The notes under the pieces: model-generated
Database searches by the model: none
Told to the model about the DNA's origin: nothing
The model's input: only the letters and a program-made list of their open reading frames with translations
Program-made: the position numbers and the translations under genes
Assembly: GCA_029260075.1 (NCBI GenBank)
Contig: JAJDDY010000051.1
Span: 1 to 59,256 of the forward strand
DNA from: Phycisphaerae bacterium
GTDB lineage: Bacteria > Planctomycetota > Phycisphaerae > UBA1845
Length of the DNA: 59,256 nucleotides
Direction of reading: 5' to 3'
Shown: one piece after another, positions 1-59,256 of the stretch
How the letters are laid out: each line of letters begins with the position of its first letter
How positions within the stretch are numbered: the first letter of the stretch is position 1

Positions 1-1
1 C

Positions 2-1060
2 TCCGATTGTGCCCCTTCCTGCTGCGGGGATCCCTGCAACGACGGCAACGCATGTACGGAGAATGAGACTTGTGGTCCGGGTGTCTGCGCGGGCGGTACG
101 ACGAAAGACTGTAGCGACAACAATCTCTGTACGCTTGACCTGTGCGATCCCGACACGGGGTGCTCCAACCCGCTCAAGTGTACCGGCGACAACAGCCTAT
201 GCTGTCCCGACGGTCAATGCGGCCCCACGGGGGGCGTCTGTTGCACCAACCCGAACCACCCCTGCGCGAAAGATTACACCTGCTGCGGCACCGGATGCTG
301 CATACCGGCCAAGACATGCCGTGATCCTTCTACCGCAAAGTGCTGTCTTACGGCCGACGAATGGTGCGTCGACCATTGCTGCCCGAGCGGTACGGACTGC
401 TGCTTTAAGGGTTGCTGTGAACCGGGAAAGGAATGCTGTAATGACCCCGCAACCGAACTCTGCTGCACGCCCGGTCAAGATTGTTGCGGCCTCGTGTGCT
501 GCGCCCCTGACCAGGCGTGTTGCAACGGCACATGCGGCCTGAAAGGCGCTTGCTGCTTCTTCGACAGCGGTTCTTGTTCTGAGTTGACGGCCGTGTGCTG
601 CGCGGAGCAAGGCGGGACGTTTCTCGGTGACGGGTCCACGTGTACGCCAGCGGATTTATGTAAACCAAAGTGCGACGAGTGCCAGCCGTTCAATCGTACT
701 TTCTTTGAATGTGGGCATTTCAACGACGACCCCCCGGGAACCCCGTGCAGTACGACCCGATGCATCAAGAACGTCATCGACACTGCGGGATGCACGTTTC
801 ACACCAACCGCATCGGTCCGCCGGAGTGCAACACGAAGCAAATCCTTGCCCAGCCGCTGGGCGTTCAGTTTGAAATAGTTGCCCCGTGTCCGGGAGGCTC
901 TGTCAATCCTGCTCAGTTTTTCGACGAATACTACGGGTGCGGCACGAATTGCATTCCGGGTTTTTTGTTGATCGACGCCTGCGTGACCGGTACGTGCGAC
1001 GGACCGATTCTAAGGAGAGAGGAAACAACTGCTCGCAAGAAGGCCTGCGGATGTCCATAG
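2..1060 (+). CDS. Cys-rich secreted-type protein, 5' end outside window
   Basis: The reading frame is open from the second base of the window, so the start and any signal peptide lie to the left; 352 codons are visible. It is extremely rich in Cys, often paired (SCCGDPCNDGNACTE, then many CC pairs). The last third contains a module starting GACCFF and ending GGTFLGDGSTC, which recurs in three other proteins here. The protein ends in KKACGCP. Closely spaced Cys pairs suggest an extracytoplasmic, disulfide-rich protein, but I recognise no named family and assign no function. A stretch from about position 470 is repeated in the shorter gene at 2015-2734, and its C terminus recurs again at 4928-5071. 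A different frame is also open over the first 540 bases, but its product lacks the Cys pattern. Confidence 0.8.
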   Translation, partial: SDCAPSCCGDPCNDGNACTENETCGPGVCAGGTTKDCSDNNLCTLDLCDPDTGCSNPLKCTGDNSLCCPDGQCGPTGGVCCTNPNHPCAKDYTCCGTGCCIPAKTCRDPSTAKCCLTADEWCVDHCCPSGTDCCFKGCCEPGKECCNDPATELCCTPGQDCCGLVCCAPDQACCNGTCGLKGACCFFDSGSCSELTAVCCAEQGGTFLGDGSTCTPADLCKPKCDECQPFNRTFFECGHFNDDPPGTPCSTTRCIKNVIDTAGCTFHTNRIGPPECNTKQILAQPLGVQFEIVAPCPGGSVNPAQFFDEYYGCGTNCIPGFLLIDACVTGTCDGPILRREETTARKKACGCP

Positions 1061-1092
1061 GTTGGACCGAACTCATGAGAAGGGACGTGGCG

Positions 1093-2109
1093 ATGTTAAT
1101 TTTTCACTCACGGTTAGCGAGCCGATTGTTCGGTGTTGGGGTTTTCCTTCTGATTTCGGGCTCAAAGACCATGGGCCAGGAAAAGGACACCGTTCTTGAA
1201 AGGCATCCTCATCAAGACGCTGTCGCATCGTCGGTCCGCGATGCCTTCTCGCAACGGCTGACCAACGGCGAACTGTTCTTTGGTGGACCAATCCATATCG
1301 TGTTCGAGATCAACATTCCGAATTCGCTGTCGCTCAATAGTATTGACATCGGACCTCATACTGAGCTATGTACCTACAGCGCATTCGGCGATTTGCGCGC
1401 AATGACGGTTGAGACGACATACGAACGGGATCCGGTTTTCCGTGATTTGGGCCAAGTTGTCGGGCAGCGTCCCGACCTTGATGACGATGGGAACCAGATC
1501 GTAACTCGTCCGCTACATAAGGAAGGGCTCAGCGGTCCGAGCACCAGCAAAGCGTATATCATGAGCGAACAATTGCGAGTTCGACCTGGAAGTAACAGGA
1601 TTGCGATGCGGTTCAAGAGCGCCTCAGTGGACACCTACCCCGATCAAAGCAACAATTCCATTTACCGGTTGTTTTGGCTTCGCCAGGCCGTTGCGTGTCC
1701 GCTCGCGAGTGACGTCGAGCGCATCATGGGAATTCGCCCGCTGGCGAAAGGTGGGCATGAGGTCGAAGCGCGCGGACTGATGGGCGGCGCGGGTCCAGCC
1801 GAATGGCGCCTCAATATTGCCCCAGAGGCCAAGGGTTGCATTCCGCGAGAAGCGTTCATCACCTTTGCTGGCCACGATAGGCCAACCTGCCTAGTCAAGA
1901 CGTTCGGCCGTTTGGATTATGGCGGTTTCGTTTTGGCCGAGCGCGGAAGCGTTACGATCAGCCCGGACTCCCCACAAGAATATCGCATGGATATACGGCT
2001 GTTGGTAGTTTCGCGTGAAGGCGCAGAGGAACATATACGCGCGGTCGAGAAGCGTCTTGACGGTGCTATTCCTGATGGCGCAAGCGTATTTGACCTGCGC
2101 AAAAGATAG
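1093..2109 (+). CDS. Exported protein of unknown family, paralog 1 of 4
   Basis: This 338-residue protein begins with a typical signal peptide (MLIFHSRLASRLFGVGVFLL). ATG 1093 is preferred because a GAGAAGGGA ribosome-binding site sits about 7 bases upstream; ATG 1075 is possible. It shares motifs with the genes at 2847, 3942 and 5147: an acidic turn (DLDDDGNQI here, DYDADGNLI elsewhere), a WRLNIAPEAKGC segment matching the W-x-x-I-D-P-x-x-G segment of the others, and a C-terminal VFDLRK matching VFDYRE. It stops right after this motif, about 20 residues earlier than its paralogs, where Cys-rich coding sequence begins in another frame. It is the most diverged of the four. I do not recognise the family; the alternating pattern might suggest a beta-rich periplasmic fold, but that is a guess. 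Confidence 0.7.
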   Translation: MLIFHSRLASRLFGVGVFLLISGSKTMGQEKDTVLERHPHQDAVASSVRDAFSQRLTNGELFFGGPIHIVFEINIPNSLSLNSIDIGPHTELCTYSAFGDLRAMTVETTYERDPVFRDLGQVVGQRPDLDDDGNQIVTRPLHKEGLSGPSTSKAYIMSEQLRVRPGSNRIAMRFKSASVDTYPDQSNNSIYRLFWLRQAVACPLASDVERIMGIRPLAKGGHEVEARGLMGGAGPAEWRLNIAPEAKGCIPREAFITFAGHDRPTCLVKTFGRLDYGGFVLAERGSVTISPDSPQEYRMDIRLLVVSREGAEEHIRAVEKRLDGAIPDGASVFDLRKR

Positions 2110-2734
2110 CCGGGTAGAGGACATCTGCTGCACGCCCGGTGAAGAATGCTGCGGTCCGGTGTGCTGCGGTCCCGATCAGGCGTGTTGCCACGGCACATGC
2201 GCCCTCAAAGGCGCTTGCTGCTTCCCTTCAACAGGGTCGTGTGCAGAGAAAACGCGGCTATGCTGCGAAACCCAGGACGGCGCGTACCTCGGCGATGGTA
2301 CGACGTGTACTCCGCCGGACATTTGCATGAACAGGTGCGATAACTGTCACGATATTTCGCGAACGTTCCTTGAATGCGCGCACTATACAAACGATCCTGC
2401 GGAACCTTGTGGTCAGGATGTATGTTTTCGCAATACGGTGATGTCCGCAACCTGCGACAAGCACGTGGGTCGAATCGGTCCCCCGCAATGCAACACAGTT
2501 AAACTGACAGTCGGTGCCCTAGTCATGCAGCAACGCATCATGATTCCGATACCTGGGATCTGTACGCCGACCGACACAGGCCCACTCCGCACATGGTTGA
2601 CGATGATGAGTGGGTGCGGCTTCGACTGCATTCCAAAAAATGTCAGGGTACGGTGTGATGCACCCGTTTGCGAGGGAGATCCGATCGGTGATCCTGGGCC
2701 GAGAGGTAGGGCACGCGCTTGTGGGTGTCCGTAG
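2015..2734 (+). CDS. Second Cys-rich protein, 5'-truncated copy
   Basis: The Cys-rich part starts around position 2120 (DICCTPGEECCGPVCC) and parallels the last two thirds of the gene at 2-1060: the same GACC...GAYLGDGTTC module, a CDNCHDISRTFLECAH stretch and the terminal ARACGCP. The Cys-rich repeats found further upstream in copy 1 are missing. The only available starts, GTG 2015 and ATG 2075, lie inside the upstream gene, overlapping it by up to 95 bases. The resulting N terminus looks like a signal peptide with a hydrophobic core and an LTC that could be a lipobox, but this may be chance. It may be expressed by coupling to the upstream gene, or be a recombination product on its way to becoming a pseudogene. 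The start is uncertain. Confidence 0.55.
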   Translation: MKAQRNIYARSRSVLTVLFLMAQAYLTCAKDSRVEDICCTPGEECCGPVCCGPDQACCHGTCALKGACCFPSTGSCAEKTRLCCETQDGAYLGDGTTCTPPDICMNRCDNCHDISRTFLECAHYTNDPAEPCGQDVCFRNTVMSATCDKHVGRIGPPQCNTVKLTVGALVMQQRIMIPIPGICTPTDTGPLRTWLTMMSGCGFDCIPKNVRVRCDAPVCEGDPIGDPGPRGRARACGCP

Positions 2735-2846
2735 ACGAGATACTGTCGACCTGTATGGCCACATGGATTCTGAGAATCAGGTACGGACTGGGATCGTACA
2801 GCCCTAATCTGGTCGTACGACCAGCGAGATGAATGGAGCACGAATC

Positions 2847-3839
2847 ATGAGTTCTGTGAATCGACTAACGAGCGTAGTCATTGCCCTGCTGATTAACCCT
2901 CCGGTATCGCTTCGCGGTGCAGACTACACGAATGCGTCAATTCTTGCAAGTATGCGCGCTGCCGATTCTACAGTGTGGTCGAGTTGTGAGGTGACACTGG
3001 AAATCGAGGAGCCCGCCCATTCTTTCCTGCCTGATCAAGGGAACATAAAGAAAATGTGTGCGTTGTTGAGAGGCGAAGCGTTCCAAGCTCTCGAATGCAC
3101 GACGATCGAGAACGCACAGATCCTCTACCGCCCGCTCGGGACGCCTGGGTATGAAACGTACGACTATGACGGAGATGATCTGATTGTGTGGCATCTGACG
3201 AGCCAAGTAATGCTTATCGATACCTCGCGAAACGAAGCGTATAGGGAATACCGGGGCGGAGTGGTCAATCCTAGGGGGCAGCTCGTCGAAGAAACAACCG
3301 CCCAAACGCTCAGCGTGTACAAGCCGTCAGATCATACGAATGCTTCTCACTTGGAACACTACTCTTGGACGACTGGGCGCGGGTTTTCCGGACAGTTAGA
3401 TCGCATCGTCGAACACCGCGTTGACGCGAATCAAATGGTCCATTGTCGCGCGGCGGGTTCCCATGCTTCGACAACGTGGAAAATTATCCTCGACCCGGGA
3501 GCGGGATGGCTCGTTCGGTCCGCCACCCTCACTCGCGGAGGTCAAGGTGGACCGTCGATAATCTGCACCACTACAGGAACCGAGTCGTTTGACGGCGTAG
3601 CCGTCGCACGTAGTGGGCGCGTGGTATTCCTTCCAGGCACCCCCGGAAGTTATGAGATCGTTGGCAGGTTGGTCCATTATGATAAACGCAGTGACGAGAA
3701 TCAGCTAACCGGTATTCGCAGAGCGCTCACCACGGCGCGGACGAACCCCGATCTGCAGCTTATGGATTATCGAGAGAACCCCGGAAGGCCCATTGCAACA
3801 AGAGGTCTACGCAGCGTTCAGCCGCAAGTCGAACCATGA
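2847..3839 (+). CDS. Exported protein of unknown family, paralog 2 of 4
   Basis: This 330-residue protein has an N-terminal signal peptide (MSSVNRLTSVVIALLINPPV). ATG 2847 follows a GGAG site by about 10 bases; ATG 2829 has no site. It shares the family landmarks: YDYDGDDLIVW in the first half, WKIILDPGAGWLVRSATL in the second half, a late region aligning with R-G-x-x-x-L-x-P, and a C-terminal LMDYRENPGRP. The conserved segment (W-x-x-x-I-x-P-x-x-G-x-L-V-R) recurs in all copies and probably marks the fold core. It is preceded by a Cys-rich gene and followed, after about 100 bases, by the next paralog. No enzymatic motif is visible. Confidence 0.72.
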   Translation: MSSVNRLTSVVIALLINPPVSLRGADYTNASILASMRAADSTVWSSCEVTLEIEEPAHSFLPDQGNIKKMCALLRGEAFQALECTTIENAQILYRPLGTPGYETYDYDGDDLIVWHLTSQVMLIDTSRNEAYREYRGGVVNPRGQLVEETTAQTLSVYKPSDHTNASHLEHYSWTTGRGFSGQLDRIVEHRVDANQMVHCRAAGSHASTTWKIILDPGAGWLVRSATLTRGGQGGPSIICTTTGTESFDGVAVARSGRVVFLPGTPGSYEIVGRLVHYDKRSDENQLTGIRRALTTARTNPDLQLMDYRENPGRPIATRGLRSVQPQVEP

Positions 3840-3941
3840 CGTTTTCATCGAAATGGATCAACCCGTGCGCTATTGCCATTGGGATCGTGAAGGGGTACGC
3901 ACTTCTACTATATGGCGCCAATCTGACGGAGGATTCTTCAC

Positions 3942-4931
3942 GTGCTAAGAATTGGATTTTGCCGTCGCGTTGTAAATGTTTCGTGTATTTTGTTGGGGGC
4001 AAGCTGTGCGTTCGCCGAAGAGCCGTTGAAGGAGAATTCCACGCTCTCGCAAGTACGACGGGTAATGCCCGAAAGTTTCACCTTGGATGTGGAGATTGAT
4101 CTCCCCGTTGTCCTTCTTATGCCAGGACAGGGTCAGACCACTCGGACGATGCGCGTTACCGTTGGCGAGGACGTGACCGCTATCGTGTGGAAGGCATTGC
4201 AGCTACCGGTCCCCAAGTACTACCCTCCCGACACGGGCGGTTATCAAGGTGGCGACTACGATGCGGATGGCAACCTCATCGTGCATATGTGGTCTGAGGG
4301 TGCAACCTTGCGTGACCAAGGCGTGAATGAGGAGTATTCGGAGAGCATGGGTTTCCGTGCGGCGCCGGACGGAACCGTCGCTGGCAAGACGTCCGGCGCG
4401 TCGTTGTCTCGGCTTCGTCCGTCGGCATCGAACACGATAAGCCTGAATCTCTTGCGCCGAATTCTTTGGGCGCTTGGACGCCCTTGGCCCGATAGTTTCG
4501 GCCGTGAGATTTTGGGGGACTTGAGCGCGGATCAGCCTAAGCGCCTTCGCGCGGCGGGTTCCTGGTCACCGGGGAGCGGTTTCGGTGCGGTGTGCGAGCT
4601 TGTCATCGAGCCATCCAACGGATACCTGGTACGCCAAGCGAGTTTCGGGGCGGAGGGGCAGTCGCCGCGCGCGGAGTGTCGAAGCGAAGGAATTCGTCGG
4701 TTCGGCGATGTGGTATTGGCGGCGCGCGGCGAATTCACCCTTCATCCGGTTGAGACTATCAACGTTCGGCTGATCTCGTTCTCGCCCAAGATGGATCCGA
4801 ATTTGATCGCGGAGGCCCGCAAAGTTATCGCGAGAGCCCAAACCCGTATGGTGCGGGTGTTCGATTACCGTGAAGATCCGACGCGTGCGAAAGTCCGAAT
4901 GGTGCCTGCCGGAGACTTGGACGACGAGTGA
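3942..4931 (+). CDS. Exported protein of unknown family, paralog 3 of 4
   Basis: This 329-residue protein starts at GTG 3942, chosen because a GGAGGA site lies 8 bases upstream. The signal peptide ends in CILLGASCAFAEEP, which is also found in paralog 4 and is nearly identical there in DNA over about 40 bases. Key motifs are DYDADGNLIVHMW, CELVIEPSNGYLVRQASF and the C-terminal VFDYREDPTRAKVRM. It is much closer to paralog 4 than to paralogs 1 and 2, so it reflects the most recent duplication. The stop overlaps by 4 bases a possible GTG start of the Cys-rich remnant at 4928. Function is unknown; export to the periplasm or surface is inferred. Confidence 0.75.
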   Translation: MLRIGFCRRVVNVSCILLGASCAFAEEPLKENSTLSQVRRVMPESFTLDVEIDLPVVLLMPGQGQTTRTMRVTVGEDVTAIVWKALQLPVPKYYPPDTGGYQGGDYDADGNLIVHMWSEGATLRDQGVNEEYSESMGFRAAPDGTVAGKTSGASLSRLRPSASNTISLNLLRRILWALGRPWPDSFGREILGDLSADQPKRLRAAGSWSPGSGFGAVCELVIEPSNGYLVRQASFGAEGQSPRAECRSEGIRRFGDVVLAARGEFTLHPVETINVRLISFSPKMDPNLIAEARKVIARAQTRMVRVFDYREDPTRAKVRMVPAGDLDDE

Positions 4932-5071
4932 ATCGCCAGACAGTCACGCCTGCTTTCGAGATCGCGGGTGTCCCAGAGGTCCGGTGCGATACGGGACCCT
5001 GCGGAGGAATCCTGATTGACGGGTCCGAGAAGGCCCGTGGGACGAAGAAAGCATGCAATGCATGTCCGTGA
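4928..5071 (+). pseudogene. Remnant of a third Cys-rich gene (C-terminal end only)
   Basis: Translating this short frame gives 47 residues running through VPEVRCDTGPCGGILIDG to a terminal KKACNACP and stop. This parallels the C termini of the two Cys-rich genes upstream (KKACGCP and ARACGCP) and their preceding RCD-x-x-x-C stretch. A GTG at 4928 overlaps the stop of the preceding gene, so translation is not excluded, but most of the Cys-rich region is gone. It sits just before paralog 4, the place a Cys-rich partner would occupy if the two-gene module had been duplicated as a unit. I read it as a decayed copy. Confidence 0.65.
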
Positions 5072-5146
5072 GCCATGCATGCGGGATTGACAGCTCCATA
5101 GAATCAAGAACTGGGCCACACGCCCCAACGAAAGAGGGTCCACCCG

Positions 5147-6139
5147 ATGATGAAAAATGAATGGTCCGTCGGCGTAGTGTTTCTTGTAGCGTGTATTTTG
5201 TTGGGGGCAAGCTGTGCGTTCGCCGAAGAGCCCTCGACGGCGGGTTCCGCGTTTTCCAAGGCACGGCGGGCAAGTCTGGATGTTTTCACCTTGGAGGTGG
5301 AAATGGATCTTCCGGTCATCCTTCTCGCACATGGACAGGGTACTACCACCCGCATACTGCGCGTTACCGTGGGAAAGGATGTAACGGCGATGGCGTGGAG
5401 GGCTTCGCGTCTGCCGCCACCCAAGTACTTTCCGCCCAATACGCACAGTTATCAACCGATCGACTACGATGACGAAGGCAACCTAATCCTGTGGATGCCG
5501 GCCGAAGGCGCGACCATATGCAGTTTAAGGATCCATGAGGAATACTCATCCGGGACTAGCTATCGGGTGGCTCCCGACGGTCGGATTGTTCTGTTGCGGA
5601 AAAATTCCGGAACGTTCTTGCGGCGGTACAGTCCGTCATATTCCAATACAAGCGGTCTGGGGATCTTGCGAACAATTCGGCTTGCGCTCGGGCGGCCGCC
5701 GGTCGATGCGCTGGGCGAGTTGGTAGAAGAGAGTGTGAACCAGGATGGGGCCACGAAGCTTCGTACGACGGGTCGATATTCGCCGTACTCGGGATCCGGT
5801 GTGTGGGAATTTCTCATTGATCCAGGAAACGGTCAACTGGTGCGGAGAGGCAGTTTCGCGACCGGAGCAGGAGAGCCCTGGTTGCAATTCTGGAGCGAGG
5901 GCACTCGTCGATTTGGGGAGGTGGTCCTTGCCCAGCGCGGAGAATACACTCTTGGGCCTCAGCATATCGTATTCCGGTTGATCTCGTTCAAGCCCGAGTT
6001 TGACCCAGCCGTAGTCGCCGAGGCTCGGAAGATCATCGCCAAGGCCCGAACCCGGCTGGTTCAAGTGTTCGATTACCGTGAAGATCCGACGCGCGCGAAA
6101 GTTCGTCTTGTCCCTGCCGGAGATTTGGACAAAGATTAG
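5147..6139 (+). CDS. Exported protein of unknown family, paralog 4 of 4
   Basis: This 330-residue protein has a clear signal peptide (VGVVFLVACILLGASCAFAE). Two consecutive ATGs (5147, 5150) follow a GAGGG site. It is the closest relative of the gene at 3942: shared FTLEVEMDLPVILL, DYDDEGNLILWM, FLIDPGNGQLVRRGSF and VFDYREDPTRAKVRLVPAG. Divergence is highest in the middle third. A Cys-rich remnant lies immediately upstream. It is the last member of the tandem array; the following 138 bases before the convergent minus-strand gene show nothing recognisable. Family and function are unknown. Confidence 0.75.
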   Translation: MMKNEWSVGVVFLVACILLGASCAFAEEPSTAGSAFSKARRASLDVFTLEVEMDLPVILLAHGQGTTTRILRVTVGKDVTAMAWRASRLPPPKYFPPNTHSYQPIDYDDEGNLILWMPAEGATICSLRIHEEYSSGTSYRVAPDGRIVLLRKNSGTFLRRYSPSYSNTSGLGILRTIRLALGRPPVDALGELVEESVNQDGATKLRTTGRYSPYSGSGVWEFLIDPGNGQLVRRGSFATGAGEPWLQFWSEGTRRFGEVVLAQRGEYTLGPQHIVFRLISFKPEFDPAVVAEARKIIAKARTRLVQVFDYREDPTRAKVRLVPAGDLDKD

Positions 6140-6277
6140 TGAATCCGATATGTCGGTGACGAATGCAGTTGCGGAGGTTCAAATCACAAACGCAGCAGGA
6201 TCACTTGCGACACGCCTGACGACTGTGGGCCTTGCGGATCAATTGCAATCGTTCTGCGTCTCTAGGCGTATTCGTTC

Positions 6278-7516
6278 CTACCCCTGCTTGGGCGGCGATT
6301 CGAAGGTGCGTACGCGCGCTCCCAGTTCGAGATAGAGTTCGACTTCTTCGTCGGTCATGTCCATGTTGCGCCGGGCCATGGCGGCGCAGGCGGCGTCGAG
6401 CAGACGTAGTGGATCACCCTCGCGCGTGCCGGAATCTGTCACCCAGCCGAACGATGGGACGTATTTCGGCGCGACACGTGAGGAGTTCACGCTGGCGGCC
6501 ATGCCGATCGCGGCGCCGGTGGGTATGGTCGCGTTGATGCCGATTTTCGCGTGGTCGCCGATGACCGCGCCGAAGAACTGCAAGCCCGTGTCGACGTCTT
6601 TTCCGCACAACGGCACGCGGATTTTTCCGTACGTATTTTTCAGGTTGGAGTTCGTGGCGCCGGCGCCAATGTTCACCCAGCTACCGACGTACGTGTGGCC
6701 GAGAAATCCGGCGTGTTGCTTGTTCACGTAACTGTGCATCAGACATCCGACCAGTTCGCCAGCCACACGGCAGACCGGGCCGAGGGCGTTGCCGCCGTGA
6801 AGCCAGGTGTAGGGGTGGATGCGGCAGTTCGGTCCGATGTAGAGCGGTCCTTCAAGGATGCTGTACGGACCGACTTCGACACCGATACTGATGTACACGG
6901 GTCCGTTGTCGGTTCGCACAATGGCGGTCGGATGAATTCGCGACTGTTCGCCCAAGTGAAGACGGTCCCTATTGTCGGCGATCAAGTGGTCCGGGATGTC
7001 ACTATCCAGACTGCTATCCGCCGGTCTCCAGTCTGCGCCGAGGAGCTCACCGAGGTTGGACACGATGTCCCACGGGTGGGTCAGGAATCGGCCGGTGGCG
7101 GACTGACGTGGCACGTCCTCGAGCGCCGCTTGTCTCCGCGATCGATCGAGCAGTTCGCTGGCTTTCAGTTTCTTGGCAAGGGCTGCATTGCAGACGATGT
7201 AGGCGACGTTCGAATCGACCATGCCTACGCACGGGGCCTTGGGGAACGATTGGGCGTCGTCGACGAGCCACCGGCCGTTGACCAAAACGGTTCCGGCTTC
7301 GACTGAGCGATTGCATGGGGCGCCGCATCGTTGGCTGGAGACAGCCGCGAGCCAATCGCGCGTCCACACACCGCCGACGGACATGCCGAGGCGCTGAGCG
7401 GTTCGGTCGAGAAGGATTTTGCGGCCAACCTGTAGCTCGAACACCGACCGCCAGAACACCAGCGGCAACAGATCAACGTAACCGTCATCTTCGAATAGTA
7501 CCAACGTGTGCTTCAT
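6278..7516 (-). CDS. GlmU-like sugar nucleotidyltransferase/acyltransferase
   Basis: This 412-residue protein resembles the alternative GlmU-like family (TIGR03991 type) that pairs a degenerate nucleotidyltransferase-like N-terminal half with a left-handed beta-helix acyltransferase half. The N terminus (LVLFEDDGYVDLLPLVFWRSVFEL) matches the family's opening. The second half shows hexapeptide-type repeats and the signature NKQHAGFLGHTYVGSWVNIG followed by SNLKNTYG. These proteins are thought to act on GlcNAc-1-phosphate or related sugar phosphates in the cytoplasm for wall or polysaccharide precursors; the substrate is not evident here. ATG 7516 is chosen because MKHTLVLFED is the conserved start; a longer frame to 7561 adds unrelated residues. 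It is transcribed alone. Confidence 0.82.
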   Translation of the reverse strand: MKHTLVLFEDDGYVDLLPLVFWRSVFELQVGRKILLDRTAQRLGMSVGGVWTRDWLAAVSSQRCGAPCNRSVEAGTVLVNGRWLVDDAQSFPKAPCVGMVDSNVAYIVCNAALAKKLKASELLDRSRRQAALEDVPRQSATGRFLTHPWDIVSNLGELLGADWRPADSSLDSDIPDHLIADNRDRLHLGEQSRIHPTAIVRTDNGPVYISIGVEVGPYSILEGPLYIGPNCRIHPYTWLHGGNALGPVCRVAGELVGCLMHSYVNKQHAGFLGHTYVGSWVNIGAGATNSNLKNTYGKIRVPLCGKDVDTGLQFFGAVIGDHAKIGINATIPTGAAIGMAASVNSSRVAPKYVPSFGWVTDSGTREGDPLRLLDAACAAMARRNMDMTDEEVELYLELGARVRTFESPPKQG

Positions 7517-8158
7517 GGCCCGAGTATACAACAAAATATCGGACAAGACCCGCGCGGCCACAGCGACTTGGCTGACCGGTTGGTGCCGGTTGGTGGGTAG
7601 GAAAGGAAGAACGGGCTTGCGTCAGGTGACGCAAGCCCCGTTCCAACCGCCTGAGAAGTAAGTCAACCGCCGTGCCGATGCGCGCAGATGGGCGGAACCC
7701 TTCCGATTACGGGGGTGGCTCGCAGACGCCCGGACCGCCAACCTCAATTGGGGTCGGTACGTCGTTCGGCGTCACGAATCGAGCCTCCCTAGGGTTCGCT
7801 TACGGGTCCAGCCACATAGTCGCGAGCTGTCAAACACGGAAGTCGAACTTCCAGACTGTGCCCGATTATATCCTCAGGGGCCTAGTGAACCAAATGAGTT
7901 GGAAATTATGCGTCCACGAGCTGAAATGTCACAGGGTCTTGCTGCGTTGACTGGTCGCTTTGACTCTGTCGCACGCAACCGAGAAATCGACGATTCAAGC
8001 CGCTTGGTGGCCGTCCGAAGCGTGGACGGGCTTGCAGCTGGCTGCCTGCTTGCGTTATGGTGGGCTCGTGCCATTCGTCCCGGTACCTTACAAGGCTGTG
8101 GGTCGCGGCCGGACGGGTTGGTCTATGGCCACGCCGGATTCCATCCGAAAAGATAGGG
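7517..8158. other. Gene-poor stretch between GlmU-like gene and repeat element
   Basis: Apart from the hairpin at 7613-7638, I see no credible gene, RNA or repeat in these 640 bases. Open frames here are short and match nothing recognisable. Confidence 0.5.
7613..7638. repeat. Perfect 11-bp inverted repeat (hairpin)
   Basis: GGGCTTGCGTC is followed by the 4-base loop AGGT and its exact complement GACGCAAGCCC. There is no T run on either side, so it is not a canonical intrinsic terminator. It lies about 100 bases upstream of the GlmU-like gene. It could be a leader hairpin or a small repeat. Confidence 0.6.
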
Positions 8159-8303
8159 TAGCAGTCTGTCGAGCAAGGCTGGTAGTGAATCGCGTCGCCG
8201 CGAGCCCGCCCGTGACAGCGGGCCGCGTTCCGGGTCGAGCGGCGGAAATCGCAAATGGATCACCGGCTGGGAGCCGGCGCCACACTTGCTCAACAGGCTG
8301 CTA
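8159..8303. mobile_element. TA-flanked inverted-repeat element, family B, complete
   Basis: The element begins TAGCAGTCTGTCGAGCAAGG and ends with the inverted counterpart CTTGCTCAACAGGCTGCTA, with TA at each outer edge. The interior contains GGCGGAAATCGC and a palindromic CACCGGCTGGGAGCCGGCG. Related copies occur at 24919, 58229 and 58904. There is no coding capacity. Size, inverted termini and TA ends suggest a non-autonomous element moved by an IS630/Tc1-type transposase (inference). It ends 11 bases before the trpA start codon. Confidence 0.72.
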
Positions 8304-8314
8304 AGCGTGCCGAC

Positions 8315-9136
8315 ATGCCATTAGAAAGAATCCAACAAAGATTTGCCGCATCCGCCTCGTTGCGACGTAGGGCGGTGCTCCCGTATTTCACCTCCGGATT
8401 TCCCGACGCGTCGACCGTGGAGGCGATGATTCGACGGGCGGACGACGTCGGTGCGACTGTGGTCGAGCTGGGGATTCCGTTTTCCGATTCGATTGCCGAT
8501 GGTCGGACCATCCAGCGATCGTTCCACGATGTGCTGAAGCAAGGTTGGACCGTCGAGGATACGTTCCAACTTGTGGCGCGGGTTCGACCGCGCGTTGAAT
8601 GCGCTTTGGTGGCGATGGTCTCGTACTCGCTCGTCTGGCGAATCGGTGTACAGGATTTCATGAACCGTGCTGCTCGCTGTGGTTTCGACGGTGTAATCGT
8701 GCCAGACGTTCCGGTCGAAGAGTCGATGATCGCTGCCGGCGCCGCCGGTCGGGCCGACTTGGGGTATGTGGGCCTTGTGGCGCCGACGACGACGTCGGCG
8801 CGTCGTAAGTTGATCGCGCGGTCGTCAACCGGTTTCGTCTATCGGATCGCGATTTCCGGTACGACGGGGGAGCGCACAGATTTCCGGGTCGACGCCATGA
8901 ACGACATCGACGAACTTCGCGATGCGGCTGGCGCGCCGGTGTGCGTCGGTTTTGGAATTAGCACGGCCGAGCAGGTTGGCGCGGCGTGCGTCGTGGCGGA
9001 CGGCGCTATCGTCGGCAGCGCCATCGTTCGTCGTATCGCCGATGCCGTGGACGCTGGTCAGTCGATGGATGACCTTGTGGATACGGTTGGGGGTTTTCTT
9101 TCCGAACTAATCACCGGTGCGGCGCACACTGCGTAA
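8315..9136 (+). CDS. trpA: Tryptophan synthase alpha chain
   Basis: This 273-residue protein cleaves indole-3-glycerol phosphate to indole and glyceraldehyde-3-phosphate in the alpha2-beta2 tryptophan synthase complex. The catalytic pair is visible: Glu51 in VELGIPFSDSIADG and Asp62 in IADG, matching Glu49/Asp60 of the well-studied enzyme. Also present are the start region LPYFTSGFPD, the GFDGVIVPDVPVEE strand, and the phosphate-binding VGFGIS and IVGSAIV loops. The usual SDPIADGP reads SDSIADGR here, a mild departure. Length is normal. trpB is not adjacent. ATG 8315 matches the family start; no clear ribosome-binding site precedes it because a repeat element ends 11 bases upstream, so its leader lies in or next to that element. 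Confidence 0.93.
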   Translation: MPLERIQQRFAASASLRRRAVLPYFTSGFPDASTVEAMIRRADDVGATVVELGIPFSDSIADGRTIQRSFHDVLKQGWTVEDTFQLVARVRPRVECALVAMVSYSLVWRIGVQDFMNRAARCGFDGVIVPDVPVEESMIAAGAAGRADLGYVGLVAPTTTSARRKLIARSSTGFVYRIAISGTTGERTDFRVDAMNDIDELRDAAGAPVCVGFGISTAEQVGAACVVADGAIVGSAIVRRIADAVDAGQSMDDLVDTVGGFLSELITGAAHTA

Positions 9137-9178
9137 GCCGACGGTGCGACGCGCAGCGTCATACTTGACAGGTTGTGC

Positions 9179-9284
9179 TATAACACCTGGATCAAGATTT
9201 GGGTAACAGGCGAGAAGCGGTTCGGCTTCGTGGGCGAATACCCCTCCCTAACAGTCGCGGCTCAGTTCGAAGCAACCATTCCTA
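9179..9284. repeat. Degenerate family A inverted-repeat element
   Basis: A worn copy of the palindromic core (GAGAAGCGG ... CCCTCCCTAACAGTCGCGGC) lies between weak terminal repeats (TATAACACCTGGATCAAG on the left, CATTCCTAG on the right). It sits between trpA and the convergent CBS-domain gene. Confidence 0.5.
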
Positions 9285-9340
9285 GACGCCCGCTATGGAA
9301 CGCTGTCGTTAACGACTTATTGCCGCGGTCGCGCGCATCG

Positions 9341-10018
9341 TTAAGCGTTGGCCAACTTCGGGTCGGTTGTCTCCGCGATCATGGGCAAGCGTTTGGCTTG
9401 CGCAGAATCGACGCCGTTCTTTGCGTCGTACTGTCGCGCCGCCTTGCGGATGCGTCGAGCGATCTTGGCGTCAGGTGCGTAGCAGTGGTTTCCATCGATA
9501 ACAACGAGCACGCCCTCATCTTGTGCGAGCTCGTCAGCGTGTCTTTCGTTCACTCCCGCTTGGTCAACGGACCATTTCAAGAAATCACGAACGGTCACGA
9601 TTCCAAGTATGGTCCCGTTGTCGTCCAAAACAGGTAGGCACGATACTCGTTCTTGAAGCATTTTTTCCGCCGTCGCCGCGATGGCTTCGTCTGGTTTGAT
9701 CGTCACCAAATCACGGGACATGATTTGATGCACACGTTTCTTCAGCGTGTTGAGATCCTGAGAACGCTCCATCGTCTTGCTACCCACAAAGGGGCTCAAC
9801 ACCTTGAGGAGATCGCGATCTGACACGACGCCGTGGGCTTGACGATGTTTCGTGATAATCGCGTGGTGACAACCTTCACGTTCAAACAGGCGTTTGACGT
9901 GCAAAATCGAGTCGTCCATGTCCACGGTGTGTACGGGTGTTGTCATGATGTCGCGAACACATCGCTCGGCATGACACGCCGGGACCTGCTCGCAAATCGT
10001 ATGTAGTGCTTCAGCCAT
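9341..10018 (-). CDS. Protein with two CBS domains
   Basis: This 225-residue cytoplasmic protein has a tandem CBS pair. The first (about residues 20-75) begins VRDIMTTPVHTVDMDD and ends HGVVSDRDLLK; the second (about 94-150) begins VHQIMSRDLVTIKPDE and ends LGIVTVRDFLKW. Such Bateman modules bind adenosyl ligands and usually regulate another domain or partner; none is fused here, so the target is unknown. The C-terminal 75 residues are charged and unassigned. ATG 10018 is used; an upstream TTG at 10042 would add eight residues. The gene stands alone, convergent with trpA. Confidence 0.8.
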   Translation of the reverse strand: MAEALHTICEQVPACHAERCVRDIMTTPVHTVDMDDSILHVKRLFEREGCHHAIITKHRQAHGVVSDRDLLKVLSPFVGSKTMERSQDLNTLKKRVHQIMSRDLVTIKPDEAIAATAEKMLQERVSCLPVLDDNGTILGIVTVRDFLKWSVDQAGVNERHADELAQDEGVLVVIDGNHCYAPDAKIARRIRKAARQYDAKNGVDSAQAKRLPMIAETTDPKLANA

Positions 10019-10058
10019 CTGAATTCCAATCAATAAGGCCAAGGGGACCGGCGATCGT

Positions 10059-10169
10059 TAGTACTGAGAGCGAGATCAAGAAGCCTCGTTCCGAGCCGCG
10101 CCCGTGAGGAAGCGGTCCGGTTTCGTGGGCGAAAACCGCTCCCTTACGGTCGCGGCTCGGTTTGTCATA
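10059..10169. mobile_element. Family A inverted-repeat element
   Basis: The core GAGCCGCGCCCGTGAGG and its inverted partner CCTTACGGTCGCGGCTC face each other around 10092-10160, separated by a GTTTCG/CGAAAAC pair. The left end (TGAGAGCGAGATCAAGAAG) resembles the TAGAACGTGTTCAAGAAG terminus of other copies; the right end is eroded. It lies upstream of the CBS-domain gene. Confidence 0.6.
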
Positions 10170-10685
10170 ACCCTTATTATGCACCCTCTGGGCACTTCGG
10201 CATCGCGTATGCGATCCGTTCGATAGCTGAATCGGCCGGTTAGGCACTGGTCTGTAATCGCGCAGGCTGGCGGAACCAGTCGGCGAGATCGAGCGAGATT
10301 ATCAGGCGTAGCCCGCGCATCCAGGTGGCTTGGTTCGGTGTTCACGAACGCTCATTGCGACGGACTACGCAAGGCTGTTGTATCGGGCGACGTTCCACGC
10401 CAGTTTCACGAAACCGTGAAGTTCGGACGGGCTAATGGCGCGCGTCCGCGAATCACTCGTCTTGTGCGAATCAGCTGCGTATCCCCAAAGGACTTCAAAA
10501 TCGAAACTGGCCTGCGGGATCAGCGAATCGTATCTCATAGGGTGAAGCCATACGAAAAGGCAAACCAATTGCAAGGTTGGGACGCAAAGCGTTGAGTCCA
10601 TGCGTACATGGATTGTCGCGCTGCCCACGCAAGGTCGGGGTGATCGTGCGTGGTACAACCGATGGAGTTGTTCCGGAGCGCAGCC
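10170..10685. other. Intergenic stretch before the TadG-like gene
   Basis: No convincing gene or repeat is visible in these roughly 515 bases. The end presumably holds the promoter and leader of the TadG-like gene, with a GGAG site at 10675-10678. Confidence 0.45.
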
Positions 10686-11672
10686 ATGCCAAGAAAATTC
10701 ATGGGTCTCAATCGTCGGCCCGCCGCCACGTTCGTTCTGGTTCTCGTCGCGATGCCTGTTCTTATCGGTATGGCTGCACTGACCATCGATATTGGCGTCA
10801 TCTACAGCACGAAGGCCGACCTGCAGGATTCAGCGGACGCCGCCGCGTTGGCGGCGATTCAAGTCATCGCGAATGCAGATAACTATGCCAATCCGCGTCT
10901 CGCCGCGACCGAAACCGCAATGGACATCGTGCATCGAAACGGTGTGATGGGACACGCGGTCACGCTCGACCCGGCGCGAGATGTGATCTTCGGGCGGGCG
11001 ACTTACGACGCGGGCACCGCAAGCTACAACTTCACGGCGGACGATGTTCCAACTAACGCCGTGCGCGTCCGCGTCCGTCATACTGCGGATTCGCCGAACG
11101 GCCAAGCCCCACTATATTTCGCCGCGATCTTTGGCCGGAGTGCGACAGATATTACGGGCCAAGCAGCGACGACATTCGTGCGAAGTCGATACGACGAACA
11201 GAGCTGCGGATATGTGCCCGGTCCGAACGAGGTAGTGCTTTGTGCTCCCGTTGGGGACTGCGGCGTGGATAGCGACGACAGTGGGGCGTTCGGCGCTAAC
11301 GGAAGTGACGACAGCCTCGATAGCGACGATAGCGACGATAGCGACGACAGTGCTACCGGAGACACCAACTGCTTCCGGGAGGACAGTGAGAGCGGTCCGG
11401 GTGGGGCCAACCCCTCGCACACGATTGTCGTCGATGTGAGTGCAGCGCCGGGTTATCTCGCCAACGGAGCGACTTCAGGACCATGTCCTTGTGTCGCAGG
11501 AAAGCCCAACAATCCGAAACATGTCGATGTCTGCCACGTCTCTGCGAACAACGCCAACAACAGCTTCGTGATTTCCGTGTCCCCGGCGGCGCTCGCGGCG
11601 CACCTCGCTCACGGCGACACAGCGGGTAACTGTCCCGGAACTGGTACCTTGCGCGTTTTGCTGTTCGAGTAA
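10686..11672 (+). CDS. TadG-like pilus-assembly/exported protein with Ser-Asp repeat
   Basis: This 328-residue protein opens with RRPAATFVLVLVAMPVLIGM and AALTIDIGVIYSTKADLQDSADAAALAA, the hallmark N terminus of TadG/TadE-like proteins that put one membrane helix in the inner membrane and expose the rest outside. The middle has a run of DDS/DSDDSDDS residues encoded by a 9-base tandem repeat. The C terminus carries VDVCHVSANNANNSFVIS followed by ALAAHLAHGDTAGNC, a motif I associate with various secreted bacterial proteins. ATG 10686 follows a GGAG site by 7 bases. No other tad genes are nearby, so it is an orphan and a role in Flp pili is not supported by context. Confidence 0.78.
   Translation: MPRKFMGLNRRPAATFVLVLVAMPVLIGMAALTIDIGVIYSTKADLQDSADAAALAAIQVIANADNYANPRLAATETAMDIVHRNGVMGHAVTLDPARDVIFGRATYDAGTASYNFTADDVPTNAVRVRVRHTADSPNGQAPLYFAAIFGRSATDITGQAATTFVRSRYDEQSCGYVPGPNEVVLCAPVGDCGVDSDDSGAFGANGSDDSLDSDDSDDSDDSATGDTNCFREDSESGPGGANPSHTIVVDVSAAPGYLANGATSGPCPCVAGKPNNPKHVDVCHVSANNANNSFVISVSPAALAAHLAHGDTAGNCPGTGTLRVLLFE
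11319..11345 (+). repeat. 9-bp tandem repeat coding Asp-Ser-Asp
   Basis: Three perfect tandem copies of GATAGCGAC lie inside the TadG-like gene, followed by a variant copy. They encode the Ser/Asp-rich linker and are a likely site of slippage-driven length change that keeps the frame. Confidence 0.85.
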
Positions 11673-12153
11673 CCAGCCGAGCGTTCCGCCGCATCGCAGC
11701 GAACGACTGGAACAAGCCAACCGTTTGCCCGTGGGCTGCGTCCGCATATGACCATGTGTGCTAACGCGATCGTGGAACACTCCCGGTCCGTCGAAGGATG
11801 GATCGGGACGTCTGCATGGGCACCCCGTCTCGTGGTTTCTTCGTTTCTTTCGCTGGCGTTTCGTCCGGCGCGTTAACTCAGTCTCGATCATCGATCATCG
11901 ACGCTTTCGCTGAACACGCCACGCCCCCACCACTGTTCCTGCCATCCGCATTCTGATAGGCTTCGGCCATGGCGGATTACTGCCCAAGAGAATCCACAAT
12001 TGCGCCCGCGCACGCACACGTCGCGTCAAGTCGAATCAGGCTGTGTGACGATCAGGCACGAATGGTTCAATCTCCGGATCAGCCCGCGTTGCACCCGCGT
12101 GGCACCGCGCCTCGTTGTCCAAGCGAAAGAGGCCCAAGTAGTAGGTGAAATCG
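11673..12153. other. Intergenic stretch before malic enzyme
   Basis: I see no credible gene, hairpin terminator or repeat in these 480 bases. An AGGTGA ribosome-binding site at 12143-12148 belongs to the malic enzyme gene. Confidence 0.45.
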
Positions 12154-13827
12154 ATGGCACACAACAACCGACAAGCGACAGCACCAGCATGCGACCCGCA
12201 GTATTTCCCCGTCGTCACGGGGGCTGATTTGCTGAACGATCCCCGTTCCAACAAAGGGACCGGGTTCACGGAGCGAGAGCGTGACGAACTCAAGCTGCGC
12301 GGTCTGCTTCCGCCACGGGTGTTCACGTTGGAACAGCAGGCCGCTCGCATTATGGAGAACTATCGCCGGCAGCCGACCGATTTGGACAAGTACATTTTTC
12401 TCGGCGCGCTGCAGGACAGAAACGAAACCCTCTTCTATCGAACCGTCCTTGACCACGTCGAAGAGATGGTGCCGATCATCTACACACCCACCGTCGGAGA
12501 AGCCTGCAAGAAGTTTGCGCACATTTTTCGACGAGCCAGGGGTTTGTACGTTACGGCGAAGGACGCCGGGCGCGTGGAAGAGTTGCTTCGCAATTGGCCG
12601 GAGCGCGACGTGGCGGTCATCGTCGTCACAGATGGCGAACGCATTTTGGGGTTGGGTGATCTTGGCGCCAACGGCATGGGGATTCCCATAGGCAAGCTGG
12701 CGCTCTACTCCGTTTGTGCGGGCGTCCCGCCCGAGCGCTGCCTGCCGATCATGCTCGATGTGGGCACTGGCAACGAAGACTTCCGGCGCGATCCGCTGTA
12801 CCTGGGGACGGCAGAGCCGAGAATCACCGGCCCTGCGTACGATACGCTTGTCGAAGAATTCGTTCAGGCTACACAAACGGTGTTCCCGAAGGCGATCATT
12901 CAGTTCGAAGACTTCGCCAATCGAAACGCGATCCCTCTGTTGAAAAAATACCGCGACCGCGTCTGCTGCTTCAATGATGACATTCAGGGGACGGCTGCGG
13001 TCGCGTTGGCCGGCGTCTATGCGGCCGTGAAAATTCAGCGGAAGCAACTCGTCGATCAAACGTTCCTGTTCCTCGGCGCCGGATCAGCCGCAACGGGCAT
13101 TGCTGATCTGTTGGTGGCGGCCATGCGCGCCGACGGCCTTCCGGAGCAGGAGGCTCGGCGCCGGTGCTGGTTGGTCGATTCCACCGGCCTGGTGGTACAC
13201 GGTCGCGACCGATTGGCATCACACAAATTGCCCTACGCCCATGACCATGCGTTCGCTGCCGATTTTCTTTCGTCCGTGCAGACGATTAAGCCCACCGCGA
13301 TCATTGGTGTTTCCGGTCAAGCCAAAACCTTCACGCGCGAGGTGTTGGAAGCCATGGCGTCCATCAACGATACGCCGATCGTATTTGCACTTTCGAACCC
13401 CACGTCGAAGGCCGAGTGTACAGCGGAGGAGGCGTACCGTTGGACCAACGGCACGGCCGTGTTTGCAGGTGGAAGCCCGTTCGCCCCGGTTACGGTTGGT
13501 GGACGAACGTTTGTCCCCGGGCAAGGGAACAACGTCTACATTTTCCCCGGCGTAGGTTTGGGGGTTATGGGCAGCGGAGCGAAGCGGGTCACCGAGAAGA
13601 TGTTTCTCGCGGCCGCACGAGCGTTGGCTGACAAGGTCGACGACGACCATCTTGCCGAGGGGCGAATCTACCCGCCGCTCAGCGATATCCGAGATGTATC
13701 CGTCGCCGTAGCCGCGAGTGTAGCGAGGGTCGCCGACCACGGTGGCGAGTTGCAAGGTCTGCCGGAGCGTGAGCTAGAGTCAAGGCTGAGATCGCTGATG
13801 TACGTTCCGAGTTACGTTATGAAGTAG
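12154..13827 (+). CDS. maeA: NAD-type malic enzyme (malate dehydrogenase, decarboxylating)
   Basis: This 557-residue cytoplasmic enzyme oxidatively decarboxylates malate to pyruvate. It has the length and order of the large MaeA/SfcA type: GTGFTERERDELKLRGLLPP near the start, the YTPTVGEAC motif with the catalytic Tyr, VTDGERILGLGDLGANGM and the GIPIGKL Lys region, the metal-binding IQFEDF and CCFNDDIQGTAAV, and the dinucleotide-binding FLGAGSAATGIADLL. The C terminus has the NPTSKAECTAEEAY and FPGVGLGVMG segments. ATG 12154 follows AGGTGA; GTG 12145 would add three residues. NAD rather than NADP use is inferred from family type only. It stands alone, feeding pyruvate and reducing power. Confidence 0.92.
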   Translation: MAHNNRQATAPACDPQYFPVVTGADLLNDPRSNKGTGFTERERDELKLRGLLPPRVFTLEQQAARIMENYRRQPTDLDKYIFLGALQDRNETLFYRTVLDHVEEMVPIIYTPTVGEACKKFAHIFRRARGLYVTAKDAGRVEELLRNWPERDVAVIVVTDGERILGLGDLGANGMGIPIGKLALYSVCAGVPPERCLPIMLDVGTGNEDFRRDPLYLGTAEPRITGPAYDTLVEEFVQATQTVFPKAIIQFEDFANRNAIPLLKKYRDRVCCFNDDIQGTAAVALAGVYAAVKIQRKQLVDQTFLFLGAGSAATGIADLLVAAMRADGLPEQEARRRCWLVDSTGLVVHGRDRLASHKLPYAHDHAFAADFLSSVQTIKPTAIIGVSGQAKTFTREVLEAMASINDTPIVFALSNPTSKAECTAEEAYRWTNGTAVFAGGSPFAPVTVGGRTFVPGQGNNVYIFPGVGLGVMGSGAKRVTEKMFLAAARALADKVDDDHLAEGRIYPPLSDIRDVSVAVAASVARVADHGGELQGLPERELESRLRSLMYVPSYVMK

Positions 13828-14145
13828 CTTACGCGGATCTGCTGAACCGCTTCCGATGTGTTCGGTGCCTCGATCTTCTGTTTCGAGCGTTATCAAGTTT
13901 TTCAGCCGTCCTGCAACTGTTCGCCGGAAAAGCTCACGCCATCTTCTTCCCGTTTGTGTCACGCACCGTCCCATAGAATTCTTGTTTTCATGGCCCCGAC
14001 GCCAAGATATTATTCTCGGACGAGGAAGATCGTACTTGAATCGGGCGGTCCGTTTCGGGTATGATGGCGTCCTGAGGCCTTATCATTGGGGGATGCTGTG
14101 GGTCGGCGCGTCTTAGGCGTCGGGTCACGGACCGGGGTGTGCTTT
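13828..14145. other. Intergenic stretch before the S8 protease gene
   Basis: There is no gene here. The sequence is locally more AT-rich around 13990-14060 and probably carries the protease promoter. A GGGGTG ribosome-binding site lies at 14134-14139. Confidence 0.45.
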
Positions 14146-16752
14146 ATGATCAAATTCTGGCGACTGTCCTGGAATCCGCGGTTGCTCGTGTTGTTGTCGA
14201 TCCTTAGCCTGTCCGGCGTGGCTGTCGGTTGGGGTGAGGGTGGGCGCCAACAACGATCCACTTCGTCTACTGCAAATCAACCTAGCGGCGTGAGCGGGCG
14301 GTCTGAAGCCGAGAAGGTCGACGTGGTAGGCCCGCTGGCCGGGCCGAGCACCGTGGCGGTATCGCCGAACGGAACGGTCGCGCTCGTCGGTCCACCGGTT
14401 GGCGGTGCCGATTTGGTTAGCGTGTTCGTTCACTTCGCGCCGATCGCGGGTGTTGTTACGCCTCAGCTCGCGGCTGATCGGCGCGATGGCGTTAACGTAT
14501 GGACGGCCAACGTCGGCGGGCATGTCAAGTACGAATACAAGACGGTTCTTCCCAACACGATCAACCTGCGCAACATCCCGCGTGCGCAACTTGCGGCGCT
14601 CGCCGCCATGCCGGGCGTCATTAAGGTCGAAGAAGATCGAGTGATGCACGCCTACCTCACGGTGAGCACGCCGCTTATTCGAGCTACGCAAAGTCAAATC
14701 ACCGGAGCGGGCCTCTCCGCAGACGGTAGCGGTGTTCGCGTGTGCATTATCGACACCGGTATCGATACGGATCACGTCATGTTCGCAGGACGGATCGATT
14801 CGGCAGCCGGTCGCGACTTTGCCAACAACGACAACAACCCTGAGGACGACAACGGCCACGGGTCCAACGTAGCCGGTATCGCGGTTGGTGGTACGGGAAT
14901 TTTCGATACGCGCTGTAGCGTATCGACCGAACTCCAGGGCGTGGCGCCGGCTGCGACGTTGATTGGCGTTAAGGTTTTGGATTCGGCTGGTAGTGGTTTC
15001 AACTCTGACGTGATCGCGGGTATTAACTACGCGGCCGATCAAACCGGCGCCGGTGGTCGTTGCGACGTCATCAACTTGAGTTTGGGTGGCGGTGTGTTCG
15101 CGGGGGTTTGTGATTCCGACAGTTCTGCCATCGCGGTGAACAACGCCGAAGCGGCTGGCGTTGTCGTTGTGGCGGCGGCGGGTAACGAAGCCAACGCGAA
15201 CGCCCTGGGTTCACCCGCGTGCGCGTCCGGCGCTATCGCCGTGGGGGCGGTGTTCGACAACGATTTCCCCAACTGTGAAAACGCCCAGTCCAGCTTTTCG
15301 TGGTGCGGCAATGCTGCATGCACGACAACGCTGTGCACGGACACCAACATCACGGTCGACTCGCTGATTTGCTTCAGCAATCGAAGCACCCAACTCGACG
15401 TCACCGCACCGGGTTGTGACGCTCGCTCGGCGGGCATTACTGCGGGCGGGACATCGTTCGCCAGCCAATGTGGCACGAGCCAAGCGTCACCGCACGTCGC
15501 CGGTCTGGCGGCGCTGCTTCTGAGCGTCGACGCCAACCTCACCCCGGCTGAGGTGCGACAGTTCATCCGCGACGGAGCGATCGACATGGGGCCGGCCGGT
15601 TTCGACATCGGGTACGGGTTCGGACGCATCGACGCAATAAATACACTATCGCTGCTGACCCCGTGCGTCTTGAATTCGGATTGTGACGACTTCGACAGTT
15701 GTACGATCGACCTGTGTACGGCCGGTTCGTGTTCCAACACGCCTATCAGTTGTGCTGCGGGCGAAATCTGTGTTGGCGGATTTTGCGTACCGCAGGGGGC
15801 CTGCTGTGCCGGTGCGTTTTGCACGATCGACACGTCGGCGGGTTGTGCAGGTTCGGGTGGAACCTATCTGGGTGATGCCACGGTTTGCGGTAGCGGGACG
15901 GCTGGGAATCCGACGGTCTATGCGAACACGCCGAACGTCGCGATTCCTGACGGCGGTGGCCCGGGCACTCCTGTAACCGACACGATCACCGTGCCGGATT
16001 CGTTTCCCATCGGTGACTTGAATGTCGACCTCACCATTACGCACACGTGGGTGGGCGATGTGACGGTCACGGTGTCGCATCTTGGCACTACGGTTACCGT
16101 GTTGGATCGCCCCGGCGTACCTGCGACGCAGTTTGGCTGCGACCAGGACAATTTCTCCGGCATCATTTTGGATGATGAGGGGACCGGCGGAGCGGTCGAG
16201 GCGCAATGTGCCTTGAATTTGGCATCGCCACCGAACTATACACCGAATAATCCGCTGAGTGTCTTCGACGGCATGGACTCGGCCGGCGTGTGGACGATCA
16301 CCGCGTACGACAGTGCTACGCCCGACCCTGGTACGCTAAACTCCTGGTCGCTTCACATAGATGGACTCGGTTCGAACCCGTGTACAGCGACGTGTTTGAC
16401 CAATCCCGATTGTGACGACGGTGTGTTTTGCAATGGCGCCGAAATTTGCTCCGCCGGTTCGTGTCAAGCCGGCCCGCCGGTGTGTACTGCGACCTGTGAG
16501 CACTGCGACGAAGTCGCGGCCATGTGTGCGCTGTGCGCCACCGACGTCGACGGAGACGGAGCGATCGGCGCGAGCGACATCAGCATGTTGACCTCGTGTT
16601 TCGGAGCATGCTACGCCCCGGCCGATCCGTGCGCCGCCGCCAATGTAGACGGCGATGCGGGCGGGTGCGTGGGTACCGGAGACTACTCGGCGCTCGTGGG
16701 GTGCATGAACCAGACATGCGGGACGTGTTCGAACTGCACCAGTCCGCCCTGA
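14146..16752 (+). CDS. Secreted subtilisin-like (S8) protease with P-domain and dockerin-like tail
   Basis: This 868-residue protein has, in order: a signal peptide (to about residue 33), an inhibitor-like propeptide region (MPGVIKVEEDRVMH), and an S8 catalytic domain with Asp203 in IIDTGID, His238 in NGHGSNVAG, oxyanion Asn347 in AAAGNEA and Ser445 in GTSQASPHVAG. A Cys-rich linker follows (NSDCDDFDSCTIDLC) with a GACC module, then a proprotein-convertase-type P-domain (about 588-742, with TITHTWVGDVTV and DSAGVWTITAYD), a second Cys-rich stretch and a dockerin-like tail of two Asp/Gly motifs (DVDGDGAIGASD; VDGDAGGCVGTGD). All catalytic residues are intact. It probably acts outside the cytoplasm on proteins. 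ATG 14146 is chosen for the signal peptide. It may dock to the cohesin-like proteins downstream (inference). Confidence 0.9.
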   Translation: MIKFWRLSWNPRLLVLLSILSLSGVAVGWGEGGRQQRSTSSTANQPSGVSGRSEAEKVDVVGPLAGPSTVAVSPNGTVALVGPPVGGADLVSVFVHFAPIAGVVTPQLAADRRDGVNVWTANVGGHVKYEYKTVLPNTINLRNIPRAQLAALAAMPGVIKVEEDRVMHAYLTVSTPLIRATQSQITGAGLSADGSGVRVCIIDTGIDTDHVMFAGRIDSAAGRDFANNDNNPEDDNGHGSNVAGIAVGGTGIFDTRCSVSTELQGVAPAATLIGVKVLDSAGSGFNSDVIAGINYAADQTGAGGRCDVINLSLGGGVFAGVCDSDSSAIAVNNAEAAGVVVVAAAGNEANANALGSPACASGAIAVGAVFDNDFPNCENAQSSFSWCGNAACTTTLCTDTNITVDSLICFSNRSTQLDVTAPGCDARSAGITAGGTSFASQCGTSQASPHVAGLAALLLSVDANLTPAEVRQFIRDGAIDMGPAGFDIGYGFGRIDAINTLSLLTPCVLNSDCDDFDSCTIDLCTAGSCSNTPISCAAGEICVGGFCVPQGACCAGAFCTIDTSAGCAGSGGTYLGDATVCGSGTAGNPTVYANTPNVAIPDGGGPGTPVTDTITVPDSFPIGDLNVDLTITHTWVGDVTVTVSHLGTTVTVLDRPGVPATQFGCDQDNFSGIILDDEGTGGAVEAQCALNLASPPNYTPNNPLSVFDGMDSAGVWTITAYDSATPDPGTLNSWSLHIDGLGSNPCTATCLTNPDCDDGVFCNGAEICSAGSCQAGPPVCTATCEHCDEVAAMCALCATDVDGDGAIGASDISMLTSCFGACYAPADPCAAANVDGDAGGCVGTGDYSALVGCMNQTCGTCSNCTSPP

Positions 16753-16927
16753 CGCTAGTGGACGGCGAAAAGAGTGCCACGTTTTTGTCACTTAAAGTTG
16801 TACAGGTCATAGAAAGATGACTTTTGGATCGCGTTGCAACGAGCATGGATTTGCTCAAGAGATTATTGGGAACCGGATCGCGGATGTCGACGGACGCCGT
16901 TTAGATCGTTAGTGAGGAGTAAGAGCG

Positions 16928-18973
16928 ATGAAAGTTTCTAGAACGGTACGATGGGTCGCAGCGTTGACCTTGGCCGTCGCGGTGCCCAGCGAGGCGCTCG
17001 CGGTAATTCGCGTCACCATCCGCCCGGTCACGCTTCCCGCGGCCGGTGCGTCCAACACCGCGGCCACGCTGCCGACGTCGCAGACGCAGTATCTACCGGG
17101 CCAAAACTTCGTCGTCGAACTCTGGGCTCAGACGACGGAACCCAACGGTCTGTCGTCGGTCACTGTGGACCTGAATTTCGTCAACACGGTGGTGACGGCG
17201 CAGACCATCACGCACACCGCGTTGTTCAACGCCGCCGGTCTCAACTCGGGAACCATCAACAACCCCAGCGGTCTGGTGGATGATCTGGGTGGTTCGCACT
17301 CGGCAGCCTCGCCCCCGTGCAGCGATCAAGTCGGGCTGACCAACTGGGCGCGTGTGGCCGTCGTGGATATGCAGGCCCTGGCCAACGGTACGTCCGCCAT
17401 CCAATCGGCTGACACTGCGTCGTTGATTCTTGGTATCGCCATCTGTAACGAGTTCGGTAACGTCGTCCCGGCCGATGTCGACTTCGGACAGGTGACCGTC
17501 ACCGTTGCGGACTGTTTCAATAATGCTGACTGCGATGACGCCCAATTCTGCAACGGAGCGGAGCAGTGCGTAGGTAATGTTTGCCAAGCTGGTACGAATC
17601 CGAACTGCGCCGACGCTATTGCTTGCACCGACGACAGTTGCGATGCGGCCGCTAACGCGGGTACCGGAGCATGCTTGAACGCACCGAACGACGCAAACTG
17701 TGATGACAATCAGTTCTGCAACGGCTCGGAAACGTGCAGCGCTACGCTGGACTGTCAGGCTGGTACAAGTCCGAACTGCGCCGACGCTATTGCTTGCACT
17801 GACGACAGTTGCGATGCGGCCGCTAACGCCGGGACCGGAGCATGCTTGAACGCACCGAACGATGCGAACTGTGACGACAATCAATTCTGCAACGGTTCGG
17901 AAACGTGCAGCGCTACGCTGGACTGTCAGGCTGGTACGAATCCGAACTGTGCCGATGCCATTGCTTGCACTGACGACAGTTGCGACCCAGCCGCTAACGC
18001 CGGTACCGGAGCGTGCTTGAACGCACCGAATGATGCGAACTGTAACGACAGTCTTTTTTGCAACGGTGCGGAGACGTGCAGCGTCACGCTCGACTGTCAG
18101 GCCGGCGCCGCCGTGTGCATGGCCACGTGTGAACACTGTGACGAACTCGCCGGCGCGTGCGAGTTGTGCATCTTGGACCTTGACTTCAGTGGCGTAATGG
18201 GCACGGGCGACTTTGCTCTGTTCGCCGCGTGTTTCGACGCTTGCTATCTTGCGACCGACCCCTGCGCCGCGTCCAACTTCGACGGTGACGCCGGCAATTG
18301 CGTGGGCACGGGCGACTTCTCGGGCTTCGTGGGTTGCTTTGGACAGACCTGTGCCGCTTGCACGAACTGTGCCGGCCCGCCGCCGGTCAACGTGGCGAGC
18401 CAGAGTTCTTCGACCGCCACAGCCGCGGTCGTCAGCTTGGTTGCAGTGCGCGCGCCAACGGCCAATGATTCTTTGAGCGTGCTGCCGCCGTCGCAGTCTT
18501 CGTTCCGACTAGGTCAGTCGTTCTTCGTAGAAGTCTGGGCGACTCAACCTCGCGACGGGGGTCGCGTCAGCGATGGGCTCGCAGCCGCATACGTCGACAT
18601 GGTCATCGACACGGACGCCCTCATGGTGGAACGCGTGATATCGAGCAACGCTATGTCCACGTTCTCGGGTGGTGTGATTCATTCGGGAATGGGATTGGTC
18701 TCTCAGCTCGGCGGATGCTCGAAGCTGACCTCGACCGGTCTGGGCACTGACGGCACTTGGGTTCGCGTGGCCACGTTGGCTGTTCGGGCGGTCGCTGTTG
18801 GTTCCGCTACGTTGATGGCCGGGCCTAGCGATCAGCTTCACGGCGTGGCCATCACGAACGAGCTTGGCAACATCGATCCGTTCCGCGTCGACTTTGGAAC
18901 GGCGGTTGTGAACATTGTGAAGAAGCCCGTGGGTCGTGAAATTTCACGCGGGCTCAGAAAGGTAGATCGCTAG
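16928..18973 (+). CDS. Exported protein with cohesin-like ends, Cys-rich repeats and dockerin-like module
   Basis: This 681-residue protein starts after a GAGGAG site. It has a signal peptide ending near ALAVIR, then a cohesin-like domain (about 26-195; FVVELWAQTTEPNGLSSVTV, NWARVAVVDMQ), a block of nearly identical 57-residue Cys-rich repeats (about 195-395), a dockerin-like module (about 413-475; DLDFSGVMGTGD, DGDAGNCVGTGD), and a second cohesin-like domain (about 495-670; SFFVEVWATQ, TWVRVATLAV). The N-terminal domain is clearly paralogous to the next gene. There is no membrane anchor. It could be a surface scaffold or adhesin; true cohesin function is not proven by sequence reading. Its stop codon TAG is the first three bases of a repeat element. 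Confidence 0.8.
   Translation: MKVSRTVRWVAALTLAVAVPSEALAVIRVTIRPVTLPAAGASNTAATLPTSQTQYLPGQNFVVELWAQTTEPNGLSSVTVDLNFVNTVVTAQTITHTALFNAAGLNSGTINNPSGLVDDLGGSHSAASPPCSDQVGLTNWARVAVVDMQALANGTSAIQSADTASLILGIAICNEFGNVVPADVDFGQVTVTVADCFNNADCDDAQFCNGAEQCVGNVCQAGTNPNCADAIACTDDSCDAAANAGTGACLNAPNDANCDDNQFCNGSETCSATLDCQAGTSPNCADAIACTDDSCDAAANAGTGACLNAPNDANCDDNQFCNGSETCSATLDCQAGTNPNCADAIACTDDSCDPAANAGTGACLNAPNDANCNDSLFCNGAETCSVTLDCQAGAAVCMATCEHCDELAGACELCILDLDFSGVMGTGDFALFAACFDACYLATDPCAASNFDGDAGNCVGTGDFSGFVGCFGQTCAACTNCAGPPPVNVASQSSSTATAAVVSLVAVRAPTANDSLSVLPPSQSSFRLGQSFFVEVWATQPRDGGRVSDGLAAAYVDMVIDTDALMVERVISSNAMSTFSGGVIHSGMGLVSQLGGCSKLTSTGLGTDGTWVRVATLAVRAVAVGSATLMAGPSDQLHGVAITNELGNIDPFRVDFGTAVVNIVKKPVGREISRGLRKVDR
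17599..18111 (+). repeat. Three tandem 171-bp repeats in coding sequence
   Basis: Units begin at 17599, 17770 and 17941, each encoding NCADAIACTDDSCD followed by NAGTGACLNAPNDANC and an FCNG-x-ETCS segment. Units 1 and 2 are almost identical in DNA; the second half of unit 3 has diverged. A half unit (CDDAQFCNGAEQC) precedes them. The exact 171-base period keeps the frame. Confidence 0.92.
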
Positions 18974-19096
18974 GAGGGTGTTCAATAAGGGGTCCTTTGA
19001 ACCGATCCGCGACTGTCACGGAGCGGTTTTCGCGCTCGAAACCGAATCGCTTCCTTACGGGCGCGGCTCTGAAGGAGACTTCTTGAACACGTTCTA
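18971..19096. mobile_element. Family A inverted-repeat element at a stop codon
   Basis: The left end TAGGAGGGTGTTCAATAAG contains the stop codon of the preceding gene; the right end is the inverted CTTGAACACGTTCTA. The core holds facing copies of the CCGCGACTGTCACGGAGCGG and CGCTTCCTTACGGGCGCGG arms. No coding capacity. Confidence 0.75.
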
Positions 19097-19155
19097 GCAA
19101 CACCGAAAGTGTGGCGCCGCGATTTGGTCGATAAGAGGGATAGGGAAGTAACGAT

Positions 19156-19863
19156 ATGCCAATGATACAACACATTAGTCCGGCGGGCTGGCGTCCGTTC
19201 GTGGGGACGGCGATGCTCGCGATGCTGATCGCGCTGCCGTCGCAAGCCGCGGGTCAGGTGGCCACGATCGAGCTCGTACCCGTAAGTGCTGCGGGTCCGA
19301 GCGACACCGCAGTGGCACTTCCTTCGCCACTGGGTCAGGCGGACGTCGGGCAGTTGTTCGTTGTTGAGGTGTGGGCTCAGACGACTGATTCGCAGGGCCT
19401 TTCGTCCGTTTCGGCGACGCTTCAGTTCGACCCAGCGGTCGCCGTCGTCAACACCGTGACGCACACGGCCCTCTTTTCGGAATTGCCCAGCGGCACCGTG
19501 GACAACGTCGCCGGGTTCGTTGTGGGATTGAGCGGATCACACCTGAGCACGTGCGCCGATCAGGTTGGCGTCTCGCCCAATTGGGCGCGCGTGGCTGTTC
19601 TTGATATTCAAGTTACGGATTTCGGTTCGGTGGTGGTGGTCGACTCCGCCGATACGGGAGTGCCCGCCCTGGGTACGGCCATCTGCGGCGTTGGAGACCT
19701 GTCGCCCGCACAGGTGGCGTATGGTTCCGCCACACTCAGCGTTAATGGTCCAATTACACCGACGGTCTCGCAATGGGGATTGATGGTTCTTGTCTTGCTG
19801 TTGCTTGCGGCCGGCACGTTGGTCATCACTCGGAGGATGCCTGCGATTGAGAATGTTATCTAG
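19156..19863 (+). CDS. Cohesin-like exported protein with IPTL-type C-terminal anchor
   Basis: This 235-residue protein has an N-terminal signal segment (to about residue 33), a single cohesin-like domain (about 60-195; FVVEVWAQTTDSQGLSSVSA, NWARVAVLDIQV), and a C-terminal sorting signal: TPTVSQWG at 201-208, a hydrophobic helix (LMVLVLLLLAAGTLVI) and a basic RR end. This is the pattern of IPTL-CTERM proteins, predicted to be processed and anchored at the cell surface in exopolysaccharide-producing bacteria. It is paralogous to the N-terminal domain of the preceding protein. ATG 19156 follows a GGGAAG site. The stop codon TAG is formed by the tip of a repeat element. It may be an anchored receptor for dockerin-like tails nearby (inference). 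Confidence 0.8.
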   Translation: MPMIQHISPAGWRPFVGTAMLAMLIALPSQAAGQVATIELVPVSAAGPSDTAVALPSPLGQADVGQLFVVEVWAQTTDSQGLSSVSATLQFDPAVAVVNTVTHTALFSELPSGTVDNVAGFVVGLSGSHLSTCADQVGVSPNWARVAVLDIQVTDFGSVVVVDSADTGVPALGTAICGVGDLSPAQVAYGSATLSVNGPITPTVSQWGLMVLVLLLLAAGTLVITRRMPAIENVI

Positions 19864-19987
19864 GAACGTGTTTCAGAATGCTCTTTCAGGGCCGCGCCCG
19901 TAAGGAAGCGGTCCGGTTTCGAGTTCGGTATCCGCTCGCTTACGGTCGCGGCTCGGTTCGAAGCATACCTTCTTGAGCACGCTCTTA
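19861..19987. mobile_element. Family A inverted-repeat element at a stop codon
   Basis: The left end TAGGAACGTGTTTCAGAA supplies the stop codon of the cohesin-like gene; the right end is TTCTTGAGCACGCTCTTA. The core has facing GGCCGCGCCCGTAAGG and CTTACGGTCGCGGCTC arms. The 20 bases between this element and the convergent gene's stop resemble a worn right terminus of the TAGTGCTTTGTCACAG group. Confidence 0.78.
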
Positions 19988-20007
19988 GACTCAGGCGTGG
20001 GAACGCA

Positions 20008-23000
20008 CTACGGGCAGTTCGTGCCGAACCGATCTTGAAGTACTCGAAAGTCTCTTAGATCGCACTGACCGTCGCCGTCGTAGTCACTCATGTTGCACCC
20101 GGCGCTCAGACCTCCGTTTGGCCCCAACATGCACGGCGCGAATTCCGCAGTGTCTAATGGGTCCACCGCTCTGTCGCCGTTGCCGTCTCCACCCAGCGTG
20201 AAGCTGTCAAGAACAATGCCGGTTGGACTTTGGTTTACTGTGAAGAACCCTTCACCGCTCATCGTTGGAACGCGTCGTCCGTTTCCGCCAGCGGGATAAG
20301 TGATTGAAGTGCCTGTTACGATCGCAAACGCATCGGCATTAGACACTGCGCATTCGCTATTTGCGGCCAGCGAAATCTCCAGCGAAGCACTGTACGTCGT
20401 CGTGTTGGCGCTGATCTCCAACATGTCGTTTCGCTGACCGACGGCCAGTGGATCGATGTCCACACCCAGTACCGCGCCTGGTTCAACGACAACCTCATCG
20501 AGATCGATAGTGGCTGTGCCGATTCCATCGGGCGCTTCGGTGGAATCTCCCGGGTTGATTCGCATTCCGTCTGGGAAGGTGCCCGTGGTTTCGAAGGTAG
20601 TGATCACGATCACAAATGGGCGACCTCTCGTGAGATCGTCCAGAACCTCGCGTTCAAGGGATATGAAGCCCGAGAGGAAGCCAAGTGTACTCGTGCCGTC
20701 CGCATCCAGGAATTCAACCAACGCATTGTTAAGCTCCAAGAAGTCGGCGTCGATGGCGAGCCCCGATTCTGGTGTCAGGGCAATCGCCAACGTGCTATCC
20801 TTAAGGCCAATGGTCTTTGCGGCGTCGATATCGAGATCCCCGACGACGACGGTCGCGTCGTTGAGCGTCCATTCCCCGTTGGCCGCCACGGTCAGACCGG
20901 GTTGCACGGTGGCATCAACGCCGCTGAAGGTTGTTTGTCCGCCGACCGTGCATCCCAGATCACATTGCACCGTTGGTTTATCTCCGGGGCACTGTGGGCA
21001 GGCTGCTTCGACCGTGCTGTCGGTGATATCGACGAACGCCCCGAATTGAACCGATGGCGTTGAAGCATCGGGTGGGTTGTCGACCAGGATTTTGGCGAGG
21101 TCAATCACAAAAAATCCGGATTCGTCCTGGCTGTCGACAGTCATCCCTCTACCCAAGAAACATCGGCGCGGGTTGACTTGACCCGATCCGTCGATTGTGT
21201 GTGACGATTCTTGTTCTAAGTTCAGCGAGCCAGACCCAAACTCACATGGTCCCGTTCCCGCGACGGTTTGGCTCACGTTATGCAGCGTGTAATCCGTCCC
21301 GAAGTTGAACAGTACGCCTTGGAGATCGAGGTTTGCCGTGGACGCGCCCGTTCCGGTCACTTCGCTCGTTCCGCGCACGGTGAGGTTCGTGGCGGACACC
21401 CTTGACGCTTCGCGTCCAGGTATCGTAGTGATGTCAAGACTACCGTCGTCGAGGACTACAGTTGAGATCGCAATGGTGGGAGCGGTCTGTGCGTCCGGAC
21501 ATGAGACAGGACCACAGGTTGAGCTCTGGCCCAAGAAATCACCGCCAACCTCTTTACAAACCAGCGCAAGCGTGAAAATGCAACTGCCGTTGGGTAGGCA
21601 ACATGCGCCCGGTGCACAGTCGTCGCATATCGAGTTCACACCGAGGAACTCGCCGCCTTGGTCGGTGCATCGGCCTGCGGGATTAGGTGGAAAGGTTAGG
21701 CTGCACGTACTATCGTCGAAACAGCAAGCCCCGAAACCACACGTAGTTTCCTCGCACGTGCTACCGCGGCCTCGTTCAACGCCACCACTCGCGTCACAGC
21801 GTGCTGCGGAGGTGTCCACGCAAGAGCCATCGCTCTGACAGCAGGCAACGAGGTCGCCGTATAGTATCAACGTCGCATTGAGGACATCGACATCTCGGAG
21901 CGTATCCGTTGGCGTAGGCCCGGCTACGGTTCCGGCATTGCCGGAGCTAAGTGGTAGCGCCAGCGTCGTGTTCGCACCCTGAACGGTCAGCTTCGCACGA
22001 GAATCGGAAAAATCTACAGTGCCGGCGAACTCGGCGTTGATGCTGTCGCTCCCGGAAGCCCGTGGGTCGCCGACATTGACGATACCCTGGGCCGTGAGTG
22101 TGGAGTCGGGGTTCAGTCGGTGTGTTATCGTTGCACCAGTGTCTGGTCCCGCGAAAGTGATCGCGTTACGAAATCCCGAAGGAACCGTTACGGCTCCGCT
22201 GATGTCGGTATTGCGCAGGAACGTGAGACTTTCCGCGGCGGTCGTACCGGTCGCGGTTTGCGCCCACTCGGTCATAACACTCACGGGCGGGCCGTCAATC
22301 TGCGTTGTGATGCCGGCGTTGACGATGCGCCCGGGATTGCCGGGCGTTGTCGTGCGAATCAACCGAGCCCGGATGAGATCCATATTGAACGTGCTGCCCT
22401 CGGCGTTTCGAAACACGGCGCCGTTGTCGAGCAAGAAATCGGAACCCTGCCAGCGAAGCCCGCCGTTGGCGATGAGCGTGCGGCCGTCGAGTGTGAGACC
22501 GGTGACGGCGCGCACCAAACCGTTCGTCGTCGTAGTGCCAGCCCCTGACATCGTATCGTCCCACCGGACCGGGCCGGCGATCGTCGCATCGCCGTTGACA
22601 TGAAACGTTCCGGAAGTAAGCACCAAATCAGTCAGCGACGGCACACCGGAATCGAAATTGACAGTGCTGGAACTTGCGAGTTCGAGAGAGAATCCCGTGC
22701 TCGTCGGCAAACTTGTGAAGTTGACCGTAGACAGCGTGGCCTTCACCTTGCCCGTCAGGTCGAACGCGCCGGCGACGTTGAAGATATTCGTTGCGAAGCC
22801 GCCGCCAAGGTTCAGGTCGCCGGCGCCCGATACGCCACTGGTCGCGGTGAAGTCGGTTAGGCCATTAGCCGGAGCAAGGGTGAGCCCTGCGAAGGCGGCT
22901 ACGTCAAACGTGCCACTGTGTATGCCGTCGGATCGAAGCTGCAAACCGCTCGCCCGTACTTCGACAGCTCCGTCGTTGTTGAACACGCCATCCATCGTTC

Positions 23001-23685
23001 GGTTCGTTTCGGTAAATATCAAACCGAAGTTGTTGACCTCACCGCCGTTGGTCGTATTGATGCCCGTCTGGAGATTGATCGTGCCACTGGCTAGGTTGTT
23101 CAACTTGGCGCCGTTGTCAACAATGATTGTCGATGGCGCTCGCAACGTGGCGAGTCCCGCGTTTTCAAGGATGCGTCCACCGCAGAGACCGACCGCAATC
23201 CCCAATGTTGTGTCCGTGATCCCGCCGTTGGCCGTGGTCGTGCCCGGGCCGAGGAGTTGTCCCTGCCAGTCGAACGGGCCGTTGATGATGAGGTTCGCGG
23301 TCACCAATTCGGAATCGAGTGTGCCGCGCAGAAACAGTGCGCCGATTTCCACGTCAGTGTCAAGATTGATGACGACCAGGTCGGCGATGTTCGACATGAT
23401 CACCACGTCATAGGCGACGGCGCCGTTGCCGTTGTTGGGGAACATGGTCGTGTCCCAGTTGGATGCGTCAGACCACAAACCGCCAGCGGTCGGTCCAATC
23501 CAAGTCGCGGTGAGGACACCGGACGGTGCGGCGCCAACCGAAGATTCCATTGACCTCGTCGGTGCTACATCCTGCTTTGACGTGCTTCGATCAAGACCGG
23601 ATCGCTGGGCGGCGGAAACGTCAACAACGCCCATGACACCAACCAACCCAACAATTGCGAGTAGACATATTCTCATCGCGGCCAT
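20008..23685 (-). CDS. Large repetitive surface protein with GACC modules and dockerin-like tail
   Basis: This 1225-residue protein begins at ATG 23685 after a strong GGGGAGAA site and has a signal peptide (MRICLLAIVGLVGVMGVVDV). The N-terminal part has the WIGPTAGGLWSDASNWDT motif seen in autotransporter-like and planctomycete repeat proteins. It is followed by several hundred residues rich in Asn, Gly, Thr and short hydrophobic strands, suggesting a beta-helix or stacked-strand fibre. At about residues 610-730 are three Cys-rich GACC-type modules, then more strand-rich sequence, and a C-terminal dockerin-like unit (DGNGDRAVDPLD, DYDGDGQCDLRDF). It is probably an adhesin or matrix protein; no catalytic motif is visible. 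It runs opposite to the neighbouring surface genes. Confidence 0.8.
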   Translation of the reverse strand: MAAMRICLLAIVGLVGVMGVVDVSAAQRSGLDRSTSKQDVAPTRSMESSVGAAPSGVLTATWIGPTAGGLWSDASNWDTTMFPNNGNGAVAYDVVIMSNIADLVVINLDTDVEIGALFLRGTLDSELVTANLIINGPFDWQGQLLGPGTTTANGGITDTTLGIAVGLCGGRILENAGLATLRAPSTIIVDNGAKLNNLASGTINLQTGINTTNGGEVNNFGLIFTETNRTMDGVFNNDGAVEVRASGLQLRSDGIHSGTFDVAAFAGLTLAPANGLTDFTATSGVSGAGDLNLGGGFATNIFNVAGAFDLTGKVKATLSTVNFTSLPTSTGFSLELASSSTVNFDSGVPSLTDLVLTSGTFHVNGDATIAGPVRWDDTMSGAGTTTTNGLVRAVTGLTLDGRTLIANGGLRWQGSDFLLDNGAVFRNAEGSTFNMDLIRARLIRTTTPGNPGRIVNAGITTQIDGPPVSVMTEWAQTATGTTAAESLTFLRNTDISGAVTVPSGFRNAITFAGPDTGATITHRLNPDSTLTAQGIVNVGDPRASGSDSINAEFAGTVDFSDSRAKLTVQGANTTLALPLSSGNAGTVAGPTPTDTLRDVDVLNATLILYGDLVACCQSDGSCVDTSAARCDASGGVERGRGSTCEETTCGFGACCFDDSTCSLTFPPNPAGRCTDQGGEFLGVNSICDDCAPGACCLPNGSCIFTLALVCKEVGGDFLGQSSTCGPVSCPDAQTAPTIAISTVVLDDGSLDITTIPGREASRVSATNLTVRGTSEVTGTGASTANLDLQGVLFNFGTDYTLHNVSQTVAGTGPCEFGSGSLNLEQESSHTIDGSGQVNPRRCFLGRGMTVDSQDESGFFVIDLAKILVDNPPDASTPSVQFGAFVDITDSTVEAACPQCPGDKPTVQCDLGCTVGGQTTFSGVDATVQPGLTVAANGEWTLNDATVVVGDLDIDAAKTIGLKDSTLAIALTPESGLAIDADFLELNNALVEFLDADGTSTLGFLSGFISLEREVLDDLTRGRPFVIVITTFETTGTFPDGMRINPGDSTEAPDGIGTATIDLDEVVVEPGAVLGVDIDPLAVGQRNDMLEISANTTTYSASLEISLAANSECAVSNADAFAIVTGTSITYPAGGNGRRVPTMSGEGFFTVNQSPTGIVLDSFTLGGDGNGDRAVDPLDTAEFAPCMLGPNGGLSAGCNMSDYDGDGQCDLRDFRVLQDRFGTNCP

Positions 23686-23851
23686 TGTTGTTCTCCCCAG
23701 ACGTGAGCGAAAGGCCCAATGTTGAGCGATCATTGTAGCAGAACCGGCATCGAGAATCCAGAAACATCGAGTTTTCGGGCGTTGGGTCGTGCGATACTGC
23801 AACAGGGATAGGCGCCCGGGCGGCGTATGTGACTTTGGCTGACGTGTGGGG

Positions 23852-24871
23852 CTACACCGATCGGTCTACAGCCGTGGCGATTGGCGTCAATTCGCTCATG
23901 GTTGCGGCGAACACTTCAGGTGTGAGGGACTGAGCGCCGTCGGTCATTGCTCGTTCCGGGTCGCCGTGTACTTCGACGAGTAGGCCGTCGGCGCCTGCGG
24001 CGACTGCGGCTCGACACATAGACGGAACCATGTAGGCATGTCCGGTTCCATGCGACGGGTCGATGACGATCGGTAGGTGACTTCTTCGGCGGACGGCCGG
24101 AATGATGGCCAGCGGCAGGGTGTTGCGCACATACGACTCGTGCGTTCGGATTCCGCGTTCGCAGAGCAGCACGCGATCGTTGCCTTCGTTCATAATGTAC
24201 TCAGCCGCAAGCAGAAACTCATCGAACGTGGCGCTCCACCCGCGTTTAAGCATGATGGGTTTGTTCGCCCGAGCGGCGGCGACGAGCAGGTTGAAGTTGT
24301 GCATGTTGCGGGCGCCGATTTGTAGGATGTCCGCATACTTGGCGACGAGTGCTACGTCGTTGACATCCATTACCTCGGTACAGACGGCCAGCCCGGTTTG
24401 TTCACGGGCTTCGGCGAGAATTTCGAGCCCCGGTTCACCGAGTCCGCGGAAGCTGTAGGGGTCGGTTCGCGGTTTGAACGCCCCGCCGCGAAGGCCGATG
24501 GCGCCCGCTTCTTTGACGGCGTGCGCCACCTCGATCAGCTTTGTTCGATCTTCCACACTGCACGGTCCGGCGATAACGCCGATCTTGCGCTCACCAAAGG
24601 CGAACCCGCCGGGAGACGTTGCGACGGTCGAACGTTCGCTGCGCACTTCTAGACTGGCGCGCTTATACGGTGCAAGGATTTCGACGACTTTGTCGACGAA
24701 GGGCGCCTGTTCCAGACTGGACTTGTCCGCGTTGCGCTTGTCGCCGATTGCGGCAACCACAGTGCGATCCGTGCCGAAGATGGGGTGCGACTTCAGTCCC
24801 ATCTCTTCAATCATCTTGATGACGTGATCCACATGGTCACGCGTCGCGCCGGGGTCCATGACTACAATCAT
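23852..24871 (-). CDS. aroF: 3-deoxy-7-phosphoheptulonate (DAHP) synthase
   Basis: This 339-residue cytoplasmic enzyme condenses phosphoenolpyruvate and erythrose-4-phosphate, the first step of the shikimate pathway. It is the type I beta class with an N-terminal ferredoxin-like domain ([18 protein letters not shown]) before the TIM barrel. Landmarks are IAGPCSVE, the phosphate-binding [18 protein letters not shown], the [14 protein letters not shown] strand, MLKRG, and IDPSHGTGH. In this family the N-terminal domain often carries feedback control. ATG 24871 follows an AAGGAT site. It lies downstream of the prephenate dehydratase gene on the same strand, separated by two repeat elements, so co-transcription is plausible but interrupted. 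The symbol is by family; aroG or aroA naming is also used. Confidence 0.92.
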
Positions 24872-24918
24872 TACTGCTAATCCTTGTCGTGTGTCTCGCG
24901 CCGTCCAGCCGGTAGTGC

Positions 24919-24970
24919 CAACGGAATCACCGGGTGGAAGCCGGTGCCGCACTTTCCAAACAGGCTGCTG
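24919..24970. repeat. Partial family B element
   Basis: The segment reads GGAATCACCGGGTGGAAGCC then GGTGCCGCACTTTCC and CAGGCTGCTG, matching only the right-hand third of the complete element at 8159-8303. The rest is absent. Confidence 0.65.
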
Positions 24971-24980
24971 TGCGACCTGT

Positions 24981-25106
24981 TAGAACGTGTTTCAGAAGTT
25001 TCTTTCAGAGCCGCGCCCGTAAGGAAGCGGTCCGCCTTCCTGTGCGAAAACCGCTCCCTTACGGTCGCGGCTCCGTTTGAAGCCGCCCTTTCTAAACACG
25101 TTCTCA
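24981..25106. mobile_element. Family A inverted-repeat element at the pheA stop codon
   Basis: The left end is TAGAACGTGTTTCAGAAG, the right end TTTCTAAACACGTTCTCA, with strong facing core arms (GAGCCGCGCCCGTAAGG; CCTTACGGTCGCGGCTC). The right tip, read on the minus strand, supplies the TGA stop of the chorismate mutase/prephenate dehydratase gene. Confidence 0.78.
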
Positions 25107-26195
25107 GACGATTTCCTGGGCGCGGGGATACGACCCGAGCACCTTCCAGTGTTGACATCGCTGCGACGTATGCTCCAAGGCGTCGGCCACCTCCGGCGTA
25201 TCGAGGTGTCCATCGATATCCACGAAGAAATGGTACGCCCACCGTTTCCGCCTATCCGGTCGCGACTCGATGCGGGTCATGTTGATTCCGTGTTCCCGGA
25301 ACACGGCCAGTGCGTCCATGAGTCGCCCCGGCTCATCGCCGACGCTGAACACGATCGACGTCTTATCGGCTTCGGTGCTGCCGACCTGGGACGTACCGAT
25401 GATCAAAAACCGTGTGACGTTGCCCGATTCGTCCTCGACAAACTCCGCGATCCTGGTGAGTTGGGAAAGTTCCCCCGCGAGATCGCCAGCGATGGCGGCT
25501 GCTCCGGGTTCGCGAGCCGCAATCTCCGCCGCCGCACTCGTGCTGGCGGCTGGAACCGTCCGCGATAGCAATCCCGTCTCGGCTAGCCAGCGATGACATT
25601 GGGCGAAGACTTCCGGTTTGGAGTAGACGCGACGGACTTCGTCGAGCGGGCAGTTGGCGAGTAGATGATGATGGACGGCCAGGTTCACCTCGCCGCAGAC
25701 GACCACGTCATGATCGATCAGCGCGTCCAGCGTCTCGCCCACGCCGCCGACGATGGAGTTCTCCACTGGCGCGAGCGCAAACTCCGCGTGGCCATGCTCG
25801 ACTTCGTCGAAGACCGCTGCGATGTTGGCCACCGGTTCGAACTCAACGGAATGCCCGAATCTTCGCCGACCGGCCAGGTGAGAATAGCTACCGGGGGGGC
25901 CGAGTATGGCGATGCGCGGCGTACGCTCCAGTGCCAGCGAGGCGCTCATCAGCTCGCGGTACACACACCGGAGCGCGACATCGGGCATCGGACCCTGGTT
26001 CATCGCGCATACGCGGTTGAGCACCCGGCGTTCGCGATCGGGGGCGTAGACGCGCTGGCCCGACGTCGCTTTGATCTTACCGATCTGCTCCGCGAGCTTG
26101 GCGCGCTCGTTGACCAGTGCGACAAGTCGCTCGTCGACGACGTCCAGATCGCTGCGAATGCTGTGAAGATTTCGGTCCGAATCGGGCACGCGCAT
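25104..26195 (-). CDS. pheA: Chorismate mutase / prephenate dehydratase (P-protein)
   Basis: This 363-residue bifunctional enzyme converts chorismate to phenylpyruvate for phenylalanine synthesis. It has an AroQ-type chorismate mutase helix domain (about 5-95; IRSDLDVVDERLVALVNERA), then the dehydratase domain (IAILGPPGSYSH, ALAPVENSIVGGVGETLD), with the catalytic TRF in SGNVTRFLIIG. A C-terminal ACT domain follows (FSVGDEPGRLMDALAVFREH then TRIESRP), where phenylalanine typically binds for feedback inhibition. All key motifs are intact. ATG 26195 is taken as start; a TTG at 26216 would add seven residues. Neither has a convincing ribosome-binding site. It is paired with DAHP synthase downstream. 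Its TGA stop lies in the end of a repeat element. Confidence 0.92.
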   Translation of the reverse strand: MRVPDSDRNLHSIRSDLDVVDERLVALVNERAKLAEQIGKIKATSGQRVYAPDRERRVLNRVCAMNQGPMPDVALRCVYRELMSASLALERTPRIAILGPPGSYSHLAGRRRFGHSVEFEPVANIAAVFDEVEHGHAEFALAPVENSIVGGVGETLDALIDHDVVVCGEVNLAVHHHLLANCPLDEVRRVYSKPEVFAQCHRWLAETGLLSRTVPAASTSAAAEIAAREPGAAAIAGDLAGELSQLTRIAEFVEDESGNVTRFLIIGTSQVGSTEADKTSIVFSVGDEPGRLMDALAVFREHGINMTRIESRPDRRKRWAYHFFVDIDGHLDTPEVADALEHTSQRCQHWKVLGSYPRAQEIV

Positions 26196-26543
26196 GCTCC
26201 AACTGTGATTCAACACGGTCTCGTTTTGCTACCCAGAACGACCGCCGTACGTCTGGTTATCGGAGGAATGCCATGGCATTCTCAGTCCAAACGTAGCGGC
26301 GATCTGCCATGATCCCCGCCGTGAAAACCGCGGTTGGACACCACATACTTGGATAGAGCTAGCTCGAGCCGAGCGTTGGGAAAGAGGGGGCGGGTTCGAG
26401 TCTTGACAGGTAACGTGGTCTGGTCTCGGGCGGCAACGGTGTGGCCAGGGTAAGGCTCGATTGATGGGGCTAGTCGTTTACGGGCGGCGCTGTCGTGAAT
26501 GTGTCGTAACCTATTTAGAAAGAATAGTTTAAGCTAGTGGTGC

Positions 26544-26623
26544 GATTCCGGGTTCGAGGAAGGGATCACCCATCGGCAGCGCGAGACAGAATTCACACAC
26601 TTACGCCGCCGAGTCGTGTCCCC
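26544..26623 (+). repeat. Imperfect direct repeat, copy 1
   Basis: It runs through GAGGAAGGGATCACCCATCG and GCGAGACAGAATTCAC. By eye, roughly three quarters of bases match the copy at 26727. Confidence 0.5.
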
Positions 26624-26641
26624 CACGGCTGAAGTCGTGGG
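26622..26641. repeat. 8-bp hairpin with TGAA loop
   Basis: CCCACGGC, loop TGAA, GTCGTGGG, with one G-T wobble. CCACGGCTGAAG-type palindromes are a common short repeat in planctomycetes. It is not followed by a T run. Confidence 0.55.
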
Positions 26642-26726
26642 CCACCCAATCATCTTGTAAGGGCGGATCGCATCAAACCGACAATCCCTGAAGCCCTGGG
26701 CCACCGAGTTGGAAACGGACTTCGAG

Positions 26727-26802
26727 AATTCCCGGCGAGGAAGCGACTACTCATCGACAGTGCGAGAAAGGATTCACGCACAAGCGGCATCTGTCCCGAC
26801 GG
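26727..26802 (+). repeat. Imperfect direct repeat, copy 2
   Basis: It runs through GAGGAAGCGACTACTCATCG and GCGAGAAAGGATTCAC, matching copy 1 at 26544. Intervening bases are unrelated. Confidence 0.5.
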
Positions 26803-27001
26803 GGTTGAATAGATGGTCGTCGACCGAGTTTGGTGTCCGCCGTATCAGCCATAGGATCGTCGTTCGTTGTCGCAAACGCCGGTATCAGCCCTGCGCGCCC
26901 GGCCGACCGAAAGGTCCATTGCGGTCAAGCAATGGGCGATGTTCAGCCGACATTGAGGTACTGCGTCAGGAGGATGCGGCGTTTTGTGAAATGGGCTCAG
27001 G

Positions 27002-29386
27002 ATGAGCGCGAAGGCCGATTGGCAGGATCTTCAGCACCGCATGGCGGGCAAGTGGCAGGTGCCGCTCATGGCAGCGTCTGTCGTGATGCTTGGGTATGCC
27101 CTGGTCCGCCTCACGCCGCCTGCGTCTGAGCTTCCATGGAACGACGCCATCCGCCACCTCGCAAGCCGTGTGGAGCGCGGCGACCATCGCCTTGCGGTGG
27201 ATCTTGGTGAGAAGCTACTTCGCAGAGAAGACGTTAATCCGCGCGTCCAAGCACAAATCCATCTTCAATTGGCTCGCGCCCGATTTGATTGGGCTACGGA
27301 TCTGGGCCTGAAGCGCGCCGACACTGGCGCCCAGATCATCGATGACTACGAGCAAGCTGCGGCGATGGACGTGCCGCTGGTTCCGTATGACGACGAGCGG
27401 ATGGGCCATGCGCTCGAGTGGCAGGGAAAAATCGCTCAGGCCGTCGGGCACTATGATGATGCGCTCGCGGTGGGCGACGGCAAGGATCTCGACCTTCGCC
27501 GCCATGCGTTGAGTCTTACGTTGAAGCATCTGAGCCCGCCGCCGGAGCAAATGCGTGAGCTTCTCGATGCCTTCCTCGTGGAAATGGGTGACCGGCGATT
27601 GGATCTGCGCCTCTGGGCTATCGAGCGTCGGATTGATCTTCACGATATCACGAACACGCTGGACGAAGCCACCACACTGCTTACCCGTAATGCGGAAGTT
27701 TTTGACGGTACACCGCTTCAGAAGCAGGTCGAATTCCTGGAAGCTTGGCTTCTCTATCGCATGGGTCACTACGCCGAAGCGGAAGCCCACGCGCGTTCGA
27801 TCCGCAATAGCGTGGGCCATACCGACCCGGTCTACGCCATGACCGGATGGCTCTTGGGGCGTGTCGTCATGAGTGACGATGGTCCGGAGCGGCCGATTGA
27901 GGCGCTGTCGTTCTTCGAAGATGTGCTCAAGTACCACACCGGAACCCCTTACGCCGTGGCCTGCAGGGTGGGATCGGGCGAGGCGCTGGCGATGCTCGAG
28001 CGTTACGACGAATCGCTCGAAGCCTTCCGAGTGGCGGTTGAAGAGATGCCGTTGGTATCCGACAACCATGTGGTCAGCCGCGATGTCCTTCGCACGACGC
28101 TCTCCGTTCTGGCTGACGCTCAGCGTATGCAGAATCAACTCGGCGCCGCCGTCGAGTTCGCACGATTGGCCAGGCAACTCGTGGAACCGCGGGAGGTTGA
28201 GCAGGCGGCGCTTGTCCTCGAACAACTAGCAGGTCTGGAGGAGGGTTTCGCCCACGGTCTTGATCACGACGAAGCGCGGTCGCGCCCCGTAGTTGATCAT
28301 CCCGTGCCCGCACGCTCCGAGGCGGCGCGAACAGCGTTTGCCCAGGCTGCGGAGTCGTACATGAGCTTGGCGCACCTCGACGTGATCAATGAGCGTCGCT
28401 CGGCCAGCGCGATTTGGCGGGCGGCTGAGATGTTGGCGACCGCCGGCCTGCCGGAGCGTGCCATTGGGTTGTATCGTGCGTTCATCGTGGAGCGTCCGGA
28501 CCACTCGCTCGTTCCGCGCGCCATGCTTCGGGTTGGACAACTCCTTCAGATGTCGGGCGACCTCGCCGGCGCCGTCGAAGCGTATCAGGTGTGCTACCGT
28601 CGTTTCCCTCGTTCATTGGACGGTTCGCGTGCGCTCATTCCATTGGCACGCAGCTATATGGCGATGGGTCCAGACAGTGCGTCGCTCGTCGAGCGCACGC
28701 TTCGAATCGTGCTTGACGATTCGGACGTGTTCACGCCCCAAGCGCCGGAGTTCGCGGAAGCGCTGTTTTTGTTGGGCGAAGCCGTCTATCGGCGCGGCGA
28801 CTATGAGCAGGCCATCGCGACGCTGGAAGAGGCGCTCGGTCGATATCCTGACGATCCACGTCGGTGGCAGGCGACGTTCCTGCTGGCCGACGCGTATCGG
28901 CAAAGCGGGTTGGCTTTGAAGGGCGAAATCGTTCAGGCCAAGTTCGCTGAAGAAATCGTTCAGATGCGCCACGAATCGCAGCGTCGATTCGACGAAGCGC
29001 AGGGTCTCTATCATCGCATCATCGCGGAATACGAAGATCGTGGACCTCACGACCTGCAGGGGCGCGAAGGTATTTACCTCAAACATGCGTACCTCTACGA
29101 GGCTGACTGCTTTTTTGAGAATCAAAACTATCGGCGGGCGTTGGAACTCTACGAGCAGGCCGCCAGTTTGTACAAGGACAGTGCCAGCGCCTTGGCGGCG
29201 TACGTGCAAATGATCAACAGTCACGTGTTCCTCGGTCAACCGCAGGAGGCGCGTGTGGCGCTTGCTCGTGCGCGGGTGCTGGTGGACGCGATTCCTGACG
29301 CTGCGTTTGCGGCGTCGATTTCTCCTGAAACGCGTGCGGATTGGAAGCGATATTTCGATTGGCTTGGGAAGTCGGACCTTTTCTAA
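27002..29386 (+). CDS. Membrane-anchored TPR protein of unknown function
   Basis: This 794-residue protein has a short cytoplasmic N terminus, one membrane helix (about residues 18-38; WQVPLMAASVVMLGYALVRL), and then almost entirely helical tetratricopeptide-type repeats (for example PLVPYDDERMGHALEWQGKI, RYDESLEAFRVAVEEM, GDYEQAIATLEEALGRYPDD, NYRRALELYEQAASLYKDSA). It probably projects into the periplasm and scaffolds protein assembly. It lies directly upstream of the flagellar cluster, 92 bases before the flgN-like gene, so a flagellar or envelope assembly role is possible, but no motif ties it to motility. ATG 27002 is the only start near the helix; it has no good ribosome-binding site. 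Confidence 0.7.
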   Translation: MSAKADWQDLQHRMAGKWQVPLMAASVVMLGYALVRLTPPASELPWNDAIRHLASRVERGDHRLAVDLGEKLLRREDVNPRVQAQIHLQLARARFDWATDLGLKRADTGAQIIDDYEQAAAMDVPLVPYDDERMGHALEWQGKIAQAVGHYDDALAVGDGKDLDLRRHALSLTLKHLSPPPEQMRELLDAFLVEMGDRRLDLRLWAIERRIDLHDITNTLDEATTLLTRNAEVFDGTPLQKQVEFLEAWLLYRMGHYAEAEAHARSIRNSVGHTDPVYAMTGWLLGRVVMSDDGPERPIEALSFFEDVLKYHTGTPYAVACRVGSGEALAMLERYDESLEAFRVAVEEMPLVSDNHVVSRDVLRTTLSVLADAQRMQNQLGAAVEFARLARQLVEPREVEQAALVLEQLAGLEEGFAHGLDHDEARSRPVVDHPVPARSEAARTAFAQAAESYMSLAHLDVINERRSASAIWRAAEMLATAGLPERAIGLYRAFIVERPDHSLVPRAMLRVGQLLQMSGDLAGAVEAYQVCYRRFPRSLDGSRALIPLARSYMAMGPDSASLVERTLRIVLDDSDVFTPQAPEFAEALFLLGEAVYRRGDYEQAIATLEEALGRYPDDPRRWQATFLLADAYRQSGLALKGEIVQAKFAEEIVQMRHESQRRFDEAQGLYHRIIAEYEDRGPHDLQGREGIYLKHAYLYEADCFFENQNYRRALELYEQAASLYKDSASALAAYVQMINSHVFLGQPQEARVALARARVLVDAIPDAAFAASISPETRADWKRYFDWLGKSDLF

Positions 29387-29478
29387 CGGGGCGCGATAGG
29401 CAGACGCTTGGCGGCACGCATGCCGTGCTTGCGATGTGAGCGACCCATGGTTTTGCTACGCGGGAATGAGTCTTGAAC

Positions 29479-29961
29479 ATGACGGAATCAAACATGAACC
29501 AAGCCGAACGTGCCCGAGGGCAGTCCGAGCCAATGAAGTTGCTTCGTATGCAGGCACGGCTGTACGGCCGATTGGAGGAACTGGCCGATCGACAAGCGTC
29601 GCTCGTTAGTGACGAGGACTTGAATCCGCTTATGGCCCTCTTGTCCGAGCGGCAGCACATCTCGGATGAGCTGACTGGCGTCGGGGCGAAGCTCGCGCCG
29701 GTGCGGCAGGATTGGTCTCGCCGTCGGGCCGAGTTGGGTGCGGATGAACAGGTTGAGGCAGATCGGCTGATCATCGCAATTCGTGAGCGCTTGCAGCGCA
29801 TACTTCGCCGCGACGAGACCGACGCCCGCGTGCTCTCCGGGCGTAAGGAAGTTGTGGTTCGGGCGCTGCGTGAGATGCCTTCGCAGCAGCAGGCGATTTC
29901 GGCCTATCGAACGCAGGGCGAGACCACGCGTTCACTAGACGTGGTGGAACAAGAGTCATGA
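29479..29961 (+). CDS. flgN: FlgN-like flagellar export chaperone
   Basis: This 160-residue helical protein has the layout of FlgN chaperones, which hold hook-filament junction proteins FlgK and FlgL before secretion. Visible are a long charged helical N-terminal half (LLRMQARLYGRLEELADRQA), the LMALLSERQHISDEL helix, and a C-terminal part ending AISAYRTQGETT, where FlgN proteins bind their substrates. FlgN sequences are poorly conserved, so the call also rests on position: it overlaps the kinase gene by 4 bases (ATGA) at the head of the flagellar cluster. ATG 29479 is used; TTG 29473 and ATG 29494 are alternatives. Confidence 0.7.
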   Translation: MTESNMNQAERARGQSEPMKLLRMQARLYGRLEELADRQASLVSDEDLNPLMALLSERQHISDELTGVGAKLAPVRQDWSRRRAELGADEQVEADRLIIAIRERLQRILRRDETDARVLSGRKEVVVRALREMPSQQQAISAYRTQGETTRSLDVVEQES

Positions 29962-30896
29962 CACCGGCCACAGCCACCGCACCACCGACCGACGCTGACC
30001 TCGTTTCGATCATCGAAGCGTACACGGACGTCACCGGTAAGCTTAAAGAGTCGCACGACGCGCTCGCGGGTGAGGTTTGTCGACTGCGCGAGCAGCTTGA
30101 CGCCAAGAATATGGAACTCCAACGTCGCGACCGTCTATCGTCGCTCGGTTGCATGGCGGCAGGCGTCGCCCATGAAATTCGTAACCCGCTGGGTGGGATT
30201 CGCATTTACATTTCGCTGCTTGAGCGCGATCTGGTGGACCAACCCAAGCAGCGAGACTTGGCCCGCAAGAGTTTGGTCGGCATCGGCAATCTCGAAGGCA
30301 TTGTCTCGGATGTTCTGGCGTTTGCCGGTGACGTGACGCCCAACCTTGCACCCACGCGGCTTGGTTCCGTGCTCGAAGCGGCGGTAGGACAGGTTACGCC
30401 CAAGGCTGACGCGACGAATGTCGTGCTCGACGTTGCGGAGGAACTGGACCGACTGTCCGTCGTGGCTGATGCGGACCAATTGCAGCGGGCGTTCGTTAAT
30501 CTGCTGTTCAACGCCATCGACGCAGCCGGTCGGGACGGGCACGTGTGGATTCGCCGTCGCGCCAGCGCGACCAAGACGGAGACGTTGCTTCTGGTCGTTG
30601 AGGATGACGGACCGGGCGTGGACTTGGAAATGGTAAATCGTGTGTTTGATCCGTTCTTCACGACCAAAGGCACCGGTACCGGGCTCGGTTTGGCGATCGT
30701 TCATCGGGTCGTGGAGTCGCATGGTGGCACGGTGCGCGCCGAGGTCCGCGATGGCGGCGGGGCATCGTTTGTGCTGAACCTTCCGCTCGCGCCGACAACC
30801 GTTGGTTCGCCGCGCCGCGGTGCGGGGCAAGTCATCGGGCACGATTCGACGGGTCCGGGTTTGGATCGAGATCGTTTCGACGGAGATAAGAACTAG
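29958..30896 (+). CDS. Cytoplasmic sensor histidine kinase, FlrB/FleS-like
   Basis: This 312-residue soluble kinase has no membrane segment. A coiled-coil N terminus (about 25-60) leads to the H-box at His72 (GVAHEIRNPLGG), followed by the N-box LQRAFVNLLFNAIDAAG, the G1 box VVEDDGPGV, the FDPFFTTK F-box and the G2 box GTGTGLGLAIVHR. It is complete and likely active. It overlaps the flgN-like gene by 4 bases and is immediately followed by a sigma-54 response regulator. This pairing inside a flagellar cluster matches FlrB-FlrC (FleS-FleR), which control middle flagellar genes such as hook and basal body. The sensed signal is unknown. Confidence 0.85.
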   Translation: MTPATATAPPTDADLVSIIEAYTDVTGKLKESHDALAGEVCRLREQLDAKNMELQRRDRLSSLGCMAAGVAHEIRNPLGGIRIYISLLERDLVDQPKQRDLARKSLVGIGNLEGIVSDVLAFAGDVTPNLAPTRLGSVLEAAVGQVTPKADATNVVLDVAEELDRLSVVADADQLQRAFVNLLFNAIDAAGRDGHVWIRRRASATKTETLLLVVEDDGPGVDLEMVNRVFDPFFTTKGTGTGLGLAIVHRVVESHGGTVRAEVRDGGGASFVLNLPLAPTTVGSPRRGAGQVIGHDSTGPGLDRDRFDGDKN

Positions 30897-32282
30897 ATGG
30901 CCTATGTTTGTGTCGTGGACGACAAAGAAATCATTCGTGAGTCGCTCGCCGAGGTGCTTACCCGCGAAGACCATACCGTCGATACGTTCGCCGAGGCGAA
31001 ACGTGCGCTTGTTGAAATCAAGGACCGTGGCTACGACCTGGTCTTGACCGACTTGAAAATGCCCGGCATGGATGGCATGACCCTGACGCGCGAAGTTCGG
31101 GCGGCCGGATGTGACGCGCCGATCATCATGATGACCGCGTACGCCACGGTCTCGACGGCAGTCGACGCGATGAAGCTCGGCGTGTTCGACTACATCACGA
31201 AACCCTTCGAAGCCGACGCCGTCGCCATGCTTGTGGACCGGGCGCTCGAACATTCCATGCTGCGTTCGGAGAATGAGGCCCTACGTACGTCGGTGGAAGA
31301 TGTTCGAGGCCAACGCACCCTTGTTGGTCCGGGCAGCACCATGGGTGAATTGCGATCACAACTCGATCGCGTGGCCGCAAGCCATGCTACGGTCTTGATC
31401 TCAGGTGAGTCGGGTACGGGTAAGGAGTTGGTTGCTTCGTACATTCATGACGCATCGCCACGGCGCGATCGCCCGATGCTCTGCCTGAACTGCGCGGCGT
31501 TGTCAGCCAACCTGTTGGAAAGCGAGTTGTTTGGTCACGAGCGCGGGGCGTTCACCGGGGCGGATCGAACGCGCAAAGGGCGTTTCGAGTTGGCGTCCGG
31601 CGGGACGCTATTGCTCGACGAAGTGTCCGAGATGGCCTTGCCGCTCCAAGCCAAGCTGTTGCGTGTGCTTCAGGAAAACGAATTCGAGCGCGTGGGTAGT
31701 AGCGTGACCCGCCGAGCCGACGTACGCGTCATCGCCACGACCAATCGTGACGTACGCACGTGGGTGGCGCGGGGACAGTTTCGCGAAGATCTCTTTTATC
31801 GACTCAATGTGTTGCCCATTGCTGTTCCTCCGCTTCGCGCCCGAGCTGAGGACATTCCCGTGCTCGTGGATCACTTCGTTCGAGAGGCGTCAATCCAAGA
31901 CGGTCTCCCGGCTGTGGCCGTCGCGCCGGCGGCGATGGATTTGTTCATGGCGTACGAATGGCCTGGCAATGTTCGCGAGTTACAAAACATCTGCCGGCGG
32001 GCGGTGACGCTCTGCGGCGATGCGACGATAGCGTCCGCGTTGATCGAACCTTGGCTGAGACCGGTTTCGCCGGCGCTGGATGGCATGGGTCAGTTGCGCG
32101 AGGGGCGCATGTTGGAAGATATGGAGCGCCGACTGATCGAGCGCACACTCCAGCGATTCAGTGGCCATCGCGCCAAGACCGCCAGCGCGTTGGGCATGGG
32201 TGTTCGCACGCTTGGTCTGAAATTGAAAACGTGGCGGGACGAAGCGACCTCCGTTCAGGCGGCGACGGCGCCCGCAGCGTAG
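30897..32282 (+). CDS. Sigma-54-dependent response regulator, FlrC/FleR-like
   Basis: This 461-residue protein has a receiver domain (Asp52 in LVLTDLKMPGMDG; conserved Thr in MMTAYA and Lys in ITKPF), an AAA+ domain with Walker A GESGTGKE (170-177), the sigma-54 contact loop GAFTGA (217-222), Walker B LLLDEV and the FYRLNVLPI and WPGNVRELQN motifs, and a C-terminal Fis-type helix-turn-helix (RAKTASALGMGVRTLGLKLK). It should be phosphorylated by the adjacent kinase, with no bases between the two genes, and drive sigma-54 promoters of flagellar genes. It implies that rpoN exists elsewhere. The gap to flgB (188 bases) may hold one of its target promoters. Confidence 0.92.
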   Translation: MAYVCVVDDKEIIRESLAEVLTREDHTVDTFAEAKRALVEIKDRGYDLVLTDLKMPGMDGMTLTREVRAAGCDAPIIMMTAYATVSTAVDAMKLGVFDYITKPFEADAVAMLVDRALEHSMLRSENEALRTSVEDVRGQRTLVGPGSTMGELRSQLDRVAASHATVLISGESGTGKELVASYIHDASPRRDRPMLCLNCAALSANLLESELFGHERGAFTGADRTRKGRFELASGGTLLLDEVSEMALPLQAKLLRVLQENEFERVGSSVTRRADVRVIATTNRDVRTWVARGQFREDLFYRLNVLPIAVPPLRARAEDIPVLVDHFVREASIQDGLPAVAVAPAAMDLFMAYEWPGNVRELQNICRRAVTLCGDATIASALIEPWLRPVSPALDGMGQLREGRMLEDMERRLIERTLQRFSGHRAKTASALGMGVRTLGLKLKTWRDEATSVQAATAPAA

Positions 32283-32470
32283 CGACCGGCGTCGGCGTTT
32301 GGCGAGAGATTCGCGGTGCGCAAAAACGGCCGATCGGCAGAAGTTGCCGCTGCGTGAGATGGCGAAATCGGCTCCGCCAGTGTCGCGCGTGGCGGTTTTC
32401 GATGATGGAACGGATCGTGTACGCCCGGGCCAAGGCCGGGTGTCGCGGTGATTGACGGAAGGAGGCGGGT

Positions 32471-32908
32471 GTGCTGCTTAGCTCAATGACGGACCGGGGG
32501 TCGACGCCGGTCTTGATCAATACGCTCGTGTTCAACCAGAACCGGCTAAAGATGATCGCGGAGAACATCGCGAACATCCACACGCCCGGCTATCGCACCA
32601 AGCAGCTTGACACCGCGGCGTTTCAGGGAGCGCTGCGCGAAGCGCTTGACGTTCGCAAACGCAATCCGAAAGCGCCGTTCGTCGTGCGCTCGGGCAATGA
32701 GGTACGGACGGATCGGTTCGGATCGCTAAGTGTCACACCAAGCGACCGGCCGGTGGACAATATTTTGTACCATGACGGTACGAATCTCTCAATCGAACGG
32801 CAGATGGCTGATCTCGCCGAGACGGGGATGACGCACCGGTTGGCGGCCACGCTGCTTCGGCGCAACTTCGATTCTGTGCGCAAGGCGATTCGTGGGACTG
32901 TGGTTTAG
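32471..32908 (+). CDS. flgB: Flagellar basal-body proximal rod protein FlgB
   Basis: This 145-residue protein is secreted through the flagellar export apparatus to form part of the proximal rod. The conserved N-terminal heptad segment NRLKMIAENIANIHTPGYR is typical, as is the helical C terminus (LAATLLRRNFDSVRKAIRG). Length is as expected. The start is GTG 32471, supported by a strong AAGGAGG five bases upstream; ATG 32486 is less well placed. It opens the structural operon flgB-flgC-fliE-fliF-fliG. Confidence 0.9.
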   Translation: MLLSSMTDRGSTPVLINTLVFNQNRLKMIAENIANIHTPGYRTKQLDTAAFQGALREALDVRKRNPKAPFVVRSGNEVRTDRFGSLSVTPSDRPVDNILYHDGTNLSIERQMADLAETGMTHRLAATLLRRNFDSVRKAIRGTVV

Positions 32909-32920
32909 GAAGGGTGATTG

Positions 32921-33340
32921 ATGTACGGAGCTCTTGATGTCAGCACGTCGGCGTTGACCGCGTATCGGACAATGCTCGATGTTCACGCCGGCAACATTGC
33001 GATGAAGGACTCGACTCGAATCGTAGATGGCGAGGTCTATCCGTATCGCCGGCGTGTAGCGCTGATGGCGCCGGGCGATCCGTCACACGGCGATGGCGCA
33101 CCGGGTGTTCATATTGCCAAGATCGTTGAGGACCCGGCCCCGTTTGTGCTCCGTCCGGACCCCGACAACCCGAACGCGATCAAGAGCGGTCCGAACAAGG
33201 GCATGGTGCGCACGTCGGCCCTGAACTACCACACGGAAATGGTCAACGCCATGATGGCGGCGCGGGCGTACGAAGCGAATGTAACGGTGGCGGAGATGGT
33301 CAAGTCCATGGCCGCCAGCACGATGCGATTGATCGCGTAG
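32921..33340 (+). CDS. flgC: Flagellar basal-body rod protein FlgC
   Basis: This 139-residue proximal rod protein has an N terminus LDVSTSALTAYRTMLDVHAGNIA that replaces the usual ENIAN motif with AGNIAM, and a typical C terminus (YEANVTVAEMVKSMAASTMRLI). The middle YPYRRRVALM and GVHIAKIVEDPAPF match the family. ATG 32921 follows AGGG; it lies 12 bases after flgB. Confidence 0.92.
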   Translation: MYGALDVSTSALTAYRTMLDVHAGNIAMKDSTRIVDGEVYPYRRRVALMAPGDPSHGDGAPGVHIAKIVEDPAPFVLRPDPDNPNAIKSGPNKGMVRTSALNYHTEMVNAMMAARAYEANVTVAEMVKSMAASTMRLIA

Positions 33341-33451
33341 GGAAGGCGACAACGGAAAGCCCGCGCGGGCTGGCCGATTGAGGCGCCACCGAGAGCAAAC
33401 GTTATATGATCGCCCATGATGAACGGGCGATCCGGCAAGAGGATTCGTTGA

Positions 33452-33763
33452 ATGACCGATCCGATTCAGTTTCCGAGTATTCAAACGCCGAATCCGGCGA
33501 CGGCGGCTCGTGGTGTGTCGCAGGCTACGGAGGCGAAGACGGGCAAGGACTTCAAGTCGATGCTGCTGGACAGCCTCGACGAGGTCAACCGCCTTCAGAC
33601 CGAAGCCGACGCCGGCGTTCAGCGGTTGCTCACCGGCGAGGCGGACAACACGGCGGAAGTGCTTGCGGCTGCAAGCAAGGCTGGACTTGCGTTTGACTTG
33701 CTCATGCAGGTTCGTAACCGCTTGACGGAAGCCTATCAGGAAATCCAGCAGATGAGGGTCTAG
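33452..33763 (+). CDS. fliE: Flagellar hook-basal body complex protein FliE
   Basis: This 103-residue adaptor joins the MS-ring to the rod. It has the expected KDFKSMLLDSLDEVNRLQTE helix and the C-terminal SKAGLAFDLLMQVRNRLTEAY and YQEIQQM, a strong FliE signature. It lies between flgC and fliF as in many bacteria. A GAGG site precedes ATG 33452. Confidence 0.92.
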   Translation: MTDPIQFPSIQTPNPATAARGVSQATEAKTGKDFKSMLLDSLDEVNRLQTEADAGVQRLLTGEADNTAEVLAAASKAGLAFDLLMQVRNRLTEAYQEIQQMRV

Positions 33764-33856
33764 GCGCTGCTGTCGAGTTTGCGCCCCAACCGGTCGTGGG
33801 GGTGTTTGATGTTGACGGTGCTACGCATGGGCCGTCCTTTTTGATCATAGGAATCC

Positions 33857-35536
33857 ATGGACCGACTACGACAAATCTGGGCCGACATCGCGGCCCGCCT
33901 CGGTGTCATGACGCTGTCGCAGCGTCTGGCGATCGGGCTTTGCGCTGCCCTCGCCGGCGTGTGTCTGCTGTGGTTGATGCAATGGTCCGCCACACCGAGT
34001 CTCGTTCCGCTCGTCAATGGGAATATGAGTTACGACGAGTTGGCCTCCGTTGAGCAGGCGTTGCAAGCGAACGGTATCGATCCCGAGGTGCGCGGCATGC
34101 GGATTTTCGTGCCGACGGCGCAGCGACACAACGCCCTCCGAGTGGCGCATGCAGCCGACGCCCTTCCCGATGGAAGCCTCCTTGACATGGAGGACGCCGT
34201 GGGCGACACGAATCCGTTCGAGTCGCCCGACGCTCGGGCGTTCAAGCAGAACTACGCGATGGCGAACGAGCTTGCCAAGATCATCGAATCGTCACCGGCG
34301 GTGCGCAAGGCACGCGTGATGATCAATCCGAAATCGAAACGGCGTCTGGGTGGTCTCAGCGATGTGCCGACAGCGTCGGTCACGGTGACGCTTGGTTCGA
34401 GCCATGAAATGAGTCAGGCGATGGTGGAGGGGTTTGCCAAGCTCGTCGCCGGTGCCGTGGCCGGGCTCAAACCGTATGACGTGGCGGTCACAGATGCGCG
34501 CACCATGCGAGCCTACAGCTTGCCGCATCCGGACGACCTCGCCGGCTTCGACATCTTAACCATGACCAAGCGTCGCGAGGAGCACATTCGCGACAAGATT
34601 CTCGGCACGTTGCTCAACATTCCGGGCGTGCATGTCGCGGTGTCGGTGGATCTCGATACGAGCAAGCGCGTAACGACGAACTTGAAACACAACGAGCCGC
34701 AGCCCAAGACCGAGTCGACGGACAGCACCGAGCAATCCTCCGCGACCCAACCTTCGGAGCCGGGTGTACAGGCCAACCTCGGGCAGGCGATCACCGCCGG
34801 AAGCGCCGGAACGAGCAACACGTCGGAAAAGACGGAGACCGAGAATTTCCCCGCGATGCTGACGCAAAGCGAAACGATCGAGCAGATGCCCTTCGCGATC
34901 CGCACCGTGACCGCCAGTATCAAGATCCCGAGGAGTTTCGTGGTGGGCGTGTTTAACGCCCAAAACGGCACGCCGAACGCCGAGGCGAAGGACAATGACC
35001 CGGCGTTTGTGGAATTTCGCGACGCGGAGCTCTTGCGGATCAAGTCCGGTGTGGAGCGCGTGGTAATGACCAAGAACTCCGACGACGTGGTCGTCGATAT
35101 CTATCCGGATATGGAATGGACCGTCGAGGGTGGCGTGCTGAGTCACGCACCCGGCGCGACGGCTGGGGTGGCCGACGGTTCCAACGGTGACGACACGATG
35201 GCACTTCTGCGTACGTATGGACCGCAAGCGGGCTTGGCTGGTCTAGCGCTGGTCAGTTTGCTCATGATGACGCGCATGGCCGGAAAGTCGACGAAGTTGG
35301 CGGCGCAACGAACGGCTGGCGGAGGCTTGAGCGATGACATCGCCGGTGATGAAGTGCCGCTTACCGTAGGACCATCGTCGGTCGGTCAGGCCGGCCCGTC
35401 GGACAGCGTTCTGGCTGGTAGAGAAGTCGATCCGGAGACCTTGCGAACTCAGGAGCTTGGGTTGGAAGTTTCGAAGCTGGTCGACGCCGATCCAGCCGGG
35501 ACGGCGGAGTTGCTTCGCCGTTGGGTTGCGGAGTAA
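33857..35536 (+). CDS. fliF: Flagellar MS-ring protein FliF
   Basis: This 559-residue inner-membrane protein forms the MS-ring. It has a first membrane helix (about 20-42), ring-building domains with LASVEQALQANGIDPEV, FKQNYAMANELAKIIES, and ASVTVTLGSSHEMSQAMVEG, a Ser/Thr/Glu-rich variable region (about 285-330), a second helix near 455-478 (GLAGLALVSLLMMTRM), and a C-terminal cytoplasmic tail with ELGLEVSKLVDADP and AELLRRWV that binds FliG. All expected parts are present. It is followed by a repeat element before fliG. Confidence 0.93.
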   Translation: MDRLRQIWADIAARLGVMTLSQRLAIGLCAALAGVCLLWLMQWSATPSLVPLVNGNMSYDELASVEQALQANGIDPEVRGMRIFVPTAQRHNALRVAHAADALPDGSLLDMEDAVGDTNPFESPDARAFKQNYAMANELAKIIESSPAVRKARVMINPKSKRRLGGLSDVPTASVTVTLGSSHEMSQAMVEGFAKLVAGAVAGLKPYDVAVTDARTMRAYSLPHPDDLAGFDILTMTKRREEHIRDKILGTLLNIPGVHVAVSVDLDTSKRVTTNLKHNEPQPKTESTDSTEQSSATQPSEPGVQANLGQAITAGSAGTSNTSEKTETENFPAMLTQSETIEQMPFAIRTVTASIKIPRSFVVGVFNAQNGTPNAEAKDNDPAFVEFRDAELLRIKSGVERVVMTKNSDDVVVDIYPDMEWTVEGGVLSHAPGATAGVADGSNGDDTMALLRTYGPQAGLAGLALVSLLMMTRMAGKSTKLAAQRTAGGGLSDDIAGDEVPLTVGPSSVGQAGPSDSVLAGREVDPETLRTQELGLEVSKLVDADPAGTAELLRRWVAE

Positions 35537-35623
35537 CTCGGCGCCGAATTCTGAAGATGACTTGGGAACTTGGAACGGCGCATTGCCCACGATCGACCAC
35601 GTTGGTCGGACGTTTTCGCCTCC

Positions 35624-35748
35624 TACAAATTTCCAAGCAAGGGGCTTCCGTGCCGCGACCGTAAGGAAGCGGTCCAGTTGCGAGCCGAAGAACCGCTTCC
35701 TTACGGTCGCGGCTCGGGTCGCAATGGTGCTTGTCATACACGCTCGTA
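35624..35748. mobile_element. Family A inverted-repeat element between fliF and fliG
   Basis: The core arms GCCGCGACCGTAAGGAAGCG and CGCTTCCTTACGGTCGCGGC face each other and are almost perfectly complementary, giving a long hairpin in any fliF-fliG transcript. The right end is TTGTCATACACGCTCGTA; the left end TACAAATTTCCAAGC is worn. Confidence 0.72.
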
Positions 35749-35809
35749 GGTCCGAGGAGGTAGCCTCGCTGGAGGAAGCGATAGTGATATCGCAACGAAG
35801 TAATCGCTT

Positions 35810-36850
35810 ATGGCAGAAGCAGAACTAAAACCAGTTTCATCCGACAAGCACGCCATCAAAGGTATCACCAAGGCGGCGATACTGTTGCTCTGCCTGGACC
35901 GCGACGCCTCCGGCGCTGTGCTGCGTGAGTTAGATCAGGGACTCGTCGAGGACATTACACGCGAAATCGCTCAGCTCGATATGATCGACGGCGACGATCG
36001 CGGCAAGATCATCGAAGAATTCTACAACATGGCGATGGCCCGGCAGTACCTGCAAGCCGGGGGGATCGGACACGCGCGGGCGCTGCTCGATCAGGCGCTG
36101 CCGCCGGATCAAGCGGCATACATCCTCAAGATGATCGAGCATGAGGTCTACAAGAAGCCTTTCGCCTTTCTGGCCAAGACCGACTCCGAAAACCTGATGA
36201 CGTTCATTCAGGACGAACATCCTCAAACCATAGCCCTGATCCTTTCGCACATTCAATCAGACAAGGCAAGCGAGATACTCGGCGGGCTGCCGCTGGCGAA
36301 ACAACTCGAGGTTGTGGCGCGAATCGCGAGTATGGACAACACGAACCCCGAGGTCATCAAAGAGGTGGAACGCGGTTTGGAAATGCGTCTGTCCGGCATC
36401 GTGTCGCAAACCATGCAGCACGTCGGCGGCGTCGAGTCGGTGGCTGAAATGCTCAACCTCGCTGACCGTGCGACCGAGAAGGGAATTCTCGAAGCCCTCG
36501 AATCGCAAGATCCCGACCTTGTCGAACAGATTCGCCGACTCATGTTCGTGTTCGAAGACATACTTCTGGTCAACGACAAGGGCATCCAGCAGGTGCTTAA
36601 GGAAATCGAAAACGAAGAGCTTTCCCTGGCCCTCAAGACCGCGAGCGATGAACTACGCAACAAGATTTTCCGCAACATGTCCGATCGCGCGTCCGAGCTT
36701 ATCAAGGAAGATATGGAATACATGGGTCCGGTGCGCGTAAGCGATGTCGAATCCGCTCAGCAGAAGGTTGTCGACGTGGTGCGCCGACTCGAGGATTCCG
36801 GCGAGCTGATCATCTCTGGACGCGGCGGCGAGCGGGAGATGATCGTGTGA
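35810..36850 (+). CDS. fliG: Flagellar motor switch protein FliG
   Basis: This 346-residue cytoplasmic C-ring protein couples the stator to rotation. The N-terminal FliF-binding domain (ITKAAILLLCLDRDASGAVL), the middle EHPQTIALILSH motif (136-147), and the C-terminal charged torque helix (DRATEKGILEALESQDPDLV then RRLMFVFEDI) are all present. Length is typical. Its start is 273 bases after fliF, with a repeat element between. Confidence 0.95.
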   Translation: MAEAELKPVSSDKHAIKGITKAAILLLCLDRDASGAVLRELDQGLVEDITREIAQLDMIDGDDRGKIIEEFYNMAMARQYLQAGGIGHARALLDQALPPDQAAYILKMIEHEVYKKPFAFLAKTDSENLMTFIQDEHPQTIALILSHIQSDKASEILGGLPLAKQLEVVARIASMDNTNPEVIKEVERGLEMRLSGIVSQTMQHVGGVESVAEMLNLADRATEKGILEALESQDPDLVEQIRRLMFVFEDILLVNDKGIQQVLKEIENEELSLALKTASDELRNKIFRNMSDRASELIKEDMEYMGPVRVSDVESAQQKVVDVVRRLEDSGELIISGRGGEREMIV

Positions 36851-36962
36851 TCAAAGCAACCTTCGACGATGAAATCCGCCGACGCAAAGGGGCGAGCCAT
36901 TCGCCGCGCGAAACGTGGCGATCGAAACCGGCGCGCTCGACACTCCGTGCGGAGCGTTCGTT

Positions 36963-37676
36963 ATGAGCACCGTCATCAAGGTGGGCACGAACGGACCGGT
37001 GTTGAATCGGCTTACGACCGTGGACTTGGCCGACCACTTGGCCGAGGCACGTTCGGTTGTCGCGGCGGCTGAGCGTCGGGCGGAAGCCATTATCGGTGAC
37101 GCGGAACGACAGTCCGAGTCCACGCTGGAGGCGGCGCGACAAAAGGGATATCGTGAGGGGTACAAGCATGGCCACGAGACCGGCACCAAGGAAGGCCATC
37201 ACGCCGCGCGGGCTGAGTCGATCGAGCGATTTGAACAACAGCACAACGTGATCGTGGACGACATGAAACGCGCGACGGCGGAGGTCGATCGGCTCAAAGG
37301 CGACTTGCTGATCGCCGCCGAACGCGACCTGCTTGAGTTTTCCGTTTCAATTGCTGAACGTCTCACGCTGGCCATTGGCGACCTGCATCGTGATGCGGTC
37401 GTCGAAAACGTGCGTCGCGCTCTTCGATTGATTACGTCAAAAACTGACCTTTCCGTTCGGGTGAATCCGCGCGATGTTGAAGCCATGAAGATGTTTGCGC
37501 CGAGCGTTTTGGATTGTGTCGGACAATCCGCCGCGCTGGCAACTGTTGAAGATTCGACGATTGCGCCGGGCGGCTGCATCGTGCAGACCGCTCGAGCCAC
37601 GGTCGATGCCACACTGGAAACGCAGGTGAAGGAGATGGTAGCGCTGCTTCTCGGGGGGACGAAGACCGATGGTTGA
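36963..37676 (+). CDS. fliH: FliH-like flagellar export ATPase regulator
   Basis: This 237-residue protein has the two hallmarks of FliH: a long charged coiled-coil region with Gly-x-x-x-Gly spacing (GYREGYKHGHETGTKEGHH), and a C-terminal globular region related to the ATPase delta subunit (NVRRALRLITSKTDLSVRVN). It recruits the FliI ATPase to the export gate. ATG 36963 is chosen because MSTVIKVG fits the family; an earlier start at 36915 is possible. It overlaps fliI by 8 bases. Confidence 0.82.
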   Translation: MSTVIKVGTNGPVLNRLTTVDLADHLAEARSVVAAAERRAEAIIGDAERQSESTLEAARQKGYREGYKHGHETGTKEGHHAARAESIERFEQQHNVIVDDMKRATAEVDRLKGDLLIAAERDLLEFSVSIAERLTLAIGDLHRDAVVENVRRALRLITSKTDLSVRVNPRDVEAMKMFAPSVLDCVGQSAALATVEDSTIAPGGCIVQTARATVDATLETQVKEMVALLLGGTKTDG

Positions 37677-39042
37677 TCTGTTCCGCGAGCCGCGTCGATT
37701 GATCGACCGAGCGGTGCTTAGCCGCACGACGGGGCGCGTGTCCGGTGTGTCCGGGCTTAGCGTGGTCGCCGAGGGCTTGGTGCTGCCGGTTGGTTCGGTT
37801 TGTTCGATCGAACCCGCGCACAGCAAGCCAATTCCGGCGCAGGTCGTGGCGGTAGCCGGTGACCGGGCGACGCTGATGACCCTGCGCGAACCCATGGGCA
37901 TCGCCGCCGGCGATCCGGTGGTCAGCAAGGTGGGCATGCAGCATGTTTCCGTGGGTCGTCAGATGCTCGGTTGCGTCTTGGACGGGCTGGGCCGTCCCAT
38001 CGGCGGTCGCACCGACTTCGTCGTTGAATCGCACTATCCGGTGTTCACCGAAGCTCCACCGGCGCTCGATCGACAGCGGATCAACACGGTCCTGCCGACC
38101 GGGATTCGATCGATCGACGCCCTGCACACCGTCGGTGGCGGCCAGCGGTTGGGCATCTTTGCTGGAACCGGCGTGGGCAAGAGCGTGTTGATGGGCATGA
38201 TCGCCAAGTATTCCGCCGCCGATGTCATCGTTGTGGCACTTATTGGCGAGCGCGGTCGCGAGGTAGGTGACTTCCTGCACCGCGATCTCGGCGAAGAGGC
38301 CATGAAACGTAGCGTACTCGTGGTCAGCACGTCCGATCAGTCCCCCGTGCTTCGCGTGCGGGCAGCGTTCGTCGCCACCGCCGTCGCGGAATATTTCCGT
38401 GACCTCGGGCGCGACGTGCTGCTGTTGATGGACTCGACGACACGCATGGCCATGGCCCAGCGACAAATCGGCGTGTCCGCCGGCGAACCGCCGACCGCGA
38501 AAGGCTATCCTCCCAGCGTGTTCAGCCTGTTACCCAAACTGTTGGAACGCAGCGGGCGAACGAGCAAGGGGAGCGTAACCGGAATGTATACGGTGCTCGT
38601 CGAAGGCGATGACATCACCGAACCCGTGTCCGACGCCGTTCGCGGCATTCTCGATGGCCACATTTGGTTGTCGCGCGACTTGGCGAACCGTGGACACTAT
38701 CCAGCCGTCGCCGTACTCGAAAGCATCAGCCGCGTGATGACCGACGTCGTGGACGACGAACATCGGGCGGCGGCTGCGGCGGTCCGTCGCGTCCTCGCGG
38801 TGTGGGCTGACATTGAAGACATGGTGAACATCGGGGCGTACGTCAGTGGAACGAACATCGATTTCGACGTCGCGGTCCAGATGAAACCGAAGATCGATGC
38901 GTTCTTGCAGCAGACGACGACCGATCATGCGACGTTTGCGGAGTCGCGCGATCGACTGGTTCAGCTTGGAGCGGAAGTGGAATCCGTGCGTGGGCAATTG
39001 ACCAAAGAGACGACGCGCCGCGTAGTTGAGCCTGCGACCTAG
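37669..39042 (+). CDS. fliI: Flagellum-specific ATPase FliI
   Basis: This 457-residue F1-beta-like ATPase energises flagellar protein export. It has the beta-barrel N terminus, Walker A AGTGVGKS (165-172), ALIGERGREVGDF, Walker B DVLLLMDSTTR, and TAKGYPPSVFSLLPKLLERSG. The C-terminal helical region is complete. It overlaps fliH by 8 bases. The stop codon TAG is the first three bases of an inverted-repeat element, the end of which lies just upstream of fliJ. Confidence 0.95.
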   Translation: MVDLFREPRRLIDRAVLSRTTGRVSGVSGLSVVAEGLVLPVGSVCSIEPAHSKPIPAQVVAVAGDRATLMTLREPMGIAAGDPVVSKVGMQHVSVGRQMLGCVLDGLGRPIGGRTDFVVESHYPVFTEAPPALDRQRINTVLPTGIRSIDALHTVGGGQRLGIFAGTGVGKSVLMGMIAKYSAADVIVVALIGERGREVGDFLHRDLGEEAMKRSVLVVSTSDQSPVLRVRAAFVATAVAEYFRDLGRDVLLLMDSTTRMAMAQRQIGVSAGEPPTAKGYPPSVFSLLPKLLERSGRTSKGSVTGMYTVLVEGDDITEPVSDAVRGILDGHIWLSRDLANRGHYPAVAVLESISRVMTDVVDDEHRAAAAAVRRVLAVWADIEDMVNIGAYVSGTNIDFDVAVQMKPKIDAFLQQTTTDHATFAESRDRLVQLGAEVESVRGQLTKETTRRVVEPAT

Positions 39043-39197
39043 CGGTGCGTCACAGTTAAGACTTCGGGTTGCGTTGGTTTGATCCGAACCGCGACCGTGA
39101 GGGAGTGTTTTTGGGCCGTCATAGGCGGATTTCAAACGTCCGCTTTCTTACGGTCGCGGCTCGGTAAACCCGTCCTTCTAGCTGTGACAAAGCACTA
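39040..39197. mobile_element. Family A (IS630-tip group) element at the fliI stop codon
   Basis: The left tip TAGCGGTGCGTCACAGTT contains the fliI stop; the right tip AGCTGTGACAAAGCACTA is the exact inverted counterpart of the transposon end at 59120. Core arms CCGCGACCGTGAGGGAG and CTTACGGTCGCGGCTCGG face each other. It fills nearly the whole fliI-fliJ gap. Confidence 0.85.
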
Positions 39198-39208
39198 GGG
39201 AACGAAGC

Positions 39209-39676
39209 ATGGCGAAGCGTTTTCGGTTTAGACTTGAAGCTGTTCTTGAGCAGCGGCGGCGGGAGCGCGATGCGCGTCGCCGTAGCGTCGGCGAAGCCGC
39301 CGCCGTCGCAACGGAAGCGTTGGCGCGAATCACGCAGCTTCGCGACGAGCTGGAGCACGCCAGAGAGTCGTCACGGGATGCGCAGGTGATGGGCGCGGTG
39401 GACTTGACGTGGCTATCGCGGCAGGAGTTGCACCGGAACTGGTTGCGTCAAAGCATTGACAGCGGGACTGAAGAGCTGGCCACGCGGCGTTCGGAGTTGA
39501 AGTCGCGTCAAAGCGAGCTCGCGGAGGCGTCCAGCCGATTGAAGGTCGTCGAAAAGCTGCGCGAGCGTCGGTGGGAACAGCATCGGCGCGAGCTGAATCG
39601 TGAAGAACAGACGGCTACTGATGAAGCCGGTGTCCTGCTGTATCTGAGGCGGCGCGCTGCCGCTTGTGGAGAATGA
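39209..39676 (+). CDS. fliJ: FliJ-like flagellar export chaperone
   Basis: This 155-residue, highly charged, all-helical coiled-coil protein has the FliJ opening FRFRLEAVLEQRRRERDARR and long helices typical of the family. FliJ sits in the centre of the FliI ring and links it to FlhA. Sequence conservation is low, but the position after fliI supports the call. It overlaps nothing; the next gene starts 4 bases after its stop. Confidence 0.8.
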   Translation: MAKRFRFRLEAVLEQRRRERDARRRSVGEAAAVATEALARITQLRDELEHARESSRDAQVMGAVDLTWLSRQELHRNWLRQSIDSGTEELATRRSELKSRQSELAEASSRLKVVEKLRERRWEQHRRELNREEQTATDEAGVLLYLRRRAAACGE

Positions 39677-39680
39677 TTTG

Positions 39681-40361
39681 ATGTCCGCACCTTCTCTTTT
39701 TCGACGATCGTACGACGTGTTGGCGTTGTTCGCTGTGCTGAACATCCTGGCGATGGGTGGTTTGGGCGCCATGCTCTACACCAGCGGCGCCGTGAACCCT
39801 CAAAAGCTTCGTCAGATTGTTTCGATCATGCGCGGCACCGTGCTTGTTCCAGCGGACACGGTTGTCGCCGCGTCGCCGGAAGGCGATGGCGCAACAGATG
39901 AGGATGCAGTCGACCCGGCGACGCGCACGCGACAGTCGCAGGTGGATGCCGAGGTCTTGCGCTTGGAAGCGGATCGGATCAAGGCAGAGCTCAACCAACG
40001 TCTCGCCCTCAACAACAGCATCCTACTTCGCGTCACGACCGAGCGAGAACGTTTTCAAAAAGAGCGCGACGCCGCCGTCAAGATGAAACAACAGATCACC
40101 GACCGAAGGCAGGCGGAGGGGTTTCAAAAGCAGATTGCCATCTACGAATCACTTTCGTCCAAGGTCGCGCTGCAACATCTCCTAGCCCTTCCGGATCCGG
40201 ACGACGCCGCCAAGGTGCTGTTGGAAATGAACACCCGCAAAGCGAAGAAGATTGTCGAAGCCGCACGCTCGGGCGGACAGTTGAGCAAGATGCAGGATAT
40301 CCTTCGACGTGTGCGCCAGGTAGCGCCCGATCGATCGCTGGAACTGGCCGCCAATAATTGA
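39681..40361 (+). CDS. MotE/YlxF-like membrane coiled-coil protein
   Basis: This 226-residue protein has one N-terminal membrane helix (VLALFAVLNILAMGGLGAML), a long coiled coil (about 85-150), and a C-terminal MgtE-N-like helical region (IYESLSSKVALQHLLALPDP then AAKVLLEMNTRKAKKIVEA). This architecture and its place between fliJ and fliK match YlxF/MotE-type proteins, periplasmic chaperones or partners of stator components in other bacteria. ATG 39681 is preferred because GGAG lies about 9 bases upstream. Its stop overlaps the fliK ATG (TGATG). Confidence 0.72.
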   Translation: MSAPSLFRRSYDVLALFAVLNILAMGGLGAMLYTSGAVNPQKLRQIVSIMRGTVLVPADTVVAASPEGDGATDEDAVDPATRTRQSQVDAEVLRLEADRIKAELNQRLALNNSILLRVTTERERFQKERDAAVKMKQQITDRRQAEGFQKQIAIYESLSSKVALQHLLALPDPDDAAKVLLEMNTRKAKKIVEAARSGGQLSKMQDILRRVRQVAPDRSLELAANN

Positions 40362-41692
40362 TGGGAAGCGCCTTGAATTCTACATCCGCTTTGGGTTCAC
40401 CTGTGGCCACCGACGTCGCTTCGCGCCGAAGTGTCGGTCCGTCGGTCCGCGCCGATCGCGAGCAGGACGAAACGACCGACGTGGGAGTCACGGCGGTGGC
40501 GTTCGAGTCACTGTTGACGGTGGCTAGGATTTCGGCTGGGACGGAGCGATCGGGGCGGGCCGAGCGATCCTTTGCCTCACAGATTTTTGAACCCGCGGAG
40601 CCCGCAAGCGGCGGCGATAGACGTCAGTCGGTCGAACAAGCAAACGCATCGGGCGTCGATGGCGTCGACCGGTTGGACCGGACCAGCGTCGACGCACGTC
40701 GAACCGCGTCGGAAGAACGAGGGGGCGCCAGCGCCGATAAGACGGCGCCCGAGCGGTTGACGCTTGCGACTGATCGTCGTAGCACCGAGCCGACCGAGCA
40801 GCGCCAACCAGTTGCGCGTAGCACAGTGTTAGATAGAAACACCCTAGACGAAGGTTTTCGAAACACGACGACCAAGACATCGACGAAGACAGACCTGCGC
40901 CCGGCGTTCGAGCCAACATCCAATGCGAAGTCGTCCCCGGTCGTTGCCGGTTTGGAAGCGCCCTCGCGCGCATCGGCGTCAGCAGCCGCTACCGGCGCGC
41001 CACGCGTCGCCGCATCATCGAACGCCACCGGCAAGACACTGGCCGGTCAAGTCGGACGGGTATTGTCAACGCCGCCTGCAAACGGACCAACAGGTAACGC
41101 GGTGGCTTCGCCGTCGTCGCCGCGCAACATGCCGGACGCGAATTCCAAGAAGGGCACACCGACTCAAACCCAACCGGGACGAGACAGCGGAACGTCTGGC
41201 GGTGGGCGAGCGGGCGAAGCGAGTGCCGCCGAATCGTCACCGTTCGACGAGCTTGTACGCTCGATCCGCCTTCAGCAAACAGCGAACGGATCGTCGGCGC
41301 GCCTGACACTCGATCCTCCAGACTTGGGGAAGATTCAAGTCGACGTTCGTCTACGCAACAACCGTATGACCATCTCCGTGCGCACGGAGTCGTCGATTGC
41401 GAAGACACTGATGGTCGAGCGGGCGAGCGTGTTGACGAAATCACTCGAAGAGCAGGGCATTCACGTGGACCAACTCGACGTGACGACGGAGTTGGTCGCT
41501 GATGAGTCGTACGACGCGGCCGACGGGGGTCAGGGAGACGCTACGGCGATGCACGATCAGGCAAGTGCGTTCTCGCCGAAACCGACGCGTGCAGCGGCCG
41601 CGTTGATGGCGGAGCCTGAGCACGCCGCCACACCGATAGTTGATGCAGTTATGGAAGTCGCGTCGGAGACGCGATTAGACATTCGAATCTGA
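40361..41692 (+). CDS. fliK: Flagellar hook-length control protein FliK
   Basis: This 443-residue protein has a long, low-complexity N-terminal part rich in Ala, Ser, Thr and Arg (about 1-300), which acts as a ruler in FliK, and a conserved C-terminal substrate-switch domain (about 310-375; ARLTLDPPDLGKIQVDVRL, NRMTISVRTESS, LTKSLEEQGIHVDQLDV). It switches the export gate from hook to filament proteins. It starts at ATG 40361, overlapping the previous stop by one base. The first 300 residues have no secure homology. Confidence 0.85.
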   Translation: MGSALNSTSALGSPVATDVASRRSVGPSVRADREQDETTDVGVTAVAFESLLTVARISAGTERSGRAERSFASQIFEPAEPASGGDRRQSVEQANASGVDGVDRLDRTSVDARRTASEERGGASADKTAPERLTLATDRRSTEPTEQRQPVARSTVLDRNTLDEGFRNTTTKTSTKTDLRPAFEPTSNAKSSPVVAGLEAPSRASASAAATGAPRVAASSNATGKTLAGQVGRVLSTPPANGPTGNAVASPSSPRNMPDANSKKGTPTQTQPGRDSGTSGGGRAGEASAAESSPFDELVRSIRLQQTANGSSARLTLDPPDLGKIQVDVRLRNNRMTISVRTESSIAKTLMVERASVLTKSLEEQGIHVDQLDVTTELVADESYDAADGGQGDATAMHDQASAFSPKPTRAAAALMAEPEHAATPIVDAVMEVASETRLDIRI

Positions 41693-41793
41693 CCACCGGC
41701 GAGCAGATGGCCGAATGGTCGAAACCGGAGCGGACGCCGGTGCTACTGGAGTGGCACTGGCGCCAAGACCGGTGACGTTGGGAAGTGACGACA

Positions 41794-42408
41794 ATGGAAA
41801 TAACCTCATCGACAAGCACCGTACCACCGGTTGGTGGCTCTTCGTCTTCAAGCGCGGTTGCGGAGTTGGGTAGCGACGATTTTCTCGGGCTGCTTATCGC
41901 TCAGCTGCGAACGCAGGATCCCCTCGAGCCGATGGACAACGACCAACTGCTCAAGCAGATCTCGTCGATTCGCGACATCGAACTGTCTTCGACGCTGACC
42001 AGTACCCTCCAAGGGCTTGCCGGACAGCAGCAGTTTGGATCGATGGCGGCGTTGATCGGACAGTTCGTCACCGCCGCACAGAGTGGTGACGGCACACAGC
42101 GCAGTGGCGTGGTCGTTGGCGTACGCATCTCCGAGCAAGGCGAATCGCTGTTGCAACTTTCCGACGGGAGTCAGGTTCAAGCCGACCAAGTTCTCTCGAT
42201 CGAATCCGCTGAGCATGCGGGTGCGTCGCTGGTCGGGCAGCTTGTCTCTGGTGTCGATGCCCGCAATCCGTCCGACGCATCGTTCGTGGAAGGTGTCGTC
42301 ACCGGCGTGGAAACGGACAATGCGGGCGTCGTGTTGCTCGAACTCGATACCGGACATTCGTTGCGACTTCGCGACGTGGTCGGCGTGCGCTCTGCGGACT
42401 TGATCTAA
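41794..42408 (+). CDS. flgD: Flagellar hook assembly scaffold FlgD
   Basis: This 204-residue hook-cap protein has the diagnostic N-terminal region FLGLLIAQLRTQDPLEPMDN and the following helix LLKQISSIRDIELSSTL, and a beta-rich C-terminal part (SGVVVGVRISEQGESLLQLS). It is required for hook polymerisation. ATG 41794 follows GGAAG; GTG 41785 would add three residues. It is followed by flgE. Confidence 0.9.
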   Translation: MEITSSTSTVPPVGGSSSSSAVAELGSDDFLGLLIAQLRTQDPLEPMDNDQLLKQISSIRDIELSSTLTSTLQGLAGQQQFGSMAALIGQFVTAAQSGDGTQRSGVVVGVRISEQGESLLQLSDGSQVQADQVLSIESAEHAGASLVGQLVSGVDARNPSDASFVEGVVTGVETDNAGVVLLELDTGHSLRLRDVVGVRSADLI

Positions 42409-42449
42409 ACCCAACCGGCTTGCGCCGCGCCACTTAAGGAGACAACACG

Positions 42450-44150
42450 ATGTCACTTACCTCTGCCTTAGTCGTTGGGTTTACCGGTATCGATGCGAAC
42501 AGCACGTCGGTTGATACGATCGGTAACAATCTTGCCAACGTCAACACGACCTCGTTCAAGTCGCAGCGCACGAATTTCGAGACGCTGTTCTATGAGACGA
42601 TTGGAGAAGGCACTGCACCCGACGGCGAACGCGGCGGAACGCTTCCACGACAGGTGGGCTACGGCGTGGGCGTCGCGTCGTTACAACGCGATTTCGGGCA
42701 AGGCGACTTCGAAAACACTGGTCGGCGAAGCGACTTGGCGATCAACGGAAACGGTTTTTTCGTTCTCGCTGAAGTCGATGCCGAGCAGGTGTTCACGCGT
42801 GACGGGAACTTCAGATTGGATACTGAGCAGACGCTCGTTTCCGTCGGCGGCACGCCCGTTCAGGTGTTCGCAGCCGATTCTTCCGGGAGCATCAATACGG
42901 AAGGAGACCTCTCGGGTCTGATCATTCCGCTTGGCAGTGCGAGTCAGGCGACGGCGACCACGCAGGTGGTCATGGACGGGCGGTTGGATAGCGGTACAGG
43001 CTTGGCTGCGGCGGGGGCGGTGGTAACGTCCCAACCGCTGAGCACGGCCGGCGGCACACCAGCGACGGCGTCGACCCTCCTTGCGGACTTGGTCGACGCG
43101 AACGGACTGCCACTTTTCTCGTCCGGCGATTCGCTAACCGTACAGGGAACCAAGGGTGACATATCCATGGCACCATCGACGTTCGTCGTAGGCACGGACG
43201 GCCGCACGGTCGGCGACTTCGCTCAGCAGTTGGAAGCGTCGTTGGGCATCGACCCCGCCGATCCATCCGGCCTCAACGCGGGCGTTAGCGTGGCCGACGG
43301 TACGGATTTCGCCGCCGGGTCGCTCGTTCTTCGGTCCAACGCCGGTTTGATCAATGCGGTGTCGCTGGACGCCGGGTCGATCGTCAATGCCGACGGCGTC
43401 GTTGCTTCTCCGTTTTCGTTCACCACGGTGGAGGCGGCCGTGGGCGGGGGCGTCACAACGAGCTTCGGTGTCTTCGATTCCCTCGGAAACCAGGTGGACG
43501 TGCGCGTTCGCTTGGCGCTTGAATCCAAGACGTCGACTGGTTCGACGTGGCGATTCTTCGCGGAGTCAGTCGGTGACAGCGATTTGTCACCACTTGTCGG
43601 AAACGGCACGCTCTCGTTCGACGCGAATGGGCAGTTCGTCGGCGCCACCGGGACGGATCTCACGATCGATCGCGAGGGGACCGGGGCGGCGTCGCCGCTG
43701 AGTTTCACGTTGGACTTCACGGACCTGACCGGTTTGGCGAGCCCGAACGGATCGTCTCAGTTGCTCATGTCTGAGCAGGACGGGGCGCCAGCGGGCATCA
43801 TGACGGATTTCGCCGTCGACGACCAAGGCGTTGTGACCGCCGTCTTCTCCAACCAGCAAACACAAGTGCTCGGGCAGGTCGCCTTGGCGACGTTCGCCAA
43901 TGTGGAAGGTCTTGTGGCGCAGGGTGGAAATGGATACGCCGCCGCGCCCGCCAGCGGGGAGGCGTCGATCGTCGCGCCTCGAACCGCCGGGACGGGATCG
44001 ATTGCATCGGGACAGTTGGAACAGAGTAACGTCGAGATCGCCCGCGAGTTCATAAACCTGGTCACGGCGTCGACGGGCGTGTCGGCGGCTGGTCGTGTGG
44101 TACGTGTGGCAGACGACCTCCTTCAAGAGCTGCTGCTGATCGCGCGGTAA
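42450..44150 (+). CDS. flgE: Flagellar hook protein FlgE
   Basis: This 566-residue hook protein begins after a strong AAGGAG site. The N terminus (GFTGIDANSTSVDTIGNNLA, ANVNTTSFKSQR), the FFETIGEG-like segment, GYGVGVASLQRDFGQG, DLAINGNGFFVL and FTRDGNFRLD are classic. The C terminus (SGQLEQSNVEIAREFINLVT) is the expected D0 helix. At 566 residues it is longer than the roughly 400-residue enterobacterial protein, with extra outer-domain sequence (about 170-400), common in distant phyla. Confidence 0.94.
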   Translation: MSLTSALVVGFTGIDANSTSVDTIGNNLANVNTTSFKSQRTNFETLFYETIGEGTAPDGERGGTLPRQVGYGVGVASLQRDFGQGDFENTGRRSDLAINGNGFFVLAEVDAEQVFTRDGNFRLDTEQTLVSVGGTPVQVFAADSSGSINTEGDLSGLIIPLGSASQATATTQVVMDGRLDSGTGLAAAGAVVTSQPLSTAGGTPATASTLLADLVDANGLPLFSSGDSLTVQGTKGDISMAPSTFVVGTDGRTVGDFAQQLEASLGIDPADPSGLNAGVSVADGTDFAAGSLVLRSNAGLINAVSLDAGSIVNADGVVASPFSFTTVEAAVGGGVTTSFGVFDSLGNQVDVRVRLALESKTSTGSTWRFFAESVGDSDLSPLVGNGTLSFDANGQFVGATGTDLTIDREGTGAASPLSFTLDFTDLTGLASPNGSSQLLMSEQDGAPAGIMTDFAVDDQGVVTAVFSNQQTQVLGQVALATFANVEGLVAQGGNGYAAAPASGEASIVAPRTAGTGSIASGQLEQSNVEIAREFINLVTASTGVSAAGRVVRVADDLLQELLLIAR

Positions 44151-44183
44151 TGCACTGACCGCGATCGCGCGGCGAGAGAGACT

Positions 44184-44378
44184 ATGATTGCGCTGACTCG
44201 ATTGAACAAACGCGTGTTCGTCTTAAATGCCGAGCTCATCAAAATGATCGAATCTACGCCGGATACGATCGTGACGCTGATCAACGGCGATACGACGATC
44301 GTCCGTGAGTCCGTGGAGGAAGTCGTGCGGCGCGCGGTCGATTACCAACGTCAGATACGGGGCTTTCAGGTTTCGTGA
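44184..44378 (+). CDS. flbD: Flagellar FlbD family protein
   Basis: This 64-residue protein (MIALTRLNKRVFVLNAELIK, TVTLINGDTTIVRES) matches the short FlbD family found next to flgE in many non-enterobacterial flagellar clusters. It is distinct from the Caulobacter regulator of the same name. It lies 33 bases after flgE. The exact function is not settled. Confidence 0.88.
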   Translation: MIALTRLNKRVFVLNAELIKMIESTPDTIVTLINGDTTIVRESVEEVVRRAVDYQRQIRGFQVS

Positions 44379-44456
44379 CGATGTTCCGGACGTACTCGAG
44401 CCCCGTGCCCTCCAGAAAACGGCCGTCGAGCGACTGAAAACGTCTGTGAGAAAACG

Positions 44457-44602
44457 TACTGGTGCTTAGTCACGACTCAAGTGACGGGTTGATCCGATCC
44501 GAGCCGCGACCGTGAGGGAGCGTTTTCGAGCTGTCGCGACAGGCTTTCGAACATCCGTTTCCTCACGGGTGCGGCTCGATAAGAGGCTTCTCGCGCGTTC
44601 TA
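44457..44602. mobile_element. Family A element with mixed ends, between flbD and motA
   Basis: The left end (TACTGGTGCTTAGTCACGAC) resembles the TAGTGCTTTGTCACAG group; the right end (TCTCGCGCGTTCTA) resembles the TAGAACGTGTTC group. The core arms GAGCCGCGACCGTGAGGGAG and CTCACGGGTGCGGCTCG face each other. It splits the cluster before motA. Confidence 0.7.
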
Positions 44603-44605
44603 AGG

Positions 44606-44627
44606 ATCGGTCTTAGCCTGACCGATA
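44606..44627. repeat. Small inverted repeat upstream of motA
   Basis: ATCGGTC and GACCGAT are separated by 7 bases (TTAGCCT), just after the repeat element and about 45 bases before the motA ATG. The right arm also resembles a sigma-28 -10 box (GCCGATAA), but the -35 match is poor. It could be an operator or leader hairpin. Confidence 0.35.
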
Positions 44628-44672
44628 TCGATTGTGGTGGCGTGCGCGCCGAAGCGGCGACGGATTGCGAAC

Positions 44673-45446
44673 ATGGATATTGCGACAATTATCGGTCTGC
44701 TCTCCGGCTTCGGGCTGATCCTCTGGGCGATTCTGGGAAAGTCCAGCATCATGGCGTTCGTCGACCCTGGGTCGGTGGCCATCGTGATCGGCGGATCCAT
44801 GGCGGCGGCCATGATCAGTTTTCCGCTCAAGAACTTGCTGGGCGTGATGCGAATCGTCAAGACGCTTTTTCTACATAAAGCGCGCGATCCCAGAGAGTTG
44901 ATCGACGAGTTGGTTCAGTATGCCGAGGTCGCGCGGCGCGATGGGATCCTCGCGCTGGAAAACGTCGCAGCGGATATCAAAGATCCGTTCCTGGTCTCGG
45001 GTATTCAAATGGCCGTGGACGGAACGGATCCTGATTTGATCGAGGGTATCCTGCTCAGCGACCTAGAGGCTGTAGAGGGACGTCATCGCGACGGTAAGGC
45101 CTTGTTCGAAAACATCGGGCGATTCGCGCCGGCGTTCGGCATGATCGGCACATTGATCGGTCTGGTCATTATGCTCGGTAACATGGCAGATCCTAAGAGC
45201 ATTGGCCCGGCCATGGCCGTCGCGCTGCTCACGACGATGTACGGTGCGATGGCGGCCAACCTTGTCGCACTGCCGATGGCAGAAAAACTCGCCCTCCGTT
45301 CACGCGAGGAGATGTTGATGCGGACGATTGTCATTCGGGGGGTCATGTCGATTCAGTCCGGTGACAATCCGAGAATCGTCGAGCAAAAGCTCAAGACGTT
45401 CCTGCCCAACCGGTTGCGCGGTGAGGGTGCGGCGAAGGCGGCGTAG
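44673..45446 (+). CDS. motA: Flagellar motor stator protein MotA
   Basis: This 257-residue inner-membrane protein forms the proton (or sodium) channel with MotB. It has four expected hydrophobic segments (IIGLLSGFGLILWAIL; GSVAIVIGGSMAAAMISF; APAFGMIGTLIGLVIML; AMAVALLTTMYGAMAANLV), the cytoplasmic loop with the charged segment RDPRELIDELVQYAEVAR and the conserved Pro in PAFGMIGT. ATG 44673 matches the family start (MDIATIIGLL). It lies 5 bases before motB. Confidence 0.94.
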   Translation: MDIATIIGLLSGFGLILWAILGKSSIMAFVDPGSVAIVIGGSMAAAMISFPLKNLLGVMRIVKTLFLHKARDPRELIDELVQYAEVARRDGILALENVAADIKDPFLVSGIQMAVDGTDPDLIEGILLSDLEAVEGRHRDGKALFENIGRFAPAFGMIGTLIGLVIMLGNMADPKSIGPAMAVALLTTMYGAMAANLVALPMAEKLALRSREEMLMRTIVIRGVMSIQSGDNPRIVEQKLKTFLPNRLRGEGAAKAA

Positions 45447-45451
45447 GAGCG

Positions 45452-46225
45452 ATGGCCGTGGAACGAAAGGTGCCCGTTGAAGACCCGCCCGCAGGAGCGC
45501 CGGAGTGGTTGGTCACCTATGGTGACGTGATGACGCTTCTGCTTTGCTTCTTCGTCATCATCGTTTCGATGAGCGAGGTCAAAAAGGACGAGCGTTTTCA
45601 GCAAGTGATGGAATCGTTGCGGCGAACGTTTGGCGGATACGTCGGTTCGGTCGGCAACGTGCCGATCGAAGGCGACCCGACGAACGCGTTGATCGTGAAG
45701 TTGTTGGAAATCGAAATCCCCGAGCCGACTGACAAGAAGGGTGACGCCGACGAAGAAGGTATTCATGGTCGACGATTTCGCGTGACCAACGTGCGCGACG
45801 GACTTGAGATTGTGGTCGGTGGGAAGATCACCTTCGAGCGGTTCAGCGCGACGTTGAAGTCTGAAGCGGCAGACCTTGTCGCCAAGACGGCGGCGCTGAT
45901 GGTCGGGTACAACACGAAAATCCTTGTGCGCGGACACGCCACCCGCGAGCCGCTTCCGGAAGATGCTTTGTACGAAGATCAGCGAGATCTTTCTTACGCC
46001 CGTGCCCGCGCGGTGGCGCTGGCGTTGGAACGCGGTGGTATTCGTCGAAGTCGCTTGCTTCCGGTGGCTGCGGGCGATACTGAACCGGTTGTGCGCCAAG
46101 CGTACGACGAGCACCGACGCGCGTTGAATCGACGCGTCGAGATATTGGTCACGGAGGAGTTGATTGACGATTACGCCGGCAGCACGGTGGCTGCCGATTT
46201 GAAGGAGTCTTCTGATGGCCCCTGA
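45452..46225 (+). CDS. motB: Flagellar motor stator protein MotB
   Basis: This 257-residue stator partner has the plug helix with the essential ion-carrying Asp25 in VTYGDVMTLLLCFFVIIVS, and a C-terminal OmpA-like peptidoglycan-binding domain (ILVRGHATREPLPEDALY, LSYARARAVALAL, RALNRRVEILV). The OmpA domain has the usual RVEI-type ending. Whether it uses H+ or Na+ is not clear. The last 11 bases overlap fliL. Confidence 0.93.
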   Translation: MAVERKVPVEDPPAGAPEWLVTYGDVMTLLLCFFVIIVSMSEVKKDERFQQVMESLRRTFGGYVGSVGNVPIEGDPTNALIVKLLEIEIPEPTDKKGDADEEGIHGRRFRVTNVRDGLEIVVGGKITFERFSATLKSEAADLVAKTAALMVGYNTKILVRGHATREPLPEDALYEDQRDLSYARARAVALALERGGIRRSRLLPVAAGDTEPVVRQAYDEHRRALNRRVEILVTEELIDDYAGSTVAADLKESSDGP

Positions 46226-46745
46226 ACAGGTCGTGACTGAAGTAGAGCAAAAATCAGGCGGGAAGAAGCGAATAGGCCCGATCGTCGTGGTCGTGCTGCT
46301 GATGCTGGGAGAGGGTGTAGGCGTTTTTTTCCTGGCCAAGATGCTGGGAGATCCGCCGCCTTCTGCATTTGGCGCCATGGACGCAGGCTCTGCGGGCGAC
46401 GACGCCTCCGGCGAAGGTCGTGCCCTCGCCGAACTGGAGATCGCCGAGTGCCGTCCCAGCAACCTCACGTCTGGAAAGCTGATATCGATCGATATTCACG
46501 TAATAGCCCTGGTGGTTGCGGCAGACCTTGAGGATATAGAGAAGCTGGTGCGGCAAAAACGAGCGAGGCTTGAAGACGGCATCAATACCGTCATTCGCAG
46601 TGCTGAGCTAAAGGATATCAACGAGCCCACCTTGGCTACGATCAGGCGACAACTCAAGTCTCGATTCGACCGGATTTTCGACGATCCCGATCTGATTAAG
46701 GATGTTCTCATCCCCCGACTGAACCAATCAGGCCGGGGGGTTTGA
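46215..46745 (+). CDS. fliL: Flagellar basal body-associated protein FliL
   Basis: This 176-residue single-pass membrane protein has a short basic cytoplasmic N terminus, a membrane helix (IGPIVVVVLLMLGEGVGVFF), a linker rich in Ala/Gly/Asp, and a periplasmic domain ending KSRFDRIFDDPDLIKDVLIP. FliL associates with the stator. GAAGGAG lies 7 bases before ATG 46215, which overlaps motB. In most clusters fliM follows; here fliN follows. Confidence 0.85.
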   Translation: MAPEQVVTEVEQKSGGKKRIGPIVVVVLLMLGEGVGVFFLAKMLGDPPPSAFGAMDAGSAGDDASGEGRALAELEIAECRPSNLTSGKLISIDIHVIALVVAADLEDIEKLVRQKRARLEDGINTVIRSAELKDINEPTLATIRRQLKSRFDRIFDDPDLIKDVLIPRLNQSGRGV

Positions 46746-46823
46746 GTGTCGCAGCGTTTGTGGTTCTACCGATAAAACGTCGTAGTCGCGCAGACCAAGG
46801 ATGGTAACGAACGGAAGGATTCC

Positions 46824-47723
46824 GTGGCAGACGAAGCGCAAGATCAGACGCAGGATTCGGGCGAAGGCATCAGCCAAGCCGACATCGACGCCATGATGGC
46901 GGGCGCTGGCGGAGATGCGCCCACACCTGACGCCGAGTCACCGGAATCCCCCACGCCCGAAGCCGATCCCACTGGCGACCCACAGGCGATCAACCAAGCC
47001 GATATCGACGCCCTCATGGGCAACCAAGGCGCCGACGAGGCCGTTCCCGCGCCGTCCGATGCGCCCGAGGAACAAGCCTCCGAAGGCGTCAAGCAATCCG
47101 ATATCGATGCCCTACTCGCAGGGGCCGAAGGCGAGTCCTCAGCTGCACCGGAATCTGTCGAAGCGGCGGCCGGCGAGGCTACGTCCGTGGATCAATCCGA
47201 TATTGATGCGCTGCTCAACGCCGCCGGCGCCGTGCCTGAAGAAGCCGTGGCGACGGCGCCCGAATCACAGCCCGATACCCGAACCGATACGCTTGGCCGT
47301 CCCTTCGACGCGGACGCTGCCGCCATGCAGGCGGCGATCGAGGAAGAGCGTGCAGAGGCCGCCGCTGCTACCCCCGCGCCTGAAGCCCGTCCGAGTGTGC
47401 CCGCACCTTCCACCAGCGAGGTGACGTTGCAAGACTTCGCCGGTTCGTCGATCGCCGATGTGGATCCGAAACGTGTTACCATGCTCAACGACGTCAGCCT
47501 GCGCGTGAAGATCGAGCTGGGGCGGACGCGTATGCTACTTGAAGATGTGCTCAAGCTCGACGACGGCAGTGTCGTGGAACTCGACAAGCTGGCCGGCGAT
47601 CCGGTAGACGTGATCGTGAACGATCGCCTAGTTGCACGCGGCGAGGTGCTCATCCTCAACGATAGTTTTTGTGTTCGAATCAGCGAGGTGCTTTCGCACG
47701 ATCCGCATAGGGTTAGCGCATGA
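46824..47723 (+). CDS. fliN: Extended FliN-type motor switch protein with four DIDALL motifs
   Basis: This 299-residue protein is more than twice the size of E. coli FliN (137). The C-terminal third (about 212-295; [55 protein letters not shown]) is a typical FliN/SpoA domain forming the C-ring base. The N-terminal 135 residues are acidic and carry four evenly spaced motifs: SQADIDAMM (17-25), NQADIDALM (57-65), KQSDIDALL (90-98), DQSDIDALL (123-131). A single such motif (SQ-x-EIDALL) is the CheY-P-binding tail of FliM or FliY. No FliM middle domain is present. The GTG start is supported by GGAAGGA. It overlaps fliO by 4 bases. Clockwise/counter-clockwise switching may work through this tail (inference). 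Confidence 0.88.
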
Positions 47724-48589
47724 TCCGTTCACTAGTTTATCTCAGTAGCGGGCGCGCAACGTCCCGTCCTACGATTCGCCATGCGCGGCCCAAGGCGCGG
47801 TTGATGCCCGCGTGGGTAGTGTTGGCCACGCTGGTGGCCGTGTCATCGACGTCGGCGGTCGGGGAGGTGGAGACGCCGCGCGTCGGCGAGCACGGCGTGG
47901 CCACGGCCACGTCGAATCAACCCGTAGCGGTCGACGGCGGAAGTGTTGAGGATAATCGAACGAAGTTAGTCGTCGATGCGAACGATTCCAAGAGCGCAAC
48001 GTCGAGTGCTGCGACCGCCGATCGAACGGTTGGCCGGACAGTGATCAGCCGGTCCGGTCGGGCGGACCGAACGCGAGCCAACACACGCCGAATGGCTGAT
48101 AGCCTTGTGGCGCGGGATGATTCGCCGTGGTACCGCACAGGGTTCGGCTCGCTGGCGATTGTGTTGCTGTTGGTCGGAAGTGTGGCGTGGGCGGCGCGCC
48201 GATGGCTGCCCGGATCGCGGATGCGCGAAGACGGCATGTTGCGTGTCGTCGCGCGGGCTTCGTTGACCCCCAAGAGCAACGTGGCGCTACTTCGTCTCGG
48301 TCGGCGATTTGTCTTGCTGGGTGTTTCCGGTGAGCGTGTGTCGATGTTGTCGGAAATCACCGATCCGGAAGAGGTTTCGGAGCTGGCGCTGCGTGTCGGT
48401 TCTACCCCGACGATCTCCCGTTCCGTCTTCGATCGTACGTTGGATGCGGAAAGCATGGACTATCAACACGCCGAGCCCAAGGCGAGCGCAGACGTGGCGC
48501 CCCCGGCGAGACGGCGGGTGCGCAAGAGCGCGTCTCTGCAGGACTTGCTCGCGAAAATACGAACGTTGCAGACCGGCCCGCGGACTTAG
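47720..48589 (+). CDS. fliO: FliO-like flagellar export protein
   Basis: This 289-residue protein has a long N-terminal part with a possible signal segment ([20 protein letters not shown]), a Ser/Thr/Asp-rich periplasmic stretch, a single membrane helix ([20 protein letters not shown]), and the FliO-type cytoplasmic motif [20 protein letters not shown] and [16 protein letters not shown]. FliO stabilises FliP during gate assembly. It overlaps fliN by 4 bases and precedes fliP. The name rests on layout, motif and position. Confidence 0.8.
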
Positions 48590-48879
48590 CTGATCGATCG
48601 AGCGGCGTAGGTCTGATTGTCGAAGTGAAGCCGGTTGTGGCCGGCGACGGTGAACTGGTTCGCACGCGTCGGATGTCGCGCGAGCCTTTTTTTGATGTTC
48701 CGCGGCGACGAATACGCGGGGCGGTCTGACTGGTTTGTGGGTCGCGGCGCGCGGATCGCGTCGCGAAATCGTCCGGTGCAGTGTCTGCCGTTGTGGCTTG
48801 AACGCCTCGGACACAAGCGAGCTCCCCCATGTGGCGGGGTGCTCGGCGTAGCACCGATTACTGCGCGGCGGAGCGGCGC
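48590..48879. other. 290-base gap between fliO and fliP
   Basis: I find no certain gene. A short in-frame stretch (GLIVEVKPVVAGDGELVRTR then MSREPFFDVPRRRIRGAV) runs up to a stop at 48727-48729 with a GTG at 48625, but it is too short to call. No repeat element is present, unlike other gaps in the cluster. Confidence 0.35.
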
Positions 48880-49722
48880 ATGTTCGAACGGCATGGAAGC
48901 CCCAGAGTCGGTCGCCTGTTGGCGGTCGCTCTGCTTGTATTGATGTGCTGCGCTGAGGGTGCGCACGCCCAAAGCGAATCCGTGCCACAGACCACGGCGC
49001 CCGCCGAAGTCTCGAACGCATACATTCCCAACGTATCCCAGTTTCTCCCTTCCGCTACCGACGCGAAGCAAGTTAGCTCCAGTCTGCAGATTCTCGTTCT
49101 GCTTACCGTTCTGACGCTCGTTCCTTCCATCCTGGTCATGATGACGGCCTTCCCGCGCGTCATTGTCGTCTTGGCGCTGCTGCGCCAAGCCATCGGAACG
49201 CCACAGCTTCCCCCTGGTCAAGTTCTTCTCGCGCTATCGCTATTTGTCACGGCGCTTGTGATGGCGCCGACGTGGCACAAAATTCAAACGCAGGCTGTCA
49301 CGCCCTATCTCGACGGCGGGATGGGACAGCGCGAGGCGTTCGACATTACTTCGGGCCACCTCAAAGAGTTCATGTATCGCCAGATACGCGAAGCCCGAAG
49401 CGACGAGGATGTCTATCTGTTCTTGTCGTACGCCGAGGGGCGTGAGATCGACGACACCGAGGAAATCACGGTGGATGAGGTGCCGCTGACCGTGATGATT
49501 CCGGCGTTCATGCTCAGCGAGCTGAAGACCGCGTTCATCATGGGGTTTCGTATTTATCTTCCGTTTCTCGTCATCGACATGGTCATCGCCACCATCTTGC
49601 TATCGATGGGGATGATGATGCTACCGCCGGTGTTGATTTCGTTGCCGTTCAAAATATTGCTGTTCGTGCTGGCGGATGGTTGGCATTTGTTGATTGAGAC
49701 GTTGCTGTTGAGCTTCGTCTAA
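48880..49722 (+). CDS. fliP: Flagellar export gate protein FliP
   Basis: This 280-residue inner-membrane protein builds the export gate with FliQ and FliR. It has a cleavable signal peptide (GRLLAVALLVLMCCAEGAHA), then ILVLLTVLTLVPSILVMMTA, FPRVIVVLALLRQAIGTPQL, PPGQVLLALSLFVT, and MIPAFMLSELKTAFIMGF, IYLPFLVIDMVIATILLSMG, all very conserved. ATG 48880 follows GGAG by 7 bases; an upstream start at 48829 is unlikely. Confidence 0.95.
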   Translation: MFERHGSPRVGRLLAVALLVLMCCAEGAHAQSESVPQTTAPAEVSNAYIPNVSQFLPSATDAKQVSSSLQILVLLTVLTLVPSILVMMTAFPRVIVVLALLRQAIGTPQLPPGQVLLALSLFVTALVMAPTWHKIQTQAVTPYLDGGMGQREAFDITSGHLKEFMYRQIREARSDEDVYLFLSYAEGREIDDTEEITVDEVPLTVMIPAFMLSELKTAFIMGFRIYLPFLVIDMVIATILLSMGMMMLPPVLISLPFKILLFVLADGWHLLIETLLLSFV

Positions 49723-49767
49723 CGCGCGGTGGCGCGCGCTGGTCTTGCGATTCAAAGGAATGTGGTT

Positions 49768-50028
49768 ATGGAATTCGGTGAGGCACTCGATCTGGGACGG
49801 ACGGCGTTTTCCATGGCGCTGATGACCGCAGCGCCGATTCTGATCGTCGGTTTGGCCGTTGGCTTGATCATCAGTTTGTTCCAAGCCGTTACGCAGTTGC
49901 AAGAGCAGACGTTGACGTTTGTTCCCAAGATCGCCGCCATGGTCGTAGCCGCCACGATTTTCGTACCGTGGATTGCGGAGCGAATGATCAGCTTCACTCG
50001 GTTGATGTTTTCCACCGGTCCGTACTAA
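49768..50028 (+). CDS. fliQ: Flagellar export gate protein FliQ
   Basis: This 86-residue protein has two membrane helices (AFSMALMTAAPILIVGLAVG; FVPKIAAMVVAATIFVPWIA) and the conserved segment ISLFQAVTQLQEQTLTFVPK. Four copies join FliP and FliR in the gate. ATG 49768 follows AAAGGA; the frame extends to 49729, but the family starts at MEFGEALDLG. Confidence 0.94.
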   Translation: MEFGEALDLGRTAFSMALMTAAPILIVGLAVGLIISLFQAVTQLQEQTLTFVPKIAAMVVAATIFVPWIAERMISFTRLMFSTGPY

Positions 50029-50067
50029 CCGGTTTCGACTCGAAGTTATTGTGCATCGGTTCGCGCG

Positions 50068-50237
50068 CTTGTGCGTGGCCAGGACTCAAGTGATGGGTTC
50101 GTCCGATCCGAGCCGCGACCGTGAGGGAGTGTCTTCAAGCTGTCACGACCGGATTTCAAATGTCCGCTTCCTTACGGGCGCGGCTCGGTAAACCCGTCGT
50201 TCGGTACACTCGTCAGTCGACGTGTGACAAAGCGTTA
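50068..50237. mobile_element. Family A element between fliQ and fliR
   Basis: Core arms GAGCCGCGACCGTGAGGGAG and CTTCCTTACGGGCGCGGCTC face each other. The right tip ACGTGTGACAAAGCGTTA matches the transposon-end group; the left tip (TTGTGCGTGGCCAGGACTC) is worn but shares the adjacent CTCAAGTGATGGG with the element before motA. It ends 7 bases before the fliR start, so the fliR ribosome-binding site overlaps its tip. Confidence 0.75.
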
Positions 50238-50244
50238 GGTAAGC

Positions 50245-51048
50245 ATGATGCCTTGGTTTCTCTTGGACATTGTTCAGTCGCTGCCCGCGTTCGCGTTGGT
50301 CATGCTTCGCTTGTCGGGGTTGATGCTGACCGCTCCGATTTACGGCAGCCGAATGGTTCCTCGGCGTGTACGTGTGGCCATTACCTTGACGGTGTCCGCT
50401 ATGATGTTCCCACTTGTGCGAAGCCAAGCGCCTGCGAACTTGACGCTGTCGAGTGTGGTGGCTGGCGGCGCCTCCGAGCTTGCCATTGGTGTATCCATTG
50501 GCTTGGGGCTGAGCATCATGTTGATGGCGGCGGAGGTGGCTGGTCTGATTGTCGGTCGTCAAGCGGGCTTGGCGCTGTCCAACGTGTTCGATCCGACGGT
50601 TAACCAGCAGGTATCGATTACCGGGCAGATATACGGAATTATGTTGACGCTAACGTTCATTTTAGCCGGCGGGCTTCGAGCGGGGATGGCGGCGCTTCTC
50701 GACACGTACGAGGTGATCCCGCTGCTCTCGTTTCACGTTGGAGACTCGATCGTGCTGTTGCTGACGGAGATGCTGGGTGCGGCGATGATGCTCGGCATTC
50801 GGCTAGCCGGCCCGGTGTTGATCGCACTTTTCTTGCTCAGTATCACGCTCGCGTTCCTGTCGCGCACGATGCCGCAGTTCAACATCTTGTCCGTTGGGTT
50901 CACGCTTCGCGCCTTGGTGGCGCTGGGTGTGGCGGCCGCGGCGCTCAACGGCGGCGAGCAGTTTTTTCTTGACGCTGTCTGGAATGGCATCGAATTCGTG
51001 CGAGAGGGTTTCGGACTCGATCCCGCCGCCACGAGACTGGTGATCTAA
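50245..51048 (+). CDS. fliR: Flagellar export gate protein FliR
   Basis: This 267-residue membrane protein has about six hydrophobic segments and the family signature near VMLRLSGLMLTAPIYGSRMV and GRQAGLALSNVFDPTVNQQV. It completes the export gate with FliP and FliQ. Start codons ATG 50245 and 50248 lie close to the end of a repeat element. The stop overlaps the flhB start (TAATG). Confidence 0.93.
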   Translation: MMPWFLLDIVQSLPAFALVMLRLSGLMLTAPIYGSRMVPRRVRVAITLTVSAMMFPLVRSQAPANLTLSSVVAGGASELAIGVSIGLGLSIMLMAAEVAGLIVGRQAGLALSNVFDPTVNQQVSITGQIYGIMLTLTFILAGGLRAGMAALLDTYEVIPLLSFHVGDSIVLLLTEMLGAAMMLGIRLAGPVLIALFLLSITLAFLSRTMPQFNILSVGFTLRALVALGVAAAALNGGEQFFLDAVWNGIEFVREGFGLDPAATRLVI

Positions 51049-52133
51049 TGCCCCCAAGTCGCGACGAAAAAACCGAAGCCCCAACGCCGCGCCGGCGAGA
51101 GGAAGCGCGCAAGCAAGGGCAGGTTGCGCGATCCCAGGATCTGACAGCCGCAGCCATGCTGTTGTCCGCATTCTTGGCGCTTTGGCTCTTGGGTCCGGGC
51201 ATTTGGCAGAGCGTTCTGGCGATGACCCGCGCCAGTCTCCAGCTCGAAAGCATCCACATCGACGAGACGCTCGTGTTGGCTGGTGCCATGGCGGTCGAGG
51301 TGGTCGAGCGGTTGGCGTGGTTCTTGATCATCGTGTTCATAGCAACGCTTGTGGCCCTGATCGTACAAGTCGGTCTCATCTTCACGCTACAACCGCTGAT
51401 GCCGAACCTCGGGAAGATCAACCCCATCGCCGGATTCCGCCGACTGTTTTCTCTCAAGTCGGTCATGCTCGCGACGACAAACTTCGGGAAATTGCTCGTC
51501 GTCGGCGCGCTTGGGTACGTAACGCTGGTCGGAGGTGCGGCGGCGGTCGTGTTTGCATTCAATTTAGGTCACTACGATCTGTTTCGACTCGGATCATCGC
51601 TTGTCTTTGACTTGGGCATTCGACTTAGTGTGGCGCTACTGTTGTTGGCGTTGTTGGACTTCGCTTGGCAGAAGTACCAGCGCGAGCGTGACTTGCGTAT
51701 GACAAAGGAAGAAGTCAAGGACGAGTATCGCAGCATGGAAGGCGATCCGCAGATCAAGCGCCGTCGTCGCGACGTGCAGTTGCGACTTGCAACGCAGCGA
51801 CTTCGCCAAGACGTACCACAAGCCGACGTGATTCTGACCAACCCCACGCATGTGGCGGTCGCCCTTCAGTACGATGCGGAAACAATGGCGGCGCCGAAAG
51901 TTGTCGCCAAGGGCGCCGATCTCATGGCCCAGCGCATTCGCCAGATCGCCGCCGAGTTTCGCATCCCCATTGTGCAGCGGCCGCCGCTGGCTCGGGCGCT
52001 CTATGAGAGTGTCGAGCCCGGCGACTACGTTCCGGAACGTCTGTACAAAGCCATCGCAGAGATATTGGCCTACGTCTACGAACTAACCGGCAAGACGCCG
52101 CGGAAGGAAGCGCGCCAACCGGCGCTCGTCTGA
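51048..52133 (+). CDS. flhB: Flagellar export substrate-switch protein FlhB
   Basis: This 361-residue membrane protein begins DEKTEAPTPRRREEARKQGQ, the family hallmark, and has four hydrophobic segments. Its cytoplasmic domain holds the self-cleaving NPTH at residues 265-268 (VILTNPTHVAVALQYD). With FliK it controls the switch from hook to filament export. The start overlaps the fliR stop by one base. A 64-base gap precedes flhA. Confidence 0.95.
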   Translation: MPPSRDEKTEAPTPRRREEARKQGQVARSQDLTAAAMLLSAFLALWLLGPGIWQSVLAMTRASLQLESIHIDETLVLAGAMAVEVVERLAWFLIIVFIATLVALIVQVGLIFTLQPLMPNLGKINPIAGFRRLFSLKSVMLATTNFGKLLVVGALGYVTLVGGAAAVVFAFNLGHYDLFRLGSSLVFDLGIRLSVALLLLALLDFAWQKYQRERDLRMTKEEVKDEYRSMEGDPQIKRRRRDVQLRLATQRLRQDVPQADVILTNPTHVAVALQYDAETMAAPKVVAKGADLMAQRIRQIAAEFRIPIVQRPPLARALYESVEPGDYVPERLYKAIAEILAYVYELTGKTPRKEARQPALV

Positions 52134-52197
52134 TGAATCGCACGCGACCATCCAAACGCCTATGCGCGACCAGTGACGGCGGAAGGCAGGCTATGCG

Positions 52198-54279
52198 ATG
52201 AGTGTAGCCGCCGCAGCCAGATTGCAGGTTCCGCAGTTTATCGCCAAACACTACGGCATGGTGCTGCCGGTCGGCGTGTTGAGTTTGATTCTCGTCATAC
52301 TCATTCCGCTACCGACACCGGTGATGGATATGTTGCTGCTGGTCAACATCACGTTGTCCGGTATCGTGCTGCTTACGGTCATGTACATGAAGGGGCCGCT
52401 TGAGTTTTCGTCGTTCCCGTCGCTACTTCTTGGCATGACACTCTTTCGCCTCGTCCTCAATACAGCCACGACCCGTCTGATTCTCACGAACGGCGATGCG
52501 GGTCAAGTGATTGCGACGTTCGGTGAGTTTGTCGCCGGCGGATCGCTCGTGGTCGCCGTGATCATCTTCTCGATCATCGTCGTTATTCAATTTGTCGTGA
52601 TCACCAAGGGTGCGACGCGCATCGCCGAGGTGGCTGCCCGGTTCACGTTGGATGGTATGCCTGGTAAGCAGATGGCCGTCGACGCGGACCTCAACGCCGG
52701 AACGATCACCGACCATGAGGCCAAGCAACGCCGCGAAAACATCACGCGCGAAGCCGACTTTTACGGGGCGATGGACGGAGCCAGCAAGTTCGTTCGCGGT
52801 GACGCCGTCGCCGGCATCATTATCACCGTGATCAACATCCTCGGCGGTATCTACGTGGGTCTGGTGGAGCTGAATCTCGGGCTGTCCGAGACGATGACGC
52901 GGTTCACAATCTTGACGATCGGTGACGGCTTGGTGTCACAGATCCCGGCGTTTGTCGTTTCGGTGGCTGCGGCCATGATCGTTACGCGAACAGCCGATCG
53001 CAATAGTTTGGGCGAGGAAGTGGTCGGGCAGTTGGTCAGTCAGCCGATCGCGCTCGTCCTCACCGGTGGTTTCTTAATGGCGTTGATGTTGACGCCGATG
53101 CCCAAGGCTCCGCTCATCGTATTGGTCGTCGCGTGCTACGTGATCGCTCACCTGTTGACTCGTCAACAAAAGGAAACGGTCGCGCAAGCTGCGGTGAAGG
53201 CCAAGGCACCCAAGGCCGATCGCGTCGAAAAGCATCTAACGCCGGACCCCATGGAGCTCAACGTGGGGTACGGCTTGATCAGTCTTGTCGATCGCAAGCA
53301 GGGCGGCGACTTGTTGGATCGGATCACGAACATCCGTCGACAGATCGCGCAAGAGATGGGCATCGTCGTACCGCCGATCCGAATCCGCGATGACATTCAA
53401 CTTCAAGCCAATCAGTTCCGCATCAAGCTCAAGGGGTTTTCGATCGGCGAATCCGACGTCATGCCCGGTCATCTGATGGCCATCGACGCCGGGGCGGTCA
53501 CCGACAAGATGTCCGGCATCGATGCCGCGGAACCAGCGTTTGGGTTGCCGGCGCTCTGGATCGAGCCTGAGCATCGTCACGATGCAGAGCACCGAAACTA
53601 TACCGTCGTCGAACCGTCCAGCGTCATGGCGACCTATCTCACCGAGTTGATCAAGCGTCACGCCGACGAACTCCTCACTCGGCACGAAGTCAATCGGTTG
53701 CTCGATCATCTCCGCGAACGGTCGTCGAAGCTGGTTGAGGAAGTCGTTCCCGAAGTGCTCAAACCGGGCGAAATCCAGCGCGTGCTGCAAGCACTCCTGC
53801 GCGAACGCGTGCCCGTTCGCGATCTCGAAGCCATTCTCGAATCGATCGCCGACGTTGCTGGTCGCACGAAAGACGTCGAAATCATGACCGAATACGCACG
53901 CGCCGCGATCGCGCGCGCGATCTGTCATCAGCATCGGGCCGACGATGGGCGCATCCATTGCATCACGTTGGACCCGGCGCTGGCGGAGCTGATTGGAAAC
54001 AGTTTGGATCGATCGGAACGCGGCACGGTGTTGACGCTTCCCCCGTCGCTCCAAACGAAGATAGTCGAGGCCGTGCGCGCTCAGTTGGACAACGTGGCGT
54101 CGACCATGCGCGGCAACCAGCCGGTGCTCCTGACGCCGCCACAGATTCGTCCATGGTTACGCAAGATGATCGAGGCACAGCTTCCCGCGCTGGCGGTGCT
54201 GTCTTTTAATGAAATCGTTCGTGGGATCGAGGTGGAATCCCACGGCATGGTTGCGATACAAGGTGATGACACCGTATGA
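52198..54279 (+). CDS. flhA: Flagellar export gate protein FlhA
   Basis: This 693-residue protein has an N-terminal membrane half (about seven to eight segments) with the FHIPEP-type loop region (FTLDGMPGKQMAVDADLNAG, QRRENITREADFYGAMDGAS) and a cytoplasmic half with ELNVGYGLISLVDRKQGGD and IRRQIAQEMGIVVPPIRIRD. It uses the proton motive force and receives substrates. Length is normal. ATG 52198 follows GGAAGG. It overlaps flhF by 4 bases. Confidence 0.96.
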   Translation: MSVAAAARLQVPQFIAKHYGMVLPVGVLSLILVILIPLPTPVMDMLLLVNITLSGIVLLTVMYMKGPLEFSSFPSLLLGMTLFRLVLNTATTRLILTNGDAGQVIATFGEFVAGGSLVVAVIIFSIIVVIQFVVITKGATRIAEVAARFTLDGMPGKQMAVDADLNAGTITDHEAKQRRENITREADFYGAMDGASKFVRGDAVAGIIITVINILGGIYVGLVELNLGLSETMTRFTILTIGDGLVSQIPAFVVSVAAAMIVTRTADRNSLGEEVVGQLVSQPIALVLTGGFLMALMLTPMPKAPLIVLVVACYVIAHLLTRQQKETVAQAAVKAKAPKADRVEKHLTPDPMELNVGYGLISLVDRKQGGDLLDRITNIRRQIAQEMGIVVPPIRIRDDIQLQANQFRIKLKGFSIGESDVMPGHLMAIDAGAVTDKMSGIDAAEPAFGLPALWIEPEHRHDAEHRNYTVVEPSSVMATYLTELIKRHADELLTRHEVNRLLDHLRERSSKLVEEVVPEVLKPGEIQRVLQALLRERVPVRDLEAILESIADVAGRTKDVEIMTEYARAAIARAICHQHRADDGRIHCITLDPALAELIGNSLDRSERGTVLTLPPSLQTKIVEAVRAQLDNVASTMRGNQPVLLTPPQIRPWLRKMIEAQLPALAVLSFNEIVRGIEVESHGMVAIQGDDTV

Positions 54280-55496
54280 CACTGCAGATTTTTTCCGGCA
54301 ACACGATGGCGGAGGCGCTGGCCAAGGTCAAGACTGAACTTGGCTCCGAAGCGGTCATTCTGAACACGAGATCGTTACCGCGGTCGAAGTGGCTTGGCGT
54401 TGGTGGTCAGGGGAAGGTCGAAATAACCGCGACGCGGCACATGTCCGATTTGCCTCAGACCGAAAAACGTCGTAGACTTCAGGTATCGGCAGGGAGGTTT
54501 GATTCGGCAAATGGGCGGCCGGCGATGAACACTTCATCGAACACCCCACCAAGCGCAACGATCAACCCGGCGCTATCAGAAGAATTGCTTTCGCAGATGA
54601 GGGCCCTTCGCTCGGCGGTTAGCGACCTTACGAGCGTCAGCCGAGCGGATCGAACCGAGTCACTCCCCGGCGAACTCTTCGGCACATACCGGCAACTCGT
54701 TGAGAACTCCGTATCCGACGACATCGCCCAACACATTGTCGAGCGAGGCCGCAGTGCGCTGAGCGCCCAAGAACTCGCCGACCCTGCCGTCGTGCGTTCG
54801 TTTCTCTCGAAAGAAATTGAGGGCATGCTGCCCACAGCTGGCGCGATCAATCTTCAGCTAAGCGGTGGTCCCACGATTATCGCACTCGTCGGTGCTACCG
54901 GCGTAGGCAAGACGACGACCATTGCCAAGCTCGCGGCGAATTTTTGCTTGCGCGGCAAACGACGGGTCGGTCTGATTACGATCGATACCTATCGAATTGC
55001 CGCAGTGGAACAACTAAGAACATACGCAGATATTATCGCCGTGCCGCTCGAAGTCGTCATGTCGCCCGAGGCGCTTCGCCAGGCGGTGATGCGTTTGTCC
55101 GGTTGCGATGTGATCTTGATCGATACCGCCGGCCGCAGTCAGCGCGATGCCGCCAAGATCGACGAGCTCCTCGGTTTCTTCCAGGTCGTAAGACCGCACG
55201 AGGTTCACTTGGTACTGTCCGCGACGTGCGGCGAGTCGGTGTTGCTTCAAACGGTGAGACAGTTTCAACCCGTTGGCGTGGACCGTGTGATTTTCACTAA
55301 GCTGGACGAAGCCATCGGGTTCGGCGTCATGCTGGCGTGTTTGCAGAAAGCCGAGGCGAAGTTGTCCTACGTGACGACGGGGCAAGATGTTCCCGACGAC
55401 ATTCGCGTGGGAGACCGTCGGGCGCTGGCACGCTTGATTGTGAGTGAACGGTCGGCCGAGTCATCACTGGAAGCGTCATGCGCGGGTGCAGCCTAA
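54276..55496 (+). CDS. flhF: Flagellar biosynthesis SRP-like GTPase FlhF
   Basis: This 406-residue protein has the usual basic, variable N-terminal region (IFSGNTMAEALAKVKTELG), a linker of about 100 residues, and an SRP-type NG GTPase domain: Walker A GATGVGKTT (206-214), GLITIDTYRIAAVEQLRTYA, DVILIDTAGRSQRD, and FTKLDEAIGFG. FlhF places the flagellum at the pole. It overlaps flhA by 4 bases. Its stop codon TAA is the first three bases of an inverted-repeat element. Confidence 0.95.
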   Translation: MTLQIFSGNTMAEALAKVKTELGSEAVILNTRSLPRSKWLGVGGQGKVEITATRHMSDLPQTEKRRRLQVSAGRFDSANGRPAMNTSSNTPPSATINPALSEELLSQMRALRSAVSDLTSVSRADRTESLPGELFGTYRQLVENSVSDDIAQHIVERGRSALSAQELADPAVVRSFLSKEIEGMLPTAGAINLQLSGGPTIIALVGATGVGKTTTIAKLAANFCLRGKRRVGLITIDTYRIAAVEQLRTYADIIAVPLEVVMSPEALRQAVMRLSGCDVILIDTAGRSQRDAAKIDELLGFFQVVRPHEVHLVLSATCGESVLLQTVRQFQPVGVDRVIFTKLDEAIGFGVMLACLQKAEAKLSYVTTGQDVPDDIRVGDRRALARLIVSERSAESSLEASCAGAA

Positions 55497-55658
55497 TGCT
55501 CCGTCACAGCCAAATCTACGGGTTTGCGACGGTATCAGAGCCGTGGGCGCCAGCCCGCGGACCGGTCCCACCGCTAGCGCGGTGGGCTCTGACCGGCACG
55601 CCTGGCTCCGCTGGTGCGGGCGGCGACGACCCGAAGATTAACGTGTGACGGTGAACTA
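55494..55658. mobile_element. IS630-tip element with a different core, at the flhF stop codon
   Basis: The left tip TAATGCTCCGTCACAGCC contains the flhF stop; the right tip is GTGTGACGGTGAACTA. Its interior differs from the other copies: it holds GAGCCGTGGGCGCCAGCCCG and the hairpin CCCACCGC-TAGC-GCGGTGGG. It shares its terminal TA with the next element. Confidence 0.68.
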
Positions 55659-55810
55659 GTGCTCTGTCAGATATCGAAGGTTAGGTGTACCGAGCCGCGA
55701 CCGTAAGGAAGCGGACGTTCGGAATCCTGTCGTGACGGCGTGAGGAAGCTCCCCTACGGTCGCGGTTCGGTTCGGACGAAACGCGTCACTTGAGTCGTGA
55801 CAAGGCGCTG
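55657..55810. mobile_element. Family A element upstream of flhG
   Basis: The left tip TAGTGCTCTGTCAGATATC and right tip AGTCGTGACAAGGCGCTG are inverted. Core arms GAGCCGCGACCGTAAGGAAG and CCCTACGGTCGCGGTTCGG face each other. It is joined head to tail to the previous element. Confidence 0.72.
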
Positions 55811-55874
55811 GTGGGCCAACACGTGTCCCGGCGTCGAAGCGTCGACGGATTGTGCAGCGGAAGGAATTGACGAA

Positions 55875-56726
55875 ATGCGTGCACGAGACCAAGCCGCAAA
55901 GCTTCGCGAGCTGATCGGTCAGCGGCCATCGTCGCTGCAATCGATCGCCATCGTCAGCGGAAAGGGTGGGGTTGGAAAAACCAACATCGCCGTGAATCTT
56001 TCCATCTGCCTGGCGCAGCGGGGCTTGAAGGTAACGTTGGTCGATCTCGACATGGGCCTCGCCAACGCCGACTTGCTGATGAATCTTCAGCCGCGCCACA
56101 CCCTGTCCCACGTCGTCGCCGGAGAAAACGACGTCCAGTCGATTGGTGTCGAGGGGCCTGGTGGTATCCGGTTCATCCCGGGATCATCCGGGTTGCAGAG
56201 CATGGCGGACCTGTCGACGTTCGAGCGAGAGAGCCTGCTTGCTCAACTTCGGAAGCTTGAGCGCAGTACTGATATCATGGTCCTGGATTGCGGGGCGGGC
56301 ATCGGCAGTAGTGTCATGACGTTTGCATCCGCGGCGGATCGCGTGGTCGTTGTGACCACGCCGCAACCGACGGCGCTCACGGACGGCTATGCCATGATCA
56401 AGGCATTGCACGCTGAAGGATCGGGCTCGGGTGTTGGCTTATTCGTCAACATGGCTTCGACGCGGTCGGAGGCTGTCGCCACTTATGATCGGATCGCCAA
56501 AGTTGCCAAGAGATTTCTTAATTATTCAGTTGCAGACTACGGCTACATGGTGCAAGATATAGCGGTAGGGTTGGCGGTTCGGCAACGGAGCCCTTTTGTC
56601 ATTCGGTATCCGAACAGCAACGCCAGCGCTTGCGTCGCTGCGATGGCGGTCGAGTTCAACCGTACGGTTGAGGGTCGACAGCGTCGCAGTGGTTTCTTCA
56701 GTCGCGTCGCCGGCTTGTTTGTTTAG
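55875..56726 (+). CDS. flhG: MinD-like flagellar number regulator FlhG
   Basis: This 283-residue ATPase has the deviant Walker A KGGVGKT (30-36), LVDLDMGLANADLLM, the IMVLDCGAGIGSSV Walker B region, and a C-terminal basic stretch (RRSGFFSRVAGLF) that may be a membrane-binding helix. It limits flagella number together with FlhF; it is also called FleN or YlxH. ATG 55875 follows AAGGA; a longer frame begins inside the repeat element. The two elements separate it from flhF. Confidence 0.92.
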   Translation: MRARDQAAKLRELIGQRPSSLQSIAIVSGKGGVGKTNIAVNLSICLAQRGLKVTLVDLDMGLANADLLMNLQPRHTLSHVVAGENDVQSIGVEGPGGIRFIPGSSGLQSMADLSTFERESLLAQLRKLERSTDIMVLDCGAGIGSSVMTFASAADRVVVVTTPQPTALTDGYAMIKALHAEGSGSGVGLFVNMASTRSEAVATYDRIAKVAKRFLNYSVADYGYMVQDIAVGLAVRQRSPFVIRYPNSNASACVAAMAVEFNRTVEGRQRRSGFFSRVAGLFV

Positions 56727-56899
56727 CTGCGGCGTGTGGCATGATGAGAGGTTTTCTCATCGAGCAGTCGGCAAGGATGTCGGCAAATGGTTGGACGGTT
56801 TTTCTTGTATATGCGGTTGGGACGGCGCGGTCCTCAATCGCTACGGTCGAGTTTGACCGGCGCCGTCCAATCGGTCGTTGCGACAGGGATGTTGCGACC

Positions 56900-57199
56900 A
56901 TGGTAGCCCGATTCTCAGGCGCAGGTCTGGGCCTAATGGCTTTCACGATCACCACCGCGATGGGTCTGTTCGCACACAATCCCGTCGAGGTCACCCTGTC
57001 TCGTAGTATCTTCGCGCTTTTTCTTTTCTGTATCGTCGGCGCAGTGCTCGGTGGTGTGGCTCAGCGCATTATTGCGGAGCACCAACGGGAACGCCAAGCG
57101 GAGATATCTAATCGGTATCGCTCGGATTCCGTCGCCATGGATGGCGACGTCCATACGGACGAAGAGTTCGGTGGGGCGGAGGAATCGGTCAGTGTCTAG
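56900..57199 (+). CDS. Small two-helix membrane protein between flhG and fliA
   Basis: This 99-residue protein starts at ATG 56900 after AGGGA. It has two hydrophobic segments (LGLMAFTITTAMGLFA; IFALFLFCIVGAVLGGVA) and a charged, acidic C-terminal tail (HQRERQAEISNRYRSD). The frame extends upstream to 56741, but that part has no recognisable signal. I do not recognise the family. Its position between flhG and fliA suggests a role in the flagellar programme. Confidence 0.6.
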   Translation: MVARFSGAGLGLMAFTITTAMGLFAHNPVEVTLSRSIFALFLFCIVGAVLGGVAQRIIAEHQRERQAEISNRYRSDSVAMDGDVHTDEEFGGAEESVSV

Positions 57200-57298
57200 T
57201 TGGATCGGTCCACCATGTTTCGCGGTAGGTGTTCGCGTGGTGGCTTGGTTCGATCGGGCATGGAGGTTTCAAGCAGGGACGCACAAGGAGCAACATTA

Positions 57299-58078
57299 AT
57301 GCAAACGCCCGCGGAGAAGGCAGCGATTCTGAAAATCTGGCGTCAATACAAAGAGGCGCCTGACGTGGCCAAGCGCAACAGCTTGATGGAGCGCTACATC
57401 CACATTGTTAAGTACAACGCAGACCGAATCAGCGCCAAGCTTCCCGATGAGGTGGAGTGTGACGACCTCGTATCGGCCGGTGTATTTGGCTTGATGGATG
57501 CGATCGACGCATTCGACTTGTCGCGTGGTGTCAAGTTCGAGACGTATTGCGCACCGCGTATTCGCGGTGCGATTCTCGACGAACTACGAAGCATGGATTG
57601 GGTGCCCAGGCTGGTGCGCAGCCGGGCCCACAAGCTTGATCGCGTTACGCGGCAACTTGAGTCAACGCTCGGCCGTTCGCCGACCCGTTCCGAGTTGGCG
57701 CAGTGTTTGGAAATGACGCCCGCTGAGTTCGACAAGCTCGTTCGCGGTGCGACGGCGGTCACGCAGGTGTCTCTTTCCAGGAAACACACGGAGACAGACT
57801 CCAACAAGGACGTCTGCGAAATCGACGTCATCGAGGACAAACGCGGGCGCAATCCGGTGCGCGAGATTCACCGCCGCGACGTGCGGGCCCTCATCACCCG
57901 CGGACTGACCCGCGCCGAGCGACTCATCCTGATTCTCTACTACTACGAAGAGATGACCATGAAGGAGATCGGGCTGGCGCTTGATCTGTCGGAGAGTCGC
58001 GTGTCGCAAATGCACTCCGCCGTCATGACTCGACTGAAAGAGCAGCTCGTTCTGCGGAAGAAGGAGTTCGTACACTAG
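57299..58078 (+). CDS. fliA: Flagellar sigma-28 factor FliA
   Basis: This 259-residue sigma factor has region 2 (LMERYIHIVKYNADRISAKL, DDLVSAGVFGLMDAIDAFDL, FETYCAPRIRGAILDELRSM), region 3, and region 4 helix-turn-helix (EEMTMKEIGLALDLSESRVS). This is the FliA/WhiG type. It drives late flagellar and chemotaxis genes. ATG 57299 follows AAGGAG by 8 bases. The stop TAG is the start of an inverted-repeat element. Confidence 0.95.
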   Translation: MQTPAEKAAILKIWRQYKEAPDVAKRNSLMERYIHIVKYNADRISAKLPDEVECDDLVSAGVFGLMDAIDAFDLSRGVKFETYCAPRIRGAILDELRSMDWVPRLVRSRAHKLDRVTRQLESTLGRSPTRSELAQCLEMTPAEFDKLVRGATAVTQVSLSRKHTETDSNKDVCEIDVIEDKRGRNPVREIHRRDVRALITRGLTRAERLILILYYYEEMTMKEIGLALDLSESRVSQMHSAVMTRLKEQLVLRKKEFVH

Positions 58079-58186
58079 TGGTTTGTCACTGCTAGAATGA
58101 CGGGTTCCCGAGCCGCGACCGAGAGGGAGCGGACCCTTGTTGACCTTTGATCACAGTGTCAGGGCGCTCCCTAGCTGTCGGCGTTA
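58076..58186. mobile_element. IS630-tip element at the fliA stop codon
   Basis: The left tip TAGTGGTTTGTCACTGCT differs from the transposon end at 59120 by two bases over 18, and contains the fliA stop codon. One core arm (CGAGCCGCGACCGAGAGGGA) is clear; the second arm and the right end are degraded (GCTCCCTAGCTGTCGG). Confidence 0.65.
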
Positions 58187-58228
58187 GGATCAAGTACACC
58201 CGCAACTTTGGGTGTCGCAGAGCACGGG

Positions 58229-58369
58229 CAGCGTGTTGAACAAGTGTGGCACCGACTTCCAGCCGGTGATCCATTAGCGATTTCCGCCGCTTGACGGGGA
58301 CAGGTTCCGTTGTCACGGTCGGGTTCGCGGCGACGTGATTGAGTACCAGCCTTGTCCAACAGAGTGCTA
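58229..58369. mobile_element. Family B inverted-repeat element, complete
   Basis: This is the inverted orientation of the element at 8159-8303: left GCAGCGTGTTGAACAAGTG, interior GGTGATCCATTAGCGATTTC, right CCTTGTCCAACAGAGTGCTA. The interior adds GGGACAGGTTCCGTTGTCAC, which is also present in the copy at 58904. Confidence 0.72.
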
Positions 58370-58419
58370 GCGCCGACGCGCATCATGTTGCGGGTCGGAA
58401 CTCGCGTTATTCGGCCGGG

Positions 58420-58468
58420 TGGCCCATGGCTTTGGCCGTGGGGGAGACGAATCCGGCGCGTCGATTCG
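58420..58468 (+). repeat. Short repeat C, copy 1
   Basis: TGGCCCATGGCTTTGGCCGT is followed by CGAATCCGGCGCGTCGATTC. It matches the segment at 59001-59050 and is not part of families A or B. Confidence 0.6.
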
Positions 58469-58582
58469 CAGCGGCCAGCACCACGTGCCGACCGGCGGCA
58501 TGACTACTCGTTTCTCGGGTCGGTTCGGCGAAGTCCGAGCCGCCGCCCGAACGCCCCGCGGTTCGTCGCTCCGGAGACCGCC

Positions 58583-58906
58583 ATGACTCAGATACCCTCC
58601 GACATTCCCGCTTCGGCGGCCCAAGCCGGTTTCCAAGCCAACGACATAGCGCGAGAACGCGAGACGCGCCGGGCGGGCCAGGCAGATGCGTCGAGGAAGC
58701 AGGCAAGGAGTATCGAAGAGGCTGGCTCCACGGTCGACACCGACGATGCAGACGTTGCCGTGTTCGGCGAGTCCGAGGGCGCGGGAAGCCAGGGACGCGA
58801 GGAAAACGAAGCGGCAGATGAGGAGCCGACCGAGGACAACCCGGGTCAAAAGCACGGCATCACGAAGGACGACGACGGGCAAATCCACGTCGACTTGGAA
58901 GCTTAG
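58583..58906 (+). CDS. Small acidic hypothetical protein downstream of fliA
   Basis: This 107-residue protein begins at ATG 58583 after GGAG (7 bases upstream). It is hydrophilic, helical and charged: IPASAAQAGFQANDIARERE then TRRAGQADASRKQARSIEEA, an acidic second half (GSTVDTDDADVAVFGESEG; ENEAADEEPTEDNPG), and a neat end (DDDGQIHVDLEA). There is no signal peptide or membrane helix. I do not recognise the family. Its stop codon TAG is the tip of a family B element, so the original gene may have ended at this same spot. Confidence 0.62.
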   Translation: MTQIPSDIPASAAQAGFQANDIARERETRRAGQADASRKQARSIEEAGSTVDTDDADVAVFGESEGAGSQGREENEAADEEPTEDNPGQKHGITKDDDGQIHVDLEA

Positions 58907-58998
58907 CAGTTTGTTGGAAAAAAGTAGCACCGGCTTCCGGCCGGTGATGAATTAGCGATTTCCGCGTTTTGACTGGGACAAGTCCCGTTGTCACGTCG
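58904..58998. mobile_element. Family B element, left part, at a stop codon
   Basis: The left tip TAGCAGTTTGTTGGAAAAAA supplies the stop of the preceding gene. GCACCGGCTTCCGGCCGGTG, TTAGCGATTTCCGCG and GGGACAAGTCCCGTTGTCAC follow, then repeat C begins. No right tip is found. Confidence 0.65.
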
Positions 58999-59000
58999 AG

Positions 59001-59050
59001 TGGCCCATGGCTTTTGCCGTAGGGGGGGGGTCGAATCCAGCGTCGATTCG
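59001..59050 (+). repeat. Short repeat C, copy 2
   Basis: TGGCCCATGGCTTTTGCCGT then a run of G and TCGAATCCAGCGTCGATTCG. It is close to the copy at 58420. Confidence 0.6.
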
Positions 59051-59119
59051 AGTACCCCACTTCTGAAGGGCGGGCTACCTGCGTGAATTGCAGTCCTTCG
59101 ACCGACGCTGACGGTACAC

Positions 59120-59256
59120 TAGTGCTTTGTCACAGCTTAATTTTAGGGTACACGGTCTTCAGTTTGCATCGTGCGTCTTCGATTTTCATTTGCCAATCAA
59201 CGCCTCGTTGCGATGCGTTCACATCTGTTGACCAGGCAGCCGTTTCATCGCGAAGC
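59120..59256. mobile_element. End of an IS630-type transposon, runs out of window
   Basis: The tip TAGTGCTTTGTCACAGCT is the exact inverted counterpart of the right tip of the element at 39040-39197. Inside it, the minus strand encodes the C terminus of an IS630-type transposase. TA at the outer edge fits the target-site duplication of this superfamily. It is a plausible source of mobility for the small elements with the same tip. Confidence 0.8.
59130..59256 (-). CDS. IS630-type transposase, C-terminal 41 residues only
   Basis: Reading the minus strand from the right edge gives a frame with WSTDVNASQRGVDWQMKIED and ARCKLKTVYPKIKL before TGA at 59130-59132. The spacing of Trp, Asn, Val-x-Trp and DAR-x-KL-x-x-x-YP is that of the C terminus of IS630-family DDE transposases (typical ending DARIKLKRLYP). 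The rest lies outside the window. The stop codon falls inside the terminal inverted repeat, as in many compact elements. Whether the full gene is intact cannot be seen. Confidence 0.78.
   Translation of the reverse strand, partial: LRDETAAWSTDVNASQRGVDWQMKIEDARCKLKTVYPKIKL

Follow-up and report, generated by a model that had tools for sequence, protein, structure and literature searches.

The switch protein FliN of a Phycisphaerae bacterium carries four motifs of the CheY-P docking type on a long N-terminal region. This region probably serves as a multivalent tail on which phosphorylated CheY (CheY-P) docks, a variant of the docking peptide of FliM and FliY. The gene is in a 59,256-nucleotide (nt) stretch of DNA (contig JAJDDY010000051.1), which was analyzed over its whole length and is called the window here. 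Judged from the protein sequences, the docking motif on FliM of the same genome is intact, and the sites on FliN are additions. We infer from these sequences that the tail would bind CheY-P, that all four sites could be occupied simultaneously, and that the response of the motor would be altered. The data suggest that these bacteria have built extra signal-docking sites into the motor switch.

The FliN gene of the window and its motifs

The fliN gene has a GTG start and occupies positions 46824 to 47723 of the forward strand, the strand of all features of its cluster given below. It encodes 299 amino acids (aa). The initial two thirds form the motif-bearing tail, and the FliMN_C domain, which builds the C-ring, makes up the final third (47484 to 47693; Pfam residues 221 to 290; E = 4.8e-21). 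The protein scored 99.1 bits against the fliN model TIGR02480 (cut-off, 84.05), and Foldseek matched its C-terminal domain to solved FliN structures. Thermotoga maritima FliN (1o6a) was the top match in fold (E = 1.5e-6) and also matched in sequence (E = 5.2e-22). The gene order is fliL (46215 to 46745), fliN, fliO (47720 to 48589; Pfam FliO E = 2.9e-12), and fliP (48829 to 49722; Pfam FliP E = 4.8e-73). The Pfam match of fliL was below the cut-off (E = 0.00099; 20 bits versus 24.6), but a fliL homologue was present in 87 of 89 FliN loci of the order, and fliO in 88 of 89. Assignment to FliN rests on the SpoA/FliMN_C domain and on the position of the gene inside a flagellar cluster, in which the fliL score is weak. 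A first-pass annotation of the window had described an extended FliN after fliL with four motifs 33 to 40 residues apart, and the sequence, Pfam, and TIGR02480 all agree with that description.

Neither the FliM middle domain PF02154 nor a CheC-like middle part was found in this protein by Pfam, which at E values up to 1 gave FliMN_C only; a FliY or a CheC fusion is thereby ruled out. A strict FliY (CheC fused to FliN), for which the annotation had advised a search, was not found in the genome either: its three FliMN_C and two CheC matches are on separate contigs or stretches.

The four motifs have the form Q-[AS]-DIDA-[LM]-[LM] and are at positions 46869 to 46898, 46989 to 47018, 47088 to 47117, and 47187 to 47216. 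Their glutamines are residues 18, 58, 91, and 124, giving spacings of 40, 33, and 33 residues. All four match the core of the CheY-P docking peptide, Q-x-[DE]-[IV]-D-A-[LM]-[LM]; the peptides used for comparison were those of Escherichia coli FliM (ILSQAEIDALLNG), Bacillus FliM (VLSQNEIDALLSA), and Bacillus FliY (RLSQDEIDALLNG). By sequence, the FliN motifs belong to the FliM docking type.

Across the six frames of the window, the pattern [DE][IVL]D.[LMI][LMIF] matched the four FliN motifs and nothing else. We also searched the DNA with the motif written as a degenerate pattern (CARDVNGAYATHGAYDSNHTNHTN), using the same pattern reversed as a control. In the 4.92-Mb genome the pattern had four matches, all in the window fliN, and the control had none; across the order there were matches in 41 of 101 genomes, again with none for the control. 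Exclusivity to switch proteins, which holds in the window's genome, fails in its relatives, where unrelated open reading frames (ORFs) also match. Among the matches fetched from outside the main fliN, seven were in other ORFs (L450, L452, L453, L455, L456, L458, and L459) and five were in FliN2, the second FliN paralogue (at loci including L449, L451, L454, and L457). Within the window fliN, the repeated DNA is limited to about 31 nt at each motif (68 to 87% identity to the two reference copies), and no longer DNA repeat taking in the linkers was reported. Motifs 3 and 4 are identical in their eight residues, with synonymous differences in three of the eight codons.

The AlphaFold2 model of FliN, built on 15 sequences, is of modest confidence (mean pLDDT, 62). 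It predicts a short helix for each motif (residues 18 to 29, 58 to 65, 91 to 101, and 124 to 134, the second with low confidence), a longer helix at residues 163 to 181, and then the C-terminal domain. The linkers between the motif helices have low pLDDT values in this model; their composition is biased toward A, P, D, E, and S. The longer helix belongs to a second conserved element of the tail, GRPFD followed by the helix (47274 to 47366; pLDDT, 82 to 84 per block).

Elsewhere in the window, the ORFs at 3942 to 4931 and 5147 to 6139 look by eye like tandem duplicates; they share AEEP close to the start and REDPTRAKVR toward the end.

Docking motifs on FliM, FliN, and FliN2 in related genomes

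The first-pass annotation had proposed that the docking sites were moved or multiplied. Multiplication of the motif stands, with four copies on FliN, but displacement does not. The genome search for fliM that it recommended gave a single FliM domain match on another contig (G000:C37:13206-13781; E = 1.8e-65), and this FliM keeps its own tail motif, LDQSEVDALLSA (LDQSEVDALL). No fliM was found within the window. The annotation had named two findings that together would count against its reading, a normal FliM elsewhere in the genome and poor conservation of the FliN motifs in relatives; the former is the case, whereas the latter is not, as described below.

FliM was present in 92 of the 101 genomes of the order. 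Among the 91 FliM tails read, the motif occurred in 67 of 68 from genomes with CheW and in 17 of 23 from genomes without it, never more than once per protein. Of the six CheW-less FliMs lacking it, four have P in place of Q (LDPNEVNALL twice, LDPSEVDALL, and LNPQDVDALL) and two have no such stretch. Note that the motif count demands Q at the first place, so that Q is invariant by construction; genome G322, whose FliM reads DPSEVDALL, was scored as motif-less. With the FliM motif intact in this genome and in the order, relocation of the docking site off FliM is ruled out.

In the order, fliM and fliN are usually encoded apart, and the window's genome is no exception in this respect: FliM was found in none of the 89 FliN loci of the order (about 2 to 5 kb each). 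Around FliN in 80 loci from named Planctomycetota it was likewise not found on the forward strand, which was the strand searched. A fliM does adjoin a FliN gene elsewhere in the phylum, for example in G040. Genome G340 encodes a second FliM (LSQDEVDALL; locus L124, contig G340:C29), and a FliN-like match follows it at a distance of about 440 bases downstream; the two may belong to a second flagellar system.

The motif count in related FliNs, another check recommended earlier, bore out the repeat. Among the 101 genomes of the order, three had no FliN match and eight with cut or weak matches were left out (G341, G346, G351, G355, G358, G364, G370, and G393). The remaining 90 FliNs had no motif in 25 cases, one in 26, two in 20, three in 15, four in 2, and five in 2; that is, at least one motif was present in 65 and at least two in 39. 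The 90 tails hold 129 motifs, compared with 0.47 expected from shuffled tails. In 80 FliNs from named Planctomycetota, which include metagenome-assembled genomes named Phycisphaerae, Pirellulales, Planctomycetales, and Rhodopirellula, at least one motif was present in 53 and at least two in 38. By sequence, FliN motifs are therefore widespread in the Planctomycetota, and four copies are near the upper end. Many relatives have AL or AM in the FliN motif where FliM has LL, which may mean weaker predicted binding. Outside the phylum, Q-x-[DE]-I-D was absent from all five FliN tails read (E. coli, Cupriavidus, Curtobacterium, Octadecabacter, and the lateral FliN of Azospirillum). Pseudomonas FliN possibly has one DIDALL-like motif.

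The window's genome encodes FliN2, a third FliMN_C protein of 113 aa, on contig C16 (G000:C16:274308; L004, 1411 to 1752), in which the docking motif is absent. FliN2 proteins of relatives (loci L400 to L449) often have one N-terminal motif, for example MPESQEDIDALLAE, and the sequences indicate that FliN2 lost its motif in the window's genome. By the same comparison, as many as three C-ring proteins carry docking-type peptides in the order.

FliN has EIE where the window protein has DID in lineages that mostly bear the names Pirellulales or Planctomycetales; in these genomes, picked by FliN with FliM read afterwards, FliM has EVE or EIE. Where both motifs were present (84 genomes), the pairs of acidic residues were 62 D/D, 18 E/E, and 4 D/N; D never occurred with E. 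Four of the 18 E/E genomes include one FliN copy that reads D, and in G378 the FliN2 residue is E and the FliM residue is D. A matching residue in FliN and FliM is what a shared partner would be expected to cause, on evidence that comes mainly from one deep split. CheY in 28 of the 30 genomes searched, from both groups, keeps T87, A90, Y106, K109, F111, and K119 (E. coli numbering), which we take to be the positions that matter for FliM binding. Twenty CheY columns separated the D and E groups, five of them merely from shorter matches ending. A change in CheY that accounts for D or E is unconvincing: position 107 alone is near what we take to be the FliM-binding face.

Association with chemotaxis genes

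In the window's genome the docking peptides occur alongside a chemotaxis system, with CheA, CheX, a tandem CheC-like protein, and CheY encoded in one cluster. CheX (E = 7.4e-23) is directly before CheY, and its gene overlaps the longest CheY ORF. The tandem CheC-like protein (409 aa; E = 2.1e-11) has two CheC stretches. In locus L168, the CheC-like gene is at 7546 to 8775 and CheX/CheY is at 14293 to 15176.

CheW domains were found in 71 of the 101 genomes of the order, a count that includes carriers of CheA, of which the CheW domain is also a part. The FliN motif was present in 55 of 65 CheW-bearing genomes versus 10 of 25 CheW-less genomes (Fisher's P = 5.7e-5). When only genomes at least 90% complete were considered, the numbers were 45 of 51 versus 4 of 16 (P = 3.6e-6). 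Permuting the CheW labels within families gave P values of 0.0001 for motif presence and 5e-5 for copy number. The direction was the same in the window's family, f1 (28 of 28 with CheW versus 2 of 6 without), and in families f100 (6 of 7 versus 3 of 9), f96 (9 of 17 versus 1 of 5), and f97 (8 of 9 versus 2 of 3). In genus g212, CheW occurs together with two FliN motifs in G373, and G306, G347, and G375 have neither CheW nor a FliN motif; these three retain a decayed copy of the motif, VLSPAEIEALRV or VLSPTEIEALVA. FliN2 of this genus follows the same pattern, with the motif in the CheW-bearing sister and not in the three CheW-less species. Overall, the FliN2 motif was present in 29 of 33 genomes with CheW versus 9 of 17 without (P = 0.012) in a sample of 50 that was picked regardless of motif but drawn from weak second matches and thus not random.

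An independent-pairs test on the supported branches of a FliM plus FliN tree gave six pairs, of which, on average, 3.8 agreed, 0.2 opposed, and 2.0 were equal (median P = 0.125). The co-occurrence of motif and CheW is thus consistent in direction, and its tree-based strength is unproven with only six pairs. Ten of the 65 CheW-bearing genomes, mostly of family f96 (8 of its 17), have no FliN motif, and the motif is therefore dispensable for chemotaxis. Ten CheW-less genomes still have it, some of them incomplete. The GRPFD-plus-helix element was present in 39 of 65 CheW-bearing versus 3 of 25 CheW-less genomes; because this second element also tracks CheW, the link with CheW is not specific to the docking motifs.

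Proposed role and comparison with known systems

According to PMC9126983, the CheY-P site of FliM and of FliY is "EIDALL"; in that paper and in PMC7355467, the FliM peptide captures CheY-P, and its linker may act as a tether to second sites located on either FliM or FliN. By analogy, the C-terminal domain would put FliN into the C-ring, from which the tail would hang as a flexible brush, offering CheY-P as many as four capture points on each FliN in addition to the one on each FliM. Because the tail would catch CheY-P on the ring, the captured molecule would be kept beside a second, switching site there. Docking would be multiplied, not relocated.

The motifs might instead bind CheY-P mainly as a sink, with CheX or CheC dephosphorylating it at the motor and the job of FliY split over two proteins. 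Both CheX and the tandem CheC-like protein are indeed in the chemotaxis cluster, and in FliY this docking peptide is joined to a CheC-like part and a FliN domain (architecture from PMC7355467). Yet neither CheX nor CheC is fused to FliN or adjoins it, and a sign of their binding to FliN is absent; we consider a sink unlikely. If the motifs were helices with a role apart from CheY, such as ring assembly or export, their likeness to docking peptides would be superficial. That the conserved GRPFD and helix also track CheW indicates at least one additional function of the tail, but the motif was lost along with chemotaxis while FliN and FliM stayed, and the choice of D or E is common to FliN and FliM. 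We give this reading little credence.

It is very improbable that the tail is a neutral, low-complexity region grown by repeat slippage, with no function of its own. Copy number does vary from 0 to 5 among relatives, and the linkers have the biased composition noted above. However, the DNA repeat is confined to the motif block, motifs 3 and 4 differ only synonymously, and the excess of observed over expected motifs is far from what shuffled tails give. The preferred reading remains that of a docking tail for CheY-P.

We extend this reading, tentatively, to the planctomycete C-ring as a whole as a CheY-P antenna. In the Salmonella structure, as given in PMC11087270, FliN is the most abundant ring subunit, with 102 copies to 34 of FliM. 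At this stoichiometry, four motifs per FliN would bring the docking sites on FliN to about 400, compared with 34 for FliM; the estimate would fall with FliN2 as part of the ring. If this is true, the brush could bind a large fraction of all CheY-P in the cell, and the number of motifs would set the sensitivity of the switch, with chemotactic gain tuned by the peptide count on the rotor. It would also account for the 0 to 5 copies among related species and for FliN2 proteins with one motif. Nature provides in these bacteria a graded set of motors, from 0 to 5 extra sites, that would allow capture (local concentration) to be set against the second binding step in switching, and genomes with a flagellum and no chemotaxis are ready-made controls.

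Textbooks and reviews assign the CheY-P docking peptide to FliM alone or to both FliM and FliY, in one copy per protein. The N-terminal EIDALL peptide of FliM has the same core and precedes a flexible linker, to which the low-pLDDT linkers of the window FliN may correspond, but the window motifs are on FliN, in four copies, and are added to an intact FliM copy, whereas FliM has at most one. The C-terminal domain resembles that of E. coli and Salmonella FliN in sequence and fold; unlike the window protein, E. coli FliN has only 137 residues and a tail without Q-x-[DE]-I-D. Bacillus-type FliY, as in Bacillus velezensis, shares with the window FliN a FliN-type C-terminal domain and an N-terminal docking peptide, but it has a single peptide where the window FliN has four, and the window FliN is without the CheC part. 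The two-paralogue C-ring of Helicobacter pylori, with FliN-FliY (PDB 5xrw), has a possible parallel in the second FliN-type protein of this genome; FliN2 differs in being small, without a CheC part, and with its motif lost. No description of repeated docking peptides on FliN was found in the literature searched, outside which most subscription journals lie. A docking peptide on a ring protein is thus already known, and the repeated form on FliN is, as far as can be told, apparently new.
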